Shown in pieces: positions 1 to 64,000 of a DNA stretch of 64,000 nt. Every line of letters begins with the position of its first letter. The first letter of the stretch is position 1. The translations under genes were made by a program, and so were the position numbers. A model generated the notes under the pieces. That model was not told where the DNA came from and did not search any database. It worked only from the letters and a program-made list of their open reading frames with translations. Source of the DNA: Dehalococcoidales bacterium (GTDB taxonomy: Bacteria; Chloroflexota; Dehalococcoidia; Dehalococcoidales; Fen-1064). The stretch covers positions 1,430,405 through 1,494,404 of the forward strand of contig CP070842.1 in NCBI GenBank assembly GCA_020342155.1, in the 5' to 3' direction.

Positions 1-240
1 GCGGTCGCGGTCTGGTCTGTCTGGTTGCTTTGGATTATGTCTCAATACTTGGAAGTAAAGGTTGGTGACAATCTCTACAGCTGATAGCGAGCCACCAGTA
101 TGGCCGCTTCCCGCCCGACCGATCATAGAGACGACATGGCGGCGTACCCGCTTGGCTATTGTCTCCATATCTGCTACCGAAGGTGACTTCATCTCAATAA
201 CCCTCTCTGTTTGAATACTCACATCACTAATCTCAGTCAT
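1..240 (-). CDS. Transketolase N-terminal subunit (partial, cut by window edge)
   Basis: The minus-strand frame starts with an ATG at 238-240 and stays open to the window edge, giving the first 80 residues of a protein. It contains the sequence RAGSGHTGGSLSAVEIVTNL (about residues 41-60). This is the thiamine-diphosphate-site GHxGGSLS signature at the N-terminus of transketolase. Split transketolases, with N- and C-terminal halves as separate genes, are common in Chloroflexota and archaea, so the partner gene is expected just outside the window. The enzyme moves two-carbon units between sugar phosphates in the pentose phosphate pathway. The missing C-terminus prevents a check of whether it is split or full-length. 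Confidence 0.85.
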   Translation of the reverse strand, partial: MTEISDVSIQTERVIEMKSPSVADMETIAKRVRRHVVSMIGRAGSGHTGGSLSAVEIVTNLYFQVLRHNPKQPDRPDRDR

Positions 241-381
241 TAAAAAAACTCCACGCTTTTAACTTCCACTATTCATTACCATAGGGAAAATCCCCTGCAC
301 CCAGAACGGCCTGTTTGGTCTATTTCTGCATGCCCACCCGCACCGTACCGGTTGTCCGATACCTGAAAGCGATACAGCTGG

Positions 382-1851
382 CTACGCACCATTAAGATAC
401 CTGCTGTATTGCACAAGGTGTGCCAGTGTCTTGGCCGCTCTCTCCGGGGTTGGATATATCATTAGACCTTTTTCTCGCAGTTTGGCGTAGATTGGTGATT
501 CCTGTAGCATTGTTGGATTCATACCAAAAATAAGGACGGGTTTCTGGTATTTGTCCATGTATTCGAAGAGCTTGTCCAGATTACGCATCTCTTCGTCTTG
601 GTATGCCTGGAACATACGCTCGGCTCTTTCGATCAAATCGGGGGCGTTATCGGCCTGCTGAAGGCTTGCCATGGCCATGGAACTCATGGCTCTCATTGGC
701 ATCGGGCCGATACCACCAATTACGAGCAGCGAGTCCAGGTTTTCGTCTTCCAGCAGTGGCCAGATGCAGGGGTAAGTCACCGGCCCGGTAGCAACAGTAT
801 CAACCGGGTTGGCGTGTGGCCACCGGTCTGGCAGGACCTGGTTAAGCTTTTCGATGGTATCAGGTGACAGTGGTGCTACATCCAACCCTAACCGGGCACA
901 GGCGTCAGATGCCACGCAGCCGAAACCACCGCCGCCGGTCAGAATACCCACCCGGTTGCTTCGTGGTAGCGGTTGGTTGAGAAGGGCGGAGGCTACATCG
1001 AACAGCTCCTCGACTTCGTTAACCCTTATCACTCCGGCCTGTCGGAACATGGCGTCATATATCTCGTCACTACCAGCAATTGCACTGGTGTGTGAGCGGG
1101 CTGCCCTTGCCCCGACATCTGTTCTACCGACCTTTACAACCACCGTTGGTTTCTTCTTGGTTACCTCGCCGGCGAGTTTGAAAAATTCCCGTCCCTTGCG
1201 AAGACCTTCAATATAGCCGGTGATGACCTTGGTCTCATTATCTTTAGCCAGATACTCGAAGAAGTCCTCAAAATGCAGGTCGGCTTCATTACCCACGCTG
1301 ACGAACTTGCTGAAACCGGTACCGGCTTCGAGGCCGGCCATCAGGATGTGCATGGCAAAACCACCACTCTGAGAGATAACGCCTACGTCTCCTTTGGGGA
1401 CGGGTATTGGCATACGCAAGGTTGAGAAACCATTGGCAGTATTGAAGTGCCCCATGCAGTTGGGGCCGACTAGCCGCATCCCACCCTGATGAGCGGTCTC
1501 GTATATCTCTTTCTCTAGCCTGGCGCCTTCCTCGCCCGTCTCCCCGAGGCCGGCGGTAATAATAAGTCCTACTTTAACACCGGTAGCAACACAATCACGC
1601 ACCACATCGGGTACATCTGGATAGGGGATGACAATCGCTACGAAGTCGACTGGCTCGGGTAAGTCTCTAACGCTTGGATAGGCCTTGACTCCCTGCACCT
1701 CGGCGGCAGTCTTGTTGACCGGATAGGCCCTTTTCACCGAGGGGGATACTAATACCCGACTGAAGATGCCGGCCCCCCATTTATCTAAAGCATTGGATGC
1801 CCCAACCACGGCAACCGTCTCCGGATCAAACAGCAGGCCGACATGATTCAT
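382..1851 (-). CDS. ADP-forming acyl-CoA synthetase alpha-like protein (CoA-binding, ligase domains)
   Basis: This 489-residue protein has the layout of the alpha part of NDP-forming acetate/acyl-CoA synthetases. The CoA-binding Rossmann domain comes first (VAVVGASN near residue 13, GPNCMG near 128), followed by two succinyl-CoA-ligase-like domains. ARSHTSAIAG (about residues 248-257) carries the histidine expected to be phosphorylated. Such enzymes make ATP from acyl-CoA or activate acids at ATP cost. No ATP-grasp beta part is attached or adjacent, so either the partner lies elsewhere or this is an alpha-only paralogue. A GGGGAG ribosome-binding site precedes the ATG. A second member of the family lies at 55.4-56.9 kb. 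The substrate cannot be told from sequence. Confidence 0.85.
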   Translation of the reverse strand: MNHVGLLFDPETVAVVGASNALDKWGAGIFSRVLVSPSVKRAYPVNKTAAEVQGVKAYPSVRDLPEPVDFVAIVIPYPDVPDVVRDCVATGVKVGLIITAGLGETGEEGARLEKEIYETAHQGGMRLVGPNCMGHFNTANGFSTLRMPIPVPKGDVGVISQSGGFAMHILMAGLEAGTGFSKFVSVGNEADLHFEDFFEYLAKDNETKVITGYIEGLRKGREFFKLAGEVTKKKPTVVVKVGRTDVGARAARSHTSAIAGSDEIYDAMFRQAGVIRVNEVEELFDVASALLNQPLPRSNRVGILTGGGGFGCVASDACARLGLDVAPLSPDTIEKLNQVLPDRWPHANPVDTVATGPVTYPCIWPLLEDENLDSLLVIGGIGPMPMRAMSSMAMASLQQADNAPDLIERAERMFQAYQDEEMRNLDKLFEYMDKYQKPVLIFGMNPTMLQESPIYAKLREKGLMIYPTPERAAKTLAHLVQYSRYLNGA

Positions 1852-1942
1852 AAGTCGCTCCCCCCTTACTTCGCAGGTAACTAATTGGCTGACGGCCTTA
1901 TTATATCACTACTTGAGGTTGCTGTGGCAAGTCTAGGCGCTG

Positions 1943-1971
1943 TTGACAAAAGACCAGTCACGTGCTATGTT
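1943..1971 (+). promoter_or_regulatory. Sigma70-type promoter for the KARI gene
   Basis: TTGACA at 1943-1948 and TATGTT at 1966-1971 are separated by 17 bases. The predicted start of transcription near 1978 gives a 57-base leader before the ATG at 2035. Confidence 0.7.
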
Positions 1972-2034
1972 TTCGCCAGTCTGTAGGTTTTCAAGAAGTG
2001 CCTTATTGAGCTAAGAACAAGAAGGGAGTGTACT

Positions 2035-3135
2035 ATGGCAGTTATCGATTTCGGAGGGACCAAGGAAGAGGTCGTCATGCGAGAAGAATTCCCGATGGCG
2101 AGGGCACGTGAGGTTCTCAAGGATGAGACAATTGCCGTTATCGGGTACGGTGTACAGGGACCCGGGCAGTCGCTAAATTTAAAGGATAACGGTTTCAGGG
2201 TAATTGTTGGGCAGTCACAGCAGTTCAAGGAAGATTGGGATCGGGCAGTGGATGATGGCTGGAAGCCCGGAAAGGACCTATTTGAGGTAGAGGAAGCTGT
2301 GCAACGCGGGACTATCATTGAACTCCTCGTCGCCGACGCTGCTCATAAGGCGATCTGGCCGGCGATCAAGAGGAACCTTAGTCCGGGCGATGCCTTGTTC
2401 TTTTCACATGGGTTCTCGATTGTCTACAATGACCAGACAAAGATTATCCCTCCGGGCGACATCGATGTCATCATGGTTGCTCCCAAAGGGTCGGGGACGT
2501 CGCTTCGTCGTAATTTCCTTTCAGGAGAGGGGATTAATGCCAGCTTCGCTGTCTATAATGACGCTACCGGTCGGGCTAGAGAACGGTGCCTGGCTCTGGG
2601 AATCGGCATAGGGGCTGGTTATCTTTTCCCCACAACATTCGAAAAGGAGGTCCATAGTGACCTCGTCGGGGAGCGGGGCGTGCTAATGGGAGCACTAGCG
2701 GGTATCATGGAGGCGCAATACGACACCCTTCGCAAGCATGGGCACAGCCCGAGTGAAGCCTTTAACGAGACGGTGGAGGAATTGACCGAAAGCCTTATCC
2801 GGCTCGTGGGTGAGAATGGCATGGACTGGATGTATTCCAATTGTTCGGCGACCGCTCAGCGGGGTGCCCTTGATTGGAAGCCGAGATTTAAGAAGGCTGT
2901 AATGCCGGTCTTCAGGGAGCTTTATGATAGAGTTGCCTCTGGTGCGGAAACTCGCCGTGTAATCTCCGCGTGCGGCAGGCCGGACTACAAAGTGCGTTTG
3001 GGCAAGGAACTGGAGGACATGGGGAACTCCGAAATGTGGCAGGCCGGTAAAGCAACCCGCTCTTTACGCCCGAGGAGGCAGGCAGAGGGGACCGTGAGTT
3101 CGGCAAAGGGCACTGCGGGCAGAAAATCGAATTAA
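2035..3135 (+). CDS. ilvC: Ketol-acid reductoisomerase, fungal/mitochondrial-like type
   Basis: This 366-residue enzyme converts acetolactate (or acetohydroxybutyrate) with NADPH and Mg2+ to dihydroxy acids in valine, leucine and isoleucine synthesis. Visible motifs are the nucleotide-binding loop GYGVQGPGQSLNLKDNG (about residues 37-53), the HGF segment, APKGSGTSLRRNF, the metal-binding stretch SDLVGERGVLMG, and GHSPSEAFNETVEE. The wording of these motifs, DWMYSNCSATAQRGALDW, and the end EMWQAGKATRSLRP resemble the yeast Ilv5 group more than the usual short bacterial class I enzymes. The last 20 or so residues are basic and low in complexity. An AGGGAG ribosome-binding site sits about 9 bases before the ATG. 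No other ilv or leu genes are adjacent. Confidence 0.9.
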   Translation: MAVIDFGGTKEEVVMREEFPMARAREVLKDETIAVIGYGVQGPGQSLNLKDNGFRVIVGQSQQFKEDWDRAVDDGWKPGKDLFEVEEAVQRGTIIELLVADAAHKAIWPAIKRNLSPGDALFFSHGFSIVYNDQTKIIPPGDIDVIMVAPKGSGTSLRRNFLSGEGINASFAVYNDATGRARERCLALGIGIGAGYLFPTTFEKEVHSDLVGERGVLMGALAGIMEAQYDTLRKHGHSPSEAFNETVEELTESLIRLVGENGMDWMYSNCSATAQRGALDWKPRFKKAVMPVFRELYDRVASGAETRRVISACGRPDYKVRLGKELEDMGNSEMWQAGKATRSLRPRRQAEGTVSSAKGTAGRKSN

Positions 3136-3311
3136 CTACTCGCAGATGTCTTGAGGTTAAAGCCCGAGGTTTGGGAAAAAGATTGTAAACAGGTATGGAT
3201 TCCGTTGTAAGATAGGGGGTAGGGATGATAACTAAATCAGGACGCTGGCCCTCCGGGGCCGAAGGATAGCTTATTTCGAAACGGACATCATAAATTTAAA
3301 AGGAGATGAAT

Positions 3312-4676
3312 ATGGACAAAACCAAGTTTGTCCTGGATGAAAAGGACATGCCGACTGCCTGGTATAATATCCAGGCGGACCTGCCGGAGCCGTTGCCCCC
3401 ATTACTCCATCCCGGCACCAAGGAGCCGACAATCCTCCCCCCGCCACTGTTTGTCGAGGCTCTCAATGAGCAGGAGTTCAGCAAGGAACGGTGGATTGAA
3501 ATCCCGGAAGAAGTACAGGCTATCTACAGGACGTGGAGGCCGACCGCACTGCACCGGGCGTACCGACTGGAGAAAGCTCTGGATACACCGGCGAGGATAT
3601 ACTTCAAGTACGAGGGCACCAGCCAGGCGGGCAGTCATAAGCCTAACACGGCTGTGGCCCAGGCGTACTACAACAAGCAGGCGGGTGTCAAGCGTATTAC
3701 CACCGAGACTGGCGCCGGTCAGTGGGGCAGTGCCCTGTCTTTCGGGTGCATGCTCTTCGGGCTGGAGCTCAAGGTGTATATGGTTAAAGTCAGCTACGGC
3801 CAGAAACCATATCGTCGCATACTAATGGAGACCTGGGGAGCTACGTGCATCCCCAGTCCCAGTACCGATACTCAAATCGGGCAGAAGATACTGGCAGAAG
3901 ATCCCGATTCTCCCGGAAGCCTCGGTATCGCTATCAGTGAGGCGGTTGAGGATGCGGGTACTCACGATGATACCCGGTACTCGCTGGGTAGCGTGCTCAA
4001 CCACGTTCTGCTGCACCAGACTATTAACGGTCTTGAGACCAAGAAACTGATGGCAGAGCAGGCGGATGTCTACCCTGACATCATCGTTGGCTGTGTCGGC
4101 GGCGGTTCGAATTTCGCCGGGATGTTCCTGCCTTTCGTCAGGGACAAGATTGACGGCACCAAACCAGACCTGCGTATCATTAATGTCGAACCGGAAAGCT
4201 GCCCTACGCTGACCAAGGGGCCTCTCACTTGGGACTTTGGTGATGTCGCTGGCATGGCACCAATCGCCTTTATGAACACGCTTGGACATGGTTTTATACC
4301 ACCCCCCGTTCATGCTGGTGGTCTTCGCTATCATGGTATGGCCCCTATTATCTGCCACCTACTAAAGCTCGGTCTAGTAGAAGCCACAGCCGTGCCTCAG
4401 GTGGCTACCTTCGAGGCAGGTGTGACCTTCGCCCGGACCGAGGGCATACTGTCCGCACCGGAGACGAACCATGCCATCCGGGTGACAATTGATGAGGCTC
4501 TCAAGTGCAAGGAAAAGGGTGAATCCAAGGTTATCCTCCTTGCCCATAGCGGGCACGGTCATTTTGATCTGGCTGCCTATGATGGTTATCTGGCGGGTAG
4601 GCTCGAGGATTATGCCTATCCCGAGGATAAGGTAAAGGAGGCGTTGGCTTCCTTGCCGGAGGTACCGGCGAAATAG
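3312..4676 (+). CDS. trpB: Tryptophan synthase beta chain, TrpB2 type
   Basis: This 454-residue PLP enzyme should condense indole and serine to tryptophan. The motif AGSHKPNTA (about residues 108-116) contains the PLP-binding lysine, ETGAGQWG carries the catalytic glutamate, and [10 protein letters not shown] binds the cofactor phosphate. The long N-terminal segment and the AGSHK form place it in the TrpB2 group, which often acts without a TrpA partner. The ATG at 3312 was chosen over the one at 3306 because AGGAG at 3301-3305 gives a 6-base spacing only to 3312. No trpA is adjacent; a trpF-like gene lies at 41.6 kb. Some TrpB2 proteins may have roles other than tryptophan synthesis. Confidence 0.9.
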
Positions 4677-4690
4677 GCACGCACGTACGG

Positions 4691-4722
4691 AAAGGGGCTG
4701 GGCTAATGCCCGGCCCCTTTTC
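4691..4722 (+). terminator. Rho-independent terminator after trpB2
   Basis: A G+C-rich hairpin (AAAGGGGCTGGGC, loop TAAT, GCCCGGCCCCTTT) with one mismatch is followed by TTTTC. It lies 14 bases after the trpB2 stop codon. Confidence 0.85.
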
Positions 4723-4751
4723 TTGACAGGTTTACGCTGTATCGTTATCAT
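4723..4751 (+). promoter_or_regulatory. Sigma70-type promoter for the HtrA-like gene
   Basis: TTGACA at 4723-4728 and TATCAT at 4746-4751 are spaced by 17 bases, immediately after the trpB2 terminator. Transcription would start near 4758. This rules out the TTG at 4723 as the start codon of the downstream gene. Confidence 0.75.
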
Positions 4752-4800
4752 ACTTAACGCGGCCTTAACATTTAATTGCTATTCTGTATGGTTAGTGGTG

Positions 4801-5925
4801 ATGTGGATGAGAATCAGGCGATTATTCCTCCCGATTATTCTAGTTGCTCTTATTATATCTCTTGTACCGGGCACCGGGTGTGACCTTTTTTCTGGCCTCG
4901 AGGAGCCTTCGCAGAATGGATCGTCCCTGTCTGATGGGGAAGATGCTACCGCGATAGACCCTGACTGGCAGGCTCCATTACTGGATAACCTGTCCGGACC
5001 GCTACCCAGCATTGCCGATGTGGTGGCCATGGTCAAGCCTTCGGTGGTTGCCATCACTACGGAGATGGTGAGTTTTGGATATACAACGGAGGGCGGTGGT
5101 TCTGGGTGGATAATCGACGAGAGTGGAATTATCGTTACTAACGCTCATGTCGTCAGTGAGGCGGACAGTATAACAGTTACCCTTGATGACGGTAGAGTAA
5201 TTCCGGTGGTTATGAGTACCATGGCCATTGATGTCCAGACTGACCTGGCGGTGCTTAAGGTTAATGTTGGGAACCTGCCAGCTGTGGTTGTTGGTGATTC
5301 TGAGCAACTTAGGGTTGGGGACTGGGTTGTGGCTATCGGCAACTCGCTGGGGCTGGGTGTCAGGGCGACTGTGGGAATCGTCAGCCAGAGTGAGGTCACG
5401 GTTAACGAGGAACTGGGCCAACCCTTAAGGTTGATTGAGACTGACGCCGCCATCAATCCGGGTAACAGCGGTGGGCCGCTGGTCAATATGGCGGGAGAGG
5501 TCATTGGCATTAATGAGGCCAAAGTTCAGGATATACAAGTTGAAGGTGTTGGCTGGGCAATTGCCAGTACGGACGCACTGCCCATCATTCAGAGCTTGAT
5601 TAATAAAGGTTACGTCATCCGACCATGGCTGGGTGTGGGTACTCAGACGGTAAACCCCACAGTTGCCTTCTGGAACCAGCTTGCGGTTAGCAGTGGAGTG
5701 TTGATAACCAGTGTATCTCCCGGTAGCCCGGCCGATACAGCCGGACTCAAGGCAGGTGATGTCGTCGTCAGTTTTCGAGGGGTTGAGGTCACCACCGACT
5801 ATCAGATGGTACGCGGGATACACACCGCTGAAATCGGCCAGACGGTCGAGATAGTCTACTGGAGTGGCAACTCCAGATACACCACTGAGGCAACTCTGGT
5901 AGAGAGTCCGCCACCACAGGGCTAG
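4801..5925 (+). CDS. HtrA/DegP-like trypsin-fold serine protease, lipoprotein with one PDZ domain
   Basis: This protein of about 374 residues is probably a surface-anchored quality-control protease. The N-terminus is a lipoprotein signal: MRIRR, then a hydrophobic stretch ending LVPGTGC. The Cys would be residue 27 with the start at 4801, or 25 with the ATG at 4807. The catalytic triad is visible as NAHVV (His), TDLAVLKV (Asp) and GNSGGPL (Ser). One PDZ domain follows, with RPWLGVG and SPADTAGLKAGDVV. The start lies downstream of its own promoter. Its TAG stop overlaps the ileS stop on the other strand in the four bases CTAG, so the two genes converge with no spacer. Confidence 0.9.
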   Translation: MWMRIRRLFLPIILVALIISLVPGTGCDLFSGLEEPSQNGSSLSDGEDATAIDPDWQAPLLDNLSGPLPSIADVVAMVKPSVVAITTEMVSFGYTTEGGGSGWIIDESGIIVTNAHVVSEADSITVTLDDGRVIPVVMSTMAIDVQTDLAVLKVNVGNLPAVVVGDSEQLRVGDWVVAIGNSLGLGVRATVGIVSQSEVTVNEELGQPLRLIETDAAINPGNSGGPLVNMAGEVIGINEAKVQDIQVEGVGWAIASTDALPIIQSLINKGYVIRPWLGVGTQTVNPTVAFWNQLAVSSGVLITSVSPGSPADTAGLKAGDVVVSFRGVEVTTDYQMVRGIHTAEIGQTVEIVYWSGNSRYTTEATLVESPPPQG

Positions 5926-8900
5926 TCTATCCGCTTCACTCCCAGCTTTATTTCGTGGCCTGATAGCTTGTAGCCTTCGGTAAAGAAGTCCTCTTCCAGA
6001 ACGCCTTCAACAAGCTCGCGTGATAGTGTCTCCTGCTTGATGTAGTCGGCCCAGTCCTGCACGACCTGCTTGACATAAGAACCACCATCGTAATACGTTG
6101 TGATGTGGTCGGCAATATCGAATCCAGCCGAGCGGCGTATATTCTGCAATCGGTGGACTATCTCCCGCGCCAGCCCTTCCGCGGCCAGTTCCGACGAGAC
6201 GTCACAGTCCATTGCCACCAGGATCCCTCCCTCCGAGCTAACGATCAGGTTTGGTTTGTCGAGTTCCTCTTCACTATCGGCGAACTCGATTGTCTTGGTA
6301 TTAAGCTCTTCAAGCACCTGAGGTGACAGCCTTTCTAGGCCCTCCTTGTCCTGTCTTGAGCCTGCTTTGACAATTACTCTGGACAGCGGCTGTCGTACCT
6401 TGATTCCTGCCTGACTGCGGGCTGCCCGACCCAGGCTCGAAACCTTCATGGCCAGCTGCGTATCGGCAGAGAGCTGCTCATTAATCATGGCTTTGTCCGC
6501 CACCGGAAAATCGGTGAGGTGAACACTGTCTGGTACCTCCGGGAAGACGGAACAGACCAGGTTCTGGTAGAGTTCCTCGGCGAGGAAGGGCGTGAACGGG
6601 GCGAGCAGCTTAGCCAGCGTTACCAGGCAGTGGTAAAGTGTGCTGTGGGCGGCGAGCTTGTCAGCGTCACTCTCACTCTTCCAGAAGCGTCGCCGGCTCC
6701 TGCGGACGTACCAGTTGGACAGCCCGTCAACAAAGGTCTCAATCTTGCGTCCCGCCCCGGTCGGGTCATAGTTCTCCAGCGCGGTATCAACATCCCTGAC
6801 GAGCTGGTTGAGCTCGGACAGTATCCAGCGGTCAAGCTCCGAGTACTCTAACTGGCTATCTTCTGCACTAGGGGTGAATTCATCGATATTGGCATAAGTG
6901 ACGAAGAAGGAGTAGACGTTCCATAACGTCAGCATAAAGTGACGGGTTATGTCCGCCAGTATCGTATCGGAGTAACGGCGCGAGTTACCCGGCGGTGCGG
7001 AAGTGTACAGGTACCAGCGTAGTGCATCCGCACCATATTTATCAATCACTTCCCATGGCAAGACCTTGTTCGCCTTAGTCTTGCTCATCTTCTCACCTTT
7101 ATCATCAAGTATGTGCCCGTGGCAGATGACGTTCCGATAGCAGGGACGGTCGAACAGGAGGGTTGATATGGCGTGCAGGCTGTAAAACCAGCCCCGGGTC
7201 TGGTCTATGGCCTCGCAGATGTAGTCAGCCGGGAATCTCTCGTCTTTAAGCATAGTCGTATTCTCAAAGGGGTAGTGGTACTGGGCGATAGGCATCGCTC
7301 CAGAATCGAACCAGGCATCGATTACCTCCGGCACGCGCCGCATCTCACCGCCGCAGTCGGGACATGCGAACGTCATCTCATCGACAAAGGGCCGGTGCAG
7401 GTCAAGCTCTCTGCTCATTCCAGTGGTGCCCCTCTGTTCCAGTTCACTAACACTACCAACGCATTCATGTTTACCGCAGGACGGGCAGTTCCAGACGGGC
7501 AGGGGAGTTCCCCAATAGCGTTCACGCGAAAAGGCCCAGTCGACGTTGTTTTCCAGCCAGTCGCCGAATCGACCGTACTTGATATGCTCCGGGTACCAGT
7601 TTATCTCACTGTTTCCCCTGATAAGGCCTTGTTTAACGGCCGTCGTCCTGATGTACCAGGTCTGCTTGGCGTAATACAGCAGGGGAGCCTCGCAGCGCCA
7701 ACAGAACGGATAGGTGTGGCGGACGGTCTCACTGCGAAAGAGCAGTCCACGTTTCTCAAGGTCTTCAAGTACCATCGGGTCGGCATCCTTGACAAATTTG
7801 CCGGAGAAGGGATAGCTCCCGATGATGTTACCTTGCAGGTCAACATTATGGACGAAGTCGAGATCATTGTCCTGCCCTGCCTGGTAATCGACCTCGCCAT
7901 AAGCGGGGGCGATATGAACAATACCGGTGCCATCCTCCATAGAGACGAAGTCGGTGGTAATAACGCGGTAGGTCAGGCCCTCGTCTGGCTCCTGCACAGG
8001 CAGGCCAGTACCCTGCTGGAACCGCCTTCGGTCTACGTCAAATTTGTGAGGATTAAAAAGCGGTTCATAGGCTACACCGACCAGTTCGCTTCCCTCGAAT
8101 TTCTCGATAACGCTGCTACCGTCGAGTCCGGTAGCCATCAACCGGGCCGATGCCATGATGAGGTACTCATTATCGACATTAACCGCGGCGTATTCAGCAT
8201 CGTCTGCCACGGCCAGGGCGGTATTACCCGGCAGCGTCCACGGCGTCGTTGTCCAAGCCAGGAAATAGGCGTCCCCGCCGGCGACCAATTCCCGTAGTCT
8301 TTCGGGAAGACTACCGTTAGCACCGGCTATCTTGAACTTGATGTATACCGAGGGGTCTTCGGTATCCTCTTTATAGCCCTGGGCAACCTCGTGGGAGCTC
8401 AGTGAAGTACCGCAACGAGGACAGTGTGGTGTAACCTTATAACCCTGGTAGACCAGACCTTTGTCCCATATCTGTTTGATCACCCACCAGCAGGTCTCGA
8501 TGTATTCGTTCTTCAGGGTGATATAGGAGTTTTCCATATCAACCCAGTAGCCAATACGCTCCGTTAAGACTTCGAACTCCTTAATATAACGGTAGACACT
8601 CTCACGACAGCGGGCATTGAACTGCTCGATGCCATACTCCTCAATCTGCCCCTTACCGGTGAAGCCGAGCTCTTTCTCCACCTCCAGTTCTACGGGGAGC
8701 CCGTGAGTGTCCCAGCCGCCGATACGTGGTGCGTAGTAGCCTTTCATCACTTTGTAGCGAGGGATAACATCCTTGAAGATAGGTGGCATCACAAAGTGAA
8801 TGCCGGGACTGGCGTTGGTGGTAGGCGGACCTTCATATAAGGTGAAGCGGGGGCCACCTTCGCGTGCCTCAACACTTCGGATGAAAGTGTTGTTCCTCTG

Positions 8901-8966
8901 CCACAGCTCCAGAATCGTCTCCTCAAGTTGAGGGAAATTTACCCGACTATTGACTGGCTGAAACAT
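5922..8966 (-). CDS. ileS: Isoleucyl-tRNA synthetase
   Basis: This 1014-residue class I synthetase charges tRNA-Ile with isoleucine. The N-terminal nucleotide-binding motif reads GPPTTNASPGIHFVM, a departure from the HxGH consensus. The second signature reads KMSKT instead of KMSKS. The editing (CP1) domain lies between them, with GWDTHGLPVE and the tryptophan-rich AWTTTPWTLPGN. Cysteine pairs CPRCG, CPSCG and CPDCGG suggest bound zinc. The anticodon-binding domain follows WYVRRSRRRFWKS. The protein resembles the eukaryote-like type 2 IleRS group, members of which are often mupirocin-insensitive; this is an inference from motifs. GGGAGG precedes the ATG, and a T-box leader lies upstream. Confidence 0.95.
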   Translation of the reverse strand: MFQPVNSRVNFPQLEETILELWQRNNTFIRSVEAREGGPRFTLYEGPPTTNASPGIHFVMPPIFKDVIPRYKVMKGYYAPRIGGWDTHGLPVELEVEKELGFTGKGQIEEYGIEQFNARCRESVYRYIKEFEVLTERIGYWVDMENSYITLKNEYIETCWWVIKQIWDKGLVYQGYKVTPHCPRCGTSLSSHEVAQGYKEDTEDPSVYIKFKIAGANGSLPERLRELVAGGDAYFLAWTTTPWTLPGNTALAVADDAEYAAVNVDNEYLIMASARLMATGLDGSSVIEKFEGSELVGVAYEPLFNPHKFDVDRRRFQQGTGLPVQEPDEGLTYRVITTDFVSMEDGTGIVHIAPAYGEVDYQAGQDNDLDFVHNVDLQGNIIGSYPFSGKFVKDADPMVLEDLEKRGLLFRSETVRHTYPFCWRCEAPLLYYAKQTWYIRTTAVKQGLIRGNSEINWYPEHIKYGRFGDWLENNVDWAFSRERYWGTPLPVWNCPSCGKHECVGSVSELEQRGTTGMSRELDLHRPFVDEMTFACPDCGGEMRRVPEVIDAWFDSGAMPIAQYHYPFENTTMLKDERFPADYICEAIDQTRGWFYSLHAISTLLFDRPCYRNVICHGHILDDKGEKMSKTKANKVLPWEVIDKYGADALRWYLYTSAPPGNSRRYSDTILADITRHFMLTLWNVYSFFVTYANIDEFTPSAEDSQLEYSELDRWILSELNQLVRDVDTALENYDPTGAGRKIETFVDGLSNWYVRRSRRRFWKSESDADKLAAHSTLYHCLVTLAKLLAPFTPFLAEELYQNLVCSVFPEVPDSVHLTDFPVADKAMINEQLSADTQLAMKVSSLGRAARSQAGIKVRQPLSRVIVKAGSRQDKEGLERLSPQVLEELNTKTIEFADSEEELDKPNLIVSSEGGILVAMDCDVSSELAAEGLAREIVHRLQNIRRSAGFDIADHITTYYDGGSYVKQVVQDWADYIKQETLSRELVEGVLEEDFFTEGYKLSGHEIKLGVKRID

Positions 8967-8983
8967 GGCTACATCCTCCCTAT

Positions 8984-9015
8984 AAACAAAAAGCCCCGCC
9001 CTCTAGGGACGGGAC
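8984..9015 (-). terminator. T-box terminator hairpin
   Basis: On the minus strand GTCCCGTCCC pairs with GGGCGGGGC around a short TAGA loop and is followed by TTTTTGTTT. It lies 17 bases before the ileS start and is the conditional terminator of the T-box leader. Confidence 0.85.
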
Positions 9016-9269
9016 TGACTAAGCCCGCGGTACCACCCTAATTTCCCGGCCTATTGCCGGAACACTCATCCAGGGCACGTATTCATACCCTCGTCACGGC
9101 TAACGGTTGACGAATCCGACCAAGCCTACTGGGTGTCAGCCTGCTGGCCTACCACCGTTGGGTTGGTAGCTCAGGAGTGATTTTCAGGGGGCCGGACACA
9201 TCTGCTCACACCTAACCAGACTCGCTCGGTGCCGGTATTTCCCTTACTCTTCTCCGTCACTGCCTTTAC
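8984..9269 (-). promoter_or_regulatory. T-box riboswitch leader of ileS (Ile specifier)
   Basis: Read on the minus strand, the leader has the AGGGTGGTACCGCG T-box (complement at about 9025-9040). A mutually exclusive terminator follows (GTCCCGTCCC, loop, GGGCGGGGC, then TTTTTGTTT; 8984-9015). Stem I begins with the AG-bulge sequence GGAGAAGAGTA. An ATC isoleucine codon sits at 9181-9179 in the expected specifier-loop context AAAATCAC. Uncharged tRNA-Ile should bind, stabilise the antiterminator (T-box AGGG with CCCT), and allow ileS transcription. Confidence 0.9.
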
Positions 9270-9276
9270 ATAGGGG

Positions 9277-9305
9277 AGTATATCATATTATGGAAAATTA
9301 ATCAA
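9277..9305 (-). promoter_or_regulatory. Sigma70-type promoter of the T-box/ileS transcript
   Basis: On the minus strand TTGATT (9305-9300) and TATACT (9282-9277) are 17 bases apart, placing the transcription start near 9270, just before stem I. Confidence 0.75.
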
Positions 9306-9342
9306 GATAACGGATGACTGAATAGTAAATCAACTACTGAAG

Positions 9343-10014
9343 TCAGTCTTTGTCAGGCAGAATGACCACCTTGCGGAGGTCTCCCTCGCCAATACTCTGG
9401 GTGGTGACGTTAGGATGGTCGGCCAGGGCGAGGTGGATGATACGCCTCTCGTAGGCGGGCATCGGCTCAAGGGTGAACGGCGTTCCCCTGGTTCGCACCT
9501 GCTCCGCCATGCGTACTGCCAGTGTCTGTAGTGCTTCGGAGCGGCGCTGCTTGTAGCCCTCGACATCAATCACGATTGGCGTCCAGACCTTCATCTGGTG
9601 ACTAACTATAAGCCTGACCATATACTGAAGGGTGGCCAGGGTCTGGCCGCGCCGGCCTATCAGGATACCCAGGTCCTCTCCCGTCACGTTAAAAGCAAAG
9701 GGGGATGTAGCCTGTTCTTCGCCGTTGGTAGTCTGAAAGGTCTGCGGCTGAACGGTTGCCTCTATTTCCATCAGTTCCAGCAGCCTTTCGAGGATGCTCC
9801 TGGTTATTTCAGATGCATTCTCTTCTGACTCAGGCACTGTTACCAATCGCTCCACTCTGATTACCGCCTCTTCGGCCCCGAGGCCGAGGAGACCGGATTT
9901 ACCTTCGCTTACGACGTCTACTTTTACTTCGTCTCGACTGGCGTTTAATTGCGTCAATGCTATCTGGATAGCTTCTTCCACCGTCCGGGCGTTTATCTCC
10001 AGAGGTTCCATCAT
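9343..10014 (-). CDS. jag: Jag/KhpB RNA-binding protein (Jag_N, KH, R3H)
   Basis: This 223-residue cytoplasmic RNA-binding protein is the usual neighbour of yidC. The Jag_N domain occupies about residues 1-52 (TVEEAIQIAL and SGLLGLGAEEA). The KH domain follows near residues 95-150 with LGILIGRRGQTLATLQ. A C-terminal R3H domain is marked by PMPAYERRIIHLALADHPNV. AAGGA before the double ATG supports the start at 10014 (or 10011). With this start the gene overlaps the 3' end of yidC by 116 bases in another frame. Partner proteins of this family (KhpA/KhpB) affect cell-division and membrane-protein mRNAs in Firmicutes. Confidence 0.9.
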   Translation of the reverse strand: MMEPLEINARTVEEAIQIALTQLNASRDEVKVDVVSEGKSGLLGLGAEEAVIRVERLVTVPESEENASEITRSILERLLELMEIEATVQPQTFQTTNGEEQATSPFAFNVTGEDLGILIGRRGQTLATLQYMVRLIVSHQMKVWTPIVIDVEGYKQRRSEALQTLAVRMAEQVRTRGTPFTLEPMPAYERRIIHLALADHPNVTTQSIGEGDLRKVVILPDKD

Positions 10015-10876
10015 CCGTTCCTTCTTCTGTTGATTCCCTTGATATCACGATATCAGCGTCAACTGCTTTATCGGTTTTTTGTTTCTTCTCTACCGGTACG
10101 GGGCGTTTCTGGGCCTTCTGGTCAGCCTCGGCTGGCCTCGGCCTGAATACTGTTGCCAGGCCGCCCCACCCGCCGATGAAGTATTGCATGATGATTCTGA
10201 TGATGTTCGAGGCCACCCAGTAAAGGGCCAGGCCGCTGGGGAATGACATGGCAAAGAAGCCGAACATTATTGGCATCATCCACAGCATCATCCGGCCCTG
10301 GGTTTGCTGATTAGGGTCGGTGCTGTCCGGTGTCACCATCTTCTGCGACATCCACATCGTGACACCGACCAGGATGGGCATAATGAGTAGAGTGTCCGCT
10401 TGCGCCAGGTCCAGCCAGAGGAAACTACTCTCCAGGGGTACCTGGGAGAATACCGTTGACCATGGTGTGTAGAGATGCTGGGACAGCTTGAGGAAGTCTT
10501 CCGGGACGTACGCCAGAACGCGTATTATCGACTGGTAAAGGGCTATCCAGATGGGCATCTGGATTAGCATCGGCAGCAGGCAGCCCGCGGGGCTTACGCC
10601 CGACTGCTTCATTAGCGCCATCTGTTCCTGGGCCAGTTTCTGTTTATCCCGGGCATACTTTTTACGAAGCTCGGCAATTTTTGGCTGGAGCTCCTGCATA
10701 CCTTTACTGGCCCTCATCTGGCGGCGGGTCAGCGGGAACATGGCCCCGTGGATAATGAAGGTGAGAACGATTATCGTCAGCCCGAAGTTATTGAACAGGA
10801 CGCTTGAGAGCACGACGAGCACATTTATCATCGGGCTCAGTAAAATCGTGTCCCATATTTGTCCGACTACTTCCAC
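9899..10876 (-). CDS. yidC: Membrane protein insertase YidC/Oxa1
   Basis: This 325-residue polytopic protein inserts proteins into the cytoplasmic membrane with or without SecYEG. It lacks the large periplasmic domain of Gram-negative YidC and is the Oxa1/SpoIIIJ type. The first membrane segment precedes TRRQMRASKGMQELQPKIAEL, the cytoplasmic hairpin, then KYARDKQKL. LIQMPIWIALYQ and the final FPSGLALYWVASNI segments are typical. There is no obvious lipobox. The tail is long, hydrophilic and ends KSRRRKRR, a basic end known to aid ribosome binding. It follows the beta-propeller gene by 11 bases, and its last 38 or so codons overlap jag. Confidence 0.92.
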   Translation of the reverse strand: MEVVGQIWDTILLSPMINVLVVLSSVLFNNFGLTIIVLTFIIHGAMFPLTRRQMRASKGMQELQPKIAELRKKYARDKQKLAQEQMALMKQSGVSPAGCLLPMLIQMPIWIALYQSIIRVLAYVPEDFLKLSQHLYTPWSTVFSQVPLESSFLWLDLAQADTLLIMPILVGVTMWMSQKMVTPDSTDPNQQTQGRMMLWMMPIMFGFFAMSFPSGLALYWVASNIIRIIMQYFIGGWGGLATVFRPRPAEADQKAQKRPVPVEKKQKTDKAVDADIVISRESTEEGTDDGTSGDKRPDGGRSYPDSIDAIKRQSRRSKSRRRKRR

Positions 10877-10887
10877 AAAGACTTACC

Positions 10888-12114
10888 TCACTCGCTGTCC
10901 TCAGAGGTTAATGACTTCTTCCACAACTCTTCCCCCGTCTGCACACTAATAGCCCAGAGATTGTCCCGGAAGGTGTGAATATACACAGTACCGTCGCCAG
11001 CGAAGAGCGGGGCCTGCACCTTCTCTTCATACACCTTCTCACCTTCCACATCCTCGAGGTGAGCTAGCAGTGTTTTATGGTTGTCCGCAGTGTCCAGGGA
11101 GTAGATATCTCCGTTCTCGGTAGCCACGATAATCAGTCCGTCAACCATGACCGGTGAAGAGCTTATCGGTCCTCCAAGGTCAAATTCGGCTGTCAGGGCA
11201 CCCGTGTCGGCATCAAGAGCGTAGACCTTGCCGTCGAGGTTCGGTGCATAGATGGTGCCATTAGCGGCCAGCGGCTTCGCCCAGAACCAGTTTTTCGGTT
11301 TATTCTCATCTGTGTCATCAGCCGGGAACCGCCAGACCTCCTCTCCGCTGGCAGTATCCACCGCGTAGAAGCGCCGGCCAAAGGTACCGAAATAGACCTT
11401 ATCCCCGTAGACCAGGGGGGCGGCGATGATTGCTCCCTTAGTCTCAAACACCCATCGCTGACTACCGTCGGCAATATCAAGGGCATAGAGTTTCTTATCA
11501 AAGCTGCCGATGAAGAGACTATCACCTTGAATGGCTGGCGCGGACCAGATTGAATCACCGGTGTCATATACCCATTGGATGCGGAGTTTGGTATCAAGCG
11601 CATATACCTTACCGTCTGAAGAACCGAAAAACACCCTACCCTCCTGGTCAAGGGCAAGTTCACCAACAATCGACCCTGTAAGATAGCCCTCACTTGGAAA
11701 AGCATATTCTCGTTCTGTCGCCAGGCTCTCTCCATCGAAGAGATATGCGTAGACCTTACCATTATAGCCGCCGACATAAACTAGGTTATCACTGATGACA
11801 GGAGAGCTGTAGATGGCTACTCCGGAAGCTCCACCAGCCGCACAACCAAAGCCACCCGACGGTACCTGTGTAACGAGGACCGCGGGGTCACCCTGAATGG
11901 TGCCGTCCTCAGCATCGAGCGCTATTATCTTGCCTCCCCTGGAACCGACAATCACGGTATCACTGGTAACCACGCCGCCGGCCCAGCCCTGAGCGACACC
12001 ACGACCTAACGCACCGGCACAACCAGCTGCCGTGAGTATAACCACCATCAGTATAATCACCAGAGATAGCATCTTGTGGCGACCATGCAGTAATACTCTA
12101 CGCCTAGTCTTCAA
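10888..12114 (-). CDS. PQQ-like beta-propeller lipoprotein (BamB-like repeats)
   Basis: A protein of about 408 residues with a lipoprotein signal (LTAAGC, Cys about 32 from the chosen start). It carries at least six beta-propeller repeats of the form GKVYALDxxxG (GKIIALDAEDG, GKVYAYLFDG, GKVYALDTKL, KKLYALDIADG, RRFYAVDTASG, GKVYALDADTG, GDIYSLDTADN). Such repeats form an extracytoplasmic scaffold similar to BamB; no cofactor residues are evident. The TTG at 12114 was preferred because GGAGTGACCGGA precedes it and the product starts with a basic segment. Earlier or later starts (12147, 12072) are possible. The gene sits between yidD and yidC, suggesting a link with membrane insertion or envelope assembly, which is inference. 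Confidence 0.85.
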   Translation of the reverse strand: MKTRRRVLLHGRHKMLSLVIILMVVILTAAGCAGALGRGVAQGWAGGVVTSDTVIVGSRGGKIIALDAEDGTIQGDPAVLVTQVPSGGFGCAAGGASGVAIYSSPVISDNLVYVGGYNGKVYAYLFDGESLATEREYAFPSEGYLTGSIVGELALDQEGRVFFGSSDGKVYALDTKLRIQWVYDTGDSIWSAPAIQGDSLFIGSFDKKLYALDIADGSQRWVFETKGAIIAAPLVYGDKVYFGTFGRRFYAVDTASGEEVWRFPADDTDENKPKNWFWAKPLAANGTIYAPNLDGKVYALDADTGALTAEFDLGGPISSSPVMVDGLIIVATENGDIYSLDTADNHKTLLAHLEDVEGEKVYEEKVQAPLFAGDGTVYIHTFRDNLWAISVQTGEELWKKSLTSEDSE

Positions 12115-12286
12115 TCCGGTCACTCCAGGGAGATATTTGCCGGGCATAAGACGGGTCTTGCTGTTTGCACATCTCCAAGTTCATCGTTCCGCCTCTTGCC
12201 TAACGGGATAAGCCCCGTCTTCAGGCGTGGGGGATAGATGGGTAATATTCATTATGAATGAGAAAAAGGACATAACAGCCAAAGTA

Positions 12287-12496
12287 TCACGGTACCGGGT
12301 CATAACCGCCGGCATTGAATGGATGGCACCGCGCAATCCGTTTCGTTCCCAACCATATTCCTTTACAAACACCGTATCTGGTAATAGCTTCATGAGTATA
12401 TTGAGAACAGGTTGGACTGAAACGGCATGCCGGAGGCATAACCTGTGATATCGTTCGTTGATATACTCTAATCATTCCTAGGGCAAATTTTTTCAC
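12287..12496 (-). CDS. yidD: YidD membrane-insertion efficiency factor
   Basis: A small protein of about 69 residues with the family signature [30 protein letters not shown] and the end GGYDPVP. YidD helps YidC-dependent insertion at the inner membrane face. The GTG at 12496 is chosen because the product [13 protein letters not shown] then matches the normal family start. A TTG at 12520, overlapping the rnpA stop, would add eight residues. The next gene in the operon, the beta-propeller lipoprotein, begins about 170 bases downstream. Confidence 0.9.
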
Positions 12497-12509
12497 TTTC
12501 TCTATTGAC

Positions 12510-12857
12510 TCAAACCGCAAAAGAAGCGGTTTCTATCAGATGCGCCCGGGTCAAGAGGCCTTCTGTTGCTTGCTTAAGACTGGCATAGTCAGCACTGGCT
12601 GCCGCTGGCCTGGCGATAAAGACAATATCCCACCCTGGTTTGAGCGGCATCACCCGCAGGATTTCACGAAGTCGGCGTTTTACCTTATTCCTGACTACCG
12701 CCTTGCCGATTCTTTTACTGACCGATATGCCGTAGCGGGATAGCATCAGTTCGTTAGGTAGAGCCCTCATCACCACCAGCTCACATACCCACGACTTACC
12801 CTTTTCATATACCAGGGCGTATTCTCTTGGCTTGGTGATGAATCTACCCCCTGTCAC
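12510..12857 (-). CDS. rnpA: Ribonuclease P protein component
   Basis: The small basic protein partner of RNase P RNA, needed for 5' maturation of tRNAs. The product is about 115 residues. It contains [11 protein letters not shown] at the N-terminus and the conserved RNR-type motif [20 protein letters not shown] near the middle. The GTG at 12857 gives the normal family spacing to the VYEKG segment and has GGAGG four bases upstream. The longer frame from TTG 12884 would overlap the rpmH stop. It follows rpmH directly, the classical order. Confidence 0.9.
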
Positions 12858-12880
12858 TCCACCTCCGGCCAACTTCACCC

Positions 12881-13021
12881 TCAAACCACGGTTAATCGCT
12901 TACGGCCCTTGAGACGTCTTGCTCTTAGAACCGCCCGACCTCCCCGGGTACTCATTCGCTTCAGAAAGCCGTGCTCCCGCTTTCTTGGTATCTTCTTTGG
13001 CTGGTAAGTCCTTTTTGGCAC
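12881..13021 (-). CDS. rpmH: 50S ribosomal protein L34
   Basis: A 46-residue, very basic protein beginning [20 protein letters not shown] and continuing with [20 protein letters not shown], which matches L34 through its whole length. It starts with GTG (complement at 13019-13021) and ends with TGA at 12883-12881. It lies between rpsR and rnpA in the same direction. This joins the rpsF-ssb-rpsR group to the rpmH-rnpA-yidD-yidC-jag group in one run. Confidence 0.95.
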
Positions 13022-13066
13022 AGTAGCCGTAACCTTTCCATTAATTGTCTCTGGAGGGAGACTGTA

Positions 13067-13375
13067 TCACTGGACATCCACACGTAGTGGTTGGGTTCTG
13101 CGAGTGTGAGCTGCGACATACGGCAGCAACGCCAGATGCCGCGCCCTCTTTATAGCGACTGCTAATGAGCGCTGATGCTTGGCACAGGTTCCCGTCCGAC
13201 GGCGTGGCTCTATTTTGCCCCTATCGGACACATAGTTACGCAGCTTGTCCGGCTCCTTGTAATCAATCGATTCGTTCTTGTTAGCACAGAAGAAGCATAC
13301 TTTACGCCTCGGGGTGTATTTCCCCCCCCGGCTCCACCGTGTACTTCTTGGCTTGCTGATCTTCTGTCTGGGCAC
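13067..13375 (-). CDS. rpsR: 30S ribosomal protein S18
   Basis: A 102-residue basic protein of the 30S platform that pairs with S6. The core [20 protein letters not shown] and the following [26 protein letters not shown] are diagnostic. The CxxC, the later Cys and His form a possible zinc site, as in the C+ version of S18. The N-terminus ([19 protein letters not shown]) is longer than usual. It starts with GTG, with AAGGAG 10 bases upstream. It follows ssb by 14 bases in the same operon. Confidence 0.95.
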
Positions 13376-13389
13376 TATTTATAAACTCC

Positions 13390-13794
13390 TTAGAAAGGAA
13401 TGTCTTCCGGGACAAACTCACCGGTATCGCTCTCATCTACCTTATCAGGGGGAGGTGCGGTGCCCTGCCTGTCGAGGAATTTCACACGGTCGGCGACGAT
13501 TTCATTTCGGGACCGTGTTTGACCGTCCTGACCCTCCCAGGTCCGCATCCGCAGTCTGCCCTCAACGTAAACTAACCGACCCTTAGACAGGAATTGATTG
13601 CACTGTTCAGCCAGTTTGCTCCAGCACACAACATTGAACCACTCTGTCTCTTCTCTCCGCTCGCCGTCTGGTGTAGTGTACCTCCAGTTAGTAGCTACAC
13701 GAAATGAGGTCACTGGTCTGCCGTTGGGAGTAAAACGCATCTCCGGCTCGCTACCTAGATTGCCGATGATTGTCATTCTGTTTATGCTAACCAT
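13390..13794 (-). CDS. ssb: Single-stranded DNA-binding protein
   Basis: A 134-residue OB-fold protein that coats single-stranded DNA in replication and repair. The opening VSINRMTIIGNLGSEPEMRF, the TSFRVATNWRY strand and WFNVVCWSKLAEQC are typical of bacterial SSB. The acidic tail ends in EDIPF, the tip that recruits partner proteins. The gene lies between rpsF and rpsR, the common bacterial order. Confidence 0.95.
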   Translation of the reverse strand: MVSINRMTIIGNLGSEPEMRFTPNGRPVTSFRVATNWRYTTPDGERREETEWFNVVCWSKLAEQCNQFLSKGRLVYVEGRLRMRTWEGQDGQTRSRNEIVADRVKFLDRQGTAPPPDKVDESDTGEFVPEDIPF

Positions 13795-13840
13795 TGTCCC
13801 ACACTCCTCTTACCTTTCCGAACACCCGGGGAACTGGCTT

Positions 13841-14164
13841 TCACCCCAGCTTTATCAGCAGGTGACGTATCACTTCTTCGGAGATTTTCAGGTTTGTCTC
13901 CAGTTCTTCATTGAATTCGGGCTTCATCTGGAAGCGGGTCAAAACGTAGTAACCTTCCCCGTATTGTTTTATCGGATAGGCTAGCCTTCTCTTGCCCCAG
14001 CGCTCAACTTCTGAGACGACGCCACCTTTTCCGGTAATAAACCGGTCTACGCTTTCGATTGTGGTTTCAAAGTTCTCCTCATCAGCTTCGGGGCGGACAA
14101 CAACGATCAATTCGTAGTCACATAATTCTTCGCTGACTTGGTTCGATACGTTCTTAGATACCAT
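13841..14164 (-). CDS. rpsF: 30S ribosomal protein S6
   Basis: A protein of about 107 residues that binds 16S rRNA with S18. CDYELIVVVRPEADEENF, the WGKRRLAYPIKQYGEGYYVL strand and the helix VIRHLLIKL are characteristic. The ATG at 14164 (MVSKNVSNQ) is chosen because AGGAG lies just upstream; a TTG at 14176 would add four residues. It is the first gene of the leftward operon, behind a good promoter. Confidence 0.93.
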   Translation of the reverse strand: MVSKNVSNQVSEELCDYELIVVVRPEADEENFETTIESVDRFITGKGGVVSEVERWGKRRLAYPIKQYGEGYYVLTRFQMKPEFNEELETNLKISEEVIRHLLIKLG

Positions 14165-14201
14165 TACTCCTGCCAATAGATGTACTAACGCACAGCATCA
14201 T

Positions 14202-14230
14202 AGTATACTATACGACCGTATACAATACAA
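14202..14230 (-). promoter_or_regulatory. Sigma70-type promoter of the rpsF operon
   Basis: On the minus strand TTGTAT (14230-14225) and TATACT (14207-14202) are separated by 17 bases, placing a start of transcription about 30 bases before the rpsF ATG. Confidence 0.65.
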
Positions 14231-14268
14231 GCGATACACTTTACTTGGGGTGGCCGGGCTGAAGTACC

Positions 14269-14297
14269 TTGACAGCTAAGGTGCGCCTTGTTAGACT
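14269..14297 (+). promoter_or_regulatory. Sigma70-type promoter of tRNA-Asp
   Basis: TTGACA at 14269-14274 and TAGACT at 14292-14297 are spaced by 17 bases. Transcription would begin near 14304, about 30 bases before the tRNA. Confidence 0.7.
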
Positions 14298-14332
14298 CTA
14301 TCTAGGCAAGACCTGCCGGAGTAAATGTGTAC

Positions 14333-14409
14333 GGCCCCGTAGTGTAGCGGTCTAACATGCCACCCTGTCACGGTGGAGATCAGGGGTTCGAATCCCCTCG
14401 GGGTCGCCA
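14333..14409 (+). tRNA. tRNA-Asp (anticodon GTC)
   Basis: The cloverleaf folds fully. The acceptor arms are GGCCCCG and CGGGGTC, the anticodon arm is CCACC/GGTGG with loop CTGTCAC (anticodon GTC), and the T arm is AGGGG/CCCCT with loop TTCGAAT. The discriminator base is G and the CCA end is encoded. A degenerate copy of its 3' part lies 1.3 kb downstream at 15683-15727. Confidence 0.97.
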
Positions 14410-14716
14410 CTAAGCTATTCTATGCACAAAAATAGCATTTTACCCACAACGACGTTGCTTGTCCCTGTGCAAAAGTAAACCAGGCACCACCTCGACCACC
14501 AGAGCAATCAGCTGCCTAGACACCTACCTCAGCGAGTTACCTCAAGTACATCATCAACCGTACAGGATTCCTATGAATCTCTCCACCCTCAGCTGTCTGA
14601 AGAGCACCTTATGACTGCTTATGACCCACCATAGACTACCAGTAATACGGATGGTACAATCTCGGGGAAGAGGTTGTTCTGAAGACACCTTGTCAAATCA
14701 TTTTAGGAGGTAGACT
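14410..14716. other. Gene-free spacer between tRNA-Asp and the crotonase gene
   Basis: No start-containing frame or RNA was recognised in these 307 bases. Two short open stretches without start codons cover about 14480-14640 and look uninformative. It forms the left part of the segment bounded by tRNA-Asp and its degenerate partial copy. Confidence 0.5.
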
Positions 14717-15580
14717 ATGACATGGGAGACTATACTTTACGAAGAGATCGGGCATGTCGCTCGCATTACTCTAAACCGACCTCAGACTCACAACGTCCAG
14801 AATGTTCGCCTGATTCTGGAACTGGACGAAGCCACGAAAAAAGCAGACTCGGATTCAAACATCCGGGTGATACTGCTCCGTGGTGCTGGCAGTTCTTTCT
14901 CCAGCGGTCATGATCTTGGCCCCATCCCTGGCGATGACTTACAACAGGATTACCGGGAGCGCCACCGCCGTAGCGTCGAAGACCGTTTCGAAGTAGAAGA
15001 CGAATACTACTTGAGTAAGTGCCTGGCTATTCGAAATCTTAGTAAACCAACTATTGCCGCTATCCACGGGAATGTAGTGCTAGCAGGCATCATGCTGGCC
15101 TGTATGTGCGATCTGGTTATTGCTGCCGAGGGTACCCGCCTATGGAATCCCTCCCTTCGTCACTGCGGTACCGGCGGAGAGGTTATGGTACTCCCCTTCG
15201 AATTAGGTTTCCGTAAGACCAAGGAATATCTGTGGACTGGTGATGCTATCCCTATCCATGAAGCGGAACGTCTTGGCATGGTGAACCGGGTAGTACCCGA
15301 CGACCAGCTGGAAACGGAAGCCCTTAGATTGGCGGAGCGAATAGCCCTTATGCCTCCCGTTGCCGTTGGTATCACCAAGCGAGCTATGAACAAGGCGCAG
15401 GATTTCATGGGCATGGCTATGGCTTTTGAATACGGCTTTGTGCTTCACCAGATAGTCCACGCGACCAGGGAGTCCGCCGATTGGAACGCTGAAGCAGCCA
15501 AGCACTCTCAAGAAAAGGGTTTCCGGGGCTGGCTGGAGTTTCGTGATGGTCCCTTCAATGAACAAGCTAAGAAAGAGTAG
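14717..15580 (+). CDS. Crotonase-superfamily protein (enoyl-CoA hydratase/isomerase-like, lacks usual catalytic Glu)
   Basis: A 287-residue crotonase-fold protein preceded by a strong AGGAGG site. The N-terminal half (ITLNRPQTHNVQN, FSSGHDLG) and central AAIHGNVVLAG to CDLVIAA match the family and supply the oxyanion-hole segments. Aligned by eye to rat enoyl-CoA hydratase, the first catalytic Glu of the GGGCELA motif is Met (AGIMLA). The second, in the PE motif, is Ser (NPSLRHCG). Water addition is therefore unlikely, and another CoA-thioester reaction is more probable. LGMVNRVVP is the usual end of the core. It stands alone between tRNA-Asp and a partial copy of that tRNA. Confidence 0.85.
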   Translation: MTWETILYEEIGHVARITLNRPQTHNVQNVRLILELDEATKKADSDSNIRVILLRGAGSSFSSGHDLGPIPGDDLQQDYRERHRRSVEDRFEVEDEYYLSKCLAIRNLSKPTIAAIHGNVVLAGIMLACMCDLVIAAEGTRLWNPSLRHCGTGGEVMVLPFELGFRKTKEYLWTGDAIPIHEAERLGMVNRVVPDDQLETEALRLAERIALMPPVAVGITKRAMNKAQDFMGMAMAFEYGFVLHQIVHATRESADWNAEAAKHSQEKGFRGWLEFRDGPFNEQAKKE

Positions 15581-15665
15581 CACTCGAACGAAGAAGTGAA
15601 AGTCAGTGCCCACTCGTGTTGTCATTACAATTAGAGGGGCGGGGGACTTTTGCTTGAGATTCACG

Positions 15666-15727
15666 GTCTCCACCGTAACACTCTGTCACGGTGGAGACTG
15701 GAGATTCAAATCCCCTCGGGGTCGCCA
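15666..15727 (+). pseudogene. Degenerate tRNA-Asp 3' half
   Basis: Bases 15683-15727 match 14365-14409 of tRNA-Asp over 45 bases: the first 15 and the last 17 (TCCCCTCGGGGTCGCCA) are identical and the middle is changed. The D arm and acceptor 5' strand are missing. Upstream bases instead form an 11-bp perfect inverted repeat (15666-15676 with 15688-15698). It could be a recombination scar or a decayed duplicate. Confidence 0.75.
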
Positions 15728-15760
15728 GCGTAATACCTGGTGTGATATCCTCTTATTCCG

Positions 15761-17233
15761 CTAATCCACCGTTATCGAAGAAGGAACGAGATTTAGTTCA
15801 GGTACGTATGTTATGCCTACATCGTATTCGCCTATACTGACCACTTCTATCTTGTATTCTCCATGGGCACCGATCGCATGCTCGTAGTAGATGTAACCGT
15901 TTTCATCTGTAACTGCATCTATGAAATCTGTACTCTGGTCGGGGTTAGTTACCCGGAGTAGAACGCCTACATTAGATATGGGCTGAGGTTCATCATGGAA
16001 TTCATAGAGTTGCAGTCTAATTTCCAGGTCACAGTAAGAAGTACCGCATACATGAACGCCCTCGAACGAGGAGATAGCGATTTTCCTGGTGAAAAACTCT
16101 AGGATGGTTTCACTGATGCCGCTGCAACCGGCGAGGAAACCTCCAGCGACGGCCAAGAAATCCGGGTCAACTGCCGTGGCTGTAAAGAGCCACTGCGAGT
16201 CCTCAGTGCCATTGGTAGCGTCTATGAGAATGATAACAGCATCGTCACCAGCAGGGTCACCGGCCGCCTCGATCGCCTCCGGGCCTCCATTCAGTGGATC
16301 GCAATCAACGTTACCGCTAAGGCGCTGTAATTCCCAGTTAAAGCTTCCGGCGCAGTCCCTTAGATTGGTTACCGTGACGATGCACAACTCCCATCCACCG
16401 GGACCGGGGACGGGATAAGGGCCGTCATTTTCAACCACCAGCAGGGGGATGCATTTCCCGTCGGCTAGAGGTAGACCAACAACATGATCTTCGATCTCAC
16501 CAGAGCTGAATGAGCCGGTGCCATCCCAGTCGGTGCCGGTTACCATCTCGCTGGTAAGTGCAAAACGTGCCCAGGCACCGTCGGGTACACGGTTACCGTT
16601 GGAGAAGGCGAATGATGGTGGGGTAACTGGAGTGACGCCGGGGGATGCTGAAACCGGATAATTCTGGACTACCCATTCCGTCTCGCCACCACCGGCTACT
16701 CCGCCCCACTCACCGTCCATATTCAAATCAATCAGGACGTTGAGGTAAAAGCTACCACCTGTATCGCTATGTACCTCTACGGTTAAGTCGGTCGGTGGTG
16801 GGATAGAAATCAGGTTAATAAAGAAATTGGTGACCCCATCATCGGAATCGGTATTCGTGAGGTTGGGGACACCGTCAGGATCATTGATATCGTTTGCACC
16901 TGCCTCCATGGTAGCGGTAGGTCCTAAAGTGGCCTCACTAACACTGAGGGTGTGGGCGCCGTTTGATGCCGATAACGTGGGGAAATTGCCAATCTGGGCA
17001 AAGAGTGAGGGGTAACCGGTGCTGCCGCCGTCAGGGGCATCACCGTAGTCACCGATATCCTCCTCCTCTTCCTCTTCTTCCTCCTCCTCTTCTTCTTCCT
17101 CTTCTTCTTCCTCTTCTTCTTCCTGCTCGCCATTAGTGATTATGTCGGCGGCTTTCTTACAGCTAAAGCTTACCATAGACATAGTTAATACCAGAATCAC
17201 GGTTAGCGTGTACCACACTATTTTGCTTTTCAT
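15761..17233 (-). CDS. Poly-glutamate lipoprotein with GEVED domain
   Basis: A surface lipoprotein of about 490 residues: signal ending SMVSFSC (Cys 25), a short linker, then 21 consecutive Glu residues (about 38-58). The GEVED-type domain follows, opening with GDYGDAPD and closing with FSSGEIEDHVVG. Its middle has DLNMDGEWG, a calcium-like acidic loop. The rest of the protein has further cysteines (CIPLL, LCIVTV, DCAG, CDPLN, GCSG, CGTSYCDLE) and ends with an Ig-like domain (TDENGYIYYEHAI). The ATG at 17233 was chosen because AAGGTGGAG lies 6 bases upstream; GTG 17245 would add four residues. Function unknown; probably a cell-surface or adhesion protein. Confidence 0.8.
   Translation of the reverse strand: MKSKIVWYTLTVILVLTMSMVSFSCKKAADIITNGEQEEEEEEEEEEEEEEEEEEEEEDIGDYGDAPDGGSTGYPSLFAQIGNFPTLSASNGAHTLSVSEATLGPTATMEAGANDINDPDGVPNLTNTDSDDGVTNFFINLISIPPPTDLTVEVHSDTGGSFYLNVLIDLNMDGEWGGVAGGGETEWVVQNYPVSASPGVTPVTPPSFAFSNGNRVPDGAWARFALTSEMVTGTDWDGTGSFSSGEIEDHVVGLPLADGKCIPLLVVENDGPYPVPGPGGWELCIVTVTNLRDCAGSFNWELQRLSGNVDCDPLNGGPEAIEAAGDPAGDDAVIILIDATNGTEDSQWLFTATAVDPDFLAVAGGFLAGCSGISETILEFFTRKIAISSFEGVHVCGTSYCDLEIRLQLYEFHDEPQPISNVGVLLRVTNPDQSTDFIDAVTDENGYIYYEHAIGAHGEYKIEVVSIGEYDVGITYVPELNLVPSSITVD
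17060..17122 (-). repeat. Glutamate codon tract (21 codons)
   Basis: Twenty-one uninterrupted GAG/GAA codons encode the Glu run of the GEVED lipoprotein. GAG and GAA are mixed irregularly, so the tract is not a pure trinucleotide repeat. Confidence 0.95.
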
Positions 17234-17351
17234 GTCATGCTCCACCTTGATATTTGATTACTCTTGGCGCCAATAATACAGCGACAGTATCCAGTTGTCA
17301 ATTTACATCTTTATACCTAATTACGGGGTAACAATCGTATGACATGAGCTG

Positions 17352-17380
17352 TTGACCCCATCGCATATTTGAATTATGAT
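17352..17380 (+). promoter_or_regulatory. Sigma70-type promoter of the glpX cluster
   Basis: TTGACC at 17352-17357 and TATGAT at 17375-17380 are 17 bases apart, about 50 bases before the glpX start. Confidence 0.7.
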
Positions 17381-17431
17381 GACATTGTACGATTTATATC
17401 CTCTTGATTCCGTTGTAGTGGAGGGTTACTC

Positions 17432-18421
17432 ATGGAAAAGGCATATTCTCGTCGTCCTCTCGAACGCAACATAGCGATGGAGCTAATGCGTGTTACCGAA
17501 ACGGCAGCTATAGCTGCCGCTCGTTATTTAGGTCGGGGTGACAAGAATCTGGTGGACGGCGCGGCGGTGGAAGCTATGCGTCAGGCCCTGGGCTATGTCC
17601 GGATGGACGGCATCGTGGTCATCGGAGAGGGTGAGAAAGACGAGGCTCCCATGTTATATATAGGTGAATCCATTGGTGACGGTTCGGATACGCAGGTTGA
17701 TATTGCGGTTGACCCGATTGATGGCACCACGCTGGTGGCGAGAGGTCTCCCCGGGGCACTTTCCGTCTTAGCACTTTCAGCCAGGGGGACGATGAACTGT
17801 CCGAGGCAATTTGTTTATATGAATAAGATTGCTACCGGACATGAGGCAAAGGACGTGATAGATATTGAAGCGCCGGTGGCGGAGAATTTGAGGAACATAG
17901 CCAGAGCTAAAAAAAGAAGCGTAGCAGAAATTACAGTAGTCATTTTAGACAGACCGCGTCACGAACAGATAATATCGGAAATTCAGCAGGTTGGTTCCCG
18001 GGTTAAATTGATTTCCGATGGTGATGTGGCTGCCAGTATAGATGCTGCCCTGCCCGAAACGGAGGTTGATGTGCTTATGGGCATCGGGGGCACGTGTGAG
18101 GGGGTACTCTCTGCTGCTGCCATACACTGCATTGGTGGCGGTATCCAATGTAAGGCCTGGCCCCGTGATGAAGGCGAAAAAGAAGCAGCTATAGCCAGTG
18201 GGGTTAATCTTGACAATATCTATAAGACAGAAGACCTGATAAATAGCGAAGACGTATTCTTTGCCGCCACTGGGGTTAGTAGCGGCGAACTACTAAAGGG
18301 AGTTCGTTATTTCAGTGGTGGAGCCCAGACGCAGTCTCTGGTTATGCGCTCTCATTCTGGCACTATCCGCTGGATTGATTCCTTACACGACTTCGTACGA
18401 TCGGGCAAAACCAAAGAGTAA
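17432..18421 (+). CDS. glpX: Fructose-1,6-bisphosphatase class II
   Basis: A 329-residue GlpX-type phosphatase that dephosphorylates fructose 1,6-bisphosphate in gluconeogenesis and the Calvin or pentose cycles. VIGEGEKDEAPMLYIGE (about residues 64-80) and VDPIDGTTLVARG supply the metal-binding acidic residues. MGIGGTCEGVLSAAAI and QCKAWPRDEGEK are further conserved segments. The length is typical. It opens a cluster with a PPi-type phosphofructokinase, class II aldolase, phosphoglycerate mutase and glucokinase, all on the plus strand. Confidence 0.93.
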   Translation: MEKAYSRRPLERNIAMELMRVTETAAIAAARYLGRGDKNLVDGAAVEAMRQALGYVRMDGIVVIGEGEKDEAPMLYIGESIGDGSDTQVDIAVDPIDGTTLVARGLPGALSVLALSARGTMNCPRQFVYMNKIATGHEAKDVIDIEAPVAENLRNIARAKKRSVAEITVVILDRPRHEQIISEIQQVGSRVKLISDGDVAASIDAALPETEVDVLMGIGGTCEGVLSAAAIHCIGGGIQCKAWPRDEGEKEAAIASGVNLDNIYKTEDLINSEDVFFAATGVSSGELLKGVRYFSGGAQTQSLVMRSHSGTIRWIDSLHDFVRSGKTKE

Positions 18422-18566
18422 TAGAAAAGTATAATCGTGCTAAGGTTGTAAATTAAGGGAGTAACTGTTTGTAGAAAGAGTGCCAAGTAAGACCACGAAA
18501 CCTGTGATATATTGCTATCTCAAACGAGTTAGGTGAAATTGTATTTGCAGGGAGGGTTGAGCTAGG

Positions 18567-19682
18567 TTGAGGAGATGTAGAATTGGCATTCTTACCGGTG
18601 GTGGTGATTGTGCTGGTCTTAATCCGGCCATTAAGTGGGTGGTAAAGACAGCTCTGGACCGTCGGTTGGCGCTAGAAAGAGACACCCGATACGAGGTAAT
18701 AGGGATTCGTAACGGGTGGCGAGGACTCATCAATGTAGACCCCGAAGGTGCGGATATTGATAAGTACATCGTACCTCTCGATGAAGAGAAAGTTCGCACC
18801 TGGGACAGATATGGAGGGACTAATCTCGGGACTTCGCGGACCAATCCCTATGACCCTAATGATGACTGCTCAAAACGGGTAATCAGAAACATCGAACAAC
18901 TTGGTATTGAGGCTCTTGTTGTTATTGGTGGCGAAGACACTCTGGGAGTCGCTCAGAAGCTCTCTCATGAAGGAGTCAATATCATCGGTATCCCCAAGAC
19001 GATAGATAAAGACCTGCCCGGTACGGACTATACCCTTGGATTCGAAACTGCACTAGATGTTATCGTTGAGGCGGTCGACAGGTTAAGGACAACCGCCGGT
19101 TCTCATGAGCGGATATTCGTAGTAGAGACGATGGGAAGACAGAGTGGATGGCTGGCTCTGGAGGGTGGAGAATCCTGTGGTGCTTTTCTTATACTGATTC
19201 CAGAGTATGACTTTTCCATTGAAAAAGTAAACGAGCTGTTGCTTGAGGGAAGAAAGTCCGGGACCAGGTATGGGATTATTATTATGGCGGAAGGAGCTAA
19301 ACCTATTGGTGGTACCGAGATAGTGAGGGACGAAACGGTAGATGGTTTTGGTCATAAAAAATTGGGGGGAGTCGGTGAGTTTTTAGCTGGGGAAATCCAC
19401 AGCGGGACGGGTCTGGAAACGCGAAGTATTGTACTCAGCCACCTGCAGCGCGGCGGAGCTCCATGTGCCTATGACCGGAGAATGGGACGGTATTTTGGTA
19501 TCGCCGCCGTTGACCTCATTGTTGGGGAGGACTTCGGGAAAATAGTCTCTCTGAGGAAGAACGAAATAACTGCCATCCCGATTGAGGATGCCCTGGGGAG
19601 GCTCAATCTGGTAGATGTTGACACACAGTATGATGTCGAAAGGTATAACGGACGCCGGACTATCTTAAGAAGGTGCGGATGA
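18567..19682 (+). CDS. pfp: 6-phosphofructokinase, pyrophosphate-dependent type by signature
   Basis: This 371-residue PfkA-family enzyme phosphorylates fructose 6-phosphate. The N-terminal GGGDCAGLN and GGTNLGTSR are typical. The two residues that separate phosphoryl donors are diagnostic here. GGEDT has Asp where ATP enzymes have Gly (E. coli 104), and IPKTIDKD has Lys where they have Gly (124). Both point to PPi, similar to actinobacterial PPi-PFKs, and allow a reversible reaction. ETMGRQSGWLA and HLQRGGAPCAYDR bind the sugar phosphate. The start is a TTG at 18567 with GGAGGG 10 bases upstream; no better start was seen. PPi use is inferred and not shown. Confidence 0.88.
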   Translation: MRRCRIGILTGGGDCAGLNPAIKWVVKTALDRRLALERDTRYEVIGIRNGWRGLINVDPEGADIDKYIVPLDEEKVRTWDRYGGTNLGTSRTNPYDPNDDCSKRVIRNIEQLGIEALVVIGGEDTLGVAQKLSHEGVNIIGIPKTIDKDLPGTDYTLGFETALDVIVEAVDRLRTTAGSHERIFVVETMGRQSGWLALEGGESCGAFLILIPEYDFSIEKVNELLLEGRKSGTRYGIIIMAEGAKPIGGTEIVRDETVDGFGHKKLGGVGEFLAGEIHSGTGLETRSIVLSHLQRGGAPCAYDRRMGRYFGIAAVDLIVGEDFGKIVSLRKNEITAIPIEDALGRLNLVDVDTQYDVERYNGRRTILRRCG

Positions 19683-19716
19683 AATATACCGAAAATATAA
19701 TGAGTGAGGAGATGAA

Positions 19717-20979
19717 ATGACTTCTGCTTCGCTAAGTGAGATTGATACTCTGGTAGAGAATGCCGTCTTCGGTGCTAATACGGTCAGGGAAAGCAGTCGG
19801 CAGAAAATTCGACAATTGGCTTCAACGAATGGGGTAATTCTGGCAAGCATTGATGGGTTTTACCAGGCTGCTGGTAAGGGGTTCTACAGCAGTATCACCG
19901 TTCCCGCAATAAATATCCGTGGCATGACATACCAGGTGGCCAGGGCGGTATTTAGAGCTGCTCTTAAGGATAAGGTTGGTCCCTTTATCTTCGAAATTGC
20001 CCGCTCTGAGATTGACTATACAGCGCAGCGTCCCGGTGAGTATGCTGCCTGCATACTGGCGGCGGCGCTCAAAGAGGGGTTCAGGGGTCCGGTTTTTCTC
20101 CAGGGAGACCACTTCCAGGTTAACCTTGCCAAATACAATGCAGACGCACAACAGGAACTGGATAGTATCAGGGAGCTGGTACGTGAGGCCGTAGACGCTG
20201 GCTTTTTCAACATTGATATTGACGCCTCTACTATCGTTGACCTTGAAAAACCAGGCCTCGAAGAGCAGCAGGAGAAGAACTGTCAGGTCACGGCGGACAT
20301 GACCAGGTTTATGCGGGAGATTGAGCCTGAGGGTATAACCATCTCGGTTGGTGGCGAAATCGGTGAAGTCGGCGGGCGCAATAGCACCGTGGCGGACTTC
20401 CAAGCCTTTATGGCAGGATATATCAGGCTGCTGGGGCCAGATGTCAGGGGCCTATCTAAAATAAGCGTTCAGACCGGGACAGCACACGGCGGGGTAGTAT
20501 TACCTGACGGCTCAATAGCGAGTGTTAACATTGATTTTGAGGCTCTGAAGGATTTATCGCGAGCGGCACGGGAAGAATACGGTATGGGTGGCGCCGTGCA
20601 GCACGGGGCCTCCACTTTGCCTGATGATGCTTTTGACCTCTTTCCTCAGGTGGACACACTGGAGGTGCACCTGGCTACCGGATTTCAGAACATTATCTAT
20701 GATAGCCCCTATTTCCCGAAGGAATTACTGGACACGATTGCCCGACATCTCCAGGAGAAGTATGCCGGTGAGAGAAAGCAGGAGGATACCGTCGAGCAAT
20801 TCCTCTACAAGACCCGTAAAAAGGCATTCGGCGATTTCAAGAAGGAAATCTGGGACCTGCCGGCAGAAAATCTGAAGGAGATTGGTAACATACTTGAAGA
20901 GCGGTTTTCTCTGCTGTTCCGTAAGTTAAAAGTAGATAACACGGTAGACCTGGTGAACCGGTTCGTAAATTACCAGTGA
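19717..20979 (+). CDS. fba: Class II (zinc) fructose-bisphosphate aldolase family protein
   Basis: A 420-residue class II aldolase, longer than typical Fba because of an extended N-terminus and a helical C-terminal tail. Zinc and substrate ligands are visible as QGDHFQ (about residues 129-134), GGEIGEVGG, QTGTAHGG and VQHGASTLPDDAF. The enzyme would cleave fructose 1,6-bisphosphate to two triose phosphates. An AGTGAGGAGATGAA site precedes the ATG. It follows the phosphofructokinase by 34 bases and is probably co-transcribed with it. A tagatose-bisphosphate or related specificity cannot be excluded. Confidence 0.85.
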   Translation: MTSASLSEIDTLVENAVFGANTVRESSRQKIRQLASTNGVILASIDGFYQAAGKGFYSSITVPAINIRGMTYQVARAVFRAALKDKVGPFIFEIARSEIDYTAQRPGEYAACILAAALKEGFRGPVFLQGDHFQVNLAKYNADAQQELDSIRELVREAVDAGFFNIDIDASTIVDLEKPGLEEQQEKNCQVTADMTRFMREIEPEGITISVGGEIGEVGGRNSTVADFQAFMAGYIRLLGPDVRGLSKISVQTGTAHGGVVLPDGSIASVNIDFEALKDLSRAAREEYGMGGAVQHGASTLPDDAFDLFPQVDTLEVHLATGFQNIIYDSPYFPKELLDTIARHLQEKYAGERKQEDTVEQFLYKTRKKAFGDFKKEIWDLPAENLKEIGNILEERFSLLFRKLKVDNTVDLVNRFVNYQ

Positions 20980-21181
20980 TGATGAGATTAGCAGAATCGG
21001 TTCTATGAAACTGACTCAGGCGACCACATTATTGCGCAATGTTCTTACCAGGTGCCAGGATAGTTGCTATCGATTATGCCCTGGCGATGCTTTCCCGCTG
21101 TTAGACCGGCTCGGTTCTGGCTAATCTCGGGAAGAAAAGTGATAAAATGTGTATCGTATCTCATTTAGCGAAGGGAGCAAG

Positions 21182-21931
21182 ATGGCGAAGCTGGTATTGC
21201 TGAGGCATGGAGAAAGCCTGTGGAATAAAGAGAACAGGTTCGGCGGTTGGACCGATACAGACCTGTCGGAGAAGGGAATTACCGAGGCAGAAAAGGCCGG
21301 GCAGATTTTGAGAGATGAGGGATACGTGTTTGATGTGGCCTTTACTTCGGTACTGAAGAGGGCGATACGTACCCTGTGGTTTGTGCTGGATGAAATGGAT
21401 CTGATGTGGATACCGGTATACAAGTCATGGCGGTTAAACGAAAGGTATTACGGCGCGCTGCAGGGCCTCAATAAGTCTGATACCGCCGTCAAATATGGTG
21501 AGGAGCAGGTCTTGATATGGCGACGAAGCTATGATGTCAGGCCACCAGGTGTAGAAACGACGGACGAAAGATATCCCGGGAATGACCTGAAGTATAGAGA
21601 CCTTGACGAGAAAGACCTGCCCTTAGCAGAAAGTCTGAAGGACACGTCCAACAGGGTTCTGCCTTACTGGCATGAGACAATTGTCCCCTGCGTAAAAGCA
21701 GGGAATCGAGTAATAATTTCAGCTCACGGCAATAGTCTGCGGGCACTGGTCAAATATCTCGATAATATATCCGATGAAGAAATATTGACTCTTAACATAC
21801 CTACGGGTATTCCTCTCGTTTACGAACTCGATGATGAAATAAGACCTTTGAAAAGCTCCTACCTCGGAAACCCCGAAGAAGTGAAGAGGGCTATGGAGGC
21901 TGTCGCTAAACAGGGAAAAGCACGTCAGTGA
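21182..21931 (+). CDS. gpmA: 2,3-bisphosphoglycerate-dependent phosphoglycerate mutase
   Basis: A 249-residue histidine phosphatase-fold enzyme that interconverts 3- and 2-phosphoglycerate. [20 protein letters not shown] carries the phosphorylated His; the family signature [14 protein letters not shown] follows, and the second catalytic His is in [11 protein letters not shown]. The long insertion typical of dPGM ([18 protein letters not shown]) is present. ATG 21182 is chosen, with GAAGGGAG about 4 bases upstream; an earlier frame start would add 11 unrelated residues. Confidence 0.93.
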
Positions 21932-22029
21932 AGCTTGAAAATCCCGTCATATTTCCCCAGTCGGTTCTGTTAAGACTATGGTGCCGGCATGGGGACGTTT
22001 TATAATCTCACAGACAGGAGAGCGGAGAA

Positions 22030-23022
22030 ATGAGCGAGCATCGTGAAACCAGGGTTATTGGCATTGACCTTGGTGGTACCAACGTACGAACCGCGGTAGT
22101 GAATGCTCAGGGTGAGATGCTTGCCCGCGACCAGGGCATTACCCCCGCCAAAGAGGGGAGTGACGCGATTGTTAAGGCGATTCTGGAGTCCGTCGGTCGT
22201 GTCCTTACCCAGGCACACATGGATGCTTCTGACCTTGGTGCCGTCGGCCTGGCATCCGCTGGTCTCTCCAATCCTGAGACTGGCATACTATATACTTCAC
22301 CAAACCTCCCCACATTGAAAGATGTGCCCCTGGCAGGTCTTATCGAGAAAGAGTTGGGCAAAAAGGTCTTTCTTATGAATGATGCCAATGCGGCTGCTAT
22401 CGGTGAGCTGTATCTGGGTACTGCCAGAGGTGCGCGTAACTTCATTTACGTCACCCTAAGCACTGGAATAGGTGCTGGTGTTGTCATCAACGATAAAATA
22501 TACGCCGGTTCGGCGGGTCTTGCGAGTGAACCGGGCCACATGGTCATCAGTGATGAAGGGCCTGTTTGTTATTGCGGAAGTAAGGGGTGCTGGGAACCGC
22601 TGGCTTCCGGAACCGCACTGGCTAAATATGCGAGACAATGCATTCAGGAGGGGATAAAGACGTCTATTCTGGACTATGTCGGTGGCGATGCAGAGAAGGT
22701 TACAGCTGAGGATGTGCACAAGGCCGCTCAGGCAGGTGATGCTCTGGCCAGGGAAGTGATCGCCCGTACAGCGTACTATGTGGGTGTGGGGCTGGCGAAC
22801 CTGATAAACATATTTAACCCCGAGTTAATAGTCATCGGTGGAGGCCTCTCGAATATCGGTGATATGCTACTTGAGCCCGCCTATGAGGAAGCAAAGAGAA
22901 GGGCATTTCCGCAGATGTCTGACGTGGTGCGCTTTGCCCGTGCTGAGCTGGGGGAGGATTCCGGGATACTGGGAGCTGGTATCTTCGTGCTGAGGGAGAC
23001 CAAGGGATTGGGTAGACTATAG
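22030..23022 (+). CDS. glk: ROK-family glucokinase
   Basis: A 330-residue sugar kinase that phosphorylates glucose at C6 with ATP. The N-terminal GIDLGGTNVRTAVV is the phosphate-binding motif. MNDANAAAIGE carries the catalytic Asp. The ROK zinc motif CYCGSKGCWEPLASG follows EPGHMVI. The C-terminal IFNPELIVIGGG is typical. AGGAGAGCGGAGAA precedes the ATG. It ends the sugar-phosphate cluster. A different hexose or N-acetyl sugar is possible. Confidence 0.9.
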   Translation: MSEHRETRVIGIDLGGTNVRTAVVNAQGEMLARDQGITPAKEGSDAIVKAILESVGRVLTQAHMDASDLGAVGLASAGLSNPETGILYTSPNLPTLKDVPLAGLIEKELGKKVFLMNDANAAAIGELYLGTARGARNFIYVTLSTGIGAGVVINDKIYAGSAGLASEPGHMVISDEGPVCYCGSKGCWEPLASGTALAKYARQCIQEGIKTSILDYVGGDAEKVTAEDVHKAAQAGDALAREVIARTAYYVGVGLANLINIFNPELIVIGGGLSNIGDMLLEPAYEEAKRRAFPQMSDVVRFARAELGEDSGILGAGIFVLRETKGLGRL

Positions 23023-23084
23023 CGATATTAGCTTCAGTTTGAACTTGATTATATTATAAGTATCTGTATTTTATACCCACATCG

Positions 23085-23107
23085 ACATCCCGATGTTTGT
23101 TCAATAG
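23085..23107 (+). repeat. Cassette-type repeat, copy A (core only)
   Basis: ACATCCCGATGTTTGTTCAA and the bases after it are identical over 22 bases to the 3' core of copy C. The upstream half of the repeat is missing or decayed. Confidence 0.7.
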
Positions 23108-23207
23108 CTTTTCTATTCTCGCTGACTTCGCACGTTTATGGTGGTATTGACTTTGCTTCCAATAGTCCTATTGATTGGTCATGTAGGAAAAGTCAACTGA
23201 AGTGAGG

Positions 23208-23236
23208 TTGACAGAAGTGATCATATACAGTAATAT
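23208..23236 (+). promoter_or_regulatory. Sigma70-type promoter of the PKD-domain gene
   Basis: TTGACA at 23208-23213 and TAATAT at 23231-23236 are 17 bases apart. Transcription would start near 23243, giving a leader of about 155 bases. Confidence 0.75.
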
Positions 23237-23242
23237 CCTGTG

Positions 23243-23397
23243 CGTACAATAATTTACGTATCGTAATAATACTTAACTTGTGCTTTGGGGGGCTTAGAAG
23301 CACTACCTGTATTTGGACACTTGGGTAGAGCAGAGCCAATAGTGAAACCGACCTGAAATATGGTCGGTTTTTGGTTTTTACAAAGGAGGCAACGGAG
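23243..23397 (+). promoter_or_regulatory. Structured leader ending in an intrinsic terminator (possible riboswitch or attenuator)
   Basis: Between the promoter and the ribosome-binding site the leader can fold into a nested element: GGCT (about 23290) with AGCC (about 23335), and inside it CTACC with GGGTAG closing TGT/ACA. A clear terminator follows at 23345-23379, only three bases before the AAAGGAGG site. This is the layout of a transcription-attenuating leader. I could not match it to a riboswitch class I know. Confidence 0.5.
23345..23379 (+). terminator. Leader terminator before the PKD-domain gene
   Basis: AAACCGACC (23345-23353) pairs perfectly with GGTCGGTTT (23362-23370) and is followed by TTGGTTTTT. 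It lies between the promoter and the start codon of the downstream gene. Confidence 0.8.
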
Positions 23398-25956
23398 ATG
23401 AAAAGCGATGTAAAGGTCGGAGTACAAATTGTTCTGGCACTGGTATTAGCCTTGTCGGGCATACTGAGTTCAGCCACGGGAGTCCGTGCGGAAGAACCGG
23501 ACGATATCGTCCTGGCTACTTTCGCAACTACCCTGAGTTACAACCAACCAGGAAACGATTTCACCAATGGTGAAGTCATTGGCAGTAGAGGATGGTGGAA
23601 CTCTATTGAGAACCGTTCAGATGAGGCGGTTATGGACCTTACCTTGGATCTTAATAGCGAGTTGACACTTGATAACTTCTCCGTACCCCCGGAAACAATG
23701 GGACCATCGACCTATAGCTGGACTTTTGGTACTCTTCCTGTTGGAGCAACGATCCCCAATATTGTTTTCAATGAGCAGAATCCCTCTCCCGTTTCGTATA
23801 TTCCCGGATTCGACGCCTCACGGACAGTGGACGTGCCTGTTTTTACGGAATCGGGAACTCAGATTCTTACTGTAACTGTTGACCCCCAGGAAACAATAAA
23901 TTCCATAATGGTACAGGTCACTATACCGCCAAACCAAATTGCGAATACAGCCTATTCTGATTGGGCTGTTACTGACGATAATGGCCCGGTAGAACACTCT
24001 GTTTACCAGGTGGGAACCTCGATAGTTATTAGTCAAATGTCCCCTGATGCAGGAAGCATTTATACTTTCAAAGTCTGGATTGAGGTCGATCCCAACGTTG
24101 CCAAGACAGAGTTTATTCCTCAGGTCGGTGTTACTGTTAATAAGAACATGGTTTTCGGTCCTGCAGGTACCAGCAGCTCTCTTATCCATGAAGTAGACGG
24201 ACTTGGTACTTGGACCGTGAGTGCTGGAGAAGAGCATCCATGGAACGTGCAAGAGTTTGAAAATAAGTCTGTGGTTTTTCCCTCAAGTATTTATGCATTA
24301 GGTGAAATATCAGGTTCTGTGCAAAACGATACTGGCACCCCGATAAACGGTGCTACTATCGTAGCTTTCCCGGTCACGCCTGGTCTAATACGTGTCACTT
24401 CATCGGGAGAGGACGGCAGATATCTTATGGAGAACCTGCCAATTGGTAACTATTATATGCGGGCCATCGCTACAGAATATATTAGCCAGTGGTACGATGG
24501 TGAGGATTTCCTAGCAAATAGAGACATGGTTACAGTAATATCTGGCGATGTTTCCGACATCAACTTCTCACTCAGACCCGATGCTGGCTCTATGTCGGGT
24601 TACGTATATGAGGCTGACGGTTTGACTCCCGTCAATCGGGCTTTTGTGGACATGTACACCTACGACGGAGCCACCTGGATACTGGCTTACAGGACAGCAT
24701 CACAACCTGACGGAAGCTACTTGATGCCCTCATTGAAGCCGGGTGATTATAAGGTCAGAGCCTGGACCGGCGGTTATTTAGATGAGTGGTACGAGGAAGG
24801 ATTTTCTGACGCTGATGCTATCCTGGTAACAATAACCGCGCTTGCTGAAACCAGCGGCATCAACTTCAGCCTTAGTCAGCTGTATGAGACACCTGCCGGA
24901 GACAACATCATTGTTAATGATATCTATAATGAAGTTACAGTGACATTTGCTACGGTAATCGAGGACGGCAGCACCAGTATCAATGTAGCTGAATATGATC
25001 CCAGTGATGGTACGATTGAGTTCCGTGTCGTGGGTAAATACTACGACATCTCTACCGATGCGTCGTACGATGGAACAATTACTATAACAATCACTTACGA
25101 CGATACAGGTTTGCAGAAGCCGGAGGAGAATCTCAAACTCTGGCACTGGGATGGCACTCACTGGTCCGCTGTTGATTGCGTGATTGATGAGGAGGAAAAT
25201 ACTATAACTGCGATTGTAGATAGTCTATCCTGGTTTGCTGTCGGTGAGTTCAATGATTTCCCGGTAGCTGAAGCTGCTGTCACTACGTATCTAGCTCCTG
25301 TTGAGGCAGAGTTCATCTTTGATGGGAGCAACTCGATTGACCCAGACGGAATCATAGTTACTTACGAATGGGATTTTGGGGATAGCAACGGTAGTGGTAT
25401 CCTAGAGACCCCGAGTGTAACGCATTCTTATGCTGAGCCCGGAGTCTATAATGTGATATTGACTGTCACCGATGATTCAGGTGCCCAGTCAACTTCTGCT
25501 GTGATGGTTGTTGTTTACGATCCGGAGGGTGGATTCGTCACAGGTGGCGGTTGGATTGACTCACCAGAAGGAGCCTACACACTTGATCCTTCTCTCACAG
25601 GAAAAGCTACCTTTGGGTTTGTCTCCAAGTATAAGAAGGACGCAACTGTTCCCACTGGGCAAACCGAGTTTCAGTTTAAGGCAGGCGACTCAAACTTCCA
25701 CAGCTCATCTTATGATTGGCTTATCGTGACTGGTTCAGATTACGCCAGGTTCAAAGGTACCGGCACCATTAATGGTGAAGGAGAATACAAATTCCAGATT
25801 TGGGCTGGTGATGGTACAGGGGTTGACGGTGCCGACACCTTCCGCATCAAGATTTGGATGGAGAATGAGTCCGGTGACGAAATTGTTGTTTATGACAATG
25901 GTATGAATCAACCGATAGGCGGAGGTAACATCGTCGTCCATACCAGCCAGAATTAA
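23398..25956 (+). CDS. Exported multidomain protein with carboxypeptidase-regulatory-like and PKD domains
   Basis: An 852-residue exported protein. Residues 1-30 are a signal peptide (hydrophobic core then SATGVRAEE). An N-terminal beta-rich region of about 270 residues follows. Two carboxypeptidase-regulatory-like beta-sandwich repeats come next (GEISGSVQNDTGTPINGA; SMSGYVYEADGLTPVNRAF, each with DGxYLM). After a further beta domain there is a PKD domain (YEWDFGDSNGSG, THSYAEPGVYNVILTV). The C-terminal domain starts GFVTGGGWIDSPEGAY, a module found at the end of other secreted proteins. ATG 23398 has AAAGGAGG 10 bases upstream. Probably a cell-surface or matrix protein. It is preceded by an attenuator-like leader and flanked by copies of the cassette repeat. 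Confidence 0.85.
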   Translation: MKSDVKVGVQIVLALVLALSGILSSATGVRAEEPDDIVLATFATTLSYNQPGNDFTNGEVIGSRGWWNSIENRSDEAVMDLTLDLNSELTLDNFSVPPETMGPSTYSWTFGTLPVGATIPNIVFNEQNPSPVSYIPGFDASRTVDVPVFTESGTQILTVTVDPQETINSIMVQVTIPPNQIANTAYSDWAVTDDNGPVEHSVYQVGTSIVISQMSPDAGSIYTFKVWIEVDPNVAKTEFIPQVGVTVNKNMVFGPAGTSSSLIHEVDGLGTWTVSAGEEHPWNVQEFENKSVVFPSSIYALGEISGSVQNDTGTPINGATIVAFPVTPGLIRVTSSGEDGRYLMENLPIGNYYMRAIATEYISQWYDGEDFLANRDMVTVISGDVSDINFSLRPDAGSMSGYVYEADGLTPVNRAFVDMYTYDGATWILAYRTASQPDGSYLMPSLKPGDYKVRAWTGGYLDEWYEEGFSDADAILVTITALAETSGINFSLSQLYETPAGDNIIVNDIYNEVTVTFATVIEDGSTSINVAEYDPSDGTIEFRVVGKYYDISTDASYDGTITITITYDDTGLQKPEENLKLWHWDGTHWSAVDCVIDEEENTITAIVDSLSWFAVGEFNDFPVAEAAVTTYLAPVEAEFIFDGSNSIDPDGIIVTYEWDFGDSNGSGILETPSVTHSYAEPGVYNVILTVTDDSGAQSTSAVMVVVYDPEGGFVTGGGWIDSPEGAYTLDPSLTGKATFGFVSKYKKDATVPTGQTEFQFKAGDSNFHSSSYDWLIVTGSDYARFKGTGTINGEGEYKFQIWAGDGTGVDGADTFRIKIWMENESGDEIVVYDNGMNQPIGGGNIVVHTSQN

Positions 25957-25985
25957 TAGTATTTCGCAAACTTGTTAATGTTCGG

Positions 25986-26012
25986 GGGAGCCTCTTCGGA
26001 GGCTCCCTCTCT
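25986..26012 (+). terminator. Terminator after the PKD-domain gene
   Basis: GGGAGCCTC and GAGGCTCCC pair around a TTCG tetraloop (25986-26007), followed by TCTCTGC. It lies 29 bases after the stop codon. Confidence 0.85.
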
Positions 26013-26034
26013 GCTAATATATCACTTAATAGTA

Positions 26035-26098
26035 AAGACAAACGGTATCATCCACGAGTACGCATGGCTGGACAGACATCCCGATGTTTGTCCAGTGG
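26035..26098 (+). repeat. Cassette-type repeat, copy B
   Basis: About 64 bases related to copies C and D, with ACGCATGGCTGGACAGACAT in the centre. The hairpin arms are GGACAGACATC and GATGTTTGTCC. The TTC-to-TCC change restores a G-C pair, while the A-to-G change keeps a wobble, so the hairpin is maintained. Confidence 0.85.
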
Positions 26099-26104
26099 CG
26101 GCTT

Positions 26105-27208
26105 TCACTTAAAGGAGTCACATTTTGAAAGTGTATTAATAACTTTCAGCATCATCCTCACACCTTTAACGTGATAACCCTGCTGATTTAGGCTACCGAT
26201 AAAATATGCATCCATCCCTGGGTTGTAGAATAAAAATGATCCAATGAAACCGGCATTACCCCATGAATTGAGCTTTTTAGGCATAAATACGGGTATAGTT
26301 TTTATATTCATAATTCCATAGCCGTAATCGATTCCGAAGAAAAATCTGGCCCAATCCTTCATCTTCTCGAAAGTATCTACACTTATAATGACGTGTTTAA
26401 CCAATGCTTTCATGAATTTTAGTAAATCGTCAGATGTGGACACAATTCCTCCACCGGCATAGTCAATACTTAGACTTCGATGTTGTGTCACGTCAATCCT
26501 GGTTTCGCCTATATATATGTTGGCAACGGGATGATCACTTTTTATTAGAGGTTCGGAATGCTGGACCAGATACGAATGATTCATCTCAAGAGGTTGAAAA
26601 ATGTATTGCTTCAAAGCAGCTTGAAAAGGCACAGACGTTATTTTTTCAATAATTAATCCTAAAAGATGATATCCTGTGTCAGAATAATGAAACCCTTTCC
26701 CGGGAGGAAAATGTGAATTTAAATTCTCTTTGGACCATTGAATCACCTCTCGGGGTGTCCAGAAATGGGAGGGTTCACGCACAATCTGTTCAAGCATAAG
26801 TGTAGCATGCTTAGGTTTATCTCCAAAATAGTCATGGATTCCCGACGTGTGATTAAGCAAATGTCTTATTCTTATCTGGTTTGTATAGTCTCTTCCCTTA
26901 ACAACGTGTAGGTTTTGTAAAAGGCCTTCATCAAGATAAGGGGTGATCGTATCTTCGTAAGAAAGCTTTCCTTGCTCAACCAAGACACCAGCAAGAACGG
27001 ATGTAAACAGTTTGCCTACACTTGCCACATAGTATGGTTGGTTTTCATTAGCAGGTATATTATTTGTTGAACCTTCTGCAATATTCAGGTGTATACCGAG
27101 TTTATCAGAATGCACCAATAGATATGCGTTATGTATCTTGTGGTCTTTCTGAACAGTATTTCTAAATATCTTCTCAATGGATTTTTGAGTATTCTTTATA
27201 TCCACCAT
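26105..27208 (-). CDS. Serine beta-lactamase-fold hydrolase (class C / PBP4* type)
   Basis: A 367-residue member of the beta-lactamase/transpeptidase-like family. The catalytic SxxK motif is SVGK (in YYVASVGKLFTSVLAG, about residues 57-60). The YxN-type motif appears as YSD in FHYSDTGYHLLG. No signal peptide is evident, so it may be cytoplasmic, as in many esterase-like members of this family. It is the only minus-strand gene in the repeat-bounded array and lies between copies B and C. Substrate unknown; esterase, peptidase or amidase are all possible. The sequence is richer in A+T than the housekeeping regions. Confidence 0.85.
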   Translation of the reverse strand: MVDIKNTQKSIEKIFRNTVQKDHKIHNAYLLVHSDKLGIHLNIAEGSTNNIPANENQPYYVASVGKLFTSVLAGVLVEQGKLSYEDTITPYLDEGLLQNLHVVKGRDYTNQIRIRHLLNHTSGIHDYFGDKPKHATLMLEQIVREPSHFWTPREVIQWSKENLNSHFPPGKGFHYSDTGYHLLGLIIEKITSVPFQAALKQYIFQPLEMNHSYLVQHSEPLIKSDHPVANIYIGETRIDVTQHRSLSIDYAGGGIVSTSDDLLKFMKALVKHVIISVDTFEKMKDWARFFFGIDYGYGIMNIKTIPVFMPKKLNSWGNAGFIGSFLFYNPGMDAYFIGSLNQQGYHVKGVRMMLKVINTLSKCDSFK

Positions 27209-27275
27209 TCCCCTAACGTTTTAAACAAATCGAAATTTTACTGACACAATATGATTATCTACACATCTGAATAGA

Positions 27276-27340
27276 AAACGCAAATGGTATCGCCCACGAG
27301 TACGCATGGCTGGACAAACATCCCGATGTTTGTTCAATAT
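27276..27340 (+). repeat. Cassette-type repeat, copy C
   Basis: About 65 bases, nearly identical to copy D. The 3' half folds as GGACAAACATC / GATGTTTGTTC. It lies between the start of the hydrolase gene and the start of the first GNAT gene. Confidence 0.9.
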
Positions 27341-27371
27341 CGATTGACCCACTGTATTATAATAGAGCTGA

Positions 27372-28232
27372 ATGGATGTTAAGACTTACACAAAGGCGGC
27401 AGATTTTCTTTCTGCAGCTTATAATATTCTTCAATCAGATGAAGCTCGTTATGGCCTCATCTACGGTATCGCACGTAGGGTAGAAGTGAATCCGTACCAC
27501 TATGGCAATGAGAACCCGTGGTTCTGCATTGTGAATGATAAAGATGGTATTAGTACTCTTGCTTGGCGAACTCCTCCATACCAACTTGGTCTAGCCTGGT
27601 ATACCGGTAACGCAGAAGAAGCCGTTTCATTGTTAATTAAAGCTGTCCGAAAACGCTGGAAGGAAATACCTGGTGTCGTCGGACACAGGGAAGTTACGGA
27701 CTCATTTGCAGAGAGGTGGTCTTATACCTATGGCGTTCCTATAGAATCAACGATGGCCCAACGTATCTACCGTCTTGATTCTGTTAATGATGTTCCTTTT
27801 ACATCTGGTCGTATGCGTCTGGCAACGTTAGCAGATAAAGATCTGGCTACCAGTTGGGTACGTGCTTTTAGCATCGATATCGGAGAATATGATCGCAATC
27901 CGCCGAACGAAGACATCACTCCACGCATTGAGATGGGTGAGATATACTTATGGGAGGATAATGGGAAGCCTGTCTCCATGGTTGGAAAAGCTCGCTCTAC
28001 CGAACATGGCATAACAATTGGCCCCGTATATACACCTCTAGAACTCCGACGACATGGTTACGCCACTGCTTGTGTAGCCCATGTCTGCGGGGAACTCCTG
28101 AAGAGTGGATACGAATTCTGCACGCTTTATACGGATTTGAGTAATCCCACATCCAACTCAATCTATATGAAGGTTGGATTTAAGCCAGTCTGTGATTCCG
28201 TGCAGTACGGCTTTTCGGTACCAAACAGATAA
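27372..28232 (+). CDS. GNAT-family N-acetyltransferase
   Basis: A 286-residue protein with a C-terminal GNAT domain. ITIGPVYTPLELRRHGYATA (about residues 215-234) is motif A with its R-x-x-G-x-A acetyl-CoA loop, and LYTDLSNPTSNSIYMKVGF is motif B. The N-terminal 130 residues form a degenerate second GNAT-like half, as in other double-GNAT proteins. No clear ribosome-binding site precedes the ATG. A TATAAT lies 9-14 bases upstream, so transcription could be nearly leaderless. The acceptor is unknown. It is one unit of the repeat-bounded array. Confidence 0.85.
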   Translation: MDVKTYTKAADFLSAAYNILQSDEARYGLIYGIARRVEVNPYHYGNENPWFCIVNDKDGISTLAWRTPPYQLGLAWYTGNAEEAVSLLIKAVRKRWKEIPGVVGHREVTDSFAERWSYTYGVPIESTMAQRIYRLDSVNDVPFTSGRMRLATLADKDLATSWVRAFSIDIGEYDRNPPNEDITPRIEMGEIYLWEDNGKPVSMVGKARSTEHGITIGPVYTPLELRRHGYATACVAHVCGELLKSGYEFCTLYTDLSNPTSNSIYMKVGFKPVCDSVQYGFSVPNR

Positions 28233-28238
28233 GACCTC

Positions 28239-28305
28239 ACAGAAAAAGCAAACGGTATCGTCCACGAGTACGCATGGCTGGACAAACATCCCGATGTTTG
28301 TTCAA
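28239..28305 (+). repeat. Cassette-type repeat, copy D
   Basis: About 66 bases, seven bases after the GNAT stop codon. It is the best-preserved copy: ACAGAAAA at the left, TACGCATGGCTGG in the middle, and hairpin arms GGACAAACATC / GATGTTTGTTC at the right. Confidence 0.9.
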
Positions 28306-28509
28306 TGGCTCCACTATCACCTTTGACTTCCCACCTTAGCAATGCTATTCTTTGCGCACGACACTTGGATGCTACCTAAATTTGTCTACTCCAGAGGCTA
28401 GAAAATCGGTAATACCAGTTTAATGATTTGTATCCTTTATAAAGTATAAAGCATATCATGGGAGTAGTGCTTATATATTTCGGGATGCCCTTCAAGGAGG
28501 TGCGGAACA

Positions 28510-28917
28510 ATGGGATTTATTAAAACGCTTGTTTTGTATTTTTCTACACTCGCGGTATGTTTTGGCATAGACCTGATATGGCTAGGCTTGATGAATTCTC
28601 GTTTTTACAAGCCCCAATTAGCCGGATTGATGAGCAACAAAGTAAACTGGCTTCCGGCTATATTGTTTTATACACTTTTCATAATTGGTTTGCTCTTATT
28701 AGTTGTACTACCTGCCGTTGACCGTGGCTCTTGGATACGTGCGATGCTGCTAGGAGGACTTTTTGGGATGGTAGCCTATGCTACTTATGACCTCAGTAAT
28801 CTTGCTACAATCAAGAATTGGCCAGTCGTGGTAACAATCGTGGACATCGTGTGGGGAACCACCTTGTCAGCCACATTAGCTTCAATAAGCTATTTTATAG
28901 CTAAAGCGTTAAGCTAG
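28510..28917 (+). CDS. DUF2177-family membrane protein
   Basis: A 135-residue protein with four predicted membrane segments. The pattern FGIDLIWLGLMNSRFYKPQL, then WLPAILFYTLFIIGLLLLVV, GMVAYATYDLSNLATIKNWP and TIVDIVWGTTLSATLAS, matches DUF2177. Function unknown. AAGGAGGTGCGGAACA precedes the ATG. The gene lies between repeat copies D and E. Confidence 0.85.
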   Translation: MGFIKTLVLYFSTLAVCFGIDLIWLGLMNSRFYKPQLAGLMSNKVNWLPAILFYTLFIIGLLLLVVLPAVDRGSWIRAMLLGGLFGMVAYATYDLSNLATIKNWPVVVTIVDIVWGTTLSATLASISYFIAKALS

Positions 28918-29010
28918 GTAAAAATGTATTAGACTAATATTAGACCAATATGTAACACTACCTCAGTCAAATATAGAAAACAGTCCTCTTTTCTCTGTGT
29001 ATAATCCCAC

Positions 29011-29066
29011 AGAAAAACTAAAAGATATCAAATATATATACGCATGGCTGGATAAACATCCCGGTA
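29011..29066 (+). repeat. Cassette-type repeat, copy E (diverged)
   Basis: About 56 bases sharing ACAGAAAA at the left and TACGCATGGCTGGATAAACA in the middle. The right half differs (CCCGGTAAAG) and no longer forms the hairpin. It lies about 94 bases after the DUF2177 gene. Confidence 0.75.
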
Positions 29067-29131
29067 AAGTTTTGTGCGTAAGATGAAATCTGATATATTT
29101 AATAACCCACACTGGGGACAAACATATTAGA

Positions 29132-29596
29132 ATGACAAATAATCTAACAATAGTATCGTTGAGAGATTTCCCTGATTTCAGACAGAATCTGCTTGATTAT
29201 GTTGAGATCAACTGGAAGGGGGTATTGAAACCTTTCACTCAGGTAATAGACGAGTTGTTTTCCACAACCAAAGAACTCCCTAAATGTTTTATGCTATCCA
29301 AAGAAAATTATATTATCGGATTCTACCAATTGATAGAGCAGGAGCTTATTGAAAGAAAAGATCTCTCTCGCTGGATTACTTGCGTATTTGTTGACGAGCG
29401 CGAACGAGGTAAACGTCTGAGTTCTTTTTTACTTGAACATGGTAGAGCAGAAGCAGGGAAACTCGGCTATTCCAAAGTCTATCTTACAACTGATCACATT
29501 CAGTTCTACGAGAAATTCGGATTTAGAGAGATAGGCTTGGACAAATTCATCTGGGGAAGACCCACAAAAATCTATGAACATGGTACTATCAGGTAA
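29132..29596 (+). CDS. GNAT-family N-acetyltransferase (small)
   Basis: A 154-residue single-domain GNAT protein. WITCVFVDERERGKRLSSFL (about residues 85-104) carries the R-x-x-G-K-x acetyl-CoA loop. LGYSKVYLTTDHIQFYEKFGF is the second half of the fold. The acceptor is unknown. No strong ribosome-binding site is seen. It is rich in A+T and lies between repeat copies E and F. Confidence 0.85.
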   Translation: MTNNLTIVSLRDFPDFRQNLLDYVEINWKGVLKPFTQVIDELFSTTKELPKCFMLSKENYIIGFYQLIEQELIERKDLSRWITCVFVDERERGKRLSSFLLEHGRAEAGKLGYSKVYLTTDHIQFYEKFGFREIGLDKFIWGRPTKIYEHGTIR

Positions 29597-29617
29597 CATT
29601 ACATCCTAAACATTAAA

Positions 29618-29678
29618 TGAGAACGGTATTAGATATTTATACGCATGGCTGGACAAACACCCCGATGTTCGTTTAATG
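29618..29678 (+). repeat. Cassette-type repeat, copy F
   Basis: About 60 bases beginning 21 bases after the GNAT stop: GAGAACGGTATTAGATATTT, then TACGCATGGCTGGACAAACA. The hairpin has two mismatches. The reading frame shared by the other copies stays open here too, with a synonymous CAT-to-CAC change. Confidence 0.8.
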
Positions 29679-29833
29679 ATAGCCGTTTAAACACTTCTCA
29701 CAACCCTATCTACTAAGTATTACGCAGTATGAAACACCCTGCCAGATTTTTTATGGTATTTACACCGTTCGTACCTTTATGATTATTAGTGTAAATGTAA
29801 AGGTTGGTGTATCAGATAGGCGGGGGTGTTTCG

Positions 29834-30037
29834 GTGAGATTCAGGCTCGTATTGGGTGCCATTGCCCTTTCACTGAGTGTCTTCGGACTGGTACACCACT
29901 GGTATTTAACCGGCAGGTGGTTTTCCTGGGAGCAGTTCTGGCATCATGAACCACTAATAGCCATTGCTTTATGTGTCGGTATTGCCCTGATGACGACCGC
30001 TTTCCTTGGGGGGAGAGGAGTACGCGTGCCGAGATAG
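29834..30037 (+). CDS. Small two-helix membrane protein, hypothetical
   Basis: A 67-residue protein from a GTG start. It has two predicted membrane helices (LVLGAIALSLSVFGLVHHWY and PLIAIALCVGIALMTTAFLG) joined by a tryptophan-rich loop (GRWFSWEQFWHHE), and a basic end. GGCGGGGGTG lies 8-14 bases before the GTG. An earlier start at 29804 would add ten residues. Not recognised; a loop of this form recurs in small membrane proteins of unknown role. Confidence 0.6.
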   Translation: MRFRLVLGAIALSLSVFGLVHHWYLTGRWFSWEQFWHHEPLIAIALCVGIALMTTAFLGGRGVRVPR

Positions 30038-30304
30038 CATGGTTCAGCGTATTGTTTCAGGAGCATACATTATCTAGGTGACCACGCTATTTCCCTGGAC
30101 GCTAAAAGTATCTATGCTCACATTCTCCGGGGCTAATTCCCTGCATAAGTTTTAGCTAGCATGAAGCGGTTGTTCGAGGAGTTCCGGGAGCTTATGGGCA
30201 CAAGTTACTGAGCTGTGTCGAATTCACCACTACAGGGAGTCAAACTCGAGTTATTGATATTGACCTTACAGAAAATCTGAAAATGGACATAAGCTATATA
30301 CACA

Positions 30305-30342
30305 AATAGCCCCCGGCTTGTTGATTCAAACCGGGGGCTATT
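30305..30342. terminator. Strong hairpin, terminator-like
   Basis: AATAGCCCCCGG pairs perfectly with CCGGGGGCTATT around a 14-base loop. There is no U-run on either strand, so it may be a bidirectional or structural element. Confidence 0.5.
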
Positions 30343-30538
30343 CGTCGAAAGGAGGAATCTATAAGGCTTCTGCTGAAAAGCTCTATATAAATATCATACT
30401 AAAATATGGTTAGAGTAAAGTATTAGAATCGTTAGAATAGGATTATAATTTTCCTAAACAGAAATGCATTTAAATATGGTAGTGACATACACGAGAAGTG
30501 TATGGTTTGAAGTTACATAGAGGATTGGAGGCATAAAT

Positions 30539-30577
30539 AAGAACGGGACCACCAATCGATGGTCCCGTTCTTGTTTC
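30539..30577 (+). terminator. Strong hairpin with weak T-tail
   Basis: AAGAACGGGACCA pairs perfectly with TGGTCCCGTTCTT around an 8-base loop and is followed by GTTTC. No gene lies directly upstream on the plus strand. Confidence 0.6.
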
Positions 30578-30761
30578 GAAGGTCCTCCTTCTAAGAAGAG
30601 GACCTCCATTTACAATCATTCATAGGCTCATCCCCTTTCTGAAGGCCCCTTTAGACTGTCAACCCTTCCTCCTGCCTTCAGGCATATCATAACACAAAAA
30701 CTCTACTGACCAAAGTATCACGCAACCTTCTTCATGGGACTTCGCCAACGAGCGGTTGGCG

Positions 30762-31025
30762 TCAACTTCCGAATGATCGCTCTTTTTCGATTTTCACTAT
30801 CTTCTCCATGCTCTGGCGCATCCATGCCTGCACCTCACGAAGTCGGGTCGTAATCCAATCCCACTTTGCCATGCCCTCCCCGGTAAGCGTCCAGGACAGT
30901 GGCTTATCACCCATCTCAGGGACTGATGTCGGTGGGAGCAGTTCCATCAGCTCGGCATTGAGCTTCTCGTATTCGGTGACCAGTTTGGCCAGCCTGTCCA
31001 GTTGGTCTCTCACCTTGGGGTCCAT
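30762..31025 (-). CDS. Small helical protein, hypothetical
   Basis: An 87-residue soluble, charged protein with a strong AGGAGG site before its ATG, which supports a real gene. Residues 1-30 are strongly helical (VRDQLDRLAKLVTEYEKLNA). A proline-containing middle (LLPPTSVPEMGDKPLSWTLT) follows, and the C-terminal half is helical (TTRLREVQAWMRQSMEKIVK). The whole looks like a short coiled-coil hairpin. Not recognised. Confidence 0.65.
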   Translation of the reverse strand: MDPKVRDQLDRLAKLVTEYEKLNAELMELLPPTSVPEMGDKPLSWTLTGEGMAKWDWITTRLREVQAWMRQSMEKIVKIEKERSFGS

Positions 31026-31213
31026 GGTAACCTCCTATCAAGACGTCCAATATTCTGCGGCGCTGTGTATCTCTTTTACATTCGGTATGCTCAATTCTAC
31101 ACCGCAGACCTTCGTGTTGTCGACAGGACTGATTGTCTGCTCAGGTATTATTTATTTCCAGCTACAGGGCGTGGTATCATACTGGTTAGCAGGAAGGGGA
31201 TACTGGTTGTCGA

Positions 31214-32011
31214 ATGGACTTATCGTTTTTGGACCGCCCGGAGATACTGGAAGTCATTTTCCCGATTGCCTACTCTCCTTTTGGCTTACCCAACTTTCTC
31301 ACGGTCTCCCCGCATGATGTGCCCACTTATGCAATCGAGGTCGAGGAAGGGGTCAGCATCAGGTGTGGGTTCTGGGTAGCTGGTAAGGAGTGCCCGTCTA
31401 TCCTGTATTTCCACGGGAACGGTGAAACAGTAGCCAGTCACGATTTTATTGCCCCATTATACATCCAGAAGGGAATCAACCTTTTTGTGGCTGACTATCG
31501 GGGATACGGTGCAAGCGACGGAAAACCGACCATTTCCAATATGATTGCCGATACTCATCCTATTTTCCGGGGTTTCAAAGAGGTCATCAGAGATGAAGGT
31601 TTCGAAAACAAAATCTTCCTGATGGGCCGTTCTCTGGGTAGCGTGCCTGCTATCGAGCTTGCCTTTAATTATCAGGATGAGATTCGCGGGCTTATTGTGG
31701 AGAGCGGCTCAGCCAACAATTTTCGCAGACTACGGGATTATGCAGGTGTCGCTGAGAGAACAACCCTTAACGAGGAAAGCCCATTCCTGAATAAAGTAAA
31801 GGTTCACCAGATTACAAAGCCAACGCTTATCATTCATGGTGAATACGACCAGATAATGCCTGTCTCGGAGGGCGAGGAGCTCTACCAAAGCTCGGGTGCT
31901 GCAGACAAGAGAATCTTGATTATTCCCGGAGCCGGTCACAACGACCTGATGGTGATGGGTCAGAGTTCATACTTCGACACTGTCGAGGAGTTTGTTAAGA
32001 CCTACGGTTGA
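31214..32011 (+). CDS. Alpha/beta hydrolase
   Basis: A 265-residue serine hydrolase fold. ILYFHGNGET marks the oxyanion strand, GRSLGS (about residues 140-145) is the nucleophile elbow, HGEYDQIMP carries the acidic residue and PGAGHNDL the catalytic His. No signal peptide is seen. Closest in type to BEM46/YqiA-like cytosolic hydrolases; substrate unknown. The gene begins a short plus-strand run with a sirtuin and a C_GCAxxG_C_C protein. Confidence 0.88.
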   Translation: MDLSFLDRPEILEVIFPIAYSPFGLPNFLTVSPHDVPTYAIEVEEGVSIRCGFWVAGKECPSILYFHGNGETVASHDFIAPLYIQKGINLFVADYRGYGASDGKPTISNMIADTHPIFRGFKEVIRDEGFENKIFLMGRSLGSVPAIELAFNYQDEIRGLIVESGSANNFRRLRDYAGVAERTTLNEESPFLNKVKVHQITKPTLIIHGEYDQIMPVSEGEELYQSSGAADKRILIIPGAGHNDLMVMGQSSYFDTVEEFVKTYG

Positions 32012-32036
32012 GTAGATAACCGAGGGGGTGAGAATC

Positions 32037-32831
32037 GTGGAGGGACTGATAGAGAGGGCTGCCAGACATATAGCTGATTCGAGTTACGCCATTGCATTGA
32101 CCGGGGCCGGTATTTCAACTGAGTCGGGTATACCCGATTTTCGCGGGCCTCAAGGGGTCTGGACGAAGAACCCTGAAGCCGAGAGAAGGGCTTATCAGGG
32201 CTACCAGAGGTTTATGCAGGACCCGAAGGCCTGGTGGAGGGAAAGGCTGACTGCCAGTACCAGTGCCCTGGGCGAACTGCGAGTAAGGGAACCAAACGCC
32301 GGTCACCACGCGCTGGTGGAGCTTGAGAAGATGGGTATTCTGAAGTGTCTGATTACCCAGAACGTTGATGGGCTTCATGAAAAGGCTGGAATGCAGAGCC
32401 TTCTGGAATACCACGGCAGCTTCGCCAAGCTGAGATGTATCGAGTGTAATGCACGCTTCCGACGAGACGAGTTCGACCTGGAGGATTTATTACAGAAAGA
32501 CCAGCTGCCTCCCCATTGTCCTCACTGTAAAGGTATAGTAAAGACTGATGGTGTAGGTTTTGGTGAACCGATACCCAGTGATGTGGCCCAGAGCAGCCTG
32601 GAGGAGGCCTGGAGGTGTGACCTGATGCTTATTTGCGGGACATCGGCGGTGGTCTATCCTTTTGCCAACCTACCAAGGGTAGCTAGGCAAAAAGGGGAAG
32701 CGACCATAATTGAGGTAAATGCCGAACCGACCCCCCTGACTCAGGAGGGTATCTCCGATTATATTATCGATGGACAGACCGGCGAAGTGTTACCGGCGAT
32801 AGTCGAGGCAGTCAAGAGACTGAGGCGATAA
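32037..32831 (+). CDS. Sirtuin, NAD-dependent protein deacylase
   Basis: A 264-residue Sir2 protein that removes acetyl or longer acyl groups from lysine with NAD+. ALTGAGISTESGIPDFRGPQ is the NAD-binding motif, and QNVDGLHEKAG plus the catalytic EYHGS follow. Zinc ligands are CIECN and CPHC. GTSAVVYPFANLP closes the pocket. GTG 32037 is chosen because GGGGGTGA lies 5 bases upstream; GTG 32028 would add three residues. Its place between a hydrolase and a redox protein gives no substrate hint, but the genome's many GNAT acetyltransferases are possible counterparts. Confidence 0.92.
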   Translation: MEGLIERAARHIADSSYAIALTGAGISTESGIPDFRGPQGVWTKNPEAERRAYQGYQRFMQDPKAWWRERLTASTSALGELRVREPNAGHHALVELEKMGILKCLITQNVDGLHEKAGMQSLLEYHGSFAKLRCIECNARFRRDEFDLEDLLQKDQLPPHCPHCKGIVKTDGVGFGEPIPSDVAQSSLEEAWRCDLMLICGTSAVVYPFANLPRVARQKGEATIIEVNAEPTPLTQEGISDYIIDGQTGEVLPAIVEAVKRLRR

Positions 32832-32861
32832 GTGTCCTCGGCTCCAATTTATAGGAGTGAC

Positions 32862-33302
32862 ATGAGTAAAATTGAAGAAGCGGTTGCCTGTTTCAAAGAA
32901 GGTTTTATCTGCTCTCAAGCTGTGTTGTCAGCTTATAGTGAACAATTTGGCCTGGACCGTGATACAGCCTTAAAGATTGCTGATGGTTTTGGGGGTGGAA
33001 TGGGTCGAATGGGTGAAACATGCGGAGCGGTAACCGGTGCGTTAATGGTCATTGGTCTAAAACATGGCAGGACGGTTGTTGAAAATACGCAGACACATGA
33101 AATGACCTATGACCTGGTGAACGAGTTCGTACGCGGGTTCAAGTCCCGTAATAAGTATATCACTTGCCAGGAACTGCTGAAGTGCGATCTCAGTACTCCT
33201 GAGGGGCTGCAGAGCGCCAGACAGCAGAATCTCTTTAACACGGCCTGTCCGGGGTATGTCCGGGATGCCGCCGAGATTATTGAGGACATACTAGGACTGT
33301 AG
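32862..33302 (+). CDS. C_GCAxxG_C_C family redox protein
   Basis: A 146-residue protein of a small family named for its spaced cysteines. Here they are seen in VACFKEG, ICSQAVL, GETCGAVTGA, TCQELLKCDL and TACPGYV. GFGGGMGRMG is the glycine-rich stretch typical of the family. Members are thought to bind an iron-sulfur cluster or act in redox chemistry, but the function is not established. AGGAGTG lies just before the ATG at 32862. It follows the sirtuin by 30 bases and may be co-transcribed. Confidence 0.85.
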   Translation: MSKIEEAVACFKEGFICSQAVLSAYSEQFGLDRDTALKIADGFGGGMGRMGETCGAVTGALMVIGLKHGRTVVENTQTHEMTYDLVNEFVRGFKSRNKYITCQELLKCDLSTPEGLQSARQQNLFNTACPGYVRDAAEIIEDILGL

Positions 33303-33381
33303 CATTACCCTCTCCATCCATTATCATAAGAGCTTTTGTCGGCTATGGTATGAGCAGAGACACTTGAGGTGAGCTTTAGCA

Positions 33382-34032
33382 GTGTTCTTTTTCCCGGTAG
33401 GTTGTCTGGCACTCGGTTTGTTTGTCCTGGTGCTACCACTATTATTTACATTAGTGTTTTTCAATGTCACTGCTTTCAGTTTTGAGAAACTGGGTATCTC
33501 GCCACAAGCAGCTCTGATAATCCTGGTCTTCACGCTGTTCGGTTCTCTGGTGAACATTCCCCTGACGAAGAGGACGGTTGAGCAGGGCACGCTGACCTTC
33601 GGTTGGTTTCGGATACCGGTGCGACGGGAGTCCGGGCTGGCCATCAACCTGGGAGGAGCTGTCATCCCGATTGTTTTGTCCTGCTACCTGCTCTTCAAAG
33701 TTCCGATATTGCCAGTGTTGACGGCAACATTCCTAATGATACTGATATGCAAGTTTTTAACGAGGCCCGTTCCCGGAAGGGGCCTGGCCATACCCATGTT
33801 CATCCCACCGATATTCGCCGCCCTGTTTGCGATATTATTCGCCAGGGAGTTTGCCGCACCCTGTGCCTATATATCAGGGGTCCTGGGCACGCTGATTGGT
33901 GGCGACCTCCTGAACCTTGGCAAGGCCAAGAAACTCGGGGCTGGAATCGTATCAATCGGTGGGGCGGGTGTATTCGATGGGATATTCCTGGTCGGTGTGG
34001 TTTCGGTAATACTCACCGCCTTTTTTGGCTAG
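33382..34032 (+). CDS. DUF1614-family membrane protein
   Basis: A 216-residue membrane protein with about seven hydrophobic segments, from a GTG start preceded by TGAGGTGAGC. The segment LGISPQAALIILVFTLFGSLVNIPL, then ESGLAINLGGAVIPI, PIFAALFAILF and GGAGVFDGIFLVGVVSVIL, matches the DUF1614 pattern. The family is common in archaea and thermophilic bacteria and has no known function. A strong terminator follows. Confidence 0.85.
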   Translation: MFFFPVGCLALGLFVLVLPLLFTLVFFNVTAFSFEKLGISPQAALIILVFTLFGSLVNIPLTKRTVEQGTLTFGWFRIPVRRESGLAINLGGAVIPIVLSCYLLFKVPILPVLTATFLMILICKFLTRPVPGRGLAIPMFIPPIFAALFAILFAREFAAPCAYISGVLGTLIGGDLLNLGKAKKLGAGIVSIGGAGVFDGIFLVGVVSVILTAFFG

Positions 34033-34062
34033 GGCGATGCCAGATATCGCGAGAAAAATATA

Positions 34063-34094
34063 GGGCGGCTCAGTTATGCCTGAGCCGCCCTTTT
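34063..34094 (+). terminator. Terminator after the DUF1614 gene
   Basis: GGGCGGCTCAG (34063-34073) pairs perfectly with CTGAGCCGCCC (34080-34090), followed by TTTT. Confidence 0.9.
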
Positions 34095-34130
34095 CAGACC
34101 GCTAAATTAAACTACCCCGATTCCTGATTG

Positions 34131-35270
34131 TTAGTCAACGGCCTGGGCTAGTAATTCGCGATGGTAGTAGGCGTCACCAAAGGCGGTATCCGATGACCTG
34201 GCCCTCTTGAAATAGAGGTGCATATCATGGTCCCAGGTGAAGCCAATACCTCCGTGAATCTGCACGCCGTGGTCGCAGACTATTTTATAAGTATCGCCAC
34301 AATAGCTCTTGGCCATAGAGACAGCCATGTGTGCATCGCGGTCATCATCTTTGATAGCTTCAGCTGCCCACTCCATAAGTGACCTGGAGTACTCAAGGTC
34401 ACTGTACATATCAGCGCACTTGTGCTTGATGACCTGGAAGCTGCCGATGGGTACTCCGAAGGCTGTCCTTTCCTTGGCGTAGTTTACCGTAGTCTCGAGC
34501 ACCCACTCACCCCCACCGACCATCTCGGCGCAGAGTGCCGCTGTTGTTTTCAGTGCCGCTTCTTTGAGTACAGACCATCCCTTGTGCAGTTCACCGATGA
34601 TATTGCTGGCCGGTACCGCTACCCGGTTAAAGGTAACCTCAAATTGCTGCCTGGTCTGGTCCATGGTTGTTAGTGGGGGAATGTAAATTCCCCACTCTGT
34701 AGTATCTACCAGAAAGAGCGTGATTCCATCTTCCGGTTCAGTGGCGCGTCTGGTACGTGCCGCCACCAGTATGTAATCAACCCCTTTAGCATTATTAACG
34801 AATAGCTTGGTACCGTTGATGATATAGTCATTACCTCTCTGGGTGGCCTTGAGCTGGACACCATCCGGCCAGAAATCGCCATCCTCCTCAAGCACGGCGA
34901 GGGTGCAGACCATGTCCCCGCTGGCTATCTTGGGGAGGTACTCTTTCTTCTGCTCGTCGGTCCCGGCAGTCAGAATAGGCATCCCTACCAGAAGTACAGT
35001 CTGGAGAAACGGACCGGGCAGCAAGGCTCGCCCCATCTCCTCGCAGAGAACAGTCAGGTCCCTGAAGTTCATTCCGGAGCCACCATATTCCTCGGGGAAT
35101 ACCAGTCCGAGCCAGCCGACATCGGCCATCTTTTTCCACAGCTCTCGGGAGAAGCCCACCTCGTCTTCCATCATCTCTCTGACATGTGTCTTGGGGCATT
35201 CATTTTCCAGAAAATCCCGAGCCATTGTCTTGAGCATCTCCTGCTCTTCACTAAGGCTGAATTCCATCAT
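34131..35270 (-). CDS. Acyl-CoA dehydrogenase (subunit-like, FadE)
   Basis: A 379-residue flavoprotein of the acyl-CoA dehydrogenase fold. The N-terminal helical part (SLSEEQEMLKTMARDFLENE), PEEYGGSG, the middle beta domain and the C-terminal FAD-binding helices (AKERTAFGVPIGSFQVIKH; QIHGGIGFTWDHDMHLYFKR) are all present. The last part lacks the common GTxEI motif (here AFGDAYYHREL). Together with the immediately upstream second dehydrogenase it resembles heterotetrameric alpha2-beta2 enzymes of actinobacterial side-chain degradation, where one subunit lacks full FAD or catalytic residues. AAAGGAG precedes the ATG. Confidence 0.9.
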   Translation of the reverse strand: MMEFSLSEEQEMLKTMARDFLENECPKTHVREMMEDEVGFSRELWKKMADVGWLGLVFPEEYGGSGMNFRDLTVLCEEMGRALLPGPFLQTVLLVGMPILTAGTDEQKKEYLPKIASGDMVCTLAVLEEDGDFWPDGVQLKATQRGNDYIINGTKLFVNNAKGVDYILVAARTRRATEPEDGITLFLVDTTEWGIYIPPLTTMDQTRQQFEVTFNRVAVPASNIIGELHKGWSVLKEAALKTTAALCAEMVGGGEWVLETTVNYAKERTAFGVPIGSFQVIKHKCADMYSDLEYSRSLMEWAAEAIKDDDRDAHMAVSMAKSYCGDTYKIVCDHGVQIHGGIGFTWDHDMHLYFKRARSSDTAFGDAYYHRELLAQAVD

Positions 35271-35325
35271 TTCGTGCTCCTTTTCTTAATCGGAACAAGT
35301 GTTTTCGGGTAGAGCCGTTCTCCTG

Positions 35326-36540
35326 CTATCTCGGCAGGCCCAGTATCCGTTCTGCTATGATATTGCGGTTTATCTCCGAAGTGCCCATCTCAATAGTAGC
35401 GCCACGTGCCCGCAGCATATTATAGACATGGTCACCTTCATCAACAGCGCGAGTTGAACCCCTGACCATTTGTGAGTACGCACCGAGTATTTCACAGGTC
35501 AGATCGCCACGACGTTGTCTCATCTCAGCCTGGAAATTCTTTAGTACAGAGGCCTCATTTCCGATGGGTGTACCCTTCATCATTTTGGCCGCCATGCGAG
35601 TGCCGCTCCACCTCATTGCCTCAAGCTCGATGGCAGTCTGCATTATCCGCTGCCTGAAAGCTGACTCCTCCCAGACTGATTTACCGTACCGTTTGGTATT
35701 TTTTGCCAGCTCAACCAGAGCGTTTGCCCCGAGTAAATCCGATGTTCCAAGGCCACCCATGGCAGCCATCCCACCCGAAAATCCGGTACCACCAAAGCTC
35801 CGCTCTGCCATGAGGGCTGTCATGGCCACGTACCATCCCCTGCCTTGCTCATCCATCATGTTTTTATGGGGGACACGCATATCATCAAAGAACATCTCGC
35901 CGAACTCAGCTTCACCGGACATCTGTACCAGCGGTCTGCGGCTGAAACCGGGAGTGCTTGTATCAAAGAGGAAGTAGCTCAGATTGCGGTGCCTCGGGGC
36001 ATCAGGCTCGGTTTTTGCCACTAGCAGACCCCAGTCGGCGAATTCCCACATGCTGGTCCAGACCTTCTGTCCGTTAACCACCCACTCGTCACCGTCCCTG
36101 ACAGCGGTGGTCTGGACATTTGCCAGGTCTGACCCGGCGTCAGGTTCGGAAAATCCCTCACACCAGCTTTCCTCGCCGCTGAGGATTTTCGGGATAAAAC
36201 GTTTCTTCTGCCATTCCTCTCCGTGAACGAGGATAGCGGGGGCGGCTACCAGCAGGCCAAGAGACAGCGGTCCTCCGGGTGTCCCGGTACGTCCCATCTC
36301 CTCGTAGATGACGGCAACCTCTTCTCGGGGACGCTCTATCCCACCGTATTCCTTGGGATAGTTGAACCCTGTGTAGCCGACGTCATACATTTTCTTGGTC
36401 CATTCCCTACCAAGTTCGTGCGACTCCCGGCTGTATCGTATAGGTGGCACATACTCAGGTGTTCCCCACCCCTTCGGTAAGTTTTCCCTCAGCCAGCCAC
36501 GTACCTCGCGTCTGAGGGCTTCTAAGTTCTCCGAAGTCAT
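35326..36540 (-). CDS. Acyl-CoA dehydrogenase (second subunit-like)
   Basis: A 404-residue acyl-CoA dehydrogenase with YPKEYGG, the FAD segment WCEGFSEPDAGSDL, WTSMWEFADW and the C-terminal IEMGTSEINRNIIAERILGLP. It introduces a double bond between C2 and C3 of an acyl-CoA and passes electrons to ETF. GAAAGGAGGAGC precedes the ATG. The two genes are 55 bases apart and transcribed together, this one first, from a promoter at 36.7 kb. Chain or ring specificity cannot be read from sequence. Confidence 0.9.
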   Translation of the reverse strand: MTSENLEALRREVRGWLRENLPKGWGTPEYVPPIRYSRESHELGREWTKKMYDVGYTGFNYPKEYGGIERPREEVAVIYEEMGRTGTPGGPLSLGLLVAAPAILVHGEEWQKKRFIPKILSGEESWCEGFSEPDAGSDLANVQTTAVRDGDEWVVNGQKVWTSMWEFADWGLLVAKTEPDAPRHRNLSYFLFDTSTPGFSRRPLVQMSGEAEFGEMFFDDMRVPHKNMMDEQGRGWYVAMTALMAERSFGGTGFSGGMAAMGGLGTSDLLGANALVELAKNTKRYGKSVWEESAFRQRIMQTAIELEAMRWSGTRMAAKMMKGTPIGNEASVLKNFQAEMRQRRGDLTCEILGAYSQMVRGSTRAVDEGDHVYNMLRARGATIEMGTSEINRNIIAERILGLPR

Positions 36541-36950
36541 ATTGCTCCTCCTTTCGTTGCATTATGATTTACATTACACTCTGGGATCTTAGCACTGGCT
36601 AGAACTCATATTTTCTGGTAATCGGTCTGGTAATTCTGCAGGCTAGTAGTTGCTCTGTTATATTCACCATACCAGTCTATGTTTATTGCTGTTGAAATGT
36701 CAAGGAACGCGAGACTGGAGGATTATCAGATATTTACTTAGAATCAGAATAACGGATTGCCCTTTAAAACGTTTAATATATATGCTCTGGCGACGTGACA
36801 AAAGTACTATGCACGATAGAGACCAATGAGTTATTGCTGCGGTTGAGCTTAGCGGTGACAATGGAGATAGGGTAGTACTAAGGACTATTAGAGGGAATTA
36901 CCCAAGGGTGAATGTGAGGTGGTCATCGATATAGTCGAAGGAGCAAGAAT
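36541..36950. other. 410-base divergent intergenic region
   Basis: Holds the leftward promoter of the acyl-CoA dehydrogenase pair at 36674-36703. No rightward promoter of equal quality and no RNA gene were seen. Confidence 0.5.
36674..36703 (-). promoter_or_regulatory. Sigma70-type promoter of the acyl-CoA dehydrogenase pair
   Basis: On the minus strand TTGACA (36703-36698) and TAGACT (36679-36674) are spaced by 18 bases, about 130 bases before the first dehydrogenase gene. Confidence 0.6.
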
Positions 36951-37826
36951 GTGTTGAAGAAAGTAGTAGCCCTGTCTCTGGTGCTGTTATTAACCGGTTC
37001 CCTGACCGCATGTACATTTGGAAGTGCGGTGGACCCGACGCTACCTACAGCCCAGGAAATAATCGATGCTGTGATTGAGTCAATGTCTGACATTAAGACG
37101 TACCAGTTCGATAGCAGCATGATGATGGACGCGACTGGTGAGGTCGGTTGCGAGTCTTTTGAAATGACAATGGACATGACTCTCGTGGGTACTGTGGATA
37201 TCGAGAACAAACAAATGGGGGCGGACATATCAATGGGGGCGGAAATCCCCGGAGAGGGTGATATGGATGTGGGGATGGCGATGTATGTCATTGGTGACAC
37301 AGCATATACTGGGATGGACTTCTTCGGGTTCGACTCGACGTGGGTAAAGATGGAAGTGACGGATGAAGTCTGGGATGACATGAGCCAGATGGTGGAACTG
37401 ATTGAGCCCTACGTCGACCTCCTCGAGGCGGCACAGGTGAGAGTTACAGGTATCGATCAAGTGGCGGGCGTGGATTGCTATGTACTTGAGGTTATCCCTG
37501 ATATCGACCAGCTCTGGCAATTAGCTATGCAGCAGGCGGAGGCGACTGATATGGGGATGACACTTCCTACTGAGGAGCTTCTTAGTGATATGTTTCGTGA
37601 CTTCTCGGTAAAGCAGTGGGTTTCAACAGAAACCTTTATGATAACCAGGGTCCTGATAGACATGTCTATGGAGCTAACCCCTAAAGATATGGGTGTCCCG
37701 GATGAAGACGGGATACTCAGAATGGATATTATAATGTACCTGCTGGTCCATGACTATAATCAGCCAGTCTCCATAGAACTTCCCCCTGGTGCTGAAAACG
37801 CAGTTGAAGTAGCGGCAGAGTTCTAA
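36951..37826 (+). CDS. Lipoprotein, LppX/DUF6612-like
   Basis: A 291-residue lipoprotein with signal VLKKVVALSLVLLLTGSLTAC (Cys 21). The mature part starts AQEIIDAVIESMSDIKTYQF and has repeating Met- and Asp-rich strands (MTMDMTLVGTVDIENKQMGA; DTAYTGMDF). This is the pattern of the DUF6612/LppX half-barrel proteins, which may carry lipids or act as envelope sensors. GAAGGAG lies 8 bases before the GTG start. Followed 90 bases later by another lipoprotein gene, with which it is probably co-transcribed. Confidence 0.8.
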   Translation: MLKKVVALSLVLLLTGSLTACTFGSAVDPTLPTAQEIIDAVIESMSDIKTYQFDSSMMMDATGEVGCESFEMTMDMTLVGTVDIENKQMGADISMGAEIPGEGDMDVGMAMYVIGDTAYTGMDFFGFDSTWVKMEVTDEVWDDMSQMVELIEPYVDLLEAAQVRVTGIDQVAGVDCYVLEVIPDIDQLWQLAMQQAEATDMGMTLPTEELLSDMFRDFSVKQWVSTETFMITRVLIDMSMELTPKDMGVPDEDGILRMDIIMYLLVHDYNQPVSIELPPGAENAVEVAAEF

Positions 37827-37916
37827 AAAACTGTCTATCCACACATGGTGGAGTGGAGTTACGGCGATATTATAGCCACTTTTCTTCATGTGGGAGGACA
37901 AAGACATCGGAGTAAC

Positions 37917-38984
37917 GTGCTTAGCCGGACCGTATTATTTTTGGTACTTGTTGTTCTGGTAGCCTCGTCGGCGGTCACGCCGCTTGGCTGCGACTTTTTC
38001 GCTGATGTAGCAGAGTCGACCTCGGAGCTGTTTGGTGACGGCGGGCAGGAGGTAGAGGGCTACTCTGGTGCTTACGTTATCTACCACGACAGGCAGCCAC
38101 GCCATCTGAAATCTCCGTCGGGTGAGTCTGCCCAACTCGTCAATAACGAGGAGTCAACCGATCCAACGTGGCTGGAGCTGATGACGTTTCTTGGGCTGGA
38201 TACCACCGACGAGAAGCCATACGTGGTTGATTCATACTCCTGTGTTGCTTTTGCCGAAGAACTCCATAATAATGCCGAGGCTGCCGGGATCAAGGCGGCT
38301 TTTGTGGGCGTGCAGTTTGAGGATAGAGACATAGGGCACGCTCTTAATGCCTTTCAGACGACCGACCGGGGGTTGGTCTTTATCGACTGCACGTCTTCGA
38401 TCCGGTCAGGCCTGACTTACCGCCCAATGCTGGAACTGGATACCGGAGAAACTGGCGAAGCTGTCGAAGTACAGGCAGTTGGTGCCGACAAGGTAGCCTA
38501 CGTAGAGATTGGCGAAGAATATGGGGTGATAAGCATAGAAGTCGCCACATCTCCCGAGTACAGTTTCTATCAGAACTATCTGGCCGAAAGAGAACAGTTC
38601 GTGCTGGATGTGGAAGCATTTAACCGCGACCTTGATATCTACAATCAGAGGGTGGATGTCTACAATCAAGAAGTAGACGCCTATAACCAGACGATGGAGA
38701 CCTATGAGCAAGAGGTGGCAGAGTACAACGAGGCCATTGGAGGCAGGACGGGGCTACCCGAGCCCGAATACTCTCAGTTTCAGGAGTGGGCTGCCGAGCT
38801 GGAGGCTAACCTTATTACGCTTATGGGCATCAAGGCGGAACTTGAGAGCGAACAGTGGGAACTGATGTCCATTCTGGTCGGGCTCAATGAACGGCAGCTG
38901 GAGTTGGAGGCGGCTTCTGACGAAATTGGTGATGTCAACTGGCGACCACTAGCAGTAGTAGAAAGTATTAAGGTCTACTGGTAG
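37917..38984 (+). CDS. Lipoprotein with transglutaminase-like domain and coiled coil
   Basis: A 355-residue lipoprotein (signal ending SSAVTPLGC, Cys 25). Residues about 85-190 contain the ordered residues of a transglutaminase-like Cys-His-Asp site: YSCVAFAEELHNNA, IGHALNAFQ and LVFIDCTSS. The C-terminal half is a long coiled coil with repeated tyrosine-asparagine heptads (DIYNQRVDVYNQEVDAYNQT). GTG 37917 is chosen over the earlier start at 37845 because it has CGGAG upstream and begins directly with a signal peptide. Function unknown; a cell-wall-linked peptidase or bacterial transglutaminase-like protein is plausible. Confidence 0.75.
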   Translation: MLSRTVLFLVLVVLVASSAVTPLGCDFFADVAESTSELFGDGGQEVEGYSGAYVIYHDRQPRHLKSPSGESAQLVNNEESTDPTWLELMTFLGLDTTDEKPYVVDSYSCVAFAEELHNNAEAAGIKAAFVGVQFEDRDIGHALNAFQTTDRGLVFIDCTSSIRSGLTYRPMLELDTGETGEAVEVQAVGADKVAYVEIGEEYGVISIEVATSPEYSFYQNYLAEREQFVLDVEAFNRDLDIYNQRVDVYNQEVDAYNQTMETYEQEVAEYNEAIGGRTGLPEPEYSQFQEWAAELEANLITLMGIKAELESEQWELMSILVGLNERQLELEAASDEIGDVNWRPLAVVESIKVYW

Positions 38985-39009
38985 TGCGTGAGGATTAACC
39001 TTGCCTGTA

Positions 39010-39657
39010 TCAACGTTTATCCCGACGCAGGAGCTCCGCCATCAGATTGTCTTTGCTGCCTGCTTTTACCAATGCTGCCCTGGCTGTGGGTATGAACACA
39101 AGCACCAGTACTGCTATCATGGCAAGCGAATAGCCGACGTACAACCAGTCCTTCTCCAGGAACCAGGCAGCCAGTGGTACTGAAAGCCAACTGATATATA
39201 CCGACATGATGAGGTTGCGCGTAACCGCCCACAGCAACAAAATTACGGCACAGGAGATTCCGAGTTCTCTTGGTAACAGAATTATCAGGGTGCCGATGGC
39301 GGTGGCAACGCCATTACCCCCGGTAAATCTCAGGTAGACGGGCCATATGTGACCGACCACGGCAGCAAATCCGGCAAGCACCAGAAAGTAGTCCGATTCG
39401 AAGAATGGGATATCCGTTATTACATGAGCGATGGCGATGGCGGCAGCTCCTTTGCCGACATCGACGACACCGACAATGACACCGGCTGCCGGGCCGACTT
39501 CCCTGAAAGTGTTGTTGGCACCAACGTTACCGCTGCCGAGTTGCCGGATGTCTTTCCCGGTGAATAGCCGTGTGGTGACGTAAGCAGTAGGGAAAGCACC
39601 AATCAGGTAGGCGACAACAATGGCGATAACACCGCTGACCATCTCATTGTAAATCAT
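39010..39657 (-). CDS. plsY: Acyl-phosphate:glycerol-3-phosphate acyltransferase PlsY
   Basis: A 215-residue membrane enzyme that acylates glycerol 3-phosphate from acyl-phosphate, the first step of phospholipid synthesis. The three PlsY motifs are visible: GSGNVGANNTFREVG (about residues 41-55), VDVGKGAAAI and FTGGNGVATAIG. The last departs from the common KGGKGVAT by lacking its lysines. At least five membrane segments are present. This implies bacterial, ester-linked fatty-acid lipids. No plsX is adjacent. Confidence 0.88.
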   Translation of the reverse strand: MIYNEMVSGVIAIVVAYLIGAFPTAYVTTRLFTGKDIRQLGSGNVGANNTFREVGPAAGVIVGVVDVGKGAAAIAIAHVITDIPFFESDYFLVLAGFAAVVGHIWPVYLRFTGGNGVATAIGTLIILLPRELGISCAVILLLWAVTRNLIMSVYISWLSVPLAAWFLEKDWLYVGYSLAMIAVLVLVFIPTARAALVKAGSKDNLMAELLRRDKR

Positions 39658-39851
39658 TTTTCACAACCTTGAACTTGGGTAAGCTCAATTTTGCCGCAAT
39701 CTCTCTGAAAAATCAAGTGATGGCTGTGGTATAATCCACGATTAGGTACGTTATCAGCACTCTTATTGCGGAATACCATTTTTTAGGGGTATTATGCAGT
39801 AAAATTCCAGGGTAATTATGAATTGAGCACCAGAACAGGAAGTCAAGGGTC

Positions 39852-40367
39852 ATGGTCTACAAAATGCGTGTGAAGCTGAATATTTCTCTACTACTGATTA
39901 CCTCTCTGATGGTGTCGTTTATGAGCTTACTTGCTGGCTGTGGTGGAGAGGAAGTTGGTTTCGGCATCTACCTGGTTGACAACGGGGAACTGGTGTTGTC
40001 CGAACGTCACATAGATGCATATTACGGAGATACTCATACCATCGAACTGAATGAAGACGGAATAAGAAAGTGGAACTCGTATATGACATGGGAGACAATT
40101 CCAAAGCAAAAAGACAGCCTGCATAATAAAGATTTCGCACTCAAGATTGAAGGAAAAGAAATATACGGGGGCAAATTCTATTCTGGAGCATCTTCGATGA
40201 GCTATTCTGGAGTTGTGATTATGGACGCTATAATTGAGCTCGACAACGACCGCAATACCATCAGGATTCAATTTGGCTATCCGGCGCCGACTTTTGGGGA
40301 AGGAGAAGACCCGAGAGATGCCCCGGAAGTTATCGACTTCCTTGAGAAACAAGGCTTGCTGAGATGA
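39852..40367 (+). CDS. Small lipoprotein, hypothetical
   Basis: A 171-residue lipoprotein with a signal ending MSLLAGC (Cys 30, or 26 from a second ATG). The mature part begins VGFGIYLVDNGELVLSERHI and has IELNEDGIRKWNSY. This beta pattern recalls the periplasmic P1-head fold of SecD-type proteins and small lipoproteins of other Chloroflexota and Firmicutes. Function unknown. The stop TGA at 40365-40367 directly abuts the ATG at 40368 of the next frame. Confidence 0.75.
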   Translation: MVYKMRVKLNISLLLITSLMVSFMSLLAGCGGEEVGFGIYLVDNGELVLSERHIDAYYGDTHTIELNEDGIRKWNSYMTWETIPKQKDSLHNKDFALKIEGKEIYGGKFYSGASSMSYSGVVIMDAIIELDNDRNTIRIQFGYPAPTFGEGEDPRDAPEVIDFLEKQGLLR

Positions 40368-40391
40368 ATGCTCCAAAGAGGTCAGAATGCA

Positions 40392-40751
40392 ATGGAGGTA
40401 GGGATTATTAATAGCAAATACAGGTATCATCACATAGGCATCCCAACACGCAGGAAGATGGAAGGTGAGATTCACCTGAAACATCTCAAGATATATTGCA
40501 CCGACCACGAATCGAACCCGTTTGGTATACAGTGGATGCGGTATGAAAAGGGTTGCGATATTCCGGAACTGATACAGAAGGTCGCCCATGTGGCTTTCGA
40601 GGTCGATGACCTTTACGAAGCAATCAAGGGCAAGAAGGTAATAACGGCACCCAATTCACCGTCACCGGGCGTTCTGGTAGCCATGATAGAAGAGGCGGGG
40701 GCACCGATCGAGCTCCTGCAGTATACGACTAGAGACCCGAAAAAGGACTGA
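40392..40751 (+). CDS. VOC/glyoxalase-fold protein
   Basis: A 119-residue protein of one vicinal-oxygen-chelate domain. RYHHIGIPTRRKMEG opens the first beta-alpha-beta-beta-beta unit, and KVAHVAFEVDDLYEAIKGK the second, ending with APIELLQY. Metal ligands expected at His of HHIG and Glu of IELLQ are present. ATG 40392 is used, with AAAGAGGT 8 bases upstream; the ATG at 40368 would add eight residues. Substrate unknown. It begins 25 bases after the stop of the upstream lipoprotein and ends 3 bases before the next gene, so all three are probably one operon. Confidence 0.82.
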   Translation: MEVGIINSKYRYHHIGIPTRRKMEGEIHLKHLKIYCTDHESNPFGIQWMRYEKGCDIPELIQKVAHVAFEVDDLYEAIKGKKVITAPNSPSPGVLVAMIEEAGAPIELLQYTTRDPKKD

Positions 40752-40754
40752 GGT

Positions 40755-41504
40755 ATGGACAGGATAGCCATTATTTCAGATATTCATGGTAATATGCCAG
40801 CTCTCGAGGCCGTGCTTCAGGATATCAGGGGGCGTGATATCGAGAGGATACTCTGTCTGGGGGATTTGGTGGGTAAGGGCCCGCACTCCGACAGGGCCGT
40901 CGATATTTGTCGCGAAGTATGCGAGCAGGTGATTATGGGGAACTGGGACGACTACATCAGAGGGGAACCCAATAATCCCATGAAGGAATGGCATCAGCAG
41001 AGGCTGGGCAGCGAGCGACTGGAGTACCTGAAAGACCTCCCGTACATAATCGAGTTCTACATGAGCGGGAAGAAAGTGCGACTTTTCCACGCGTCGAACA
41101 AGGGCATCTATGACCGCGTTTTTATGGACGATACGAGGGAAAGTCACCGAGGGATGTTCAATAATACCGACTTCACGGGGGATGCCTTCGTGCCTGATGT
41201 GGTGGGGTACGGGGACATCCACAGCGCCTATCTCAAGAGTTTCCGCCAGAGGACATTATTCAATACCGGCAGTGTTGGCAACCCGCTGGACCTGACGATG
41301 GCCTCGTATATCATCATGGAGGGCGAGTACGGCAGCGAGGCAGGTGATACATTATCGATTCAGATAATACGGGTACCGTACGATGTCGAGCTGGCGATAC
41401 AGCAGGCGAGGGACGAGGGGATGCCTGAACTGGAAGCCTATGAGAGCGAGCTGCGGACGACCAGATACCGGGCGCTTCCTCCTCCTGAACCGAAGCAAGG
41501 CTGA
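40755..41504 (+). CDS. Metallophosphoesterase (YfcE/MJ0936-like)
   Basis: A 249-residue calcineurin-fold phosphoesterase. Metal ligands are in ISDIHGNMPAL, CLGDLVGKGPHSD, GNWDDY, LFHAS and YGDIHSAYL. The last replaces the usual GHTH. FNTGSVGNP closes the site. Enzymes of this type hydrolyse phosphodiesters or nucleotides. The start lies 3 bases after the VOC stop. Confidence 0.88.
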   Translation: MDRIAIISDIHGNMPALEAVLQDIRGRDIERILCLGDLVGKGPHSDRAVDICREVCEQVIMGNWDDYIRGEPNNPMKEWHQQRLGSERLEYLKDLPYIIEFYMSGKKVRLFHASNKGIYDRVFMDDTRESHRGMFNNTDFTGDAFVPDVVGYGDIHSAYLKSFRQRTLFNTGSVGNPLDLTMASYIIMEGEYGSEAGDTLSIQIIRVPYDVELAIQQARDEGMPELEAYESELRTTRYRALPPPEPKQG

Positions 41505-41556
41505 ACATCCATGGCACCTGGTGTGGGCTAATTATATAGTCAGGTAGTGCGAAGTG

Positions 41557-42216
41557 ATGACAGATATCAAGATTTGCTGCATGGAGTCAGAGGATGAAAT
41601 ACAACTGGCATTACGGTATGGAATTCGGAACCTTGGTTTTGTCTCGGAAATGCCTACTCCCGTAGGTGTAATCCCGGAAAGCCTTATACGTGACCTGGTA
41701 CAGATGGTGCCATCGGGTGTGCGAACATTCCTCTTAACAAGTGAGTACGATGTCAGTCGTATCGTCGCACAGCAGAACTTTACCCGTGTCAATACTCTAC
41801 AGCTGATTTCTCGGTTAATGGAGGACGCTCTAGTCGAGTTACGAGAGCGTCTTCCAGGTGTGTCACTAGTGCAGGTTGTTCATGTGAACGGGATAAAAGC
41901 AGTTGAAGAAGCCAGGAAGGTTACCCCGTATGTCGATGGTCTTTTGCTTGACTCGGGTAATCCGGATAAACCTGAGGAGGGGCTGGGTGGTACGGGTCGC
42001 ATACACAACTGGGAATTGAGTGCCGAGATAGTGAAACTGGTAGAGAAACCGGTATTTCTAGCAGGTGGTCTTCGGTCGGATAACGTGGCAGAGGCCATCT
42101 CCAGAGTGCATCCATACGGTGTGGACGTGTGTTCAGGTCTCAGGCCGGATGGCAAACTAAGTGAATCGATGCTGGCCAAATTTATTAGAGCGGTTCATAC
42201 TGGAGTGGCTAACTAA
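41557..42216 (+). CDS. trpF: Phosphoribosylanthranilate isomerase-like protein
   Basis: A 219-residue TIM barrel. The N-terminal KICCMES matches the catalytic KICG-type strand with Cys in place. LLLDSG, LGGTGRIHNWEL, FLAGGLRSDNVAEAI and YGVDVCSGLRP are the TrpF phosphate-binding segments. The enzyme isomerises phosphoribosylanthranilate in tryptophan synthesis. It stands alone, away from any trp operon, so a related isomerase role is possible. ATG 41557 is used; GTG 41554 would add one residue. Confidence 0.8.
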   Translation: MTDIKICCMESEDEIQLALRYGIRNLGFVSEMPTPVGVIPESLIRDLVQMVPSGVRTFLLTSEYDVSRIVAQQNFTRVNTLQLISRLMEDALVELRERLPGVSLVQVVHVNGIKAVEEARKVTPYVDGLLLDSGNPDKPEEGLGGTGRIHNWELSAEIVKLVEKPVFLAGGLRSDNVAEAISRVHPYGVDVCSGLRPDGKLSESMLAKFIRAVHTGVAN

Positions 42217-42276
42217 GACGTGGGTTATAACGGATACGAAAAAGCACGCTGTCGATTTGCCCTAAACTATTACCGC

Positions 42277-43290
42277 CTACATCCCCACATACTTCGCGTA
42301 AAGCGCCCGCGCCAGTGACTCGTCGGTGGTGTTCCTCACCAGGGCGCGCCCGTCGGCAAAGACCACCATTTCCCTTTCCTCGTCAGCCTGGAAGCGTAGC
42401 ATGAAGTCGTTGTAGGTGACCTCGGTTATCTGCGCCAGGCGTTTGGCCATATCTTTCAGGTCAATCTCACCGCTGCTGGTATTCAGCACCTGGACGACGT
42501 TCTGGCCGCAGAGCGAGGTGGTCTCCACTCCGGACTTCCCTTCGAGGTATTCGTATCTGCCCTGGCAGGCCGGGCAGTCTTTGCGGTAGCCCGTCTTGAG
42601 GTGTTGAAAGGTCCCCTGCCAGATGTCGATGACGGTTAGACGCTGCTCCGTATCCGCCTCCCCGACTAGTATCTTCATCGCTTGTGTTGTCTGCAGCGAG
42701 CCGATGATAAAGGGCACCGGGCCGAGTACACCGGCGGTATCACAGGTGCCGACCAGTCCGCTGGCCGGGGCACTGGCGGAGAGGCAACGGAAGCAGGGGG
42801 TCTTGCCGGGGATGAAGCTGGTGGTCATCCCGGAAGAGGCGATGGCAGCCCCGTAGACCCAGGGGGTACCGTGCTTCAGTGAGACGTCATTGATGAGTAA
42901 CCGGCCCTCGAAGTTGTCCAAACCGTCCATGATAAGGTCTGCTCCACTGGCGAGCTCTTCGATATTACCGTGATTGACGTCGGCAACAATGCCCTCGATT
43001 TCTACGGAAGAGTTTATCTTCCTGAGGTGCCGCTCGGCGGCGGCTGCCTTGGGCAGTTCGTGCCTGATGTCATCCTCGTCAAAGAGGATCTGTCGGTGCA
43101 GGTTGTGATATTCGATAAAGTCCCGGTCAACGACTCTGACCCTGCCGACACCGGCACGTACCAGAGAGGTGGCAATCATCGAACCCAGTCCCCCACAGCC
43201 GATGATGACGACGTGGCTTTTTAAGAGCTTGTGCTGTCCTTGCTCGCCCAGGCCAGGAAAGATTATCTGTCTTGAATACCTGTCCGTCAT
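42277..43290 (-). CDS. ThiF/MoeB/HesA-family adenylyltransferase
   Basis: A 337-residue E1-like protein that adenylates the C-terminus of a ubiquitin-like sulfur carrier (ThiS or MoaD). YSRQIIFPGLGEQGQ, the ATP loop VVIIGCGGLGS, RVVDRDFIEYHNLHRQ, the Asp in DGLDNFEGR and the zinc cysteines CFRC and CPAC are present. The C-terminal 70 residues (VVFADGRALVRNTTDESLAR) match the extension of ThiF-like proteins. ATG 43290 follows GGGGGCCGGTGAT; a longer frame would overlap nrpR. It is third in a glnA-nrpR-thiF run. Confidence 0.88.
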   Translation of the reverse strand: MTDRYSRQIIFPGLGEQGQHKLLKSHVVIIGCGGLGSMIATSLVRAGVGRVRVVDRDFIEYHNLHRQILFDEDDIRHELPKAAAAERHLRKINSSVEIEGIVADVNHGNIEELASGADLIMDGLDNFEGRLLINDVSLKHGTPWVYGAAIASSGMTTSFIPGKTPCFRCLSASAPASGLVGTCDTAGVLGPVPFIIGSLQTTQAMKILVGEADTEQRLTVIDIWQGTFQHLKTGYRKDCPACQGRYEYLEGKSGVETTSLCGQNVVQVLNTSSGEIDLKDMAKRLAQITEVTYNDFMLRFQADEEREMVVFADGRALVRNTTDESLARALYAKYVGM

Positions 43291-43309
43291 ATCACCGGCC
43301 CCCTCTCTC

Positions 43310-44305
43310 CTAGAGGTCCTGGATGGAGACAAGCTGTTCAAAGTCGACGATACCGCTTTCGCCGATGTTCTCGATTTCGATACCAGCTTCGACAGCCGCC
43401 GCTAACGGATTCAGCCCACCGAGCAGTATCATACCTACCCGGTTCATTCCCACCGAGACCTGGCAGATTGGTTCGCTGGTATTACCCAGAACATAGACAC
43501 CACCGATGCCGGCTTCCTTGAGAGCGGCGATTTTCTCAACGGCCAGCGACCGTGCCGGTGCTGGCATCTCACGGAGGTTGGCCAGTATCCTGCCGCTACC
43601 GGTCCTGGCGGTCTCACCAACACTGGTCATCCCGGCGTGGATATACTGCTCAGAAGGGTCGATAGAAGTACCGGCGTAGTTGATTACAGCAATGAAGCGC
43701 TCCGGTTTTGAATTCTTAACTTCCAACACTCCGCCGAACTGAGACACAACAGGAATACCGGCCTTGAGCAGAACGCCATTAATGGCGACACTGCAAACAG
43801 TGGCCAGGCCAATCTTGCCGCTGGGGACAACTACCGAACCCAGTTTCTCCCCCTCGGAGGCTGTTACTACCAGCTCACAGACGCAAAGTCCAGCCGCAAT
43901 GACATCTTTCATAGCAGCCAGGGCTTCACTGAACCTTTCCTTGTCAATCAATGAGGTGTTTATCGGAAGCTGGCCGCTCTGCTTGGCAGGGTCAAAGGTA
44001 GTCTGGAAGGCTAGCAGTTCCAGTTTCTGCAAGGTAAAGCCTACCTGCTCCGGGGCCAGCGCTAATTTGAGTTCTTCAAGTCCCTGTGGTGTCAGCATCC
44101 GGCCATCGCGGCCAAGCGACTGCGTGTGGCCACGCTCATCGGCTATTTTCAGGTGGTATCTGACACCACGCTCGCTGAGGTGTATCCCGTAGCGTTCCAG
44201 CTCCCGGGCAATCGTAATTGAGCCCAGAGGTTGGGAAGACTCGCTCAAGACTCTGAGAATTGAGATTATCTTTCTTTCGGCGTCTGACTGGTTAGCATGT
44301 ATCAT
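43310..44305 (-). CDS. nrpR: NrpR-family nitrogen regulator (winged helix plus DUF128 domain)
   Basis: A 331-residue regulator. Residues about 10-75 are a winged helix of the RNase R/NrpR type (RKIISILRVLSESSQPLGSI, LSERGVRYHLKIADE, GRDGRMLTPQGLEEL). The remainder is one NrpR effector domain with FIAVINYAGTSIDP, MTSVGETARTGSGRI and LLGGLNPLAAAVE. In methanogens NrpR represses glnA and nif genes and is released by 2-oxoglutarate. Here it lies 60 bases downstream of glnA on the same strand, supporting a like role. One effector domain is seen, where some archaeal proteins have two. No classical operator was identified with confidence. Confidence 0.85.
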   Translation of the reverse strand: MIHANQSDAERKIISILRVLSESSQPLGSITIARELERYGIHLSERGVRYHLKIADERGHTQSLGRDGRMLTPQGLEELKLALAPEQVGFTLQKLELLAFQTTFDPAKQSGQLPINTSLIDKERFSEALAAMKDVIAAGLCVCELVVTASEGEKLGSVVVPSGKIGLATVCSVAINGVLLKAGIPVVSQFGGVLEVKNSKPERFIAVINYAGTSIDPSEQYIHAGMTSVGETARTGSGRILANLREMPAPARSLAVEKIAALKEAGIGGVYVLGNTSEPICQVSVGMNRVGMILLGGLNPLAAAVEAGIEIENIGESGIVDFEQLVSIQDL

Positions 44306-44365
44306 CAGAACTCTTAGTCCTTCATCTCGACCTAGTGACGACCTTGAATGGTTATAACACCCTTA

Positions 44366-45706
44366 TCACAGGGTGGGCAGGTATCGCTGAATCTCGTAAT
44401 CAGTAACCTGGGTGCGGTACATGTCCCACTCTATTTTCTTATTGGTGATGAAAGCGTCGAAGACATGGTCACCTAGGGCCTTTCGTACGAGTTCACTCCT
44501 TTCGGTAAGGGTGATGGCTTCCCAGAGGCTGGCCGGTAGAGTGCCGATGCCCCGCTCCTTCCGCTCGGCTTCGTTCATTTCGTATATGTTTTCTTCAACG
44601 GGTTCTGGTGGTATGTATCCCTTCTCAATGCCTTCCAGACCGGCGGCCAGCATCACGCTAAAGGCAAGGTAAGGATTGCAGGCGGGATCGGGAGAGCGAA
44701 ACTCGACTCTGGTAGCCTGTTCCCTGCCTGGTTTGTATTCGGGAACGCGTATCAGGTCAGACCGGTTACGCCTTGCCCAGGAAAGATATACAGGTGCCTC
44801 ATAGCCAGGTACCAGCCGCTTGTAAGAGTTGACCCACTGGTTGCAGACGGACGTAATCTCCGGGGCGTACTTAAGCAACCCGGCGATGTATGACTTGGCT
44901 TCTTTCGAGATGTTGTATTCGTCTTCTTTGTCAAAGAAAGTGTTCTTGTCGCCCTTGAAGAGCGACTGGTGCACATGCATACCGCTGCCGTTCATACCAA
45001 AAACAGGCTTGGGCATGAAGGTGGCGTATACCCCGTTTGCCATAGCAACTTCCTTGACGACCAGCCGGTAGGATATCACATTGTCAGCCATGGTCAGGGC
45101 ATCGGTGTACCTCATGTCTATCTCGTGCTGGCTGTGGGCAACCTCGTGGTGGGAATACTCAACGTTGATACCAAGCTGTTCTAGCATAAGGACAGTGGCC
45201 CGTCTTAGGTCAGTGGCGGCGTCAATAGGGGTAAGGTCAAAATAACCGCCTTTGTCCAGTGGCTCGGTTCCCTGGTCATCCTTGAAGTAGAAGTACTCTA
45301 GTTCCGGTCCTAAGTAGAAGGTGTAGCCCAGGTCCGCGGCCTTTTTTAGATTCCTCTTCAAAATATAGCGTGGGTCACCTTCAAACGGCTCACCCCCGGG
45401 CTTGAGGACATCACAGAACATCCGGGCGACGGTGTGGTGCTCATGGGGTCGCCACGGCACTAATCGGAAGGTATCGGGGTCGGGCAGGGCAACCATATCA
45501 CTTTCGTCTATTCTGGCAAAACCTTCAATCGAAGAGCCGTCGAATCCCATCCCTTCATCCAAGGCCCCTTCCAGTTCTTCTACAGTAATGGCGAAGCTCT
45601 TGAGTATGCCCAGGATATCAGTGAACCACAGCCAGATAAACTTGACGCCATGTTCTTTGGCCATCTTGAGGACATATTCCTTGCCTTCCTCACTCCTGTT
45701 TATCAT
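44366..45706 (-). CDS. glnA: Glutamine synthetase type I (GSI-alpha-like)
   Basis: A 446-residue enzyme forming glutamine from glutamate, ammonia and ATP. DGSSIEGFARIDESD, GPELEYFYF, EVAHSQHEIDM, NGSGMHVHQSL and RVEFRSPDPACNPYLAF carry the metal, ATP and glutamate ligands. The region where adenylylated enzymes have the NLYDLPPEE segment reads NIYEMNEAERKERGI, like Bacillus and archaeal GSI-alpha. This suggests control by transcription or feedback, not adenylylation. AAAAGGAGGC lies upstream of the ATG. It is followed by nrpR and thiF. Confidence 0.95.
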   Translation of the reverse strand: MINRSEEGKEYVLKMAKEHGVKFIWLWFTDILGILKSFAITVEELEGALDEGMGFDGSSIEGFARIDESDMVALPDPDTFRLVPWRPHEHHTVARMFCDVLKPGGEPFEGDPRYILKRNLKKAADLGYTFYLGPELEYFYFKDDQGTEPLDKGGYFDLTPIDAATDLRRATVLMLEQLGINVEYSHHEVAHSQHEIDMRYTDALTMADNVISYRLVVKEVAMANGVYATFMPKPVFGMNGSGMHVHQSLFKGDKNTFFDKEDEYNISKEAKSYIAGLLKYAPEITSVCNQWVNSYKRLVPGYEAPVYLSWARRNRSDLIRVPEYKPGREQATRVEFRSPDPACNPYLAFSVMLAAGLEGIEKGYIPPEPVEENIYEMNEAERKERGIGTLPASLWEAITLTERSELVRKALGDHVFDAFITNKKIEWDMYRTQVTDYEIQRYLPTL

Positions 45707-45860
45707 TTTACTAGCTATGCCTCCTTTTGCTTTGCTGTATCATACCGTGTTTCTACCAGAATCGCCAGTCCTGATACGGGCCGCAATATCGACAGGGATG
45801 ATGAATATCTTACCATACCCAATTTCCTCTTGTTGTAGGCGTAGAGATTGCCATACTTTC

Positions 45861-46637
45861 TTATAGTCGTATCGGAATTCCTTTGCCTGTCAGATATTCC
45901 TTTGCTTCCCGGATTGAGTAAGTCCGGTAGTGAAAAATGCTGGCGGCTAGGACAGCATCCGCTTTACCCTGAGCCAGGGCCTGGTAGAGGTCTTCCATAG
46001 TACCGGCACCTCCACTGGCGACCACCGGTACGGTAACCGCTGTAGAGATTGCGCGGAGAAGCTCGACATCGTAGCCAGCCTGGGTACCGTCGGCATCAAT
46101 GCTGTTGACCACTATCTCACCTGCTCCAAGCTCAACGACCTGGATTGCCCATTCTACCGCATCGCGGCCAGCAGCCCGCCCTCCGTCGACGCCGGTGTGG
46201 GTGAATACGCCCCAGCGACGTGGAGATACCCCGGGGACGCGCTTGGCATCCATGCCCAAAATAATGCACTGGCTACCGAAGCGTTCGGCACCTTCAGTGA
46301 TGAGGTGAGGGTTTTGTACGGCTGCCGTGTTGATGGAGACTTTGTCCGCTCCGGATTCTAGCATACGCCTCATATCTTCCACTGTCCGTAGCCCCCCACC
46401 CACTGTCAGAGGGATAAATACCTGGTCAGCAGTACGTTCCAGCAAATCCCGCACTGTCTCCCGCTCATCACTGGAGGCAGTGATGTCGTAGAAGACAATT
46501 TCATCTGCCCCCTGCTCGTTGTAGAAAGCGGCCAATTCTACGGGGTCACCGGCATCCTGAAGATTACGGTACTTTATACCTTTGACCACCCGGCCTCCTT
46601 TGACATCCAGGCAGGGAATGATTCTCTTTGTCAGCAT
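45861..46637 (-). CDS. hisF: Imidazole glycerol phosphate synthase subunit HisF
   Basis: A 258-residue TIM barrel that, with HisH, makes imidazole glycerol phosphate and [23 protein letters not shown] contains the catalytic Asp, [13 protein letters not shown] and [13 protein letters not shown] the phosphate-binding loops. The second catalytic Asp segment reads [13 protein letters not shown] instead of the usual TSMDRDGT. The start codon overlaps the hisH stop by one base. No other his genes are in view. Confidence 0.93.
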
Positions 46638-47278
46638 CAGGTGACCTCTTTTGTCTTACTACTCGGTTCTCCCGCCAGGGCTAACTTTAAGAAATTATCA
46701 TAGATACGGAGTCCGGCCTCACCGCTCCGCTCCGGATGAAACTGGGTGGCAACGAGGTTGCCACGGGCGATGACACTACAAAAATTAATACCGTATTCGG
46801 TTTTACCAGCAACCAATGCCTGGTCATCCGGGGCTACGTAGTAACTGTGAACGAAGTAGAAGTTGGTCTCATCCGGTATGCCCTCGAAAACCGGATGAGG
46901 TATCATCTGTTTCACTTGGTTCCAGCCCATGTGGGGAATCTTCTGTCCCTCGGGAAGTCTCCTTACCTGCCCGGGAATGATGTTGAGGCAAGTATGCCAG
47001 CCGCCCTCTTCGGTACCGGTGAAGAGTACCTGTAGTCCGACACAGATGCCGAAGAAAGGCTTACCGTCACTGATGTACTGTTTAGTAGGGTCTGTTAGTT
47101 GCAGTCGGTTGAGGTTGGCCATGGTATCGCCGGCGGCACCGACACCCGGCAGGATGAGGGCTTTAGCCGCCAGCACCTCGTCCGGGTTACTGGTCACCTT
47201 CGGCTCATATCCCAACTTGCCTATAGCGTTAGTAACACTACGTAGATTACCGGCACCGTAATCGATGATGGTTACCAC
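46637..47278 (-). CDS. hisH: Imidazole glycerol phosphate synthase glutaminase subunit HisH
   Basis: A 213-residue class I glutamine amidotransferase that supplies ammonia to His[13 protein letters not shown] opens the protein; the catalytic Cys lies in [11 protein letters not shown] (about residue 78), and His and Glu in [16 protein letters not shown] is conserved. The start is GTG, with AAGGAG 12 bases upstream. It is translationally coupled to hisF. Confidence 0.94.
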
Positions 47279-47584
47279 TGTGGTTACTCCTTCATCCCCC
47301 CAACAACTAATAATCCAAGGATGACGGCTCTCTTCTCTTGTTGGTAGCTTGAATAGCCTACCCGATGATGCGGTAATCGACTGCTGTATATTATACCCTA
47401 CAGCATTTTCCGAAGTTTGTCACCCCCTTCCGGGTTATTCTAATTAACTCAAGTATGATTAGGGGATAGATACGGGAGTACTTCTATCGGAAAATGCGAA
47501 AAGTAACCATTGAATAATGCGGAAAAAATAAGCTTGAATTTACCGTATCTAAGCGACTTCATGGTGAAGGTATGGGCTGACACA
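47279..47584. other. 306-base spacer upstream of hisH
   Basis: It must hold the leftward promoter of hisHF, but no clear -35/-10 pair was found. Near 47400-47520 the sequence CATTTTCCGAAG recurs inverted as CGGAAAATG, an imperfect palindrome with arms about 90 bases apart, of unknown meaning. Confidence 0.4.
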
Positions 47585-47749
47585 CTATATAAAGGCTGAC
47601 GGTTTCAGTCTGACGAAGGTGGTTGACTTAGTGACCTCGAATGGCTCGGCAATACTAGCCACATCCTGGATTTCTGTCCATCTCTCCTTTACCAATTGCT
47701 GGGGTATCAAGACGGGCAGTGAAAAGTAGTCAGTAAGTCCCTCCTTTGA
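47585..47749 (-). pseudogene. Remnant of an ImmA/IrrE-like peptidase C-terminus
   Basis: The minus-strand frame downstream of the XRE gene encodes about 54 residues ending in TAG at 47587-47585. It includes YFSLPVLIPQQLVKERWTEI and FEVTKSTTFVRLKPSAFI. This is the form of the C-terminal end of ImmA/IrrE metallopeptidases, where a LLMP-type segment precedes a helix and a GVSxxxxxxRL ending. No start codon or HExxH motif is present upstream in frame; the frame is closed by a stop near 47773. These proteases normally follow XRE regulators, as here. Confidence 0.55.
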
Positions 47750-47772
47750 CGAATCCTGTAGGCTATTACTCT

Positions 47773-48147
47773 TTAGGAGTCCTTGCCCTCATGGATTCTG
47801 CCCCTTCGCTGATCGATAAGTCTCTCAATCAGGGTGATGAGGTCATCATCCAGCATGTCAGGGTACTTCTTTTTGGTGTACTCACGAAACTCCGGCCAGT
47901 TATCGGCGGGTGACTCCACAATTTCTGGCACATGACCGGATACAGAGAGTATCTTCTGCAGGGGGACACCGCTGTATTCGGCGAGCCTCCGGCAGGACTT
48001 GGTGCTGGGCAGTTCTTTTCCTTGCAGCCAACGGCTGACAGTAGAGTGGCTAATACCTACTTCTTTGGCAAGCTGGCTGGGTAGAAGCATCCGTTGGTGC
48101 ATTAATTCTTTCAGGAAAGTAACGAAGGGAAAACTATCGTCCATCAT
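47773..48147 (-). CDS. XRE-family helix-turn-helix regulator
   Basis: A 124-residue DNA-binding protein. The helix-turn-helix occupies about residues 20-55 (LLPSQLAKEVGISHSTVSRW, LPSTKSCRRLAEYSGVPLQK). The C-terminal part is helical and charged (WPEFREYTKKKYPDM). ATG 48147 or 48144 is chosen: the promoter -10 box ends at 48157, so the message would be nearly leaderless. A palindrome overlies the -35 box, which suggests autoregulation. It is followed by an ImmA/IrrE-like remnant and is divergent from a second XRE gene. Confidence 0.82.
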   Translation of the reverse strand: MMDDSFPFVTFLKELMHQRMLLPSQLAKEVGISHSTVSRWLQGKELPSTKSCRRLAEYSGVPLQKILSVSGHVPEIVESPADNWPEFREYTKKKYPDMLDDDLITLIERLIDQRRGRIHEGKDS

Positions 48148-48156
48148 AATAACGGT

Positions 48157-48186
48157 ATTGTACTCTTGAGATTTGACAACTGTCAA
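48157..48186 (-). promoter_or_regulatory. XRE promoter with overlapping operator-like palindrome
   Basis: On the minus strand TTGACA (48186-48181) and TACAAT (48162-48157) are 18 bases apart. The -35 box is half of an inverted repeat, TTGACA-AC-TGTCAA on the plus strand (48173-48186), a likely repressor site. Confidence 0.65.
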
Positions 48187-48298
48187 TATCTGGCAATCAT
48201 CTACTGCTCTTTTCCTCTCGATTTTAACCTAGTGATTTCAATAAGACAGGTCTGATTATCATTTCTTGAGACAAAAGTGTAGTAAGTGGTGTAAACTA

Positions 48299-48327
48299 TT
48301 GACAAGAAGAAGTATCAATGCTATTTT
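48299..48327 (+). promoter_or_regulatory. Sigma70-type promoter of the second XRE gene
   Basis: TTGACA at 48299-48304 and TATTTT at 48322-48327 are spaced by 17 bases. It may also drive the membrane operon that follows. Confidence 0.65.
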
Positions 48328-48390
48328 AGTGTGCATCTATGAACAATTAGTGACCTGATGTGCAAGACCACCTAGGAGGGGGGTGGTGCT

Positions 48391-48819
48391 TTGTCTATTG
48401 ACAACAATGGCATCGGCAGCATTGTAAAGCAGCTAAGACTACGAGCAGACCTATCACGGGTGCAGCTTGGAGAGGTATCAGGGGTGTCGGCATCTCACTT
48501 AAATCGTATTGAGAATGGCCAACGGTTCCCCTCAGCAAAAGTTCTACGAAAAGTCGCCCCCCACCTTAATATTGGTGAATTGGAGCTGCTGATTCTTGCC
48601 GGCTACGTGTCAGCAGACCCATATGATATGCTTGGGGACGTTGAGGGTGCCAAGCTAGACCCATACGTTGTCGCCTTACTGTCACAAGAACCAGTGGAGG
48701 TACAACGTGCCGTTATCAGCATCTTCTCAATGATGAAGTACGTTGCCGGGGGTATTGCTTATGAGCAGGTACGTGTGGGAAATGATAACGACCGCGAGGA
48801 CGATCCTCTGGCAAATTAA
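48391..48819 (+). CDS. XRE-family helix-turn-helix regulator
   Basis: A 142-residue protein with an N-terminal HTH (LRLRADLSRVQLGEVSGVSA, SHLNRIENGQRFPSAKVLRK; about residues 15-55). A C-terminal part (DPYVVALLSQEPVEVQRAVI, IFSMMKYVAGG) may be for dimers or ligand. The TTG start is placed by AGGAGGGG nine bases upstream. It lies directly before the MoxR/DUF58 operon, on the same strand, 221 bases away, and may regulate it. Confidence 0.82.
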   Translation: MSIDNNGIGSIVKQLRLRADLSRVQLGEVSGVSASHLNRIENGQRFPSAKVLRKVAPHLNIGELELLILAGYVSADPYDMLGDVEGAKLDPYVVALLSQEPVEVQRAVISIFSMMKYVAGGIAYEQVRVGNDNDREDDPLAN

Positions 48820-49040
48820 AATAAAGTCCGCAGTCAGCGAGAAGCAGAATTGCCTGAAATAACATATGACTGGTCTTTCGGAGTACCTCCTCTGGTACTG
48901 AATGCGTACCTTTATTAGCCCTTGGTGCTGATTCCCTTAGTCGACAGACATGTGGTATCCTTTAGCAGACGTTATACCAGTCGTAATAGCGATTGATAGC
49001 CTGCTCGCATTTCCTACCCAGATTGTGGAGAGTTCTGAGG

Positions 49041-49808
49041 ATGCAGGGGAACAGGGATAAGGTTCGCACTGACAAGAATGCATATACCTGGACGGGACTC
49101 GGCTTGCTCGTTGCTGGTACCATCGTAGTTCTGACCTCTATGTTGATACTGTCTTCTCTAGTGTGGCTGACTGCGCTGGGGATTGCCATGCTTATCATGG
49201 CCTTCATTCTTCTCGCTCTGGCGCGGACCATCCCCAGGGTAACGCCAGAAGTCGGTATGCTCCTCCTCGAGACCGGTATCGACAACATTGCTACGGTTGT
49301 GGAAGAGCTCGGAATCAAGTCGAAGCCGGTCTACCTCCCATCCTCCCTGACGGGTGGTCGTCCTCAGGCCTTAATCCCTCTGCATATTAATCCCTCACTG
49401 CCGAAGATAACCAGCGCCCTTCCCCGACGCTTTATCGTTCGGTACGGGAATGGCCCGGATGATGTTGGTCTTCTGGTAACTACCGCCGGGACGGTAGCCA
49501 CAGGTATGCTAGAATCGACACCGGGTCCCTCAGCAACGCAACTGGAATCAACATTGGCATCTCTCTTTGTGGGGAAGCTGGGGGCAGCCGATAGAATCAG
49601 GGTTTATGTTATCGAACCTGGCCTCAGGGTGGAGATACGCGCTCCCCGCATTCAGAATGCCGGCACCTGGACTCACCAGTGCCTGGATAGTTCTCTGGCC
49701 TCGGTAGTTGCCTCTGTTGCGGCAGAAGCATGGAACAAACCGTTTGTCGTGGCCAAGGAGGAGCAACATGGCAGGACATATACTGTCGAAATCGAGGCAG
49801 TGGAATGA
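49041..49808 (+). CDS. Membrane protein of the MoxR/DUF58 operon, hypothetical
   Basis: A 255-residue protein with two membrane helices near residues 17-62 (TGLGLLVAGTIVVLTSMLIL, LVWLTALGIAMLIMAFILLA) and a soluble part of about 190 residues (DNIATVVEELGIKSKPVYLP, then MLESTPGPSATQLESTLASL). No family was recognised. An ATG at 49041 is used; the longer frame lacks a ribosome-binding site and adds an unlikely N-terminus. Its stop overlaps the next start (ATGA), indicating coupling. It is the first gene of a six-gene operon. Confidence 0.75.
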   Translation: MQGNRDKVRTDKNAYTWTGLGLLVAGTIVVLTSMLILSSLVWLTALGIAMLIMAFILLALARTIPRVTPEVGMLLLETGIDNIATVVEELGIKSKPVYLPSSLTGGRPQALIPLHINPSLPKITSALPRRFIVRYGNGPDDVGLLVTTAGTVATGMLESTPGPSATQLESTLASLFVGKLGAADRIRVYVIEPGLRVEIRAPRIQNAGTWTHQCLDSSLASVVASVAAEAWNKPFVVAKEEQHGRTYTVEIEAVE

Positions 49809-50056
49809 AGATATACAATAATTACGTTATCGCTGTTGCCAGCTTGCTGCTACTGACCACTGTCGTCCTCGTTGCCATTGGAGCAAACTCACTTGATGTG
49901 TACTATACCTTCTACGTTGTCGAAGCCCTCGTCGTTACCGAGCTGTACGTATATTTCAACGCCAGGGCTCGCCGTAGCCTGACACTTGTTAGCGCAGTGC
50001 TGTTCGCTGGCTTTATGGTTATTGTACTATCAGCAGCTCTTAAAGTACTGGCATAA
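49805..50056 (+). CDS. Small membrane protein, hypothetical
   Basis: An 83-residue protein with three hydrophobic segments (NYVIAVASLLLLTTVVLVAI, TFYVVEALVVTELYVYFNA, TLVSAVLFAGFMVIVLSAAL). The ATG overlaps the previous stop by four bases. Not recognised. Its place second in the operon suggests a structural membrane partner. Confidence 0.75.
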   Translation: MKIYNNYVIAVASLLLLTTVVLVAIGANSLDVYYTFYVVEALVVTELYVYFNARARRSLTLVSAVLFAGFMVIVLSAALKVLA

Positions 50057-50072
50057 GTGCCATAATCGGGCT

Positions 50073-52019
50073 ATGAAGAGATTTACCGTTATTCTGTTCG
50101 TTCTGGTCTTGGCAGCAGTCCTTATACCGACTTTCTCAATTGTTGCCCGGCAAGCTCATACCCCCCACGAAAACCCGGCCACTGCCGGAGACTCGTCGGA
50201 TGTGATATTAATGCTGCTTTTTCATGGCGATGTCTTCGACCTGATGCTCAGTGGTAAATATCAGGATGCTCAGGGTCTGCTTAATGAGCTACAGCACGCC
50301 AATATCAGTAGTGAGTTGCAGTATGTTGTTGACCGTTTTAATGCCTTATCGCAAGAATTGCTGGTTGCTCTTGATAATCTGGAAGGCCTTCTTAATGAAG
50401 CATCCGCTGCGCTGGCAAAGTATCAGTTAAAAGAGGCCAGGCAGATGTTGGAGGAGGCGGGAATAATTCTGTGGGATATAGAAAGGCTACGCGTAGAGAT
50501 TCAGCAGGCAGGAGATGCCCTCGGTAACAGACTGAACATCACTAATGTCGCATCTACCGAACAACTCAGGCAGATATATGACCGTCTGCAGGGACTTGTC
50601 TGGCGATTGCATGACCTGGTTGCCGGCTTCAATCAGCTCTGGGAGGCTCTCTCTACCGAGTACGATGTCCGGGTAGCAGAAGAACTGCTGCCGACAAATC
50701 TAACCCTCGAGGTGATGCCGGGATCGGCTTTTATTGGTGATAATATCTTTGTTACCGGCAGGCTCACCAGCGGTGACGCCCCACTGGCAGATCGGCAGGT
50801 TACCGTTTTACGGAAGGACGAGCCGATGGTATTCACCACCGACGAAGATGGATCATATGCCGCCGCTATCGGCGTACCCCTTGATTACGTGTCTAGCACG
50901 TTTTTGGAAACACGGTACCTTCCTGCTGGTAGTGACATCGGGATTTACGCAGCATCTATAAGCCAGAGCGTGACGATTGAAATCAGATATTACGATACCT
51001 TCCTTGAGGTGGCGGTTCCGGGACTGGCTTATCCCGGGCTACCGGTCACCGTGTCGGGCAGGGTCAGCTCGACTGGTGATGTTGTCGAGCGGACCGTCTC
51101 ACTATTGCTGGACAACGTTCATCTCGCCGACGTACAGACAGAAGATCAATTTGAATTTGAGGTTACCATTCCGCAGGACACTCTGGTCGGTGCCCATGGC
51201 CTGAATGCCGTTGTTGCTCCGTATGGTCGATATGCTGGCACTTCCAAAGGTCTCGATGTCCGGGTGACCGAATTTCAGATAGAGGCGGACATTCAAGCAC
51301 CGTCTCTATTTGTCACCCCTGGTCAGGTAGAGGTCAATGGTCGGGTCCACATTGGCCCTGAGGCTATCGCCGGTGCCAGCGTCGTACTCACTTTCGGGAC
51401 GTCATCCAGCTCGATAGTTGAGACGTCAGCCGATGGCAGTTTTACAGCTGTTCTGGACGAACCCCTACGCCTGTCTCTGGCCGGACCGCAGAAGTTGACG
51501 GTGGGAATTGAGCCGGGCGAGCCATACTATGGTGCTCTTGAAGTAGAAAAGTGGATTGTGGTCGTCAACCCGGTGGGCATCAGCCTGGTGCTGGTGGGAC
51601 TTGTGTCCGTTGGTTTATTGGTATACAGACGGATGACCACGAGGCCGGTCACGTTACTACCAACGATGACTGCCCGCACGCCAGACCTGATTACAGAGGT
51701 ATTCCCTGTTATTCCACCGCCGAGACCGAAGCCGGAGATAAGCGACATCAGGGGTGAGATATGGGCGGCCTACCTTGAAGGGGTTGGGGTCGTTGAAAAG
51801 GCTACTGGTACCTACTTGGGGCCTAACGCCACCCTGCGGGAGTTTCTCGGAGCGGTCGTATCCCAAATAGCTGCGGCTGCCAGACAGCCCATGGCGGAAC
51901 TGACCACAATAACGGAGATTGCGCTGTATTCTGCCCGTGAGCCGGATGCGGGAATAGTAACCGACGCCAGGCAGCTTGCCTCTATTATCAGGAAAGAGGT
52001 TGAAGGTGACGCTGCGTAG
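50073..52019 (+). CDS. Exported protein: coiled coil, Ig-like repeats, C-terminal DUF4129
   Basis: A 648-residue exported protein. A signal peptide (MKRFTVILFVLVLAAVLIPT) leads. A helical coiled-coil region follows, to about residue 200 (YQLKEARQMLEEAGIILWDI). Then come three or so Ig-like domains, each beginning with a strand such as LEVMPGSAFIGDNIFVTGRL or LEVAVPGLAYPGLPVTVSGR. A membrane helix (VGISLVLVGLVSVGLLVYRR) is followed by a cytoplasmic DUF4129 segment (NATLREFLGAVVSQIAAAAR, EIALYSARE). DUF4129 is usually attached to a transglutaminase core; none is present here. Start 50073 gives a normal signal peptide. Confidence 0.78.
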   Translation: MKRFTVILFVLVLAAVLIPTFSIVARQAHTPHENPATAGDSSDVILMLLFHGDVFDLMLSGKYQDAQGLLNELQHANISSELQYVVDRFNALSQELLVALDNLEGLLNEASAALAKYQLKEARQMLEEAGIILWDIERLRVEIQQAGDALGNRLNITNVASTEQLRQIYDRLQGLVWRLHDLVAGFNQLWEALSTEYDVRVAEELLPTNLTLEVMPGSAFIGDNIFVTGRLTSGDAPLADRQVTVLRKDEPMVFTTDEDGSYAAAIGVPLDYVSSTFLETRYLPAGSDIGIYAASISQSVTIEIRYYDTFLEVAVPGLAYPGLPVTVSGRVSSTGDVVERTVSLLLDNVHLADVQTEDQFEFEVTIPQDTLVGAHGLNAVVAPYGRYAGTSKGLDVRVTEFQIEADIQAPSLFVTPGQVEVNGRVHIGPEAIAGASVVLTFGTSSSSIVETSADGSFTAVLDEPLRLSLAGPQKLTVGIEPGEPYYGALEVEKWIVVVNPVGISLVLVGLVSVGLLVYRRMTTRPVTLLPTMTARTPDLITEVFPVIPPPRPKPEISDIRGEIWAAYLEGVGVVEKATGTYLGPNATLREFLGAVVSQIAAAARQPMAELTTITEIALYSAREPDAGIVTDARQLASIIRKEVEGDAA

Positions 52020-52908
52020 GTTCCTGGTGTTGCTGGCGGTGGTCTCGGTTGCCATACTGATCGTTATAGTGTGGGTCTTCCCTTCGGACGAAGACTTCCA
52101 GACTAAAAACCCATTCTGGAATGGGTCCAGTGAGCTGAGTTCGTATCACTCATTCACACCCCTGGCGTCGTTGGCCGAGCTGCCAGCAGTGCCGGGTGGA
52201 ACAACGCTAATACTTGTCCCCTATATTGATTTAACTTCGTCGGAGCTTGAAGAGATAAGGCACTTCGTTGCTGGAGGAGGGACGCTGGTTCTAGCTGATG
52301 ACTACGGGTTCGGGAACAAGGTACTGGAGCATCTTAAAGTGGAAGCCCGCTTTGCCGGGCAGGTCCTTCTTGACCCATTGTTCAGTTATAAGAATCAGTG
52401 GCTGCCCCGAATTTATAACCTGTCACCGGATTCCGTGACCGGTGACGTCAACAGTCTGGTGTTTAATCATGCTACCTGCCTTATGGATGTTAGTGATAGC
52501 AATGTGCTGGCGCTGTCTTCCTCGTTTAGTTTCCTTGACCTGAATGATAACGAGGAGTGGGATAGTGATGAACCAACCGGTCCTCTGCCAGTGATTTCCC
52601 AGCACACTTTGGCGAGCGGGCGGATAATAGTCATCTCAGACCCGAGCATTTTCATCAACAGTATGGATACCCTGGACGACAACTATACTATTATTGAGAA
52701 TATTGCTGAAATTACTTCGTCCCAGCTTCTAATTGACCAGTCGCACTTGCCTTATTCAGACCTGCACCAGACCAAGGACGTGTTAGCCAGTGTCCGCAGT
52801 GCACTCACTACCCCGGTGGGGACATTGGCCCTGGTGGCAGTACTGCTGATTATTACACTAAGGCCGATATGGCCTCGAAAAGGAGAGGGAATTGGAGACA
52901 TTGCATAA
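52006..52908 (+). CDS. DUF4350-family membrane protein
   Basis: A 300-residue protein anchored by helices at both ends (RRFLVLLAVVSVAILIVIVW; TPVGTLALVAVLLIITL). The middle has the DUF4350 features: LVPYIDLTSSELEEIRHFVA, GGGTLVLADDYGFGN, and RIIVISDPSIFINSM. The fold recalls glutamine-amidotransferase-like domains without catalytic residues. GTG 52006 follows AGAGGTTGAAG and overlaps the upstream gene by 14 bases. Found with MoxR and DUF58 in many archaea and bacteria. Confidence 0.85.
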   Translation: MTLRRFLVLLAVVSVAILIVIVWVFPSDEDFQTKNPFWNGSSELSSYHSFTPLASLAELPAVPGGTTLILVPYIDLTSSELEEIRHFVAGGGTLVLADDYGFGNKVLEHLKVEARFAGQVLLDPLFSYKNQWLPRIYNLSPDSVTGDVNSLVFNHATCLMDVSDSNVLALSSSFSFLDLNDNEEWDSDEPTGPLPVISQHTLASGRIIVISDPSIFINSMDTLDDNYTIIENIAEITSSQLLIDQSHLPYSDLHQTKDVLASVRSALTTPVGTLALVAVLLIITLRPIWPRKGEGIGDIA

Positions 52909-53833
52909 TCCTCAGGAGATGGCTAGTGGCATTATTACCGAAGTATCAAAGGTGGTGGTGGGTAAGGATAGCATTAAAAAGCTGCTCCTGGTTGCCTTGC
53001 TGGGCCAGGGACATGTGCTGATAGAGGGTCTTCCCGGTACGGGTAAGACTACTGTCGCCCGTACCTTTGCACAGGCCATTGGCGGGAAGTTCAAGAGAAT
53101 CCAGGGGACTCCGGATATGCTGCCCGCCGACATGCTTGGTTTCTACTTTTACCGTCCTGACAGCAGTTCTCAGTTTATGCCCGGGCCTATTTTCGCCAAT
53201 GTGGTATTAATTGATGAGTTGAACCGCCTTACTCCCCGGGCACAATCAGCCATGCTGGAAGCCATGCAGGAGATGCAGGTAACTATTGAGCTGGAGACCC
53301 ACCGGCTGGAGGAGCCCTTTCTGGTCGTTGCTGCCGAGTTACCCCGTGGTGGTGCTGGGACCTCTCCTCTTACTGAGGTGCAGACAGACCGATTTATGTT
53401 GCGGCTGTGGAGTGGTTTTCCCGATAGGGAAGAAGAGGACCTGGTACTCACCAATATTGATGAAATCCTCATCCCGCACATCTCGACAGTGGTCTCCTCC
53501 AGCGATATTCTAAAACTCCAGGAACAGGCTCGCGCGGTGCATGTTGCCGATAGTATACGGGGTTATATCATTGATATCTGTGATAGGCTGCGCCAGCACC
53601 CGGACCTGTCACTCGGTCCCAGTACCAGGGGGAGCATTGCTTTGCTTCGGGGTGCCAGAGCCATCGCCTTCATGGACGGCCGGGATTTCGTCATCCCCGA
53701 CGATATCAAGGAGCTTGCCATCCCGGCACTTCACCACCGGCTCCGTATTAGTGCTGAAGCCGAGATGGAGAATGTTACCCCTGATAATATCATTGAGAAA
53801 GTCCTTGCCGAGGTGCCAGTACCAACCGTGTGA
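52892..53833 (+). CDS. MoxR-family AAA+ ATPase
   Basis: A 313-residue AAA+ ATPase and likely chaperone. The Walker A motif is GLPGTGKTTVAR (about residues 43-54). Walker B is VVLIDELNRL. The sensor region is VVAAELPRGGAGTSPLTEVQ, and the C-terminal lid begins LSLGPSTRGSIALLRGARAI. The TTG start at 52892 follows AGGAGAGG and overlaps the DUF4350 gene by 17 bases; ATG 52919 is an alternative. MoxR proteins mature metal- or complex-containing targets through VWA partners, which are absent here; DUF58 carries a related fold. Confidence 0.92.
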   Translation: METLHNPQEMASGIITEVSKVVVGKDSIKKLLLVALLGQGHVLIEGLPGTGKTTVARTFAQAIGGKFKRIQGTPDMLPADMLGFYFYRPDSSSQFMPGPIFANVVLIDELNRLTPRAQSAMLEAMQEMQVTIELETHRLEEPFLVVAAELPRGGAGTSPLTEVQTDRFMLRLWSGFPDREEEDLVLTNIDEILIPHISTVVSSSDILKLQEQARAVHVADSIRGYIIDICDRLRQHPDLSLGPSTRGSIALLRGARAIAFMDGRDFVIPDDIKELAIPALHHRLRISAEAEMENVTPDNIIEKVLAEVPVPTV

Positions 53834-53835
53834 TT

Positions 53836-55425
53836 ATGAAAACGTTATCGTTGAGAGCATTAAGTCAAATATACCTGCTGGCGCTGCTGCTGGTAGGTAC
53901 TATTCTGGCGCCATTCCCTTACTCGCCGGTAGCTATTATCCTGCTAGTAGCAATGGTACTGCTAATCTACCAACCCGGTTATCGGAGGCTCAGGGTTATT
54001 GTCACTCTGGCGACATTATTCCTGTTGCCACTGGTGGTGGAACAGCTTCTTGATGTGCTATCAACGGCATCCTTGAGCCTGGGATTCTTTTCGGTGACCC
54101 AGGCACAGGCCATTGCGACGGCGACTGTCCTTCCTGCAATCTACCTGCTGGACTGGAGCCTGTTACAGTCTGTCCATGGCCCTGACCCGAAAGGTGAGCA
54201 GAAGGAGGGTCGATCAATCACCTCCACTACCATAAGTCTCTTTGCCTTGGCATTTGTTATGATTTTGATTTCGATTGTCGTCACCAGCCCGCCATTATTC
54301 TTCACTGGTGCTGTTTTTATTACCTACCTGCTGGTGGTTCTGGTGCGCGCTCTGCTGGCGGTGCCAGCGACGGCTTTCGATATCCCCGTTGTTGAGAAAA
54401 GGGTCGTCGTTGGTAATACGACTGACATTACGGCTTCACTGACGAACAAAGCGTCGATCGGGCTGCTCGGTACGTTTGTCCCGGTTGAGTCGTGGTTTAA
54501 GGCGAGCCCAACGAGTTTTAAGTTGAACGGAGGTCGTACAGAGCTTCTTCTCTCGGCAGTACCACCACTGGCTGGGCCATTGCGGCCTCAGCTTCAGGTG
54601 TCAGTCGTTGATTCTCGAGGTCTGGTACGTGCAAACCGGGTAGTTGAACCGATAGCACTGCATGTAATCCCGAGGGCAAAGTACGCTGAGTGGCTGGCGT
54701 TGAGGTATCTGGAGCAAGCTAGAACGGGAGGTGGTGAGAGTGCTGTTCCCGAATTACAGGCACCAAGGAGGGGTACGGAATACCTTGATAGCCGTAGTTA
54801 CCAGCCGGGTGATGAATTACGACGTATGGACTGGAAACACACTGTGAAATTTAACCAGCTCACTGTCAAGGAATTTGTAGAGGCTGGCGGGCAGACAGCT
54901 ATAATCGGGGTGAATTTGTCTGTCGCCGATGCTGAAGAAGCGGATAGGCTGGCGTTCGACCTGATAACGACGACGCTGACCCTTGCCCAGGAAGCGGTCC
55001 CGACAGCGCTGGCTGCCTACAATCACGAACAGGTTCTCCTGACCACTGCTGTTATCGATCCTACGGAGACATTGAAACACTCACTATCGCTGGTGAACAG
55101 TATTACACTGGCAGATTTCGGTCGACGCCTCCTGCAACCAGCCAGCTTTACCAGGCTCCGGCGAAATATGGGTTTACTCAAAGAGGCAACTTCACAACCC
55201 GCCCAGCAGCTTCTCAACATCCTTGATTTCGAGTATCGGGCAATCGAGAAAGCGGCCAGAAACCACCCGGCTACTGTGGCTCTACTGCGGTCTACCGAAC
55301 GTGTGCCAGCCCCGGCAGCCATAGTGACGGTATCTCGATTGAACCATGATGCCGAAGCCGTCATGGTAACCACTGAAAAGTTATTGAGGCGAGGATTCAC
55401 CACGCTGCCGTTAGTAACTACCTGA
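53836..55425 (+). CDS. DUF58-family membrane protein
   Basis: A 529-residue protein. The N-terminal 180 residues contain several membrane segments. The DUF58 core follows: PRRGTEYLDSRSYQPGDELR and RMDWKHTVKFNQLTVKEFVE are the signature, then VNLSVADAEEADRLAFDLIT, a VWA-like start. DUF58 proteins are regular MoxR partners. The ATG at 53836 (or GTG at 53830) overlaps or abuts the MoxR stop. It is the last gene of the operon; the next gene is on the other strand. Confidence 0.9.
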   Translation: MKTLSLRALSQIYLLALLLVGTILAPFPYSPVAIILLVAMVLLIYQPGYRRLRVIVTLATLFLLPLVVEQLLDVLSTASLSLGFFSVTQAQAIATATVLPAIYLLDWSLLQSVHGPDPKGEQKEGRSITSTTISLFALAFVMILISIVVTSPPLFFTGAVFITYLLVVLVRALLAVPATAFDIPVVEKRVVVGNTTDITASLTNKASIGLLGTFVPVESWFKASPTSFKLNGGRTELLLSAVPPLAGPLRPQLQVSVVDSRGLVRANRVVEPIALHVIPRAKYAEWLALRYLEQARTGGGESAVPELQAPRRGTEYLDSRSYQPGDELRRMDWKHTVKFNQLTVKEFVEAGGQTAIIGVNLSVADAEEADRLAFDLITTTLTLAQEAVPTALAAYNHEQVLLTTAVIDPTETLKHSLSLVNSITLADFGRRLLQPASFTRLRRNMGLLKEATSQPAQQLLNILDFEYRAIEKAARNHPATVALLRSTERVPAPAAIVTVSRLNHDAEAVMVTTEKLLRRGFTTLPLVTT

Positions 55426-55447
55426 CGGGGAGGTAACAGCGTCGGCT

Positions 55448-56860
55448 TTACTTACCGTCGTGAAGGTGGTGGTAATCGAGGGCGTTCTTAAGAGCGATGA
55501 CGCCCCGCTCGATTGAGGGGAATGCCGGAATGCCAATCTCCTGATACCGGAAAATGATGTCCCTCTTCTCCCTGTCGGCATCCGGGGTGAAGAGAAAGAC
55601 AAAGACCATCACCGGCTTCGCAGTCCTCTCCTTGATATGACTTGCCAGTTCCAGACTACCTTGAAGTTGTGCCGGCATCATCTGACGGCCTGGTTTAGTC
55701 GAGCAGATGAGTACCAGATTATCGATGTTAGCATCCCGCTCGACAATTTCCAGAATGCGACGCATGTCGCGGCGGACTGGACCAGCGGTATCTATCGGAT
55801 TGCGGTAGCTCCCGCCGACCACGTTAAAAAATGTCGCCAGCTCATCATAGGATTCCTGTGTGAGTGGTGGTACCCTCAAACCGACTTCGGCAAAGGAGTC
55901 GGTGATGGCTACAGATTGGCCTCCAGATCCACCGGCAACTGCCACCCTGTTGCCCTTGACCGACGGCAGGTAAATAATAGCTTTCAGTGTGTCTATCAAT
56001 TGCTCCGTACCACTTACGGCTACGGCACCGCACTGTCTCACCATCGTATCCCAGACTGTCCGGGATGCCGCCAGTGCCCCGGTGTGTGAGGCGATTGCCC
56101 TGTCGCCATCTTCGCTATGTCCACCCTTCCATATCACCACCGGTTTTCTTTCAGCTACCTGCTTTAGTGTCTCGAAGAATTTTCGGCCGTCGTTGACTCC
56201 TTCAATATACATCCCGATGGCCTTGACTTCTGTGTCACCACCGAGGTATTCGAGGAAATCGGTGGCATCCAGCACGATACCATTGCCGGAACTCACCGAC
56301 TTGTTGATGTCCAGCCCCTGGAGATGTGCTTCCAGGCTGAATGTCACGGCGAGGGCACCGCTTTGGGAGATGAAGCCCACCAGCCCGGAACCATCGGTAT
56401 ACTGGTCGTCGCTCTGCTTGATACCGAGTTTTGGATTGAAGATACCCATACAATTGGGGCCAATCAGGTGCAGATTGGCTTCTTCCGCTCTCTTTTTGAG
56501 CATTCTCTCCAGCTCCACTCCCTCCTCGGTATGCGTCTCGGAAAAACCCGCGGTAAAGAAGTGAGCGGCAGCAACATCCTTCTTGATGCAGTCTTCAAGC
56601 ACCCTCGGGGCCACGGTGCGTGACACCGCCACAATTACCAGGTCCACCGGCTTCGGGATATCAATCAGGCTGGTGTAGTTCTCCACACCCAGGGCCTTGA
56701 TTTCTGGAATTGTGTCTGGATTAACCTGTACCGAGTAAAGCTTACCGGTAAACTCAAGCTGGCCCCGCAGCCATTCGAAGTTTGTCTGTTTGCTGTCTCC
56801 GACCACGGCTACACACTGCGGATTAAATGCCCGGTCGAGTTTGGTTGAATCTATCTTCAA
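55448..56860 (-). CDS. ADP-forming acyl-CoA synthetase alpha-like protein (second copy)
   Basis: A 470-residue paralogue of the gene at 382-1851. CVAVVGDSKQTNFEW begins the CoA-binding domain. LIGPNCMGIFNP, GFISQSGALAVTFSLEAHLQ and AIASHTGALAASRTVWDTMV follow, the last with the phosphohistidine. VAGGSGGQSVAITDSFAE is the second ligase-type domain. No ATP-grasp part is attached. It ends 22 bases from the DUF58 stop, head-to-head with a ferredoxin gene. The neighbouring CoA-transferases suggest carboxylic-acid activation. Confidence 0.85.
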   Translation of the reverse strand: MKIDSTKLDRAFNPQCVAVVGDSKQTNFEWLRGQLEFTGKLYSVQVNPDTIPEIKALGVENYTSLIDIPKPVDLVIVAVSRTVAPRVLEDCIKKDVAAAHFFTAGFSETHTEEGVELERMLKKRAEEANLHLIGPNCMGIFNPKLGIKQSDDQYTDGSGLVGFISQSGALAVTFSLEAHLQGLDINKSVSSGNGIVLDATDFLEYLGGDTEVKAIGMYIEGVNDGRKFFETLKQVAERKPVVIWKGGHSEDGDRAIASHTGALAASRTVWDTMVRQCGAVAVSGTEQLIDTLKAIIYLPSVKGNRVAVAGGSGGQSVAITDSFAEVGLRVPPLTQESYDELATFFNVVGGSYRNPIDTAGPVRRDMRRILEIVERDANIDNLVLICSTKPGRQMMPAQLQGSLELASHIKERTAKPVMVFVFLFTPDADREKRDIIFRYQEIGIPAFPSIERGVIALKNALDYHHLHDGK

Positions 56861-56890
56861 TTCTATTTGCCTCCGTGTCTGCCTATGGCT

Positions 56891-56920
56891 ATCTTAAGGT
56901 TGATATGAACTGGCTGTCAA
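56891..56920 (-). promoter_or_regulatory. Sigma70-type promoter of the acyl-CoA synthetase-like gene
   Basis: On the minus strand TTGACA (56920-56915) and TAAGAT (56896-56891) are 18 bases apart, about 25 bases before the coding start. Confidence 0.6.
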
Positions 56921-57009
56921 GGAAAATAGCTTCACTGATATTGTTGACAGTTCTCAATCTGCTGACGTAACATGGCAGCAACTAACTTGGTGTTTTGCAA
57001 AGACAAGCA

Positions 57010-57756
57010 ATGAAAGTAGACGCGGAGAAGTGTACCGGCTGCTGGGAGTGTGTTGATTACTGCCCGGTTGCGGCAATCAAGCAGGCCGATGTCGGTGGAG
57101 TGGTCTACATCGACCAGGATGAGTGCGTCGAGTGCGGTTGTTGTCTTCAGGTCCGCGTGTGTGAGTATGAGGCGTTGTGGCAACCAGAACTGGAATGGCC
57201 GCGAGTCCTGAGGTCCCAGTTCAGTAATCCCCGCACCCCCCATCCCAGCACCAGCATTTATGGTCGCGGTACCGACGAAACCAAGACGAATGATGTCACT
57301 GGCCGTTACCCCAGGGGCTGTGTCGGTATTGCTGCGGAGCTTGGCCGACCCGGTATAGGGACGAGGTTGAGTGAAGTGGAAAAGGTGGCTAAAGCAATCC
57401 TCCCCCTCGGAGTGGAGTTCGAGAAGGACAACCCGACCTATAATCTATTTGAAGATGTCACCACGGGTAAATTACGCCCGGACGTTCTCAGAGAGCGGGT
57501 GCTTTCCGCGATTCTGGAGTTCAAGACCAGCCGGGAAGGGGCGCTACAGGTACTGCGAGTTCTGGACGGGATAAGCAGGGAGGTCGATACTGTCGTCACC
57601 GTAAATATCGGCTCGGTGTGGGAGCCGGACGGTACTCTGCCGGCCGAGAAGGTAGCGGAGGAAGCAGGTTTCAAGCTACGTCCCAACGGCAAGATAAATC
57701 TGGGGCTGGGCCGCCCAAAGGCTGAGAATACAGGAGAAAGCAGTGACTCATACTAA
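57010..57756 (+). CDS. Ferredoxin-domain protein with conserved C-terminal extension
   Basis: A 248-residue protein. An N-terminal ferredoxin-like domain has CTGCWECVDYCPVAAI and CVECGCCLQVRVCEYEA, enough for two 4Fe-4S clusters, the second with an irregular spacing. The extension starts PSTSIYGRGTDETKTNDVTG, then RGCVGIAAELGRPGIGT, and is alpha/beta in character. I recognise this extension as recurring but know no function for it. The ATG at 57010 lacks a strong ribosome-binding site; the TTG at 56995 is possible. TTGACA (56944-56949) is a likely -35 box. It overlaps the next gene by 14 bases. Confidence 0.8.
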   Translation: MKVDAEKCTGCWECVDYCPVAAIKQADVGGVVYIDQDECVECGCCLQVRVCEYEALWQPELEWPRVLRSQFSNPRTPHPSTSIYGRGTDETKTNDVTGRYPRGCVGIAAELGRPGIGTRLSEVEKVAKAILPLGVEFEKDNPTYNLFEDVTTGKLRPDVLRERVLSAILEFKTSREGALQVLRVLDGISREVDTVVTVNIGSVWEPDGTLPAEKVAEEAGFKLRPNGKINLGLGRPKAENTGESSDSY

Positions 57757-58384
57757 CCATCGCAAGGGGACTATCGAGAGCCTACGTCGTGACTACGTGG
57801 TCTTTATCTATCCAGCCAGGGGTATTAATGATGAAGGTGCTGGGCTGAAGGCCGAGGAGTTCCTGTGCCTTGGTTACAGCCATGGGCCTGTCAACGCCGG
57901 TCCGGCCCGAACGGGTGATGTGTTTTTGTTTGACCCACAGCGGGTACTCGACCGGATAAACCGGGTAGGCAGTGCCTATGCGGTCTTTGATGATAAAGAT
58001 AAGGTGAGTGCTTTTATAAAAGACGTGGTCAAAGCTGACTTTGGTGTGTCGATAATAGTCAGTGGTCTTATTGATGAGGTCGGTAATATCTGCCGGGAAG
58101 CCGGTATCAAGCGTCACACTGCCCAGTGCTCCCTCGGGGTCTGGGGGAAGACGGACAGTTTACCTCCTGAGGAAGTTCTGGATATCACCACCATGTGCGG
58201 GCACGGCATGATATCCTCCAACTTGGTCAGGCGAATGACCAGAGAGGTCAGCCGGGGCCAGATTTCTTTTGAGGAGGCTGCCGCGAAGCTGGCTAGGCCT
58301 TGCTCCTGTGGCATATTCAATCCTAGACGTACTCAAGACCTACTCCGCGTCGCCATTGAAAAAGGGGTAGGAGATTTGGGCTAG
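57743..58384 (+). CDS. Cys-rich conserved protein paired with the ferredoxin, unknown
   Basis: A 213-residue cytosolic protein. The N-terminal half is alpha/beta (RRDYVVFIYPARGINDEGAG; DFGVSIIVSGLIDEVGNICR). The C-terminal half carries HTAQCSLGVWGKTD, ITTMCGHGMISSN and LARPCSCGIFNP. The ordered C, C, CxC and His residues suggest a metal or iron-sulfur site. The gene starts inside the ferredoxin gene (14-base overlap), so the two products are likely to act together. Not recognised as any named family. Confidence 0.75.
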   Translation: MTHTNHRKGTIESLRRDYVVFIYPARGINDEGAGLKAEEFLCLGYSHGPVNAGPARTGDVFLFDPQRVLDRINRVGSAYAVFDDKDKVSAFIKDVVKADFGVSIIVSGLIDEVGNICREAGIKRHTAQCSLGVWGKTDSLPPEEVLDITTMCGHGMISSNLVRRMTREVSRGQISFEEAAAKLARPCSCGIFNPRRTQDLLRVAIEKGVGDLG

Positions 58385-58397
58385 GCTCCTTCTTGCC

Positions 58398-58427
58398 TTG
58401 TCAGTATCCGAGGTCGGCTGTTATAAT
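58398..58427 (+). promoter_or_regulatory. Sigma70-type promoter of the CoA-transferase pair
   Basis: TTGTCA at 58398-58403 and TATAAT at 58422-58427 are 18 bases apart, about 75 bases before the first CoA-transferase gene. Confidence 0.6.
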
Positions 58428-58500
58428 TATACTTTGTTTCAGCGCATCGCCCTATCCCGGGCAGGATGGTCCCAGGAAGTCACCGAGGAGGTGAGTACCA

Positions 58501-59706
58501 ATGACCCGATTAGCTCTTGAAGGTATCAAGGTTGTCGAACTGGCTACGATGGTAGCCGGACCGTATTGTAGTAAAATGCTGGCGGATATGGGGGCCGACG
58601 TCATCAAGGTAGAATCCCCGAAGGGAGACCCGGCCCGGCAGGTGGGCCCTTTCCCGAAGAGCGGACCCCATCCGGAGCGTAGTGCCCTGTTCCTCTACAA
58701 CAACACCAGCAAGAGGGGTGTAACGCTCAACCTGGATGTTGCCGAGGGCTTTGATGCTCTGAAACGGCTCATCAAGTGGGCTGATGTTCTCATTGATGGC
58801 CTACCATTTCAGCGCCTGAAAAATCTGGAGTTGGATTGGGAAGCTATTTCACTGCTAAACCCGTCTATCGTATATACGTCAATTACACCCTATGGCCTGA
58901 CTGGTCCCCGGGCGGGTGTCAAAGGGGACGAGCTGACCCTGATTCATGCTGGCAGTCTGGGTAACCTCTTGCCAACCCGGGTCGAAAATATCGACCGGGC
59001 GCCTATAAAGACAGGGGGTTATTTTGTCGGTTATCACGGTGGCCTGACGGCTGCTGTAGCCACTCTGGCAGCAGTGCTGGGTCAGAGGACAACAGGACAA
59101 GGTCGAGCGGTTGATATTTCTCTCTATGAGGTTATCCTGGCTATGCAACGGGTGAGCATTGCTGGTAACCGCTACCAGCGTTCTAACTGGAGTCGTGTCC
59201 CCGACCGGCCTCCGGCAATGGGCAGAATGGAGACAAAAGATGGCTATGTGGTTATTGGTACACCTGAAGACCACCATTTCATTGCTTTTCGTGAGTTGAT
59301 GGGCAATCCCGAGTGGATTGCCGGCAAGGACTGGGAGTCCCTAGCCTATCGGACACATCATATGATGGACGTGAAAAACGAGCTTGAGGGGTGGATGAGG
59401 CAGCAGAACAAACATGATATTCATCACCGGGCGGCCAAGATGGGTATCGCTGTGGGGCCAATAAATACTGCCCCCGAAGTTCTGGCCGACGAGCAGTATG
59501 CTGCCCGGGGCTATTTTACCGATGTAGACCATCCTGAGGTGGGCAAGCACCGCTATGCCGGCTGGCCTTACCAGATGTCGGCTACTCCGGCACAGGTCAA
59601 CCGGCCGGCTCCACTGCTGGGCCAGCACAATCAGGAGGTGTTCTGCAACGAATTAGGCTATTCAGCGGAGGAGTTTAAGCAGCTTCAGCTTGCTGGAGCG
59701 ATATAG
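58501..59706 (+). CDS. CaiB/BaiF family III CoA-transferase
   Basis: A 401-residue enzyme that moves CoA between carboxylic acids through an aspartyl intermediate. VVELATMVAGPYCSKMLADM, GADVIKVESPKGDPAR, LNLDVAEGFDALKRL and the catalytic Asp in RAVDISLYEV (about residue 204) are present; LLGQHNQEVF is the usual end. GAGGAGG lies 5 bases upstream of the ATG. The second transferase follows 15 bases later in the same operon. The pair may form a heteromer or act on different acids. Confidence 0.92.
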   Translation: MTRLALEGIKVVELATMVAGPYCSKMLADMGADVIKVESPKGDPARQVGPFPKSGPHPERSALFLYNNTSKRGVTLNLDVAEGFDALKRLIKWADVLIDGLPFQRLKNLELDWEAISLLNPSIVYTSITPYGLTGPRAGVKGDELTLIHAGSLGNLLPTRVENIDRAPIKTGGYFVGYHGGLTAAVATLAAVLGQRTTGQGRAVDISLYEVILAMQRVSIAGNRYQRSNWSRVPDRPPAMGRMETKDGYVVIGTPEDHHFIAFRELMGNPEWIAGKDWESLAYRTHHMMDVKNELEGWMRQQNKHDIHHRAAKMGIAVGPINTAPEVLADEQYAARGYFTDVDHPEVGKHRYAGWPYQMSATPAQVNRPAPLLGQHNQEVFCNELGYSAEEFKQLQLAGAI

Positions 59707-59721
59707 ACGAAGGAGATAGTG

Positions 59722-60951
59722 ATGGAGAAAAATCAACTTCCTCTGGAAGGGATACGAGTAGCCGATTTTTGCTGGGTCTATGCCGGACCCTACTGCACCA
59801 TGTTACTCGGTTGCCTCGGGGCCGAAGTCATTAAAGTGGAGGGGCACAAGCGGACTGACCTTACCCGACACAGTGTCATCTGGCCATTGGAAGATCCGGC
59901 ACCAACCCCAATGCCGGTTAACCAGAGCATGGCGCTGAATTCGCTGAACCTAAACAAGAAGAGTGTGACCCTCGACCTGTCCACGCCTGAAGGTACGGCA
60001 GTGGCGAAACGACTGGTAGCAGTGAGCGATATTGTCGTTGATAACATGCGAGCCGGGTCTATGAAAAGAATGGGTATGAGCTACGAGGAACTACGAAAGG
60101 TCAAGTCGGATATCATTGTCCTGTCCTCATCGAGCCGGGGGCAGGGTGGTCCGCAGAAGGACTACGCCGGATATGCCACCATTCACCATGCCATTGGTGG
60201 GGGTGCCTATATTACCGGCTACCCCGATGATGCCCCCTGCCATAGCCTGGCTGATGTTGATTTGATGAACGCCACCACGGCGGCTTATGCTATTTTGGCA
60301 GCCCTGTACCATCGGGAGCAGACAGGAGAGGGACAGTTTATTGATTTCTCGCAGATTGAGGGTGTAACATCGCTGCTTGGCGAGTCGTTGCTTGGTTATG
60401 AGATGAACGGTGAGATACCGGAGAGAATGGGGAATGCCCATCCGCAATATGCCCCGCATAACCTATACCGGTGCTGGGGAGTGGACCGCTGGCTGGCCCT
60501 GGAGGTTCACTCTGACGAGGAGTTTGCTAGCCTCGCCCGGGTCATCGGCCAACCGGGGCTAGCTGAAGACAGTCGATTCGCGGACATGGCGTCCCGGAAG
60601 AAGAATGAGGCGGCGCTGAACCAGATAATAGAAGAATGGACGCACGAACGCGACCGCGACTGGGTAGTGGACGAATTCTGCCAGGCTGGATTAGCAGCAG
60701 CACCATCTCGCAATGGCCATGATATCTATGCTGACCCACACCTCCACGAACGGGGAGCCTTTGTAACCGTAGACCACCCTGAGCTGGGAGAACTGGAGCT
60801 GGTGGGTGCTCCGTGGAAGATGAGCGGCGCTGATATAGAGATTCAGCATGCCCCGCTGCTGGGAGAACACAACGACTATGTGCTGCGGGAACTCATCGGT
60901 CTCAGTGAGGCCGAATTAGCCGACCTTCGTAAAAAAGAAGTCATCATGTGA
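59722..60951 (+). CDS. CaiB/BaiF family III CoA-transferase (second)
   Basis: A 409-residue relative of the upstream gene. VADFCWVYAGPYCTMLLGCL, GAEVIKVEGHKRTDLTR, LNLNKKSVTLDLSTPEG and the catalytic Asp in QFIDFSQIEG are visible, with LLGEHNDYV at the end. The sequence divergence between the two suggests separate roles, not a recent duplication. AAGGAG lies 8 bases before the ATG at 59722. It is co-transcribed with the first transferase. Confidence 0.92.
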   Translation: MEKNQLPLEGIRVADFCWVYAGPYCTMLLGCLGAEVIKVEGHKRTDLTRHSVIWPLEDPAPTPMPVNQSMALNSLNLNKKSVTLDLSTPEGTAVAKRLVAVSDIVVDNMRAGSMKRMGMSYEELRKVKSDIIVLSSSSRGQGGPQKDYAGYATIHHAIGGGAYITGYPDDAPCHSLADVDLMNATTAAYAILAALYHREQTGEGQFIDFSQIEGVTSLLGESLLGYEMNGEIPERMGNAHPQYAPHNLYRCWGVDRWLALEVHSDEEFASLARVIGQPGLAEDSRFADMASRKKNEAALNQIIEEWTHERDRDWVVDEFCQAGLAAAPSRNGHDIYADPHLHERGAFVTVDHPELGELELVGAPWKMSGADIEIQHAPLLGEHNDYVLRELIGLSEAELADLRKKEVIM

Positions 60952-60995
60952 TTCTGGAAATGCCGGGCTGATGGTTTACAGAAGGGGTAGAATAC

Positions 60996-61958
60996 TCAAC
61001 CATCAACAAGGTCTAGGGACTGATAGGTTCCTGCATGCCTAGCTTTTTCATAGACGAGCCTGGCAACCGCCGCATCCTCGATGGCAACCCCGGTAGAGTC
61101 GAAAACCGAAATAGCCTCGGGATCTATCCTGCCCTGTTTCTTGCCTGTAACTATGTCACCCAGAGTTGCGTAAACATTATCGACGGTAAACTGACCTCTG
61201 GTGATAGGCATGTTAATCTCTCCAGCCGCCGCGGCCTGTCTGATGTCATCGACGACCACCATCGCTTCTTTCAATATTGATGGCTCTAGTTCCTCTTTTC
61301 CCTCCGCATCTGCGCCGATGGCATTGATATGAGTCCCGGGCTGGACCCATTCCTTCTTCAATAGCGCTTCCCGTGATGGTGTAAGCGTGCAAACGATATC
61401 GGATGTAGTGGCTTCCTCGAGGGTGCTTTTTCTTGGAGAATATTCTGGAAAAGACTGCATGAGCTTCTCCGCAGTAGTCTCGGAGAGGTCGAACACGTTT
61501 ATTCTATGGATCTCGAACAGTTCCGCATGAGCCTGTATCTGCGTATAGGCCTGACGGCCCGCCCCAATTATGCCTAAAGTATGTGAGTCCTGCCGGGCGA
61601 GGTACTTGGACGCGATGGCAGCGGTCGCACCGGTGCGGTAGGCGGTGATATCGGTGGCATCCATCACGGCTAAGGGGTATCCTGTTTCCGGGTCGTTGTG
61701 AATCCAAACGGCCATTACGGTCGGTAATCCTCGGGACAGATTGGCGGTATGTACGTTGACCCATTTCAGTCCGGCGACTCCTGGTAGATAGACGGGCATG
61801 GCCCTGAAGTCGCCCTGATCGACGCTCAGGTACGCTTTGGGTGGCATGTTACCCTTACCCTGTGTCCAGTCACGAAAAGCCTCTTCTACTACCTCAATGA
61901 CTTCGGGCATGCTGAGCAGTCCTCGCATTTCGTTTTTGCTTAGTATCAGTGTGGGCAT
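60996..61958 (-). CDS. Ornithine cyclodeaminase / mu-crystallin family dehydrogenase
   Basis: A 320-residue NAD(P)-dependent enzyme. GLKWVNVHTANLSRGLPTVM provides the lysine of the substrate site; ATDITAYRTGATAAIASKYL and the Rossmann loop LGIIGAGRQAYTQI follow. Members include ornithine cyclodeaminase, archaeal alanine dehydrogenase and ketimine reductases. The sequence does not decide among them. It converges with the CoA-transferase operon and is divergent from the radical SAM gene. Confidence 0.88.
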   Translation of the reverse strand: MPTLILSKNEMRGLLSMPEVIEVVEEAFRDWTQGKGNMPPKAYLSVDQGDFRAMPVYLPGVAGLKWVNVHTANLSRGLPTVMAVWIHNDPETGYPLAVMDATDITAYRTGATAAIASKYLARQDSHTLGIIGAGRQAYTQIQAHAELFEIHRINVFDLSETTAEKLMQSFPEYSPRKSTLEEATTSDIVCTLTPSREALLKKEWVQPGTHINAIGADAEGKEELEPSILKEAMVVVDDIRQAAAAGEINMPITRGQFTVDNVYATLGDIVTGKKQGRIDPEAISVFDSTGVAIEDAAVARLVYEKARHAGTYQSLDLVDG

Positions 61959-62040
61959 CGCATCCTTCCTTGCTCTGACTGGTTTTCTATCCTCAGTACA
62001 ATTTGAATTTACACCTCAGTTGGGTTGCCGTCAAGCATTC

Positions 62041-62069
62041 TTGACAAACCCTATTCCTGATGGTATAGT
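62041..62069 (+). promoter_or_regulatory. Sigma70-type promoter of the radical SAM gene
   Basis: TTGACA at 62041-62046 and TATAGT at 62064-62069 are spaced by 17 bases, 34 bases before the ATG. Confidence 0.75.
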
Positions 62070-62102
62070 ACACGTGTTCTATCACGTAGCGCTGGATAGA
62101 AG

Positions 62103-63293
62103 ATGGAAGTTCAGGACAGGCTGGAAACACTGGTCACCGCCGCCCAGTTCGATGTTTGCAGCTACAGTGGCGTGCACGAGGTTAACCGTGCGTCATCACG
62201 CTTCATTTTCCGGGCGACTCTACCCGGTGGCGGCTCCATGAGCCTTTTCAAGGTTCTTCTGACCAATGTCTGTACTAATGACTGTGCTTATTGTGCTAAT
62301 CAGATGCGCCGGGATATTCGTCGTATCTCTTTCCTCCCCGAAGAACTGGCTAAAATCTTTATGCAGTTGCACTCGAAAAGAATGGTGCAAGGCCTGTTTC
62401 TCAGCTCAGGGGTTGCCGGAAATGCTTCGCGTACTATGGAGTCGATGATAAAAACTGTGGCAATCCTGCGTCACCGCTACCAGTTTCAGGGGTACATTCA
62501 CCTTAAGATTTTACCAGGGGCATCGTTCGACTACGTTGAGGAAGGCTGCAGGCTGGCCACCCGGGTCTCAGTTAACATGGAAGCACCGACAATTGAGCAT
62601 CTGGCCAGACTTAGTTCGAGGAAAGACCTCTACCAGGGAATCCTCGAGCCGATGCATTGGGTGAAGAAGATAAAGGCGGTTGATGAGAGACTGGTACCCT
62701 CGGGGCAGACCACTCAGTTTGTGGTTGGGGCGGCAGGCGAGACCGACCGGGATATCCTGCGTACTTCCTCAGCCCTATATAATGAGCTCGAACTGCGAAG
62801 GGTTTATTTCAGTGCCTTCCGGCCCGTGAAAAACTCACCACTGGAGGGGCAAAGACCGACACCACCATTAAGAGAACACCGACTCTACCAGACCGACTGG
62901 CTGCTGCGGGTCTATGGCTTTACCCCTGCTGAAGTAGAGCTGGCTTTGGGTAAAACAGGTAACCTCTCCTTAGGCAGGGACCCGAAGCTAACCATCGCAC
63001 AGAGGCAACCCTGGCTTTTCCCGGTAGACGTGAATATCGCCAGCTATGACGAGCTCCTGCGTGTGCCGGGTATCGGCCCCACATCGGCAAAACGAATCAT
63101 TGAAACACGTCGCGACCATAGTATCTACTCGGTGGAGCAACTGAGGAAGATGCGAGTTTCTGTGAGAAAGACGGTCCCCTATATCTGGTTCCAGGGCATG
63201 CTTACTACTGAGAAGGAGACACAGCTGTCCTTCATACCCGAAATCGATGATATAGACGAACCGAAACCTACACTGGCTGCTATTCTTGGTTAA
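62103..63293 (+). CDS. Radical SAM protein with C-terminal HhH, putative DNA modification/repair
   Basis: A 396-residue radical SAM protein. The cluster motif is CTNDCAYC (CxxxCxxC, about residues 56-63) within LLTNVCTNDCAYCANQMRRD. The core continues FLSSGVAGNASRTMESM and VSVNMEAPTIEHLARLSSRK. The C-terminal part has a helix-hairpin-helix DNA-binding unit, YDELLRVPGIGPTSAKRIIE. This matches the family of putative DNA modification/repair radical SAM proteins that normally lies next to a uracil-DNA-glycosylase-like partner. None is found within the window on either side. Confidence 0.9.
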   Translation: MEVQDRLETLVTAAQFDVCSYSGVHEVNRASSRFIFRATLPGGGSMSLFKVLLTNVCTNDCAYCANQMRRDIRRISFLPEELAKIFMQLHSKRMVQGLFLSSGVAGNASRTMESMIKTVAILRHRYQFQGYIHLKILPGASFDYVEEGCRLATRVSVNMEAPTIEHLARLSSRKDLYQGILEPMHWVKKIKAVDERLVPSGQTTQFVVGAAGETDRDILRTSSALYNELELRRVYFSAFRPVKNSPLEGQRPTPPLREHRLYQTDWLLRVYGFTPAEVELALGKTGNLSLGRDPKLTIAQRQPWLFPVDVNIASYDELLRVPGIGPTSAKRIIETRRDHSIYSVEQLRKMRVSVRKTVPYIWFQGMLTTEKETQLSFIPEIDDIDEPKPTLAAILG

Positions 63294-63605
63294 GATAGCT
63301 AGTTGACTAAGAGATAAAAGCACATCATACAATAGGGTGAGGCTATGTAACAAAGAATACCATTCAATTCAGGATTCAGATTCAGGTGGTACTAACAAAT
63401 ACCACCTTGTTATTTTATGATAGTATAATAGTGCAAAGTCCGCTAGTAAAAATGTTGGCTAATACTATAGTATTCTTAATTAATTACGAGTTTCTATGAA
63501 GATTCAATGTAATAGTACTTGACGACATAGTCACATGAGAATACGGTTGCTTTTGTCTTACATAAATAAGGATTTGTCGCAAATACAATTAGAGGAGTGT
63601 CATTT
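63294..63605. other. 312-base spacer with terminator
   Basis: It holds the terminator at 63384-63417 after the radical SAM gene. A TTGACG near 63518 could be a -35 box for the 2TM gene, but its -10 (TACGGT) is weak. Nothing else was recognised. Confidence 0.4.
63384..63417 (+). terminator. Terminator after the radical SAM gene
   Basis: AGGTGGTA (63384-63391) pairs perfectly with TACCACCT (63400-63407) and is followed by TGTTATTTTA. Confidence 0.7.
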
Positions 63606-63932
63606 ATGACCAAGGATTTATCTGAAGAGGAAATATATGAAGAAGCCAAGAAAAGAGTAAAAGATAAGAAACGCTTCTATAATCACCTTGGAGCCTACTT
63701 AGTAGTGAATGCTGCCCTGGTACTTATTTGGGCTTTATCCGGTGGTCCAACAGATGAGTGGTCGGGTTATGGTACATGGACAGGAAATAAGTGGTTTCTT
63801 TGGCCTCTAGTAATATGGGGATTCTTTGTCCTGATTAACTTTCTACAGGTCTTTGTATTTAAGTCAAGTGTGTGGCGAGAAAAGACAGCTATAGATAAAG
63901 AAGTAGATAAAATAAAGAAAGGACAAGGTTAG
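63606..63932 (+). CDS. 2TM-domain protein
   Basis: A 108-residue protein with a charged helical start (LSEEEIYEEAKKRVKDKKRF), two membrane helices (NHLGAYLVVNAALVLIWALS; WFLWPLVIWGFFVLINFLQV) and a charged end. This is the 2TM domain pattern. GAGGAG lies 8 bases before the ATG at 63606. Some members are fused to signalling kinases; alone its function is unknown. Confidence 0.82.
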   Translation: MTKDLSEEEIYEEAKKRVKDKKRFYNHLGAYLVVNAALVLIWALSGGPTDEWSGYGTWTGNKWFLWPLVIWGFFVLINFLQVFVFKSSVWREKTAIDKEVDKIKKGQG

Positions 63933-63966
63933 TACGTTAGTCTGACAAGCACAATACCATTAAATG

Positions 63967-63995
63967 AAGGGGGGCAATATGGCTCCCTTTCTTTT
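63967..63995 (+). terminator. Terminator after the 2TM gene
   Basis: AAGGGGG pairs with GCTCCCTT (one wobble, loop about GCAATATG), followed by TCTTTT. It lies about 35 bases after the stop. Confidence 0.65.
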
Positions 63996-64000
63996 AATAG

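Follow-up and report, generated by a model that had tools for sequence, protein, structure and literature searches.

The window, by which we mean the whole 64,000-nucleotide stretch of DNA analyzed, contains between 23090 and 29661 a series of five units of 601 to 2991 bp with one gene each, set apart by six copies of a repeat, five complete and one a half only (Table 1). As the preliminary description had stated, all copies run in the plus direction and each interval encloses one unrelated gene, encoding, in order, a PKD/CarboxypepD_reg protein, a serine hydrolase, a GNAT, a DUF2177 protein, and a second GNAT. Its count of at least six copies of about 60 bp holds for five of them; the sixth, at 23085, is a right half only, ACATCCCGATGTTTGTTCAATAGC behind a different left half. 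The exact 13-mer core, TACGCATGGCTGG, is present in every full copy, compared with a chance expectation of about 0.002 in 64 kb; only exact matches are informative, since the tally of 13-mers with three mismatches is at chance level.

Table 1. Features of the array and its boundaries, in window coordinates (LE, left end; RE, right end)
Feature	Position	Strand	Remarks
Left array boundary: flank and type-3-like end (TGTATTTTATACCCACATCGACATC)	23050–23089	+	conserved as far as the core in sister species
Unit 1, 2991 bp: LE, promoter, c-di-GMP-II riboswitch, PKD protein gene, terminator-like hairpin, RE	23090–26080	+	
LE with promoter module	23090–23166	+	CTGACT 23122–23127, 17 bp, TATTGA 23145–23150
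Cyclic di-GMP-II riboswitch aptamer, unit 1	23279–23362	+	Rfam RF01786, 67.7 bits, gathering 53.5
Gene, PKD/carboxypeptidase-regulatory-like secreted protein	23371–25956	+	PF18911 8.6e-20, PF13620 6e-18
Terminator-like hairpin GGGAGCCTC-TTCG-GAGGCTCCC, 5' of RE	25986–26007	+	read off the sequence
RE copy 1, right end of unit 1	26030–26080	+	core at 26059; last base of ACATC 26080
Unit 2, 1242 bp: antisense serine hydrolase gene, RE	26081–27322	+	
Gene, beta-lactamase-family (beta-lactamase-fold) serine hydrolase	26105–27208	-	PF00144 8.1e-41
RE copy 2	27272–27322	+	core at 27301; last base of ACATC 27322
Unit 3, 968 bp: GNAT gene 27372–28232, RE	27323–28290	+	PF00583 3.9e-7
RE copy 3	28240–28290	+	core at 28269; last base of ACATC 28290
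Unit 4, 770 bp: LE with promoter, DUF2177 gene 28510–28917, RE	28291–29060	+	PF09945 2.8e-42
Unit 4 promoter	28323–28328, 28346–28351	+	TTGACT, 17 bp, TATTCT
RE copy 4	29010–29060	+	core at 29039; last base of ACATC 29060; right arm of next unit degenerate
Unit 5, 601 bp: GNAT gene 29132–29596, RE	29061–29661	+	PF13508 1.2e-9
RE copy 5, final one of the array	29611–29661	+	core at 29640; last base of ACATC 29661
Right array boundary: CCGATGTTCGTTTAATGATAGCCG	29662–29760	+	flank conserved in sister species

Ends and core of the repeat

Each unit opens with a short left end (LE, about 16–20 bp) and closes with a conserved right end (RE, ~50 bp), and the two meet at the junction ACATC|CCGATG. An imperfect inverted site, CTGGACAAACA-TCCCGA-TGTTTGTTCAA, is made up of the core and its inner arms; its geometry is about 11-6-11 bp, and in the copy at 26068–26095 it is a perfect 28-bp inverted site except for one mismatch. 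Similarity among the copies 3' of the core extends only to about +19, and the right arm is absent or degenerate after RE copy 4. Two further end types have only the core in common with the RE/LE ends. Matches to an LE profile were obtained in unit 1 (23083–23166, E = 4e-18) and unit 4 (E = 4e-21), both of them copies with which the profile had been seeded. Derivation of the repeat from a coding sequence (frame YAWLDKHPD) was rejected because many copies contain stops in that frame; no Rfam family was found for it, the Rfam matches being only riboswitches, tRNA, and rRNA, and viral contigs gave no exact match.

The preliminary description had further proposed that the arms are a selected hairpin. 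This proposal is not supported: across 128 sites drawn from many genomes, the arms exhibit no covariation, with a paired fraction that at almost all positions equals the value expected from shuffling, and the sites fold only weakly as DNA (z-scores of -1.2 to -2.0). We prefer to read the arms as a pair of inverted half-sites supplied by two adjoining units.

Distribution and exchange of units

The source genome carries about 20 RE copies spread over about ten loci. The RE is present in 29 of 61 relatives and throughout the class Dehalococcoidia, and none was detected in the sampled Chloroflexota beyond that class. Across many genomes, neighboring sites within 3 kb have the same orientation in 50 of 51 pairs (p = 5e-14), at a median spacing of 892 bp, and only 7 of 125 junctions fall within ORFs, versus 79% expected. 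Exactly one ORF is found in 34 of 51 units, and 48 of 63 ORFs are directed toward the RE. The units measure 0.3–3 kb, none includes an integration module, and their cargo is accessory (MazF-type pairs, HicAB-type pairs, GNATs, lipoproteins); gene-less units of ~80 bp were seen at four places, with an RE on one side and a type-2 end on the other.

Our comparison covered one genome per species and no strain-level pairs. At the orthologous locus of a sister species (G001) the flanks are about 84% identical and the contents wholly different, with boundaries at ACATCCCGAT and CAAACAYCCCG, i.e., at the core. On the left, the same ~40 bp are found in G001 (L092, about 5950–5990), with divergence directly 3' of ACATCCCGAT; on the right, the same flanking sequence is preceded by a different (type 2) cassette end. 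Units are also found in new surroundings. A ~375-bp unit whose two edges, TCCCGATC and GGACAAACATCCC, lie at the core is ~90% identical in genomes of two different families (G012 and G037) with unrelated contexts on either side, and a ~350-bp unit occurs as two copies within G001, in different contexts and again with both edges at the core. A two-gene unit of 1.5 kb recurs in G000 and G002 at 92% identity, with surroundings that differ; the G002 copy begins at the RE junction, and the core is no longer present at the start of the G000 copy. The 1.2-kb unit common to G072 and G202 has a left edge without a recognizable core. At one site G000 and G002 have a unit in common and G001 has another, the flank being conserved from base 2 past the junction. 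Left and right junction halves change partners at the core, and a 72% nucleotide-identity relative of the unit 2 serine hydrolase gene adjoins an RE in G038. No base-resolved empty site was found: G002 is without one G000 insertion (locus L034), but the intergenic DNA has diverged, and among the ROK orthologues screened only G001 was near enough.

Two observations had been named beforehand as ones that would refute a cassette-like array. The first, copies scattered without a link to gene boundaries, is borne out only in that the copies occupy about ten loci, whereas their link to gene boundaries is strong; the second, a fixed gene order, is contradicted by the sister species (not strains), in which the same flanks enclose different genes.

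Search for a recombinase

The window contains no integrase, as had been noted, and enzymes of the IntI type are also missing genome-wide; IntI (TIGR02249) was above cut-off in none of 21 RE-bearing genomes. The tyrosine recombinases of the source genome are XerC, XerD, one divergent enzyme, and one remnant. XerC/XerD-type genes were present in all 14 RE-bearing genomes surveyed, and no other full-length tyrosine recombinases are shared among RE-bearing genomes. We found no recombinase consistently linked to the arrays. In G273 and G098 a small XerA-like tyrosine recombinase adjoins an RE. This XerA-like family (G001 C1:60187) was tempting because of these two neighbors and a remnant in the source genome; it was rejected, its members lying at tRNA genes and most of them not near an RE. 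Also rejected was a serine recombinase, absent from 5 of 14 RE-bearing genomes (G098, G072, G012, G038, and G034). The Y1 transposase (RAYT, PF01797) that would mark a REP/RAYT system had no match in the source genome.

Interpretation and alternatives

The units share their ends, follow one another head to tail, lie between genes, and are found in new contexts, and their content is replaced between fixed flanks. We consider it likely that this locus consists of mobile gene cassettes in an array, each organized as LE, gene(s), and RE and moved by a trans-acting recombinase. The earlier cassette-like reading is upheld, since the copies are tied to gene boundaries and co-oriented in clusters and the gene content is not fixed between sister species. 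In the little-studied class Dehalococcoidia, individual genes seem to be mobilized as small cassettes with a common recombination site, arranged head to tail as in integrons, although both the enzyme and the known site of integrons are missing. We infer that a recombinase acting in trans would insert cassettes, probably in circular form, at the core, be it that of a junction already in place or that of a core-like chromosomal site, and that the same enzyme would excise them again, such that arrays may be assembled, shuffled, and emptied like integrons. In our view, a tyrosine recombinase would act on the inverted half-sites in double-stranded form, and direction would be set by the 40 conserved bp of the RE side; the enzyme would be encoded outside the array, the candidates being host XerC/XerD or the integrase of another element. 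Our best guess is a trans-acting tyrosine recombinase, possibly host XerC/XerD; the enzyme remains unidentified.

Integrons, the textbook case of gene-cassette capture, depend on a single enzyme and a single type of folded site. More tentatively, and with slightly more doubt than confidence, we suggest that the Dehalococcoidia possess an independent, class-wide gene-capture system, whose cassette arrays evolved separately from integrons and which has its own double-strand site (three end types, core ACATC|CCGATG) and either an unrecognized recombinase or a new use of XerC/XerD. No published description of such a system was found in the literature searched. A second system with integron logic and different parts would mean that cassette arrays arose more than once; it would account for some of the turnover of accessory genes in Dehalococcoidia, and would give a defined repeat for counting cassettes in any related genome or metagenome.

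One form of the trans-acting recombinase explanation is that the units are mobilized by XerC/XerD in the manner of the Acinetobacter pdif modules, with the core as a dif-like site for host Xer. The 11-6-11 bp geometry and the sole common occurrence of full-length XerC/XerD favor this form, and pdif modules are likewise small gene modules with inverted half-sites of about 28 bp and no recombinase of their own. We nevertheless judge it rather unlikely: the core does not obviously resemble canonical dif arms (a pattern search of the source genome gave no clear chromosomal dif for comparison), and the sites keep a single orientation, whereas neighboring sites in dif modules alternate. Further differences from pdif modules are an extra conserved 40-bp arm on one side and the chromosomal location of the arrays.

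It is less probable still that the units are MITEs or mobile insertion cassettes, i.e., passenger genes between transposon ends that are mobilized in trans by a DDE transposase and form arrays by repeated insertion at each other's ends. Passenger genes between short ends and mobilization in trans are common to both, the LE and RE are briefly similar in the inverted sense, and gene-less units of ~80–90 bp and about ten loci per genome would fit; however, the arrays are directional and the two ends very unequal. Bases at the ends of shared units and at the array flanks are mostly fixed CC or CCGATG (judged without a base-resolved empty site) rather than a variable target duplication, which was not seen. 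Neither a transposase, among the best 25 of 96 Pfam families of 55 unit proteins, nor an autonomous copy was observed.

Serine recombinase sites are centered on a dinucleotide, and the palindrome here has CC at its center, which would suit the integration of islands in tandem by a large serine recombinase. Such islands, with direct repeats between tandem elements, are known in the same class, at ssrA of Dehalococcoides (DsiB; PMC3146451). We regard this origin as very doubtful: the enzyme is missing from the five RE-bearing genomes listed above, and the Dehalococcoides islands are large, carry an integration module (dsiB), and occupy one gene, unlike our small, module-free units. The RE at many loci argues against a single-gene target such as ssrA, which was itself not located.

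A true integron remnant (CALIN), with attC sites diverged past recognition and IntI lost from the lineage, is barely tenable. Dehalococcoidia arrays do match sedentary integrons in layout, cassette size, and toxin-antitoxin and GNAT cargo, being head-to-tail arrays of mostly single-gene cassettes with one site per cassette, with sites similar within one host and differing between types, and with content that differs between relatives; they meet the integron criterion of directional small-cassette arrays with variable content. Unlike integrons and CALINs, they have no IntI and no conserved single-strand fold or arm covariation, are many, small, and at different loci, and include some cassettes with their own promoter, riboswitch, and terminator. 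The classical boxes are absent, as first reported: GTTRRRY is at the expected position in 0 of 128 sites (nearby in 1 of 128), and RYYYAAC is at chance level (13 observed, 11.7 expected). Least credible is a fixed intergenic RNA or terminator repeat serving merely as a homologous recombination site, which the position near gene ends and a possible hairpin fold would allow, but which lacks both an Rfam family and covariation and conflicts with halves that swap partners at the core and with units in new contexts whose edges both lie at the core.

Unit ends and repeat copies

An integron-like cassette system with a site of its own is the best explanation of the window array. Repeat searching confirmed the plus-strand copies claimed in the preliminary description (see table); the genes between them are PKD/CarboxypepD_reg, beta-lactamase-family in antisense, GNAT, DUF2177 and GNAT. 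For the copy proposed at 23085, the right half (ACATCCCGATGTTTGTTCAATAGC) was borne out and the remainder of the repeat was not. Alignment of the copies reveals a strongly conserved right end (RE), from about -53 to -1, followed by a conserved core, ACATC|CCGATG. Conservation is weaker to the right of the core (TTYGTYCARTGGT, up to about +19), because this side forms the left end (LE) of the following unit or part of the flank. A promoter module (CTTTGACTTCCCACGTTTACGGTG-TATCCT, 17-bp spacing) is present in some LEs, in the window in those of units 1 and 4. Two further ends, type 2 (GACTCTTTTTCGTCCAAGCTGTTATAGTACAAGACGAACAAACATC, 12 matches) and type 3 (GTTACAAAATGTATGTTTTGTAAC...TACACTCACGTCGACATC), have only the core in common with RE; by sequence, the window array is bounded on the left by what resembles a degenerate type-3 end.

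Gene-less ~80-bp units, consisting of a type-2 end alone, lie immediately past an RE at L088 5136-5215, L093, L032 and L039. Several units with different mature domains have an LE promoter, a lipoprotein signal and a poly-glutamate linker in common, as if this 5' module were reused. At L033 10525-14150, a unit adjoins a 23S rRNA fragment and a stretch of Ns, and its ~60-bp junction is present again, inverted, 3.4 kb off, which may reflect an assembly break.

Coordinates of repeat copies, unit features and tyrosine recombinases (L, loci with coordinates of their own)
Feature	Location	Strand	Remark
Repeat copy	window 26019-26099	+	repeat search; 13-mer TACGCATGGCTGG exact
Repeat copy	window 27261-27341	+	repeat search; 13-mer exact
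Repeat copy	window 28229-28309	+	repeat search; 13-mer exact
Repeat copy	window 29011-29063	+	repeat search; 13-mer exact
Repeat copy	window 29600-29680	+	repeat search; 13-mer exact
Cyclic di-GMP-II riboswitch	window 23279-23362		
Cyclic di-GMP-II riboswitch	L089 559-642		
Cyclic di-GMP-II riboswitch	L123 3110-3191		
Unit with common 5' part	L037 7614		LE promoter/lipoprotein/poly-glutamate
Unit with common 5' part	L035 6725		same
Unit with common 5' part	L040 9264		same
Unit with common 5' part	L088 5322		same
Unit with common 5' part	L247 8477		same
XerC	own genome		
XerD	own genome		
Divergent 382-aa enzyme	own genome 370.8 kb		
Remnant, small XerA-like	own genome 1507.7 kb (L231 9702-9992)		at tRNA gene
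Small XerA-like	L232, L205, L234, L235, L236		at tRNA genes

Distribution and cargo

The RE system is real and widespread in one bacterial class. Matches to a 72-base query lie in clusters, at ~ten loci of the own genome (a single contig of 2.30 Mb), and an RE sequence model built from 18 copies found matches in 29 of 61 relatives (maximum 26 per genome). Within the class, the model matched 20 of 294 genomes at E<=1e-5. A sample of 400 genomes from across the phylum gave 8 with matches, every one of them Dehalococcoidia. Exact-pattern matches in named genomes fell in Dehalococcoidia/Dehalococcoidales MAGs (W156, W589, S120, CSMAG_2721, Zod_Metabat.163 and CSMAG_541); a lone Lactobacillus record is probably a chance match, and the viral contigs searched with the repeat gave no match. 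In five genomes from several families (L036, L087, L108, L109, L114), REs lie ~2-7 kb from dnaN, which suggests a hot spot close to the replication origin.

In 50 of the 51 neighbouring pairs <=3 kb apart in the fetched loci, both copies run in one direction (binomial p 4.6e-14), and the median distance between neighbours is 892 bp. Junctions fall inside ORFs of >=110 aa in 7 of 125 cases, versus 79% for random positions. Since loci were fetched for holding copies, these statistics describe copies, not genomes. Most of the 51 units hold one ORF (34) or two (11), four hold none, and 48 of 63 ORFs point towards the RE. The clearest array, six REs within 6 kb of genome G069, includes consecutive units (L188 15295-17510) with two PemK/MazF-type and one HicAB-type toxin-antitoxin pairs, as in sedentary integrons; the HicA and HicB matches are slightly below the Pfam cut-off. 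Cyclic di-GMP-II riboswitches open three different units with large surface-type proteins, so that c-di-GMP control travels with cassettes or recurs in them.

Evidence for movement

Comparative evidence supports mobility of the units; catalysis and circles are inferred. The window and its sister species (G001) have ~84% identical flanks, a ROK kinase to the left and a hydrolase-sirtuin cluster to the right, but entirely different contents in between: left homology stops at ACATCCCGAT, right homology starts at CAAACAYCCCG, and at this right boundary the G001 array closes in a type-2 end. G012 and G037, genomes of different families, share a ~375-bp unit containing a small ORF at ~90% identity; its edges lie at TCCCGATC (left) and GGACAAACATCCC (right), with unlike sequence outside on both sides. 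G001 holds a ~350-bp unit twice, with different neighbours and edges at the core. G000 and G002 share a two-gene SPFH unit at 92% identity in unlike surroundings, the G002 copy starting at an RE junction. At a locus compared in three species (L031/L121/L100), the flank is kept from base 2 past the junction, and the G001 unit differs from that in G000 and G002; at L034, a G000 insertion is missing in G002.

The site and its inferred enzyme

A compensatory change had been taken as a sign of selected hairpin structure; across 128 sites, however, arm pairing does not exceed the level with right arms reshuffled. No alternative helix stands out in the repeat sites, and folding energies are unremarkable. 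Given the lack of excess pairing and the ordinary folding, we read the palindrome as putative inverted recombinase half-sites on double-stranded DNA, and the 11-6-11 geometry fits a tyrosine recombinase. The anatomy does not exclude a serine enzyme with a CC-centred 2-bp overlap, but serine recombinases are missing in 5 of 14 RE-bearing genomes.

The mode of working resembles that of integrons and CALINs (IntegronFinder 2.0, PMC9024848; attC study, PMC3053210); the array is not an integron member, because tests for IntI (0 of 21 RE-bearing genomes at the curated cut-off), for attC boxes and for the fold all came out negative. In dif modules (PMC6449649) the site geometry is similar to the RE-LE junction, but neighbouring RE sites show no alternation of orientation, and the Dehalococcoides ssrA islands (PMC3146451), though of the same class, are unlike RE cassettes in size, site and enzyme. 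Literature linking integrons or cassettes with Dehalococcoidia left the system undescribed (most subscription journals and all preprints were outside scope).

XerC/XerD-type genes occur in all 14 RE-bearing genomes surveyed, and G012 shows nothing beyond them, although it is only 77% complete. The enzyme remains unidentified, and XerC/XerD in this role is an inference. The XerA-like family adjoins an RE in G273 and G098 and was rejected, as elsewhere it is a tRNA-site integrase; its gene is broken in the own genome (L231) and intact in the sister species.
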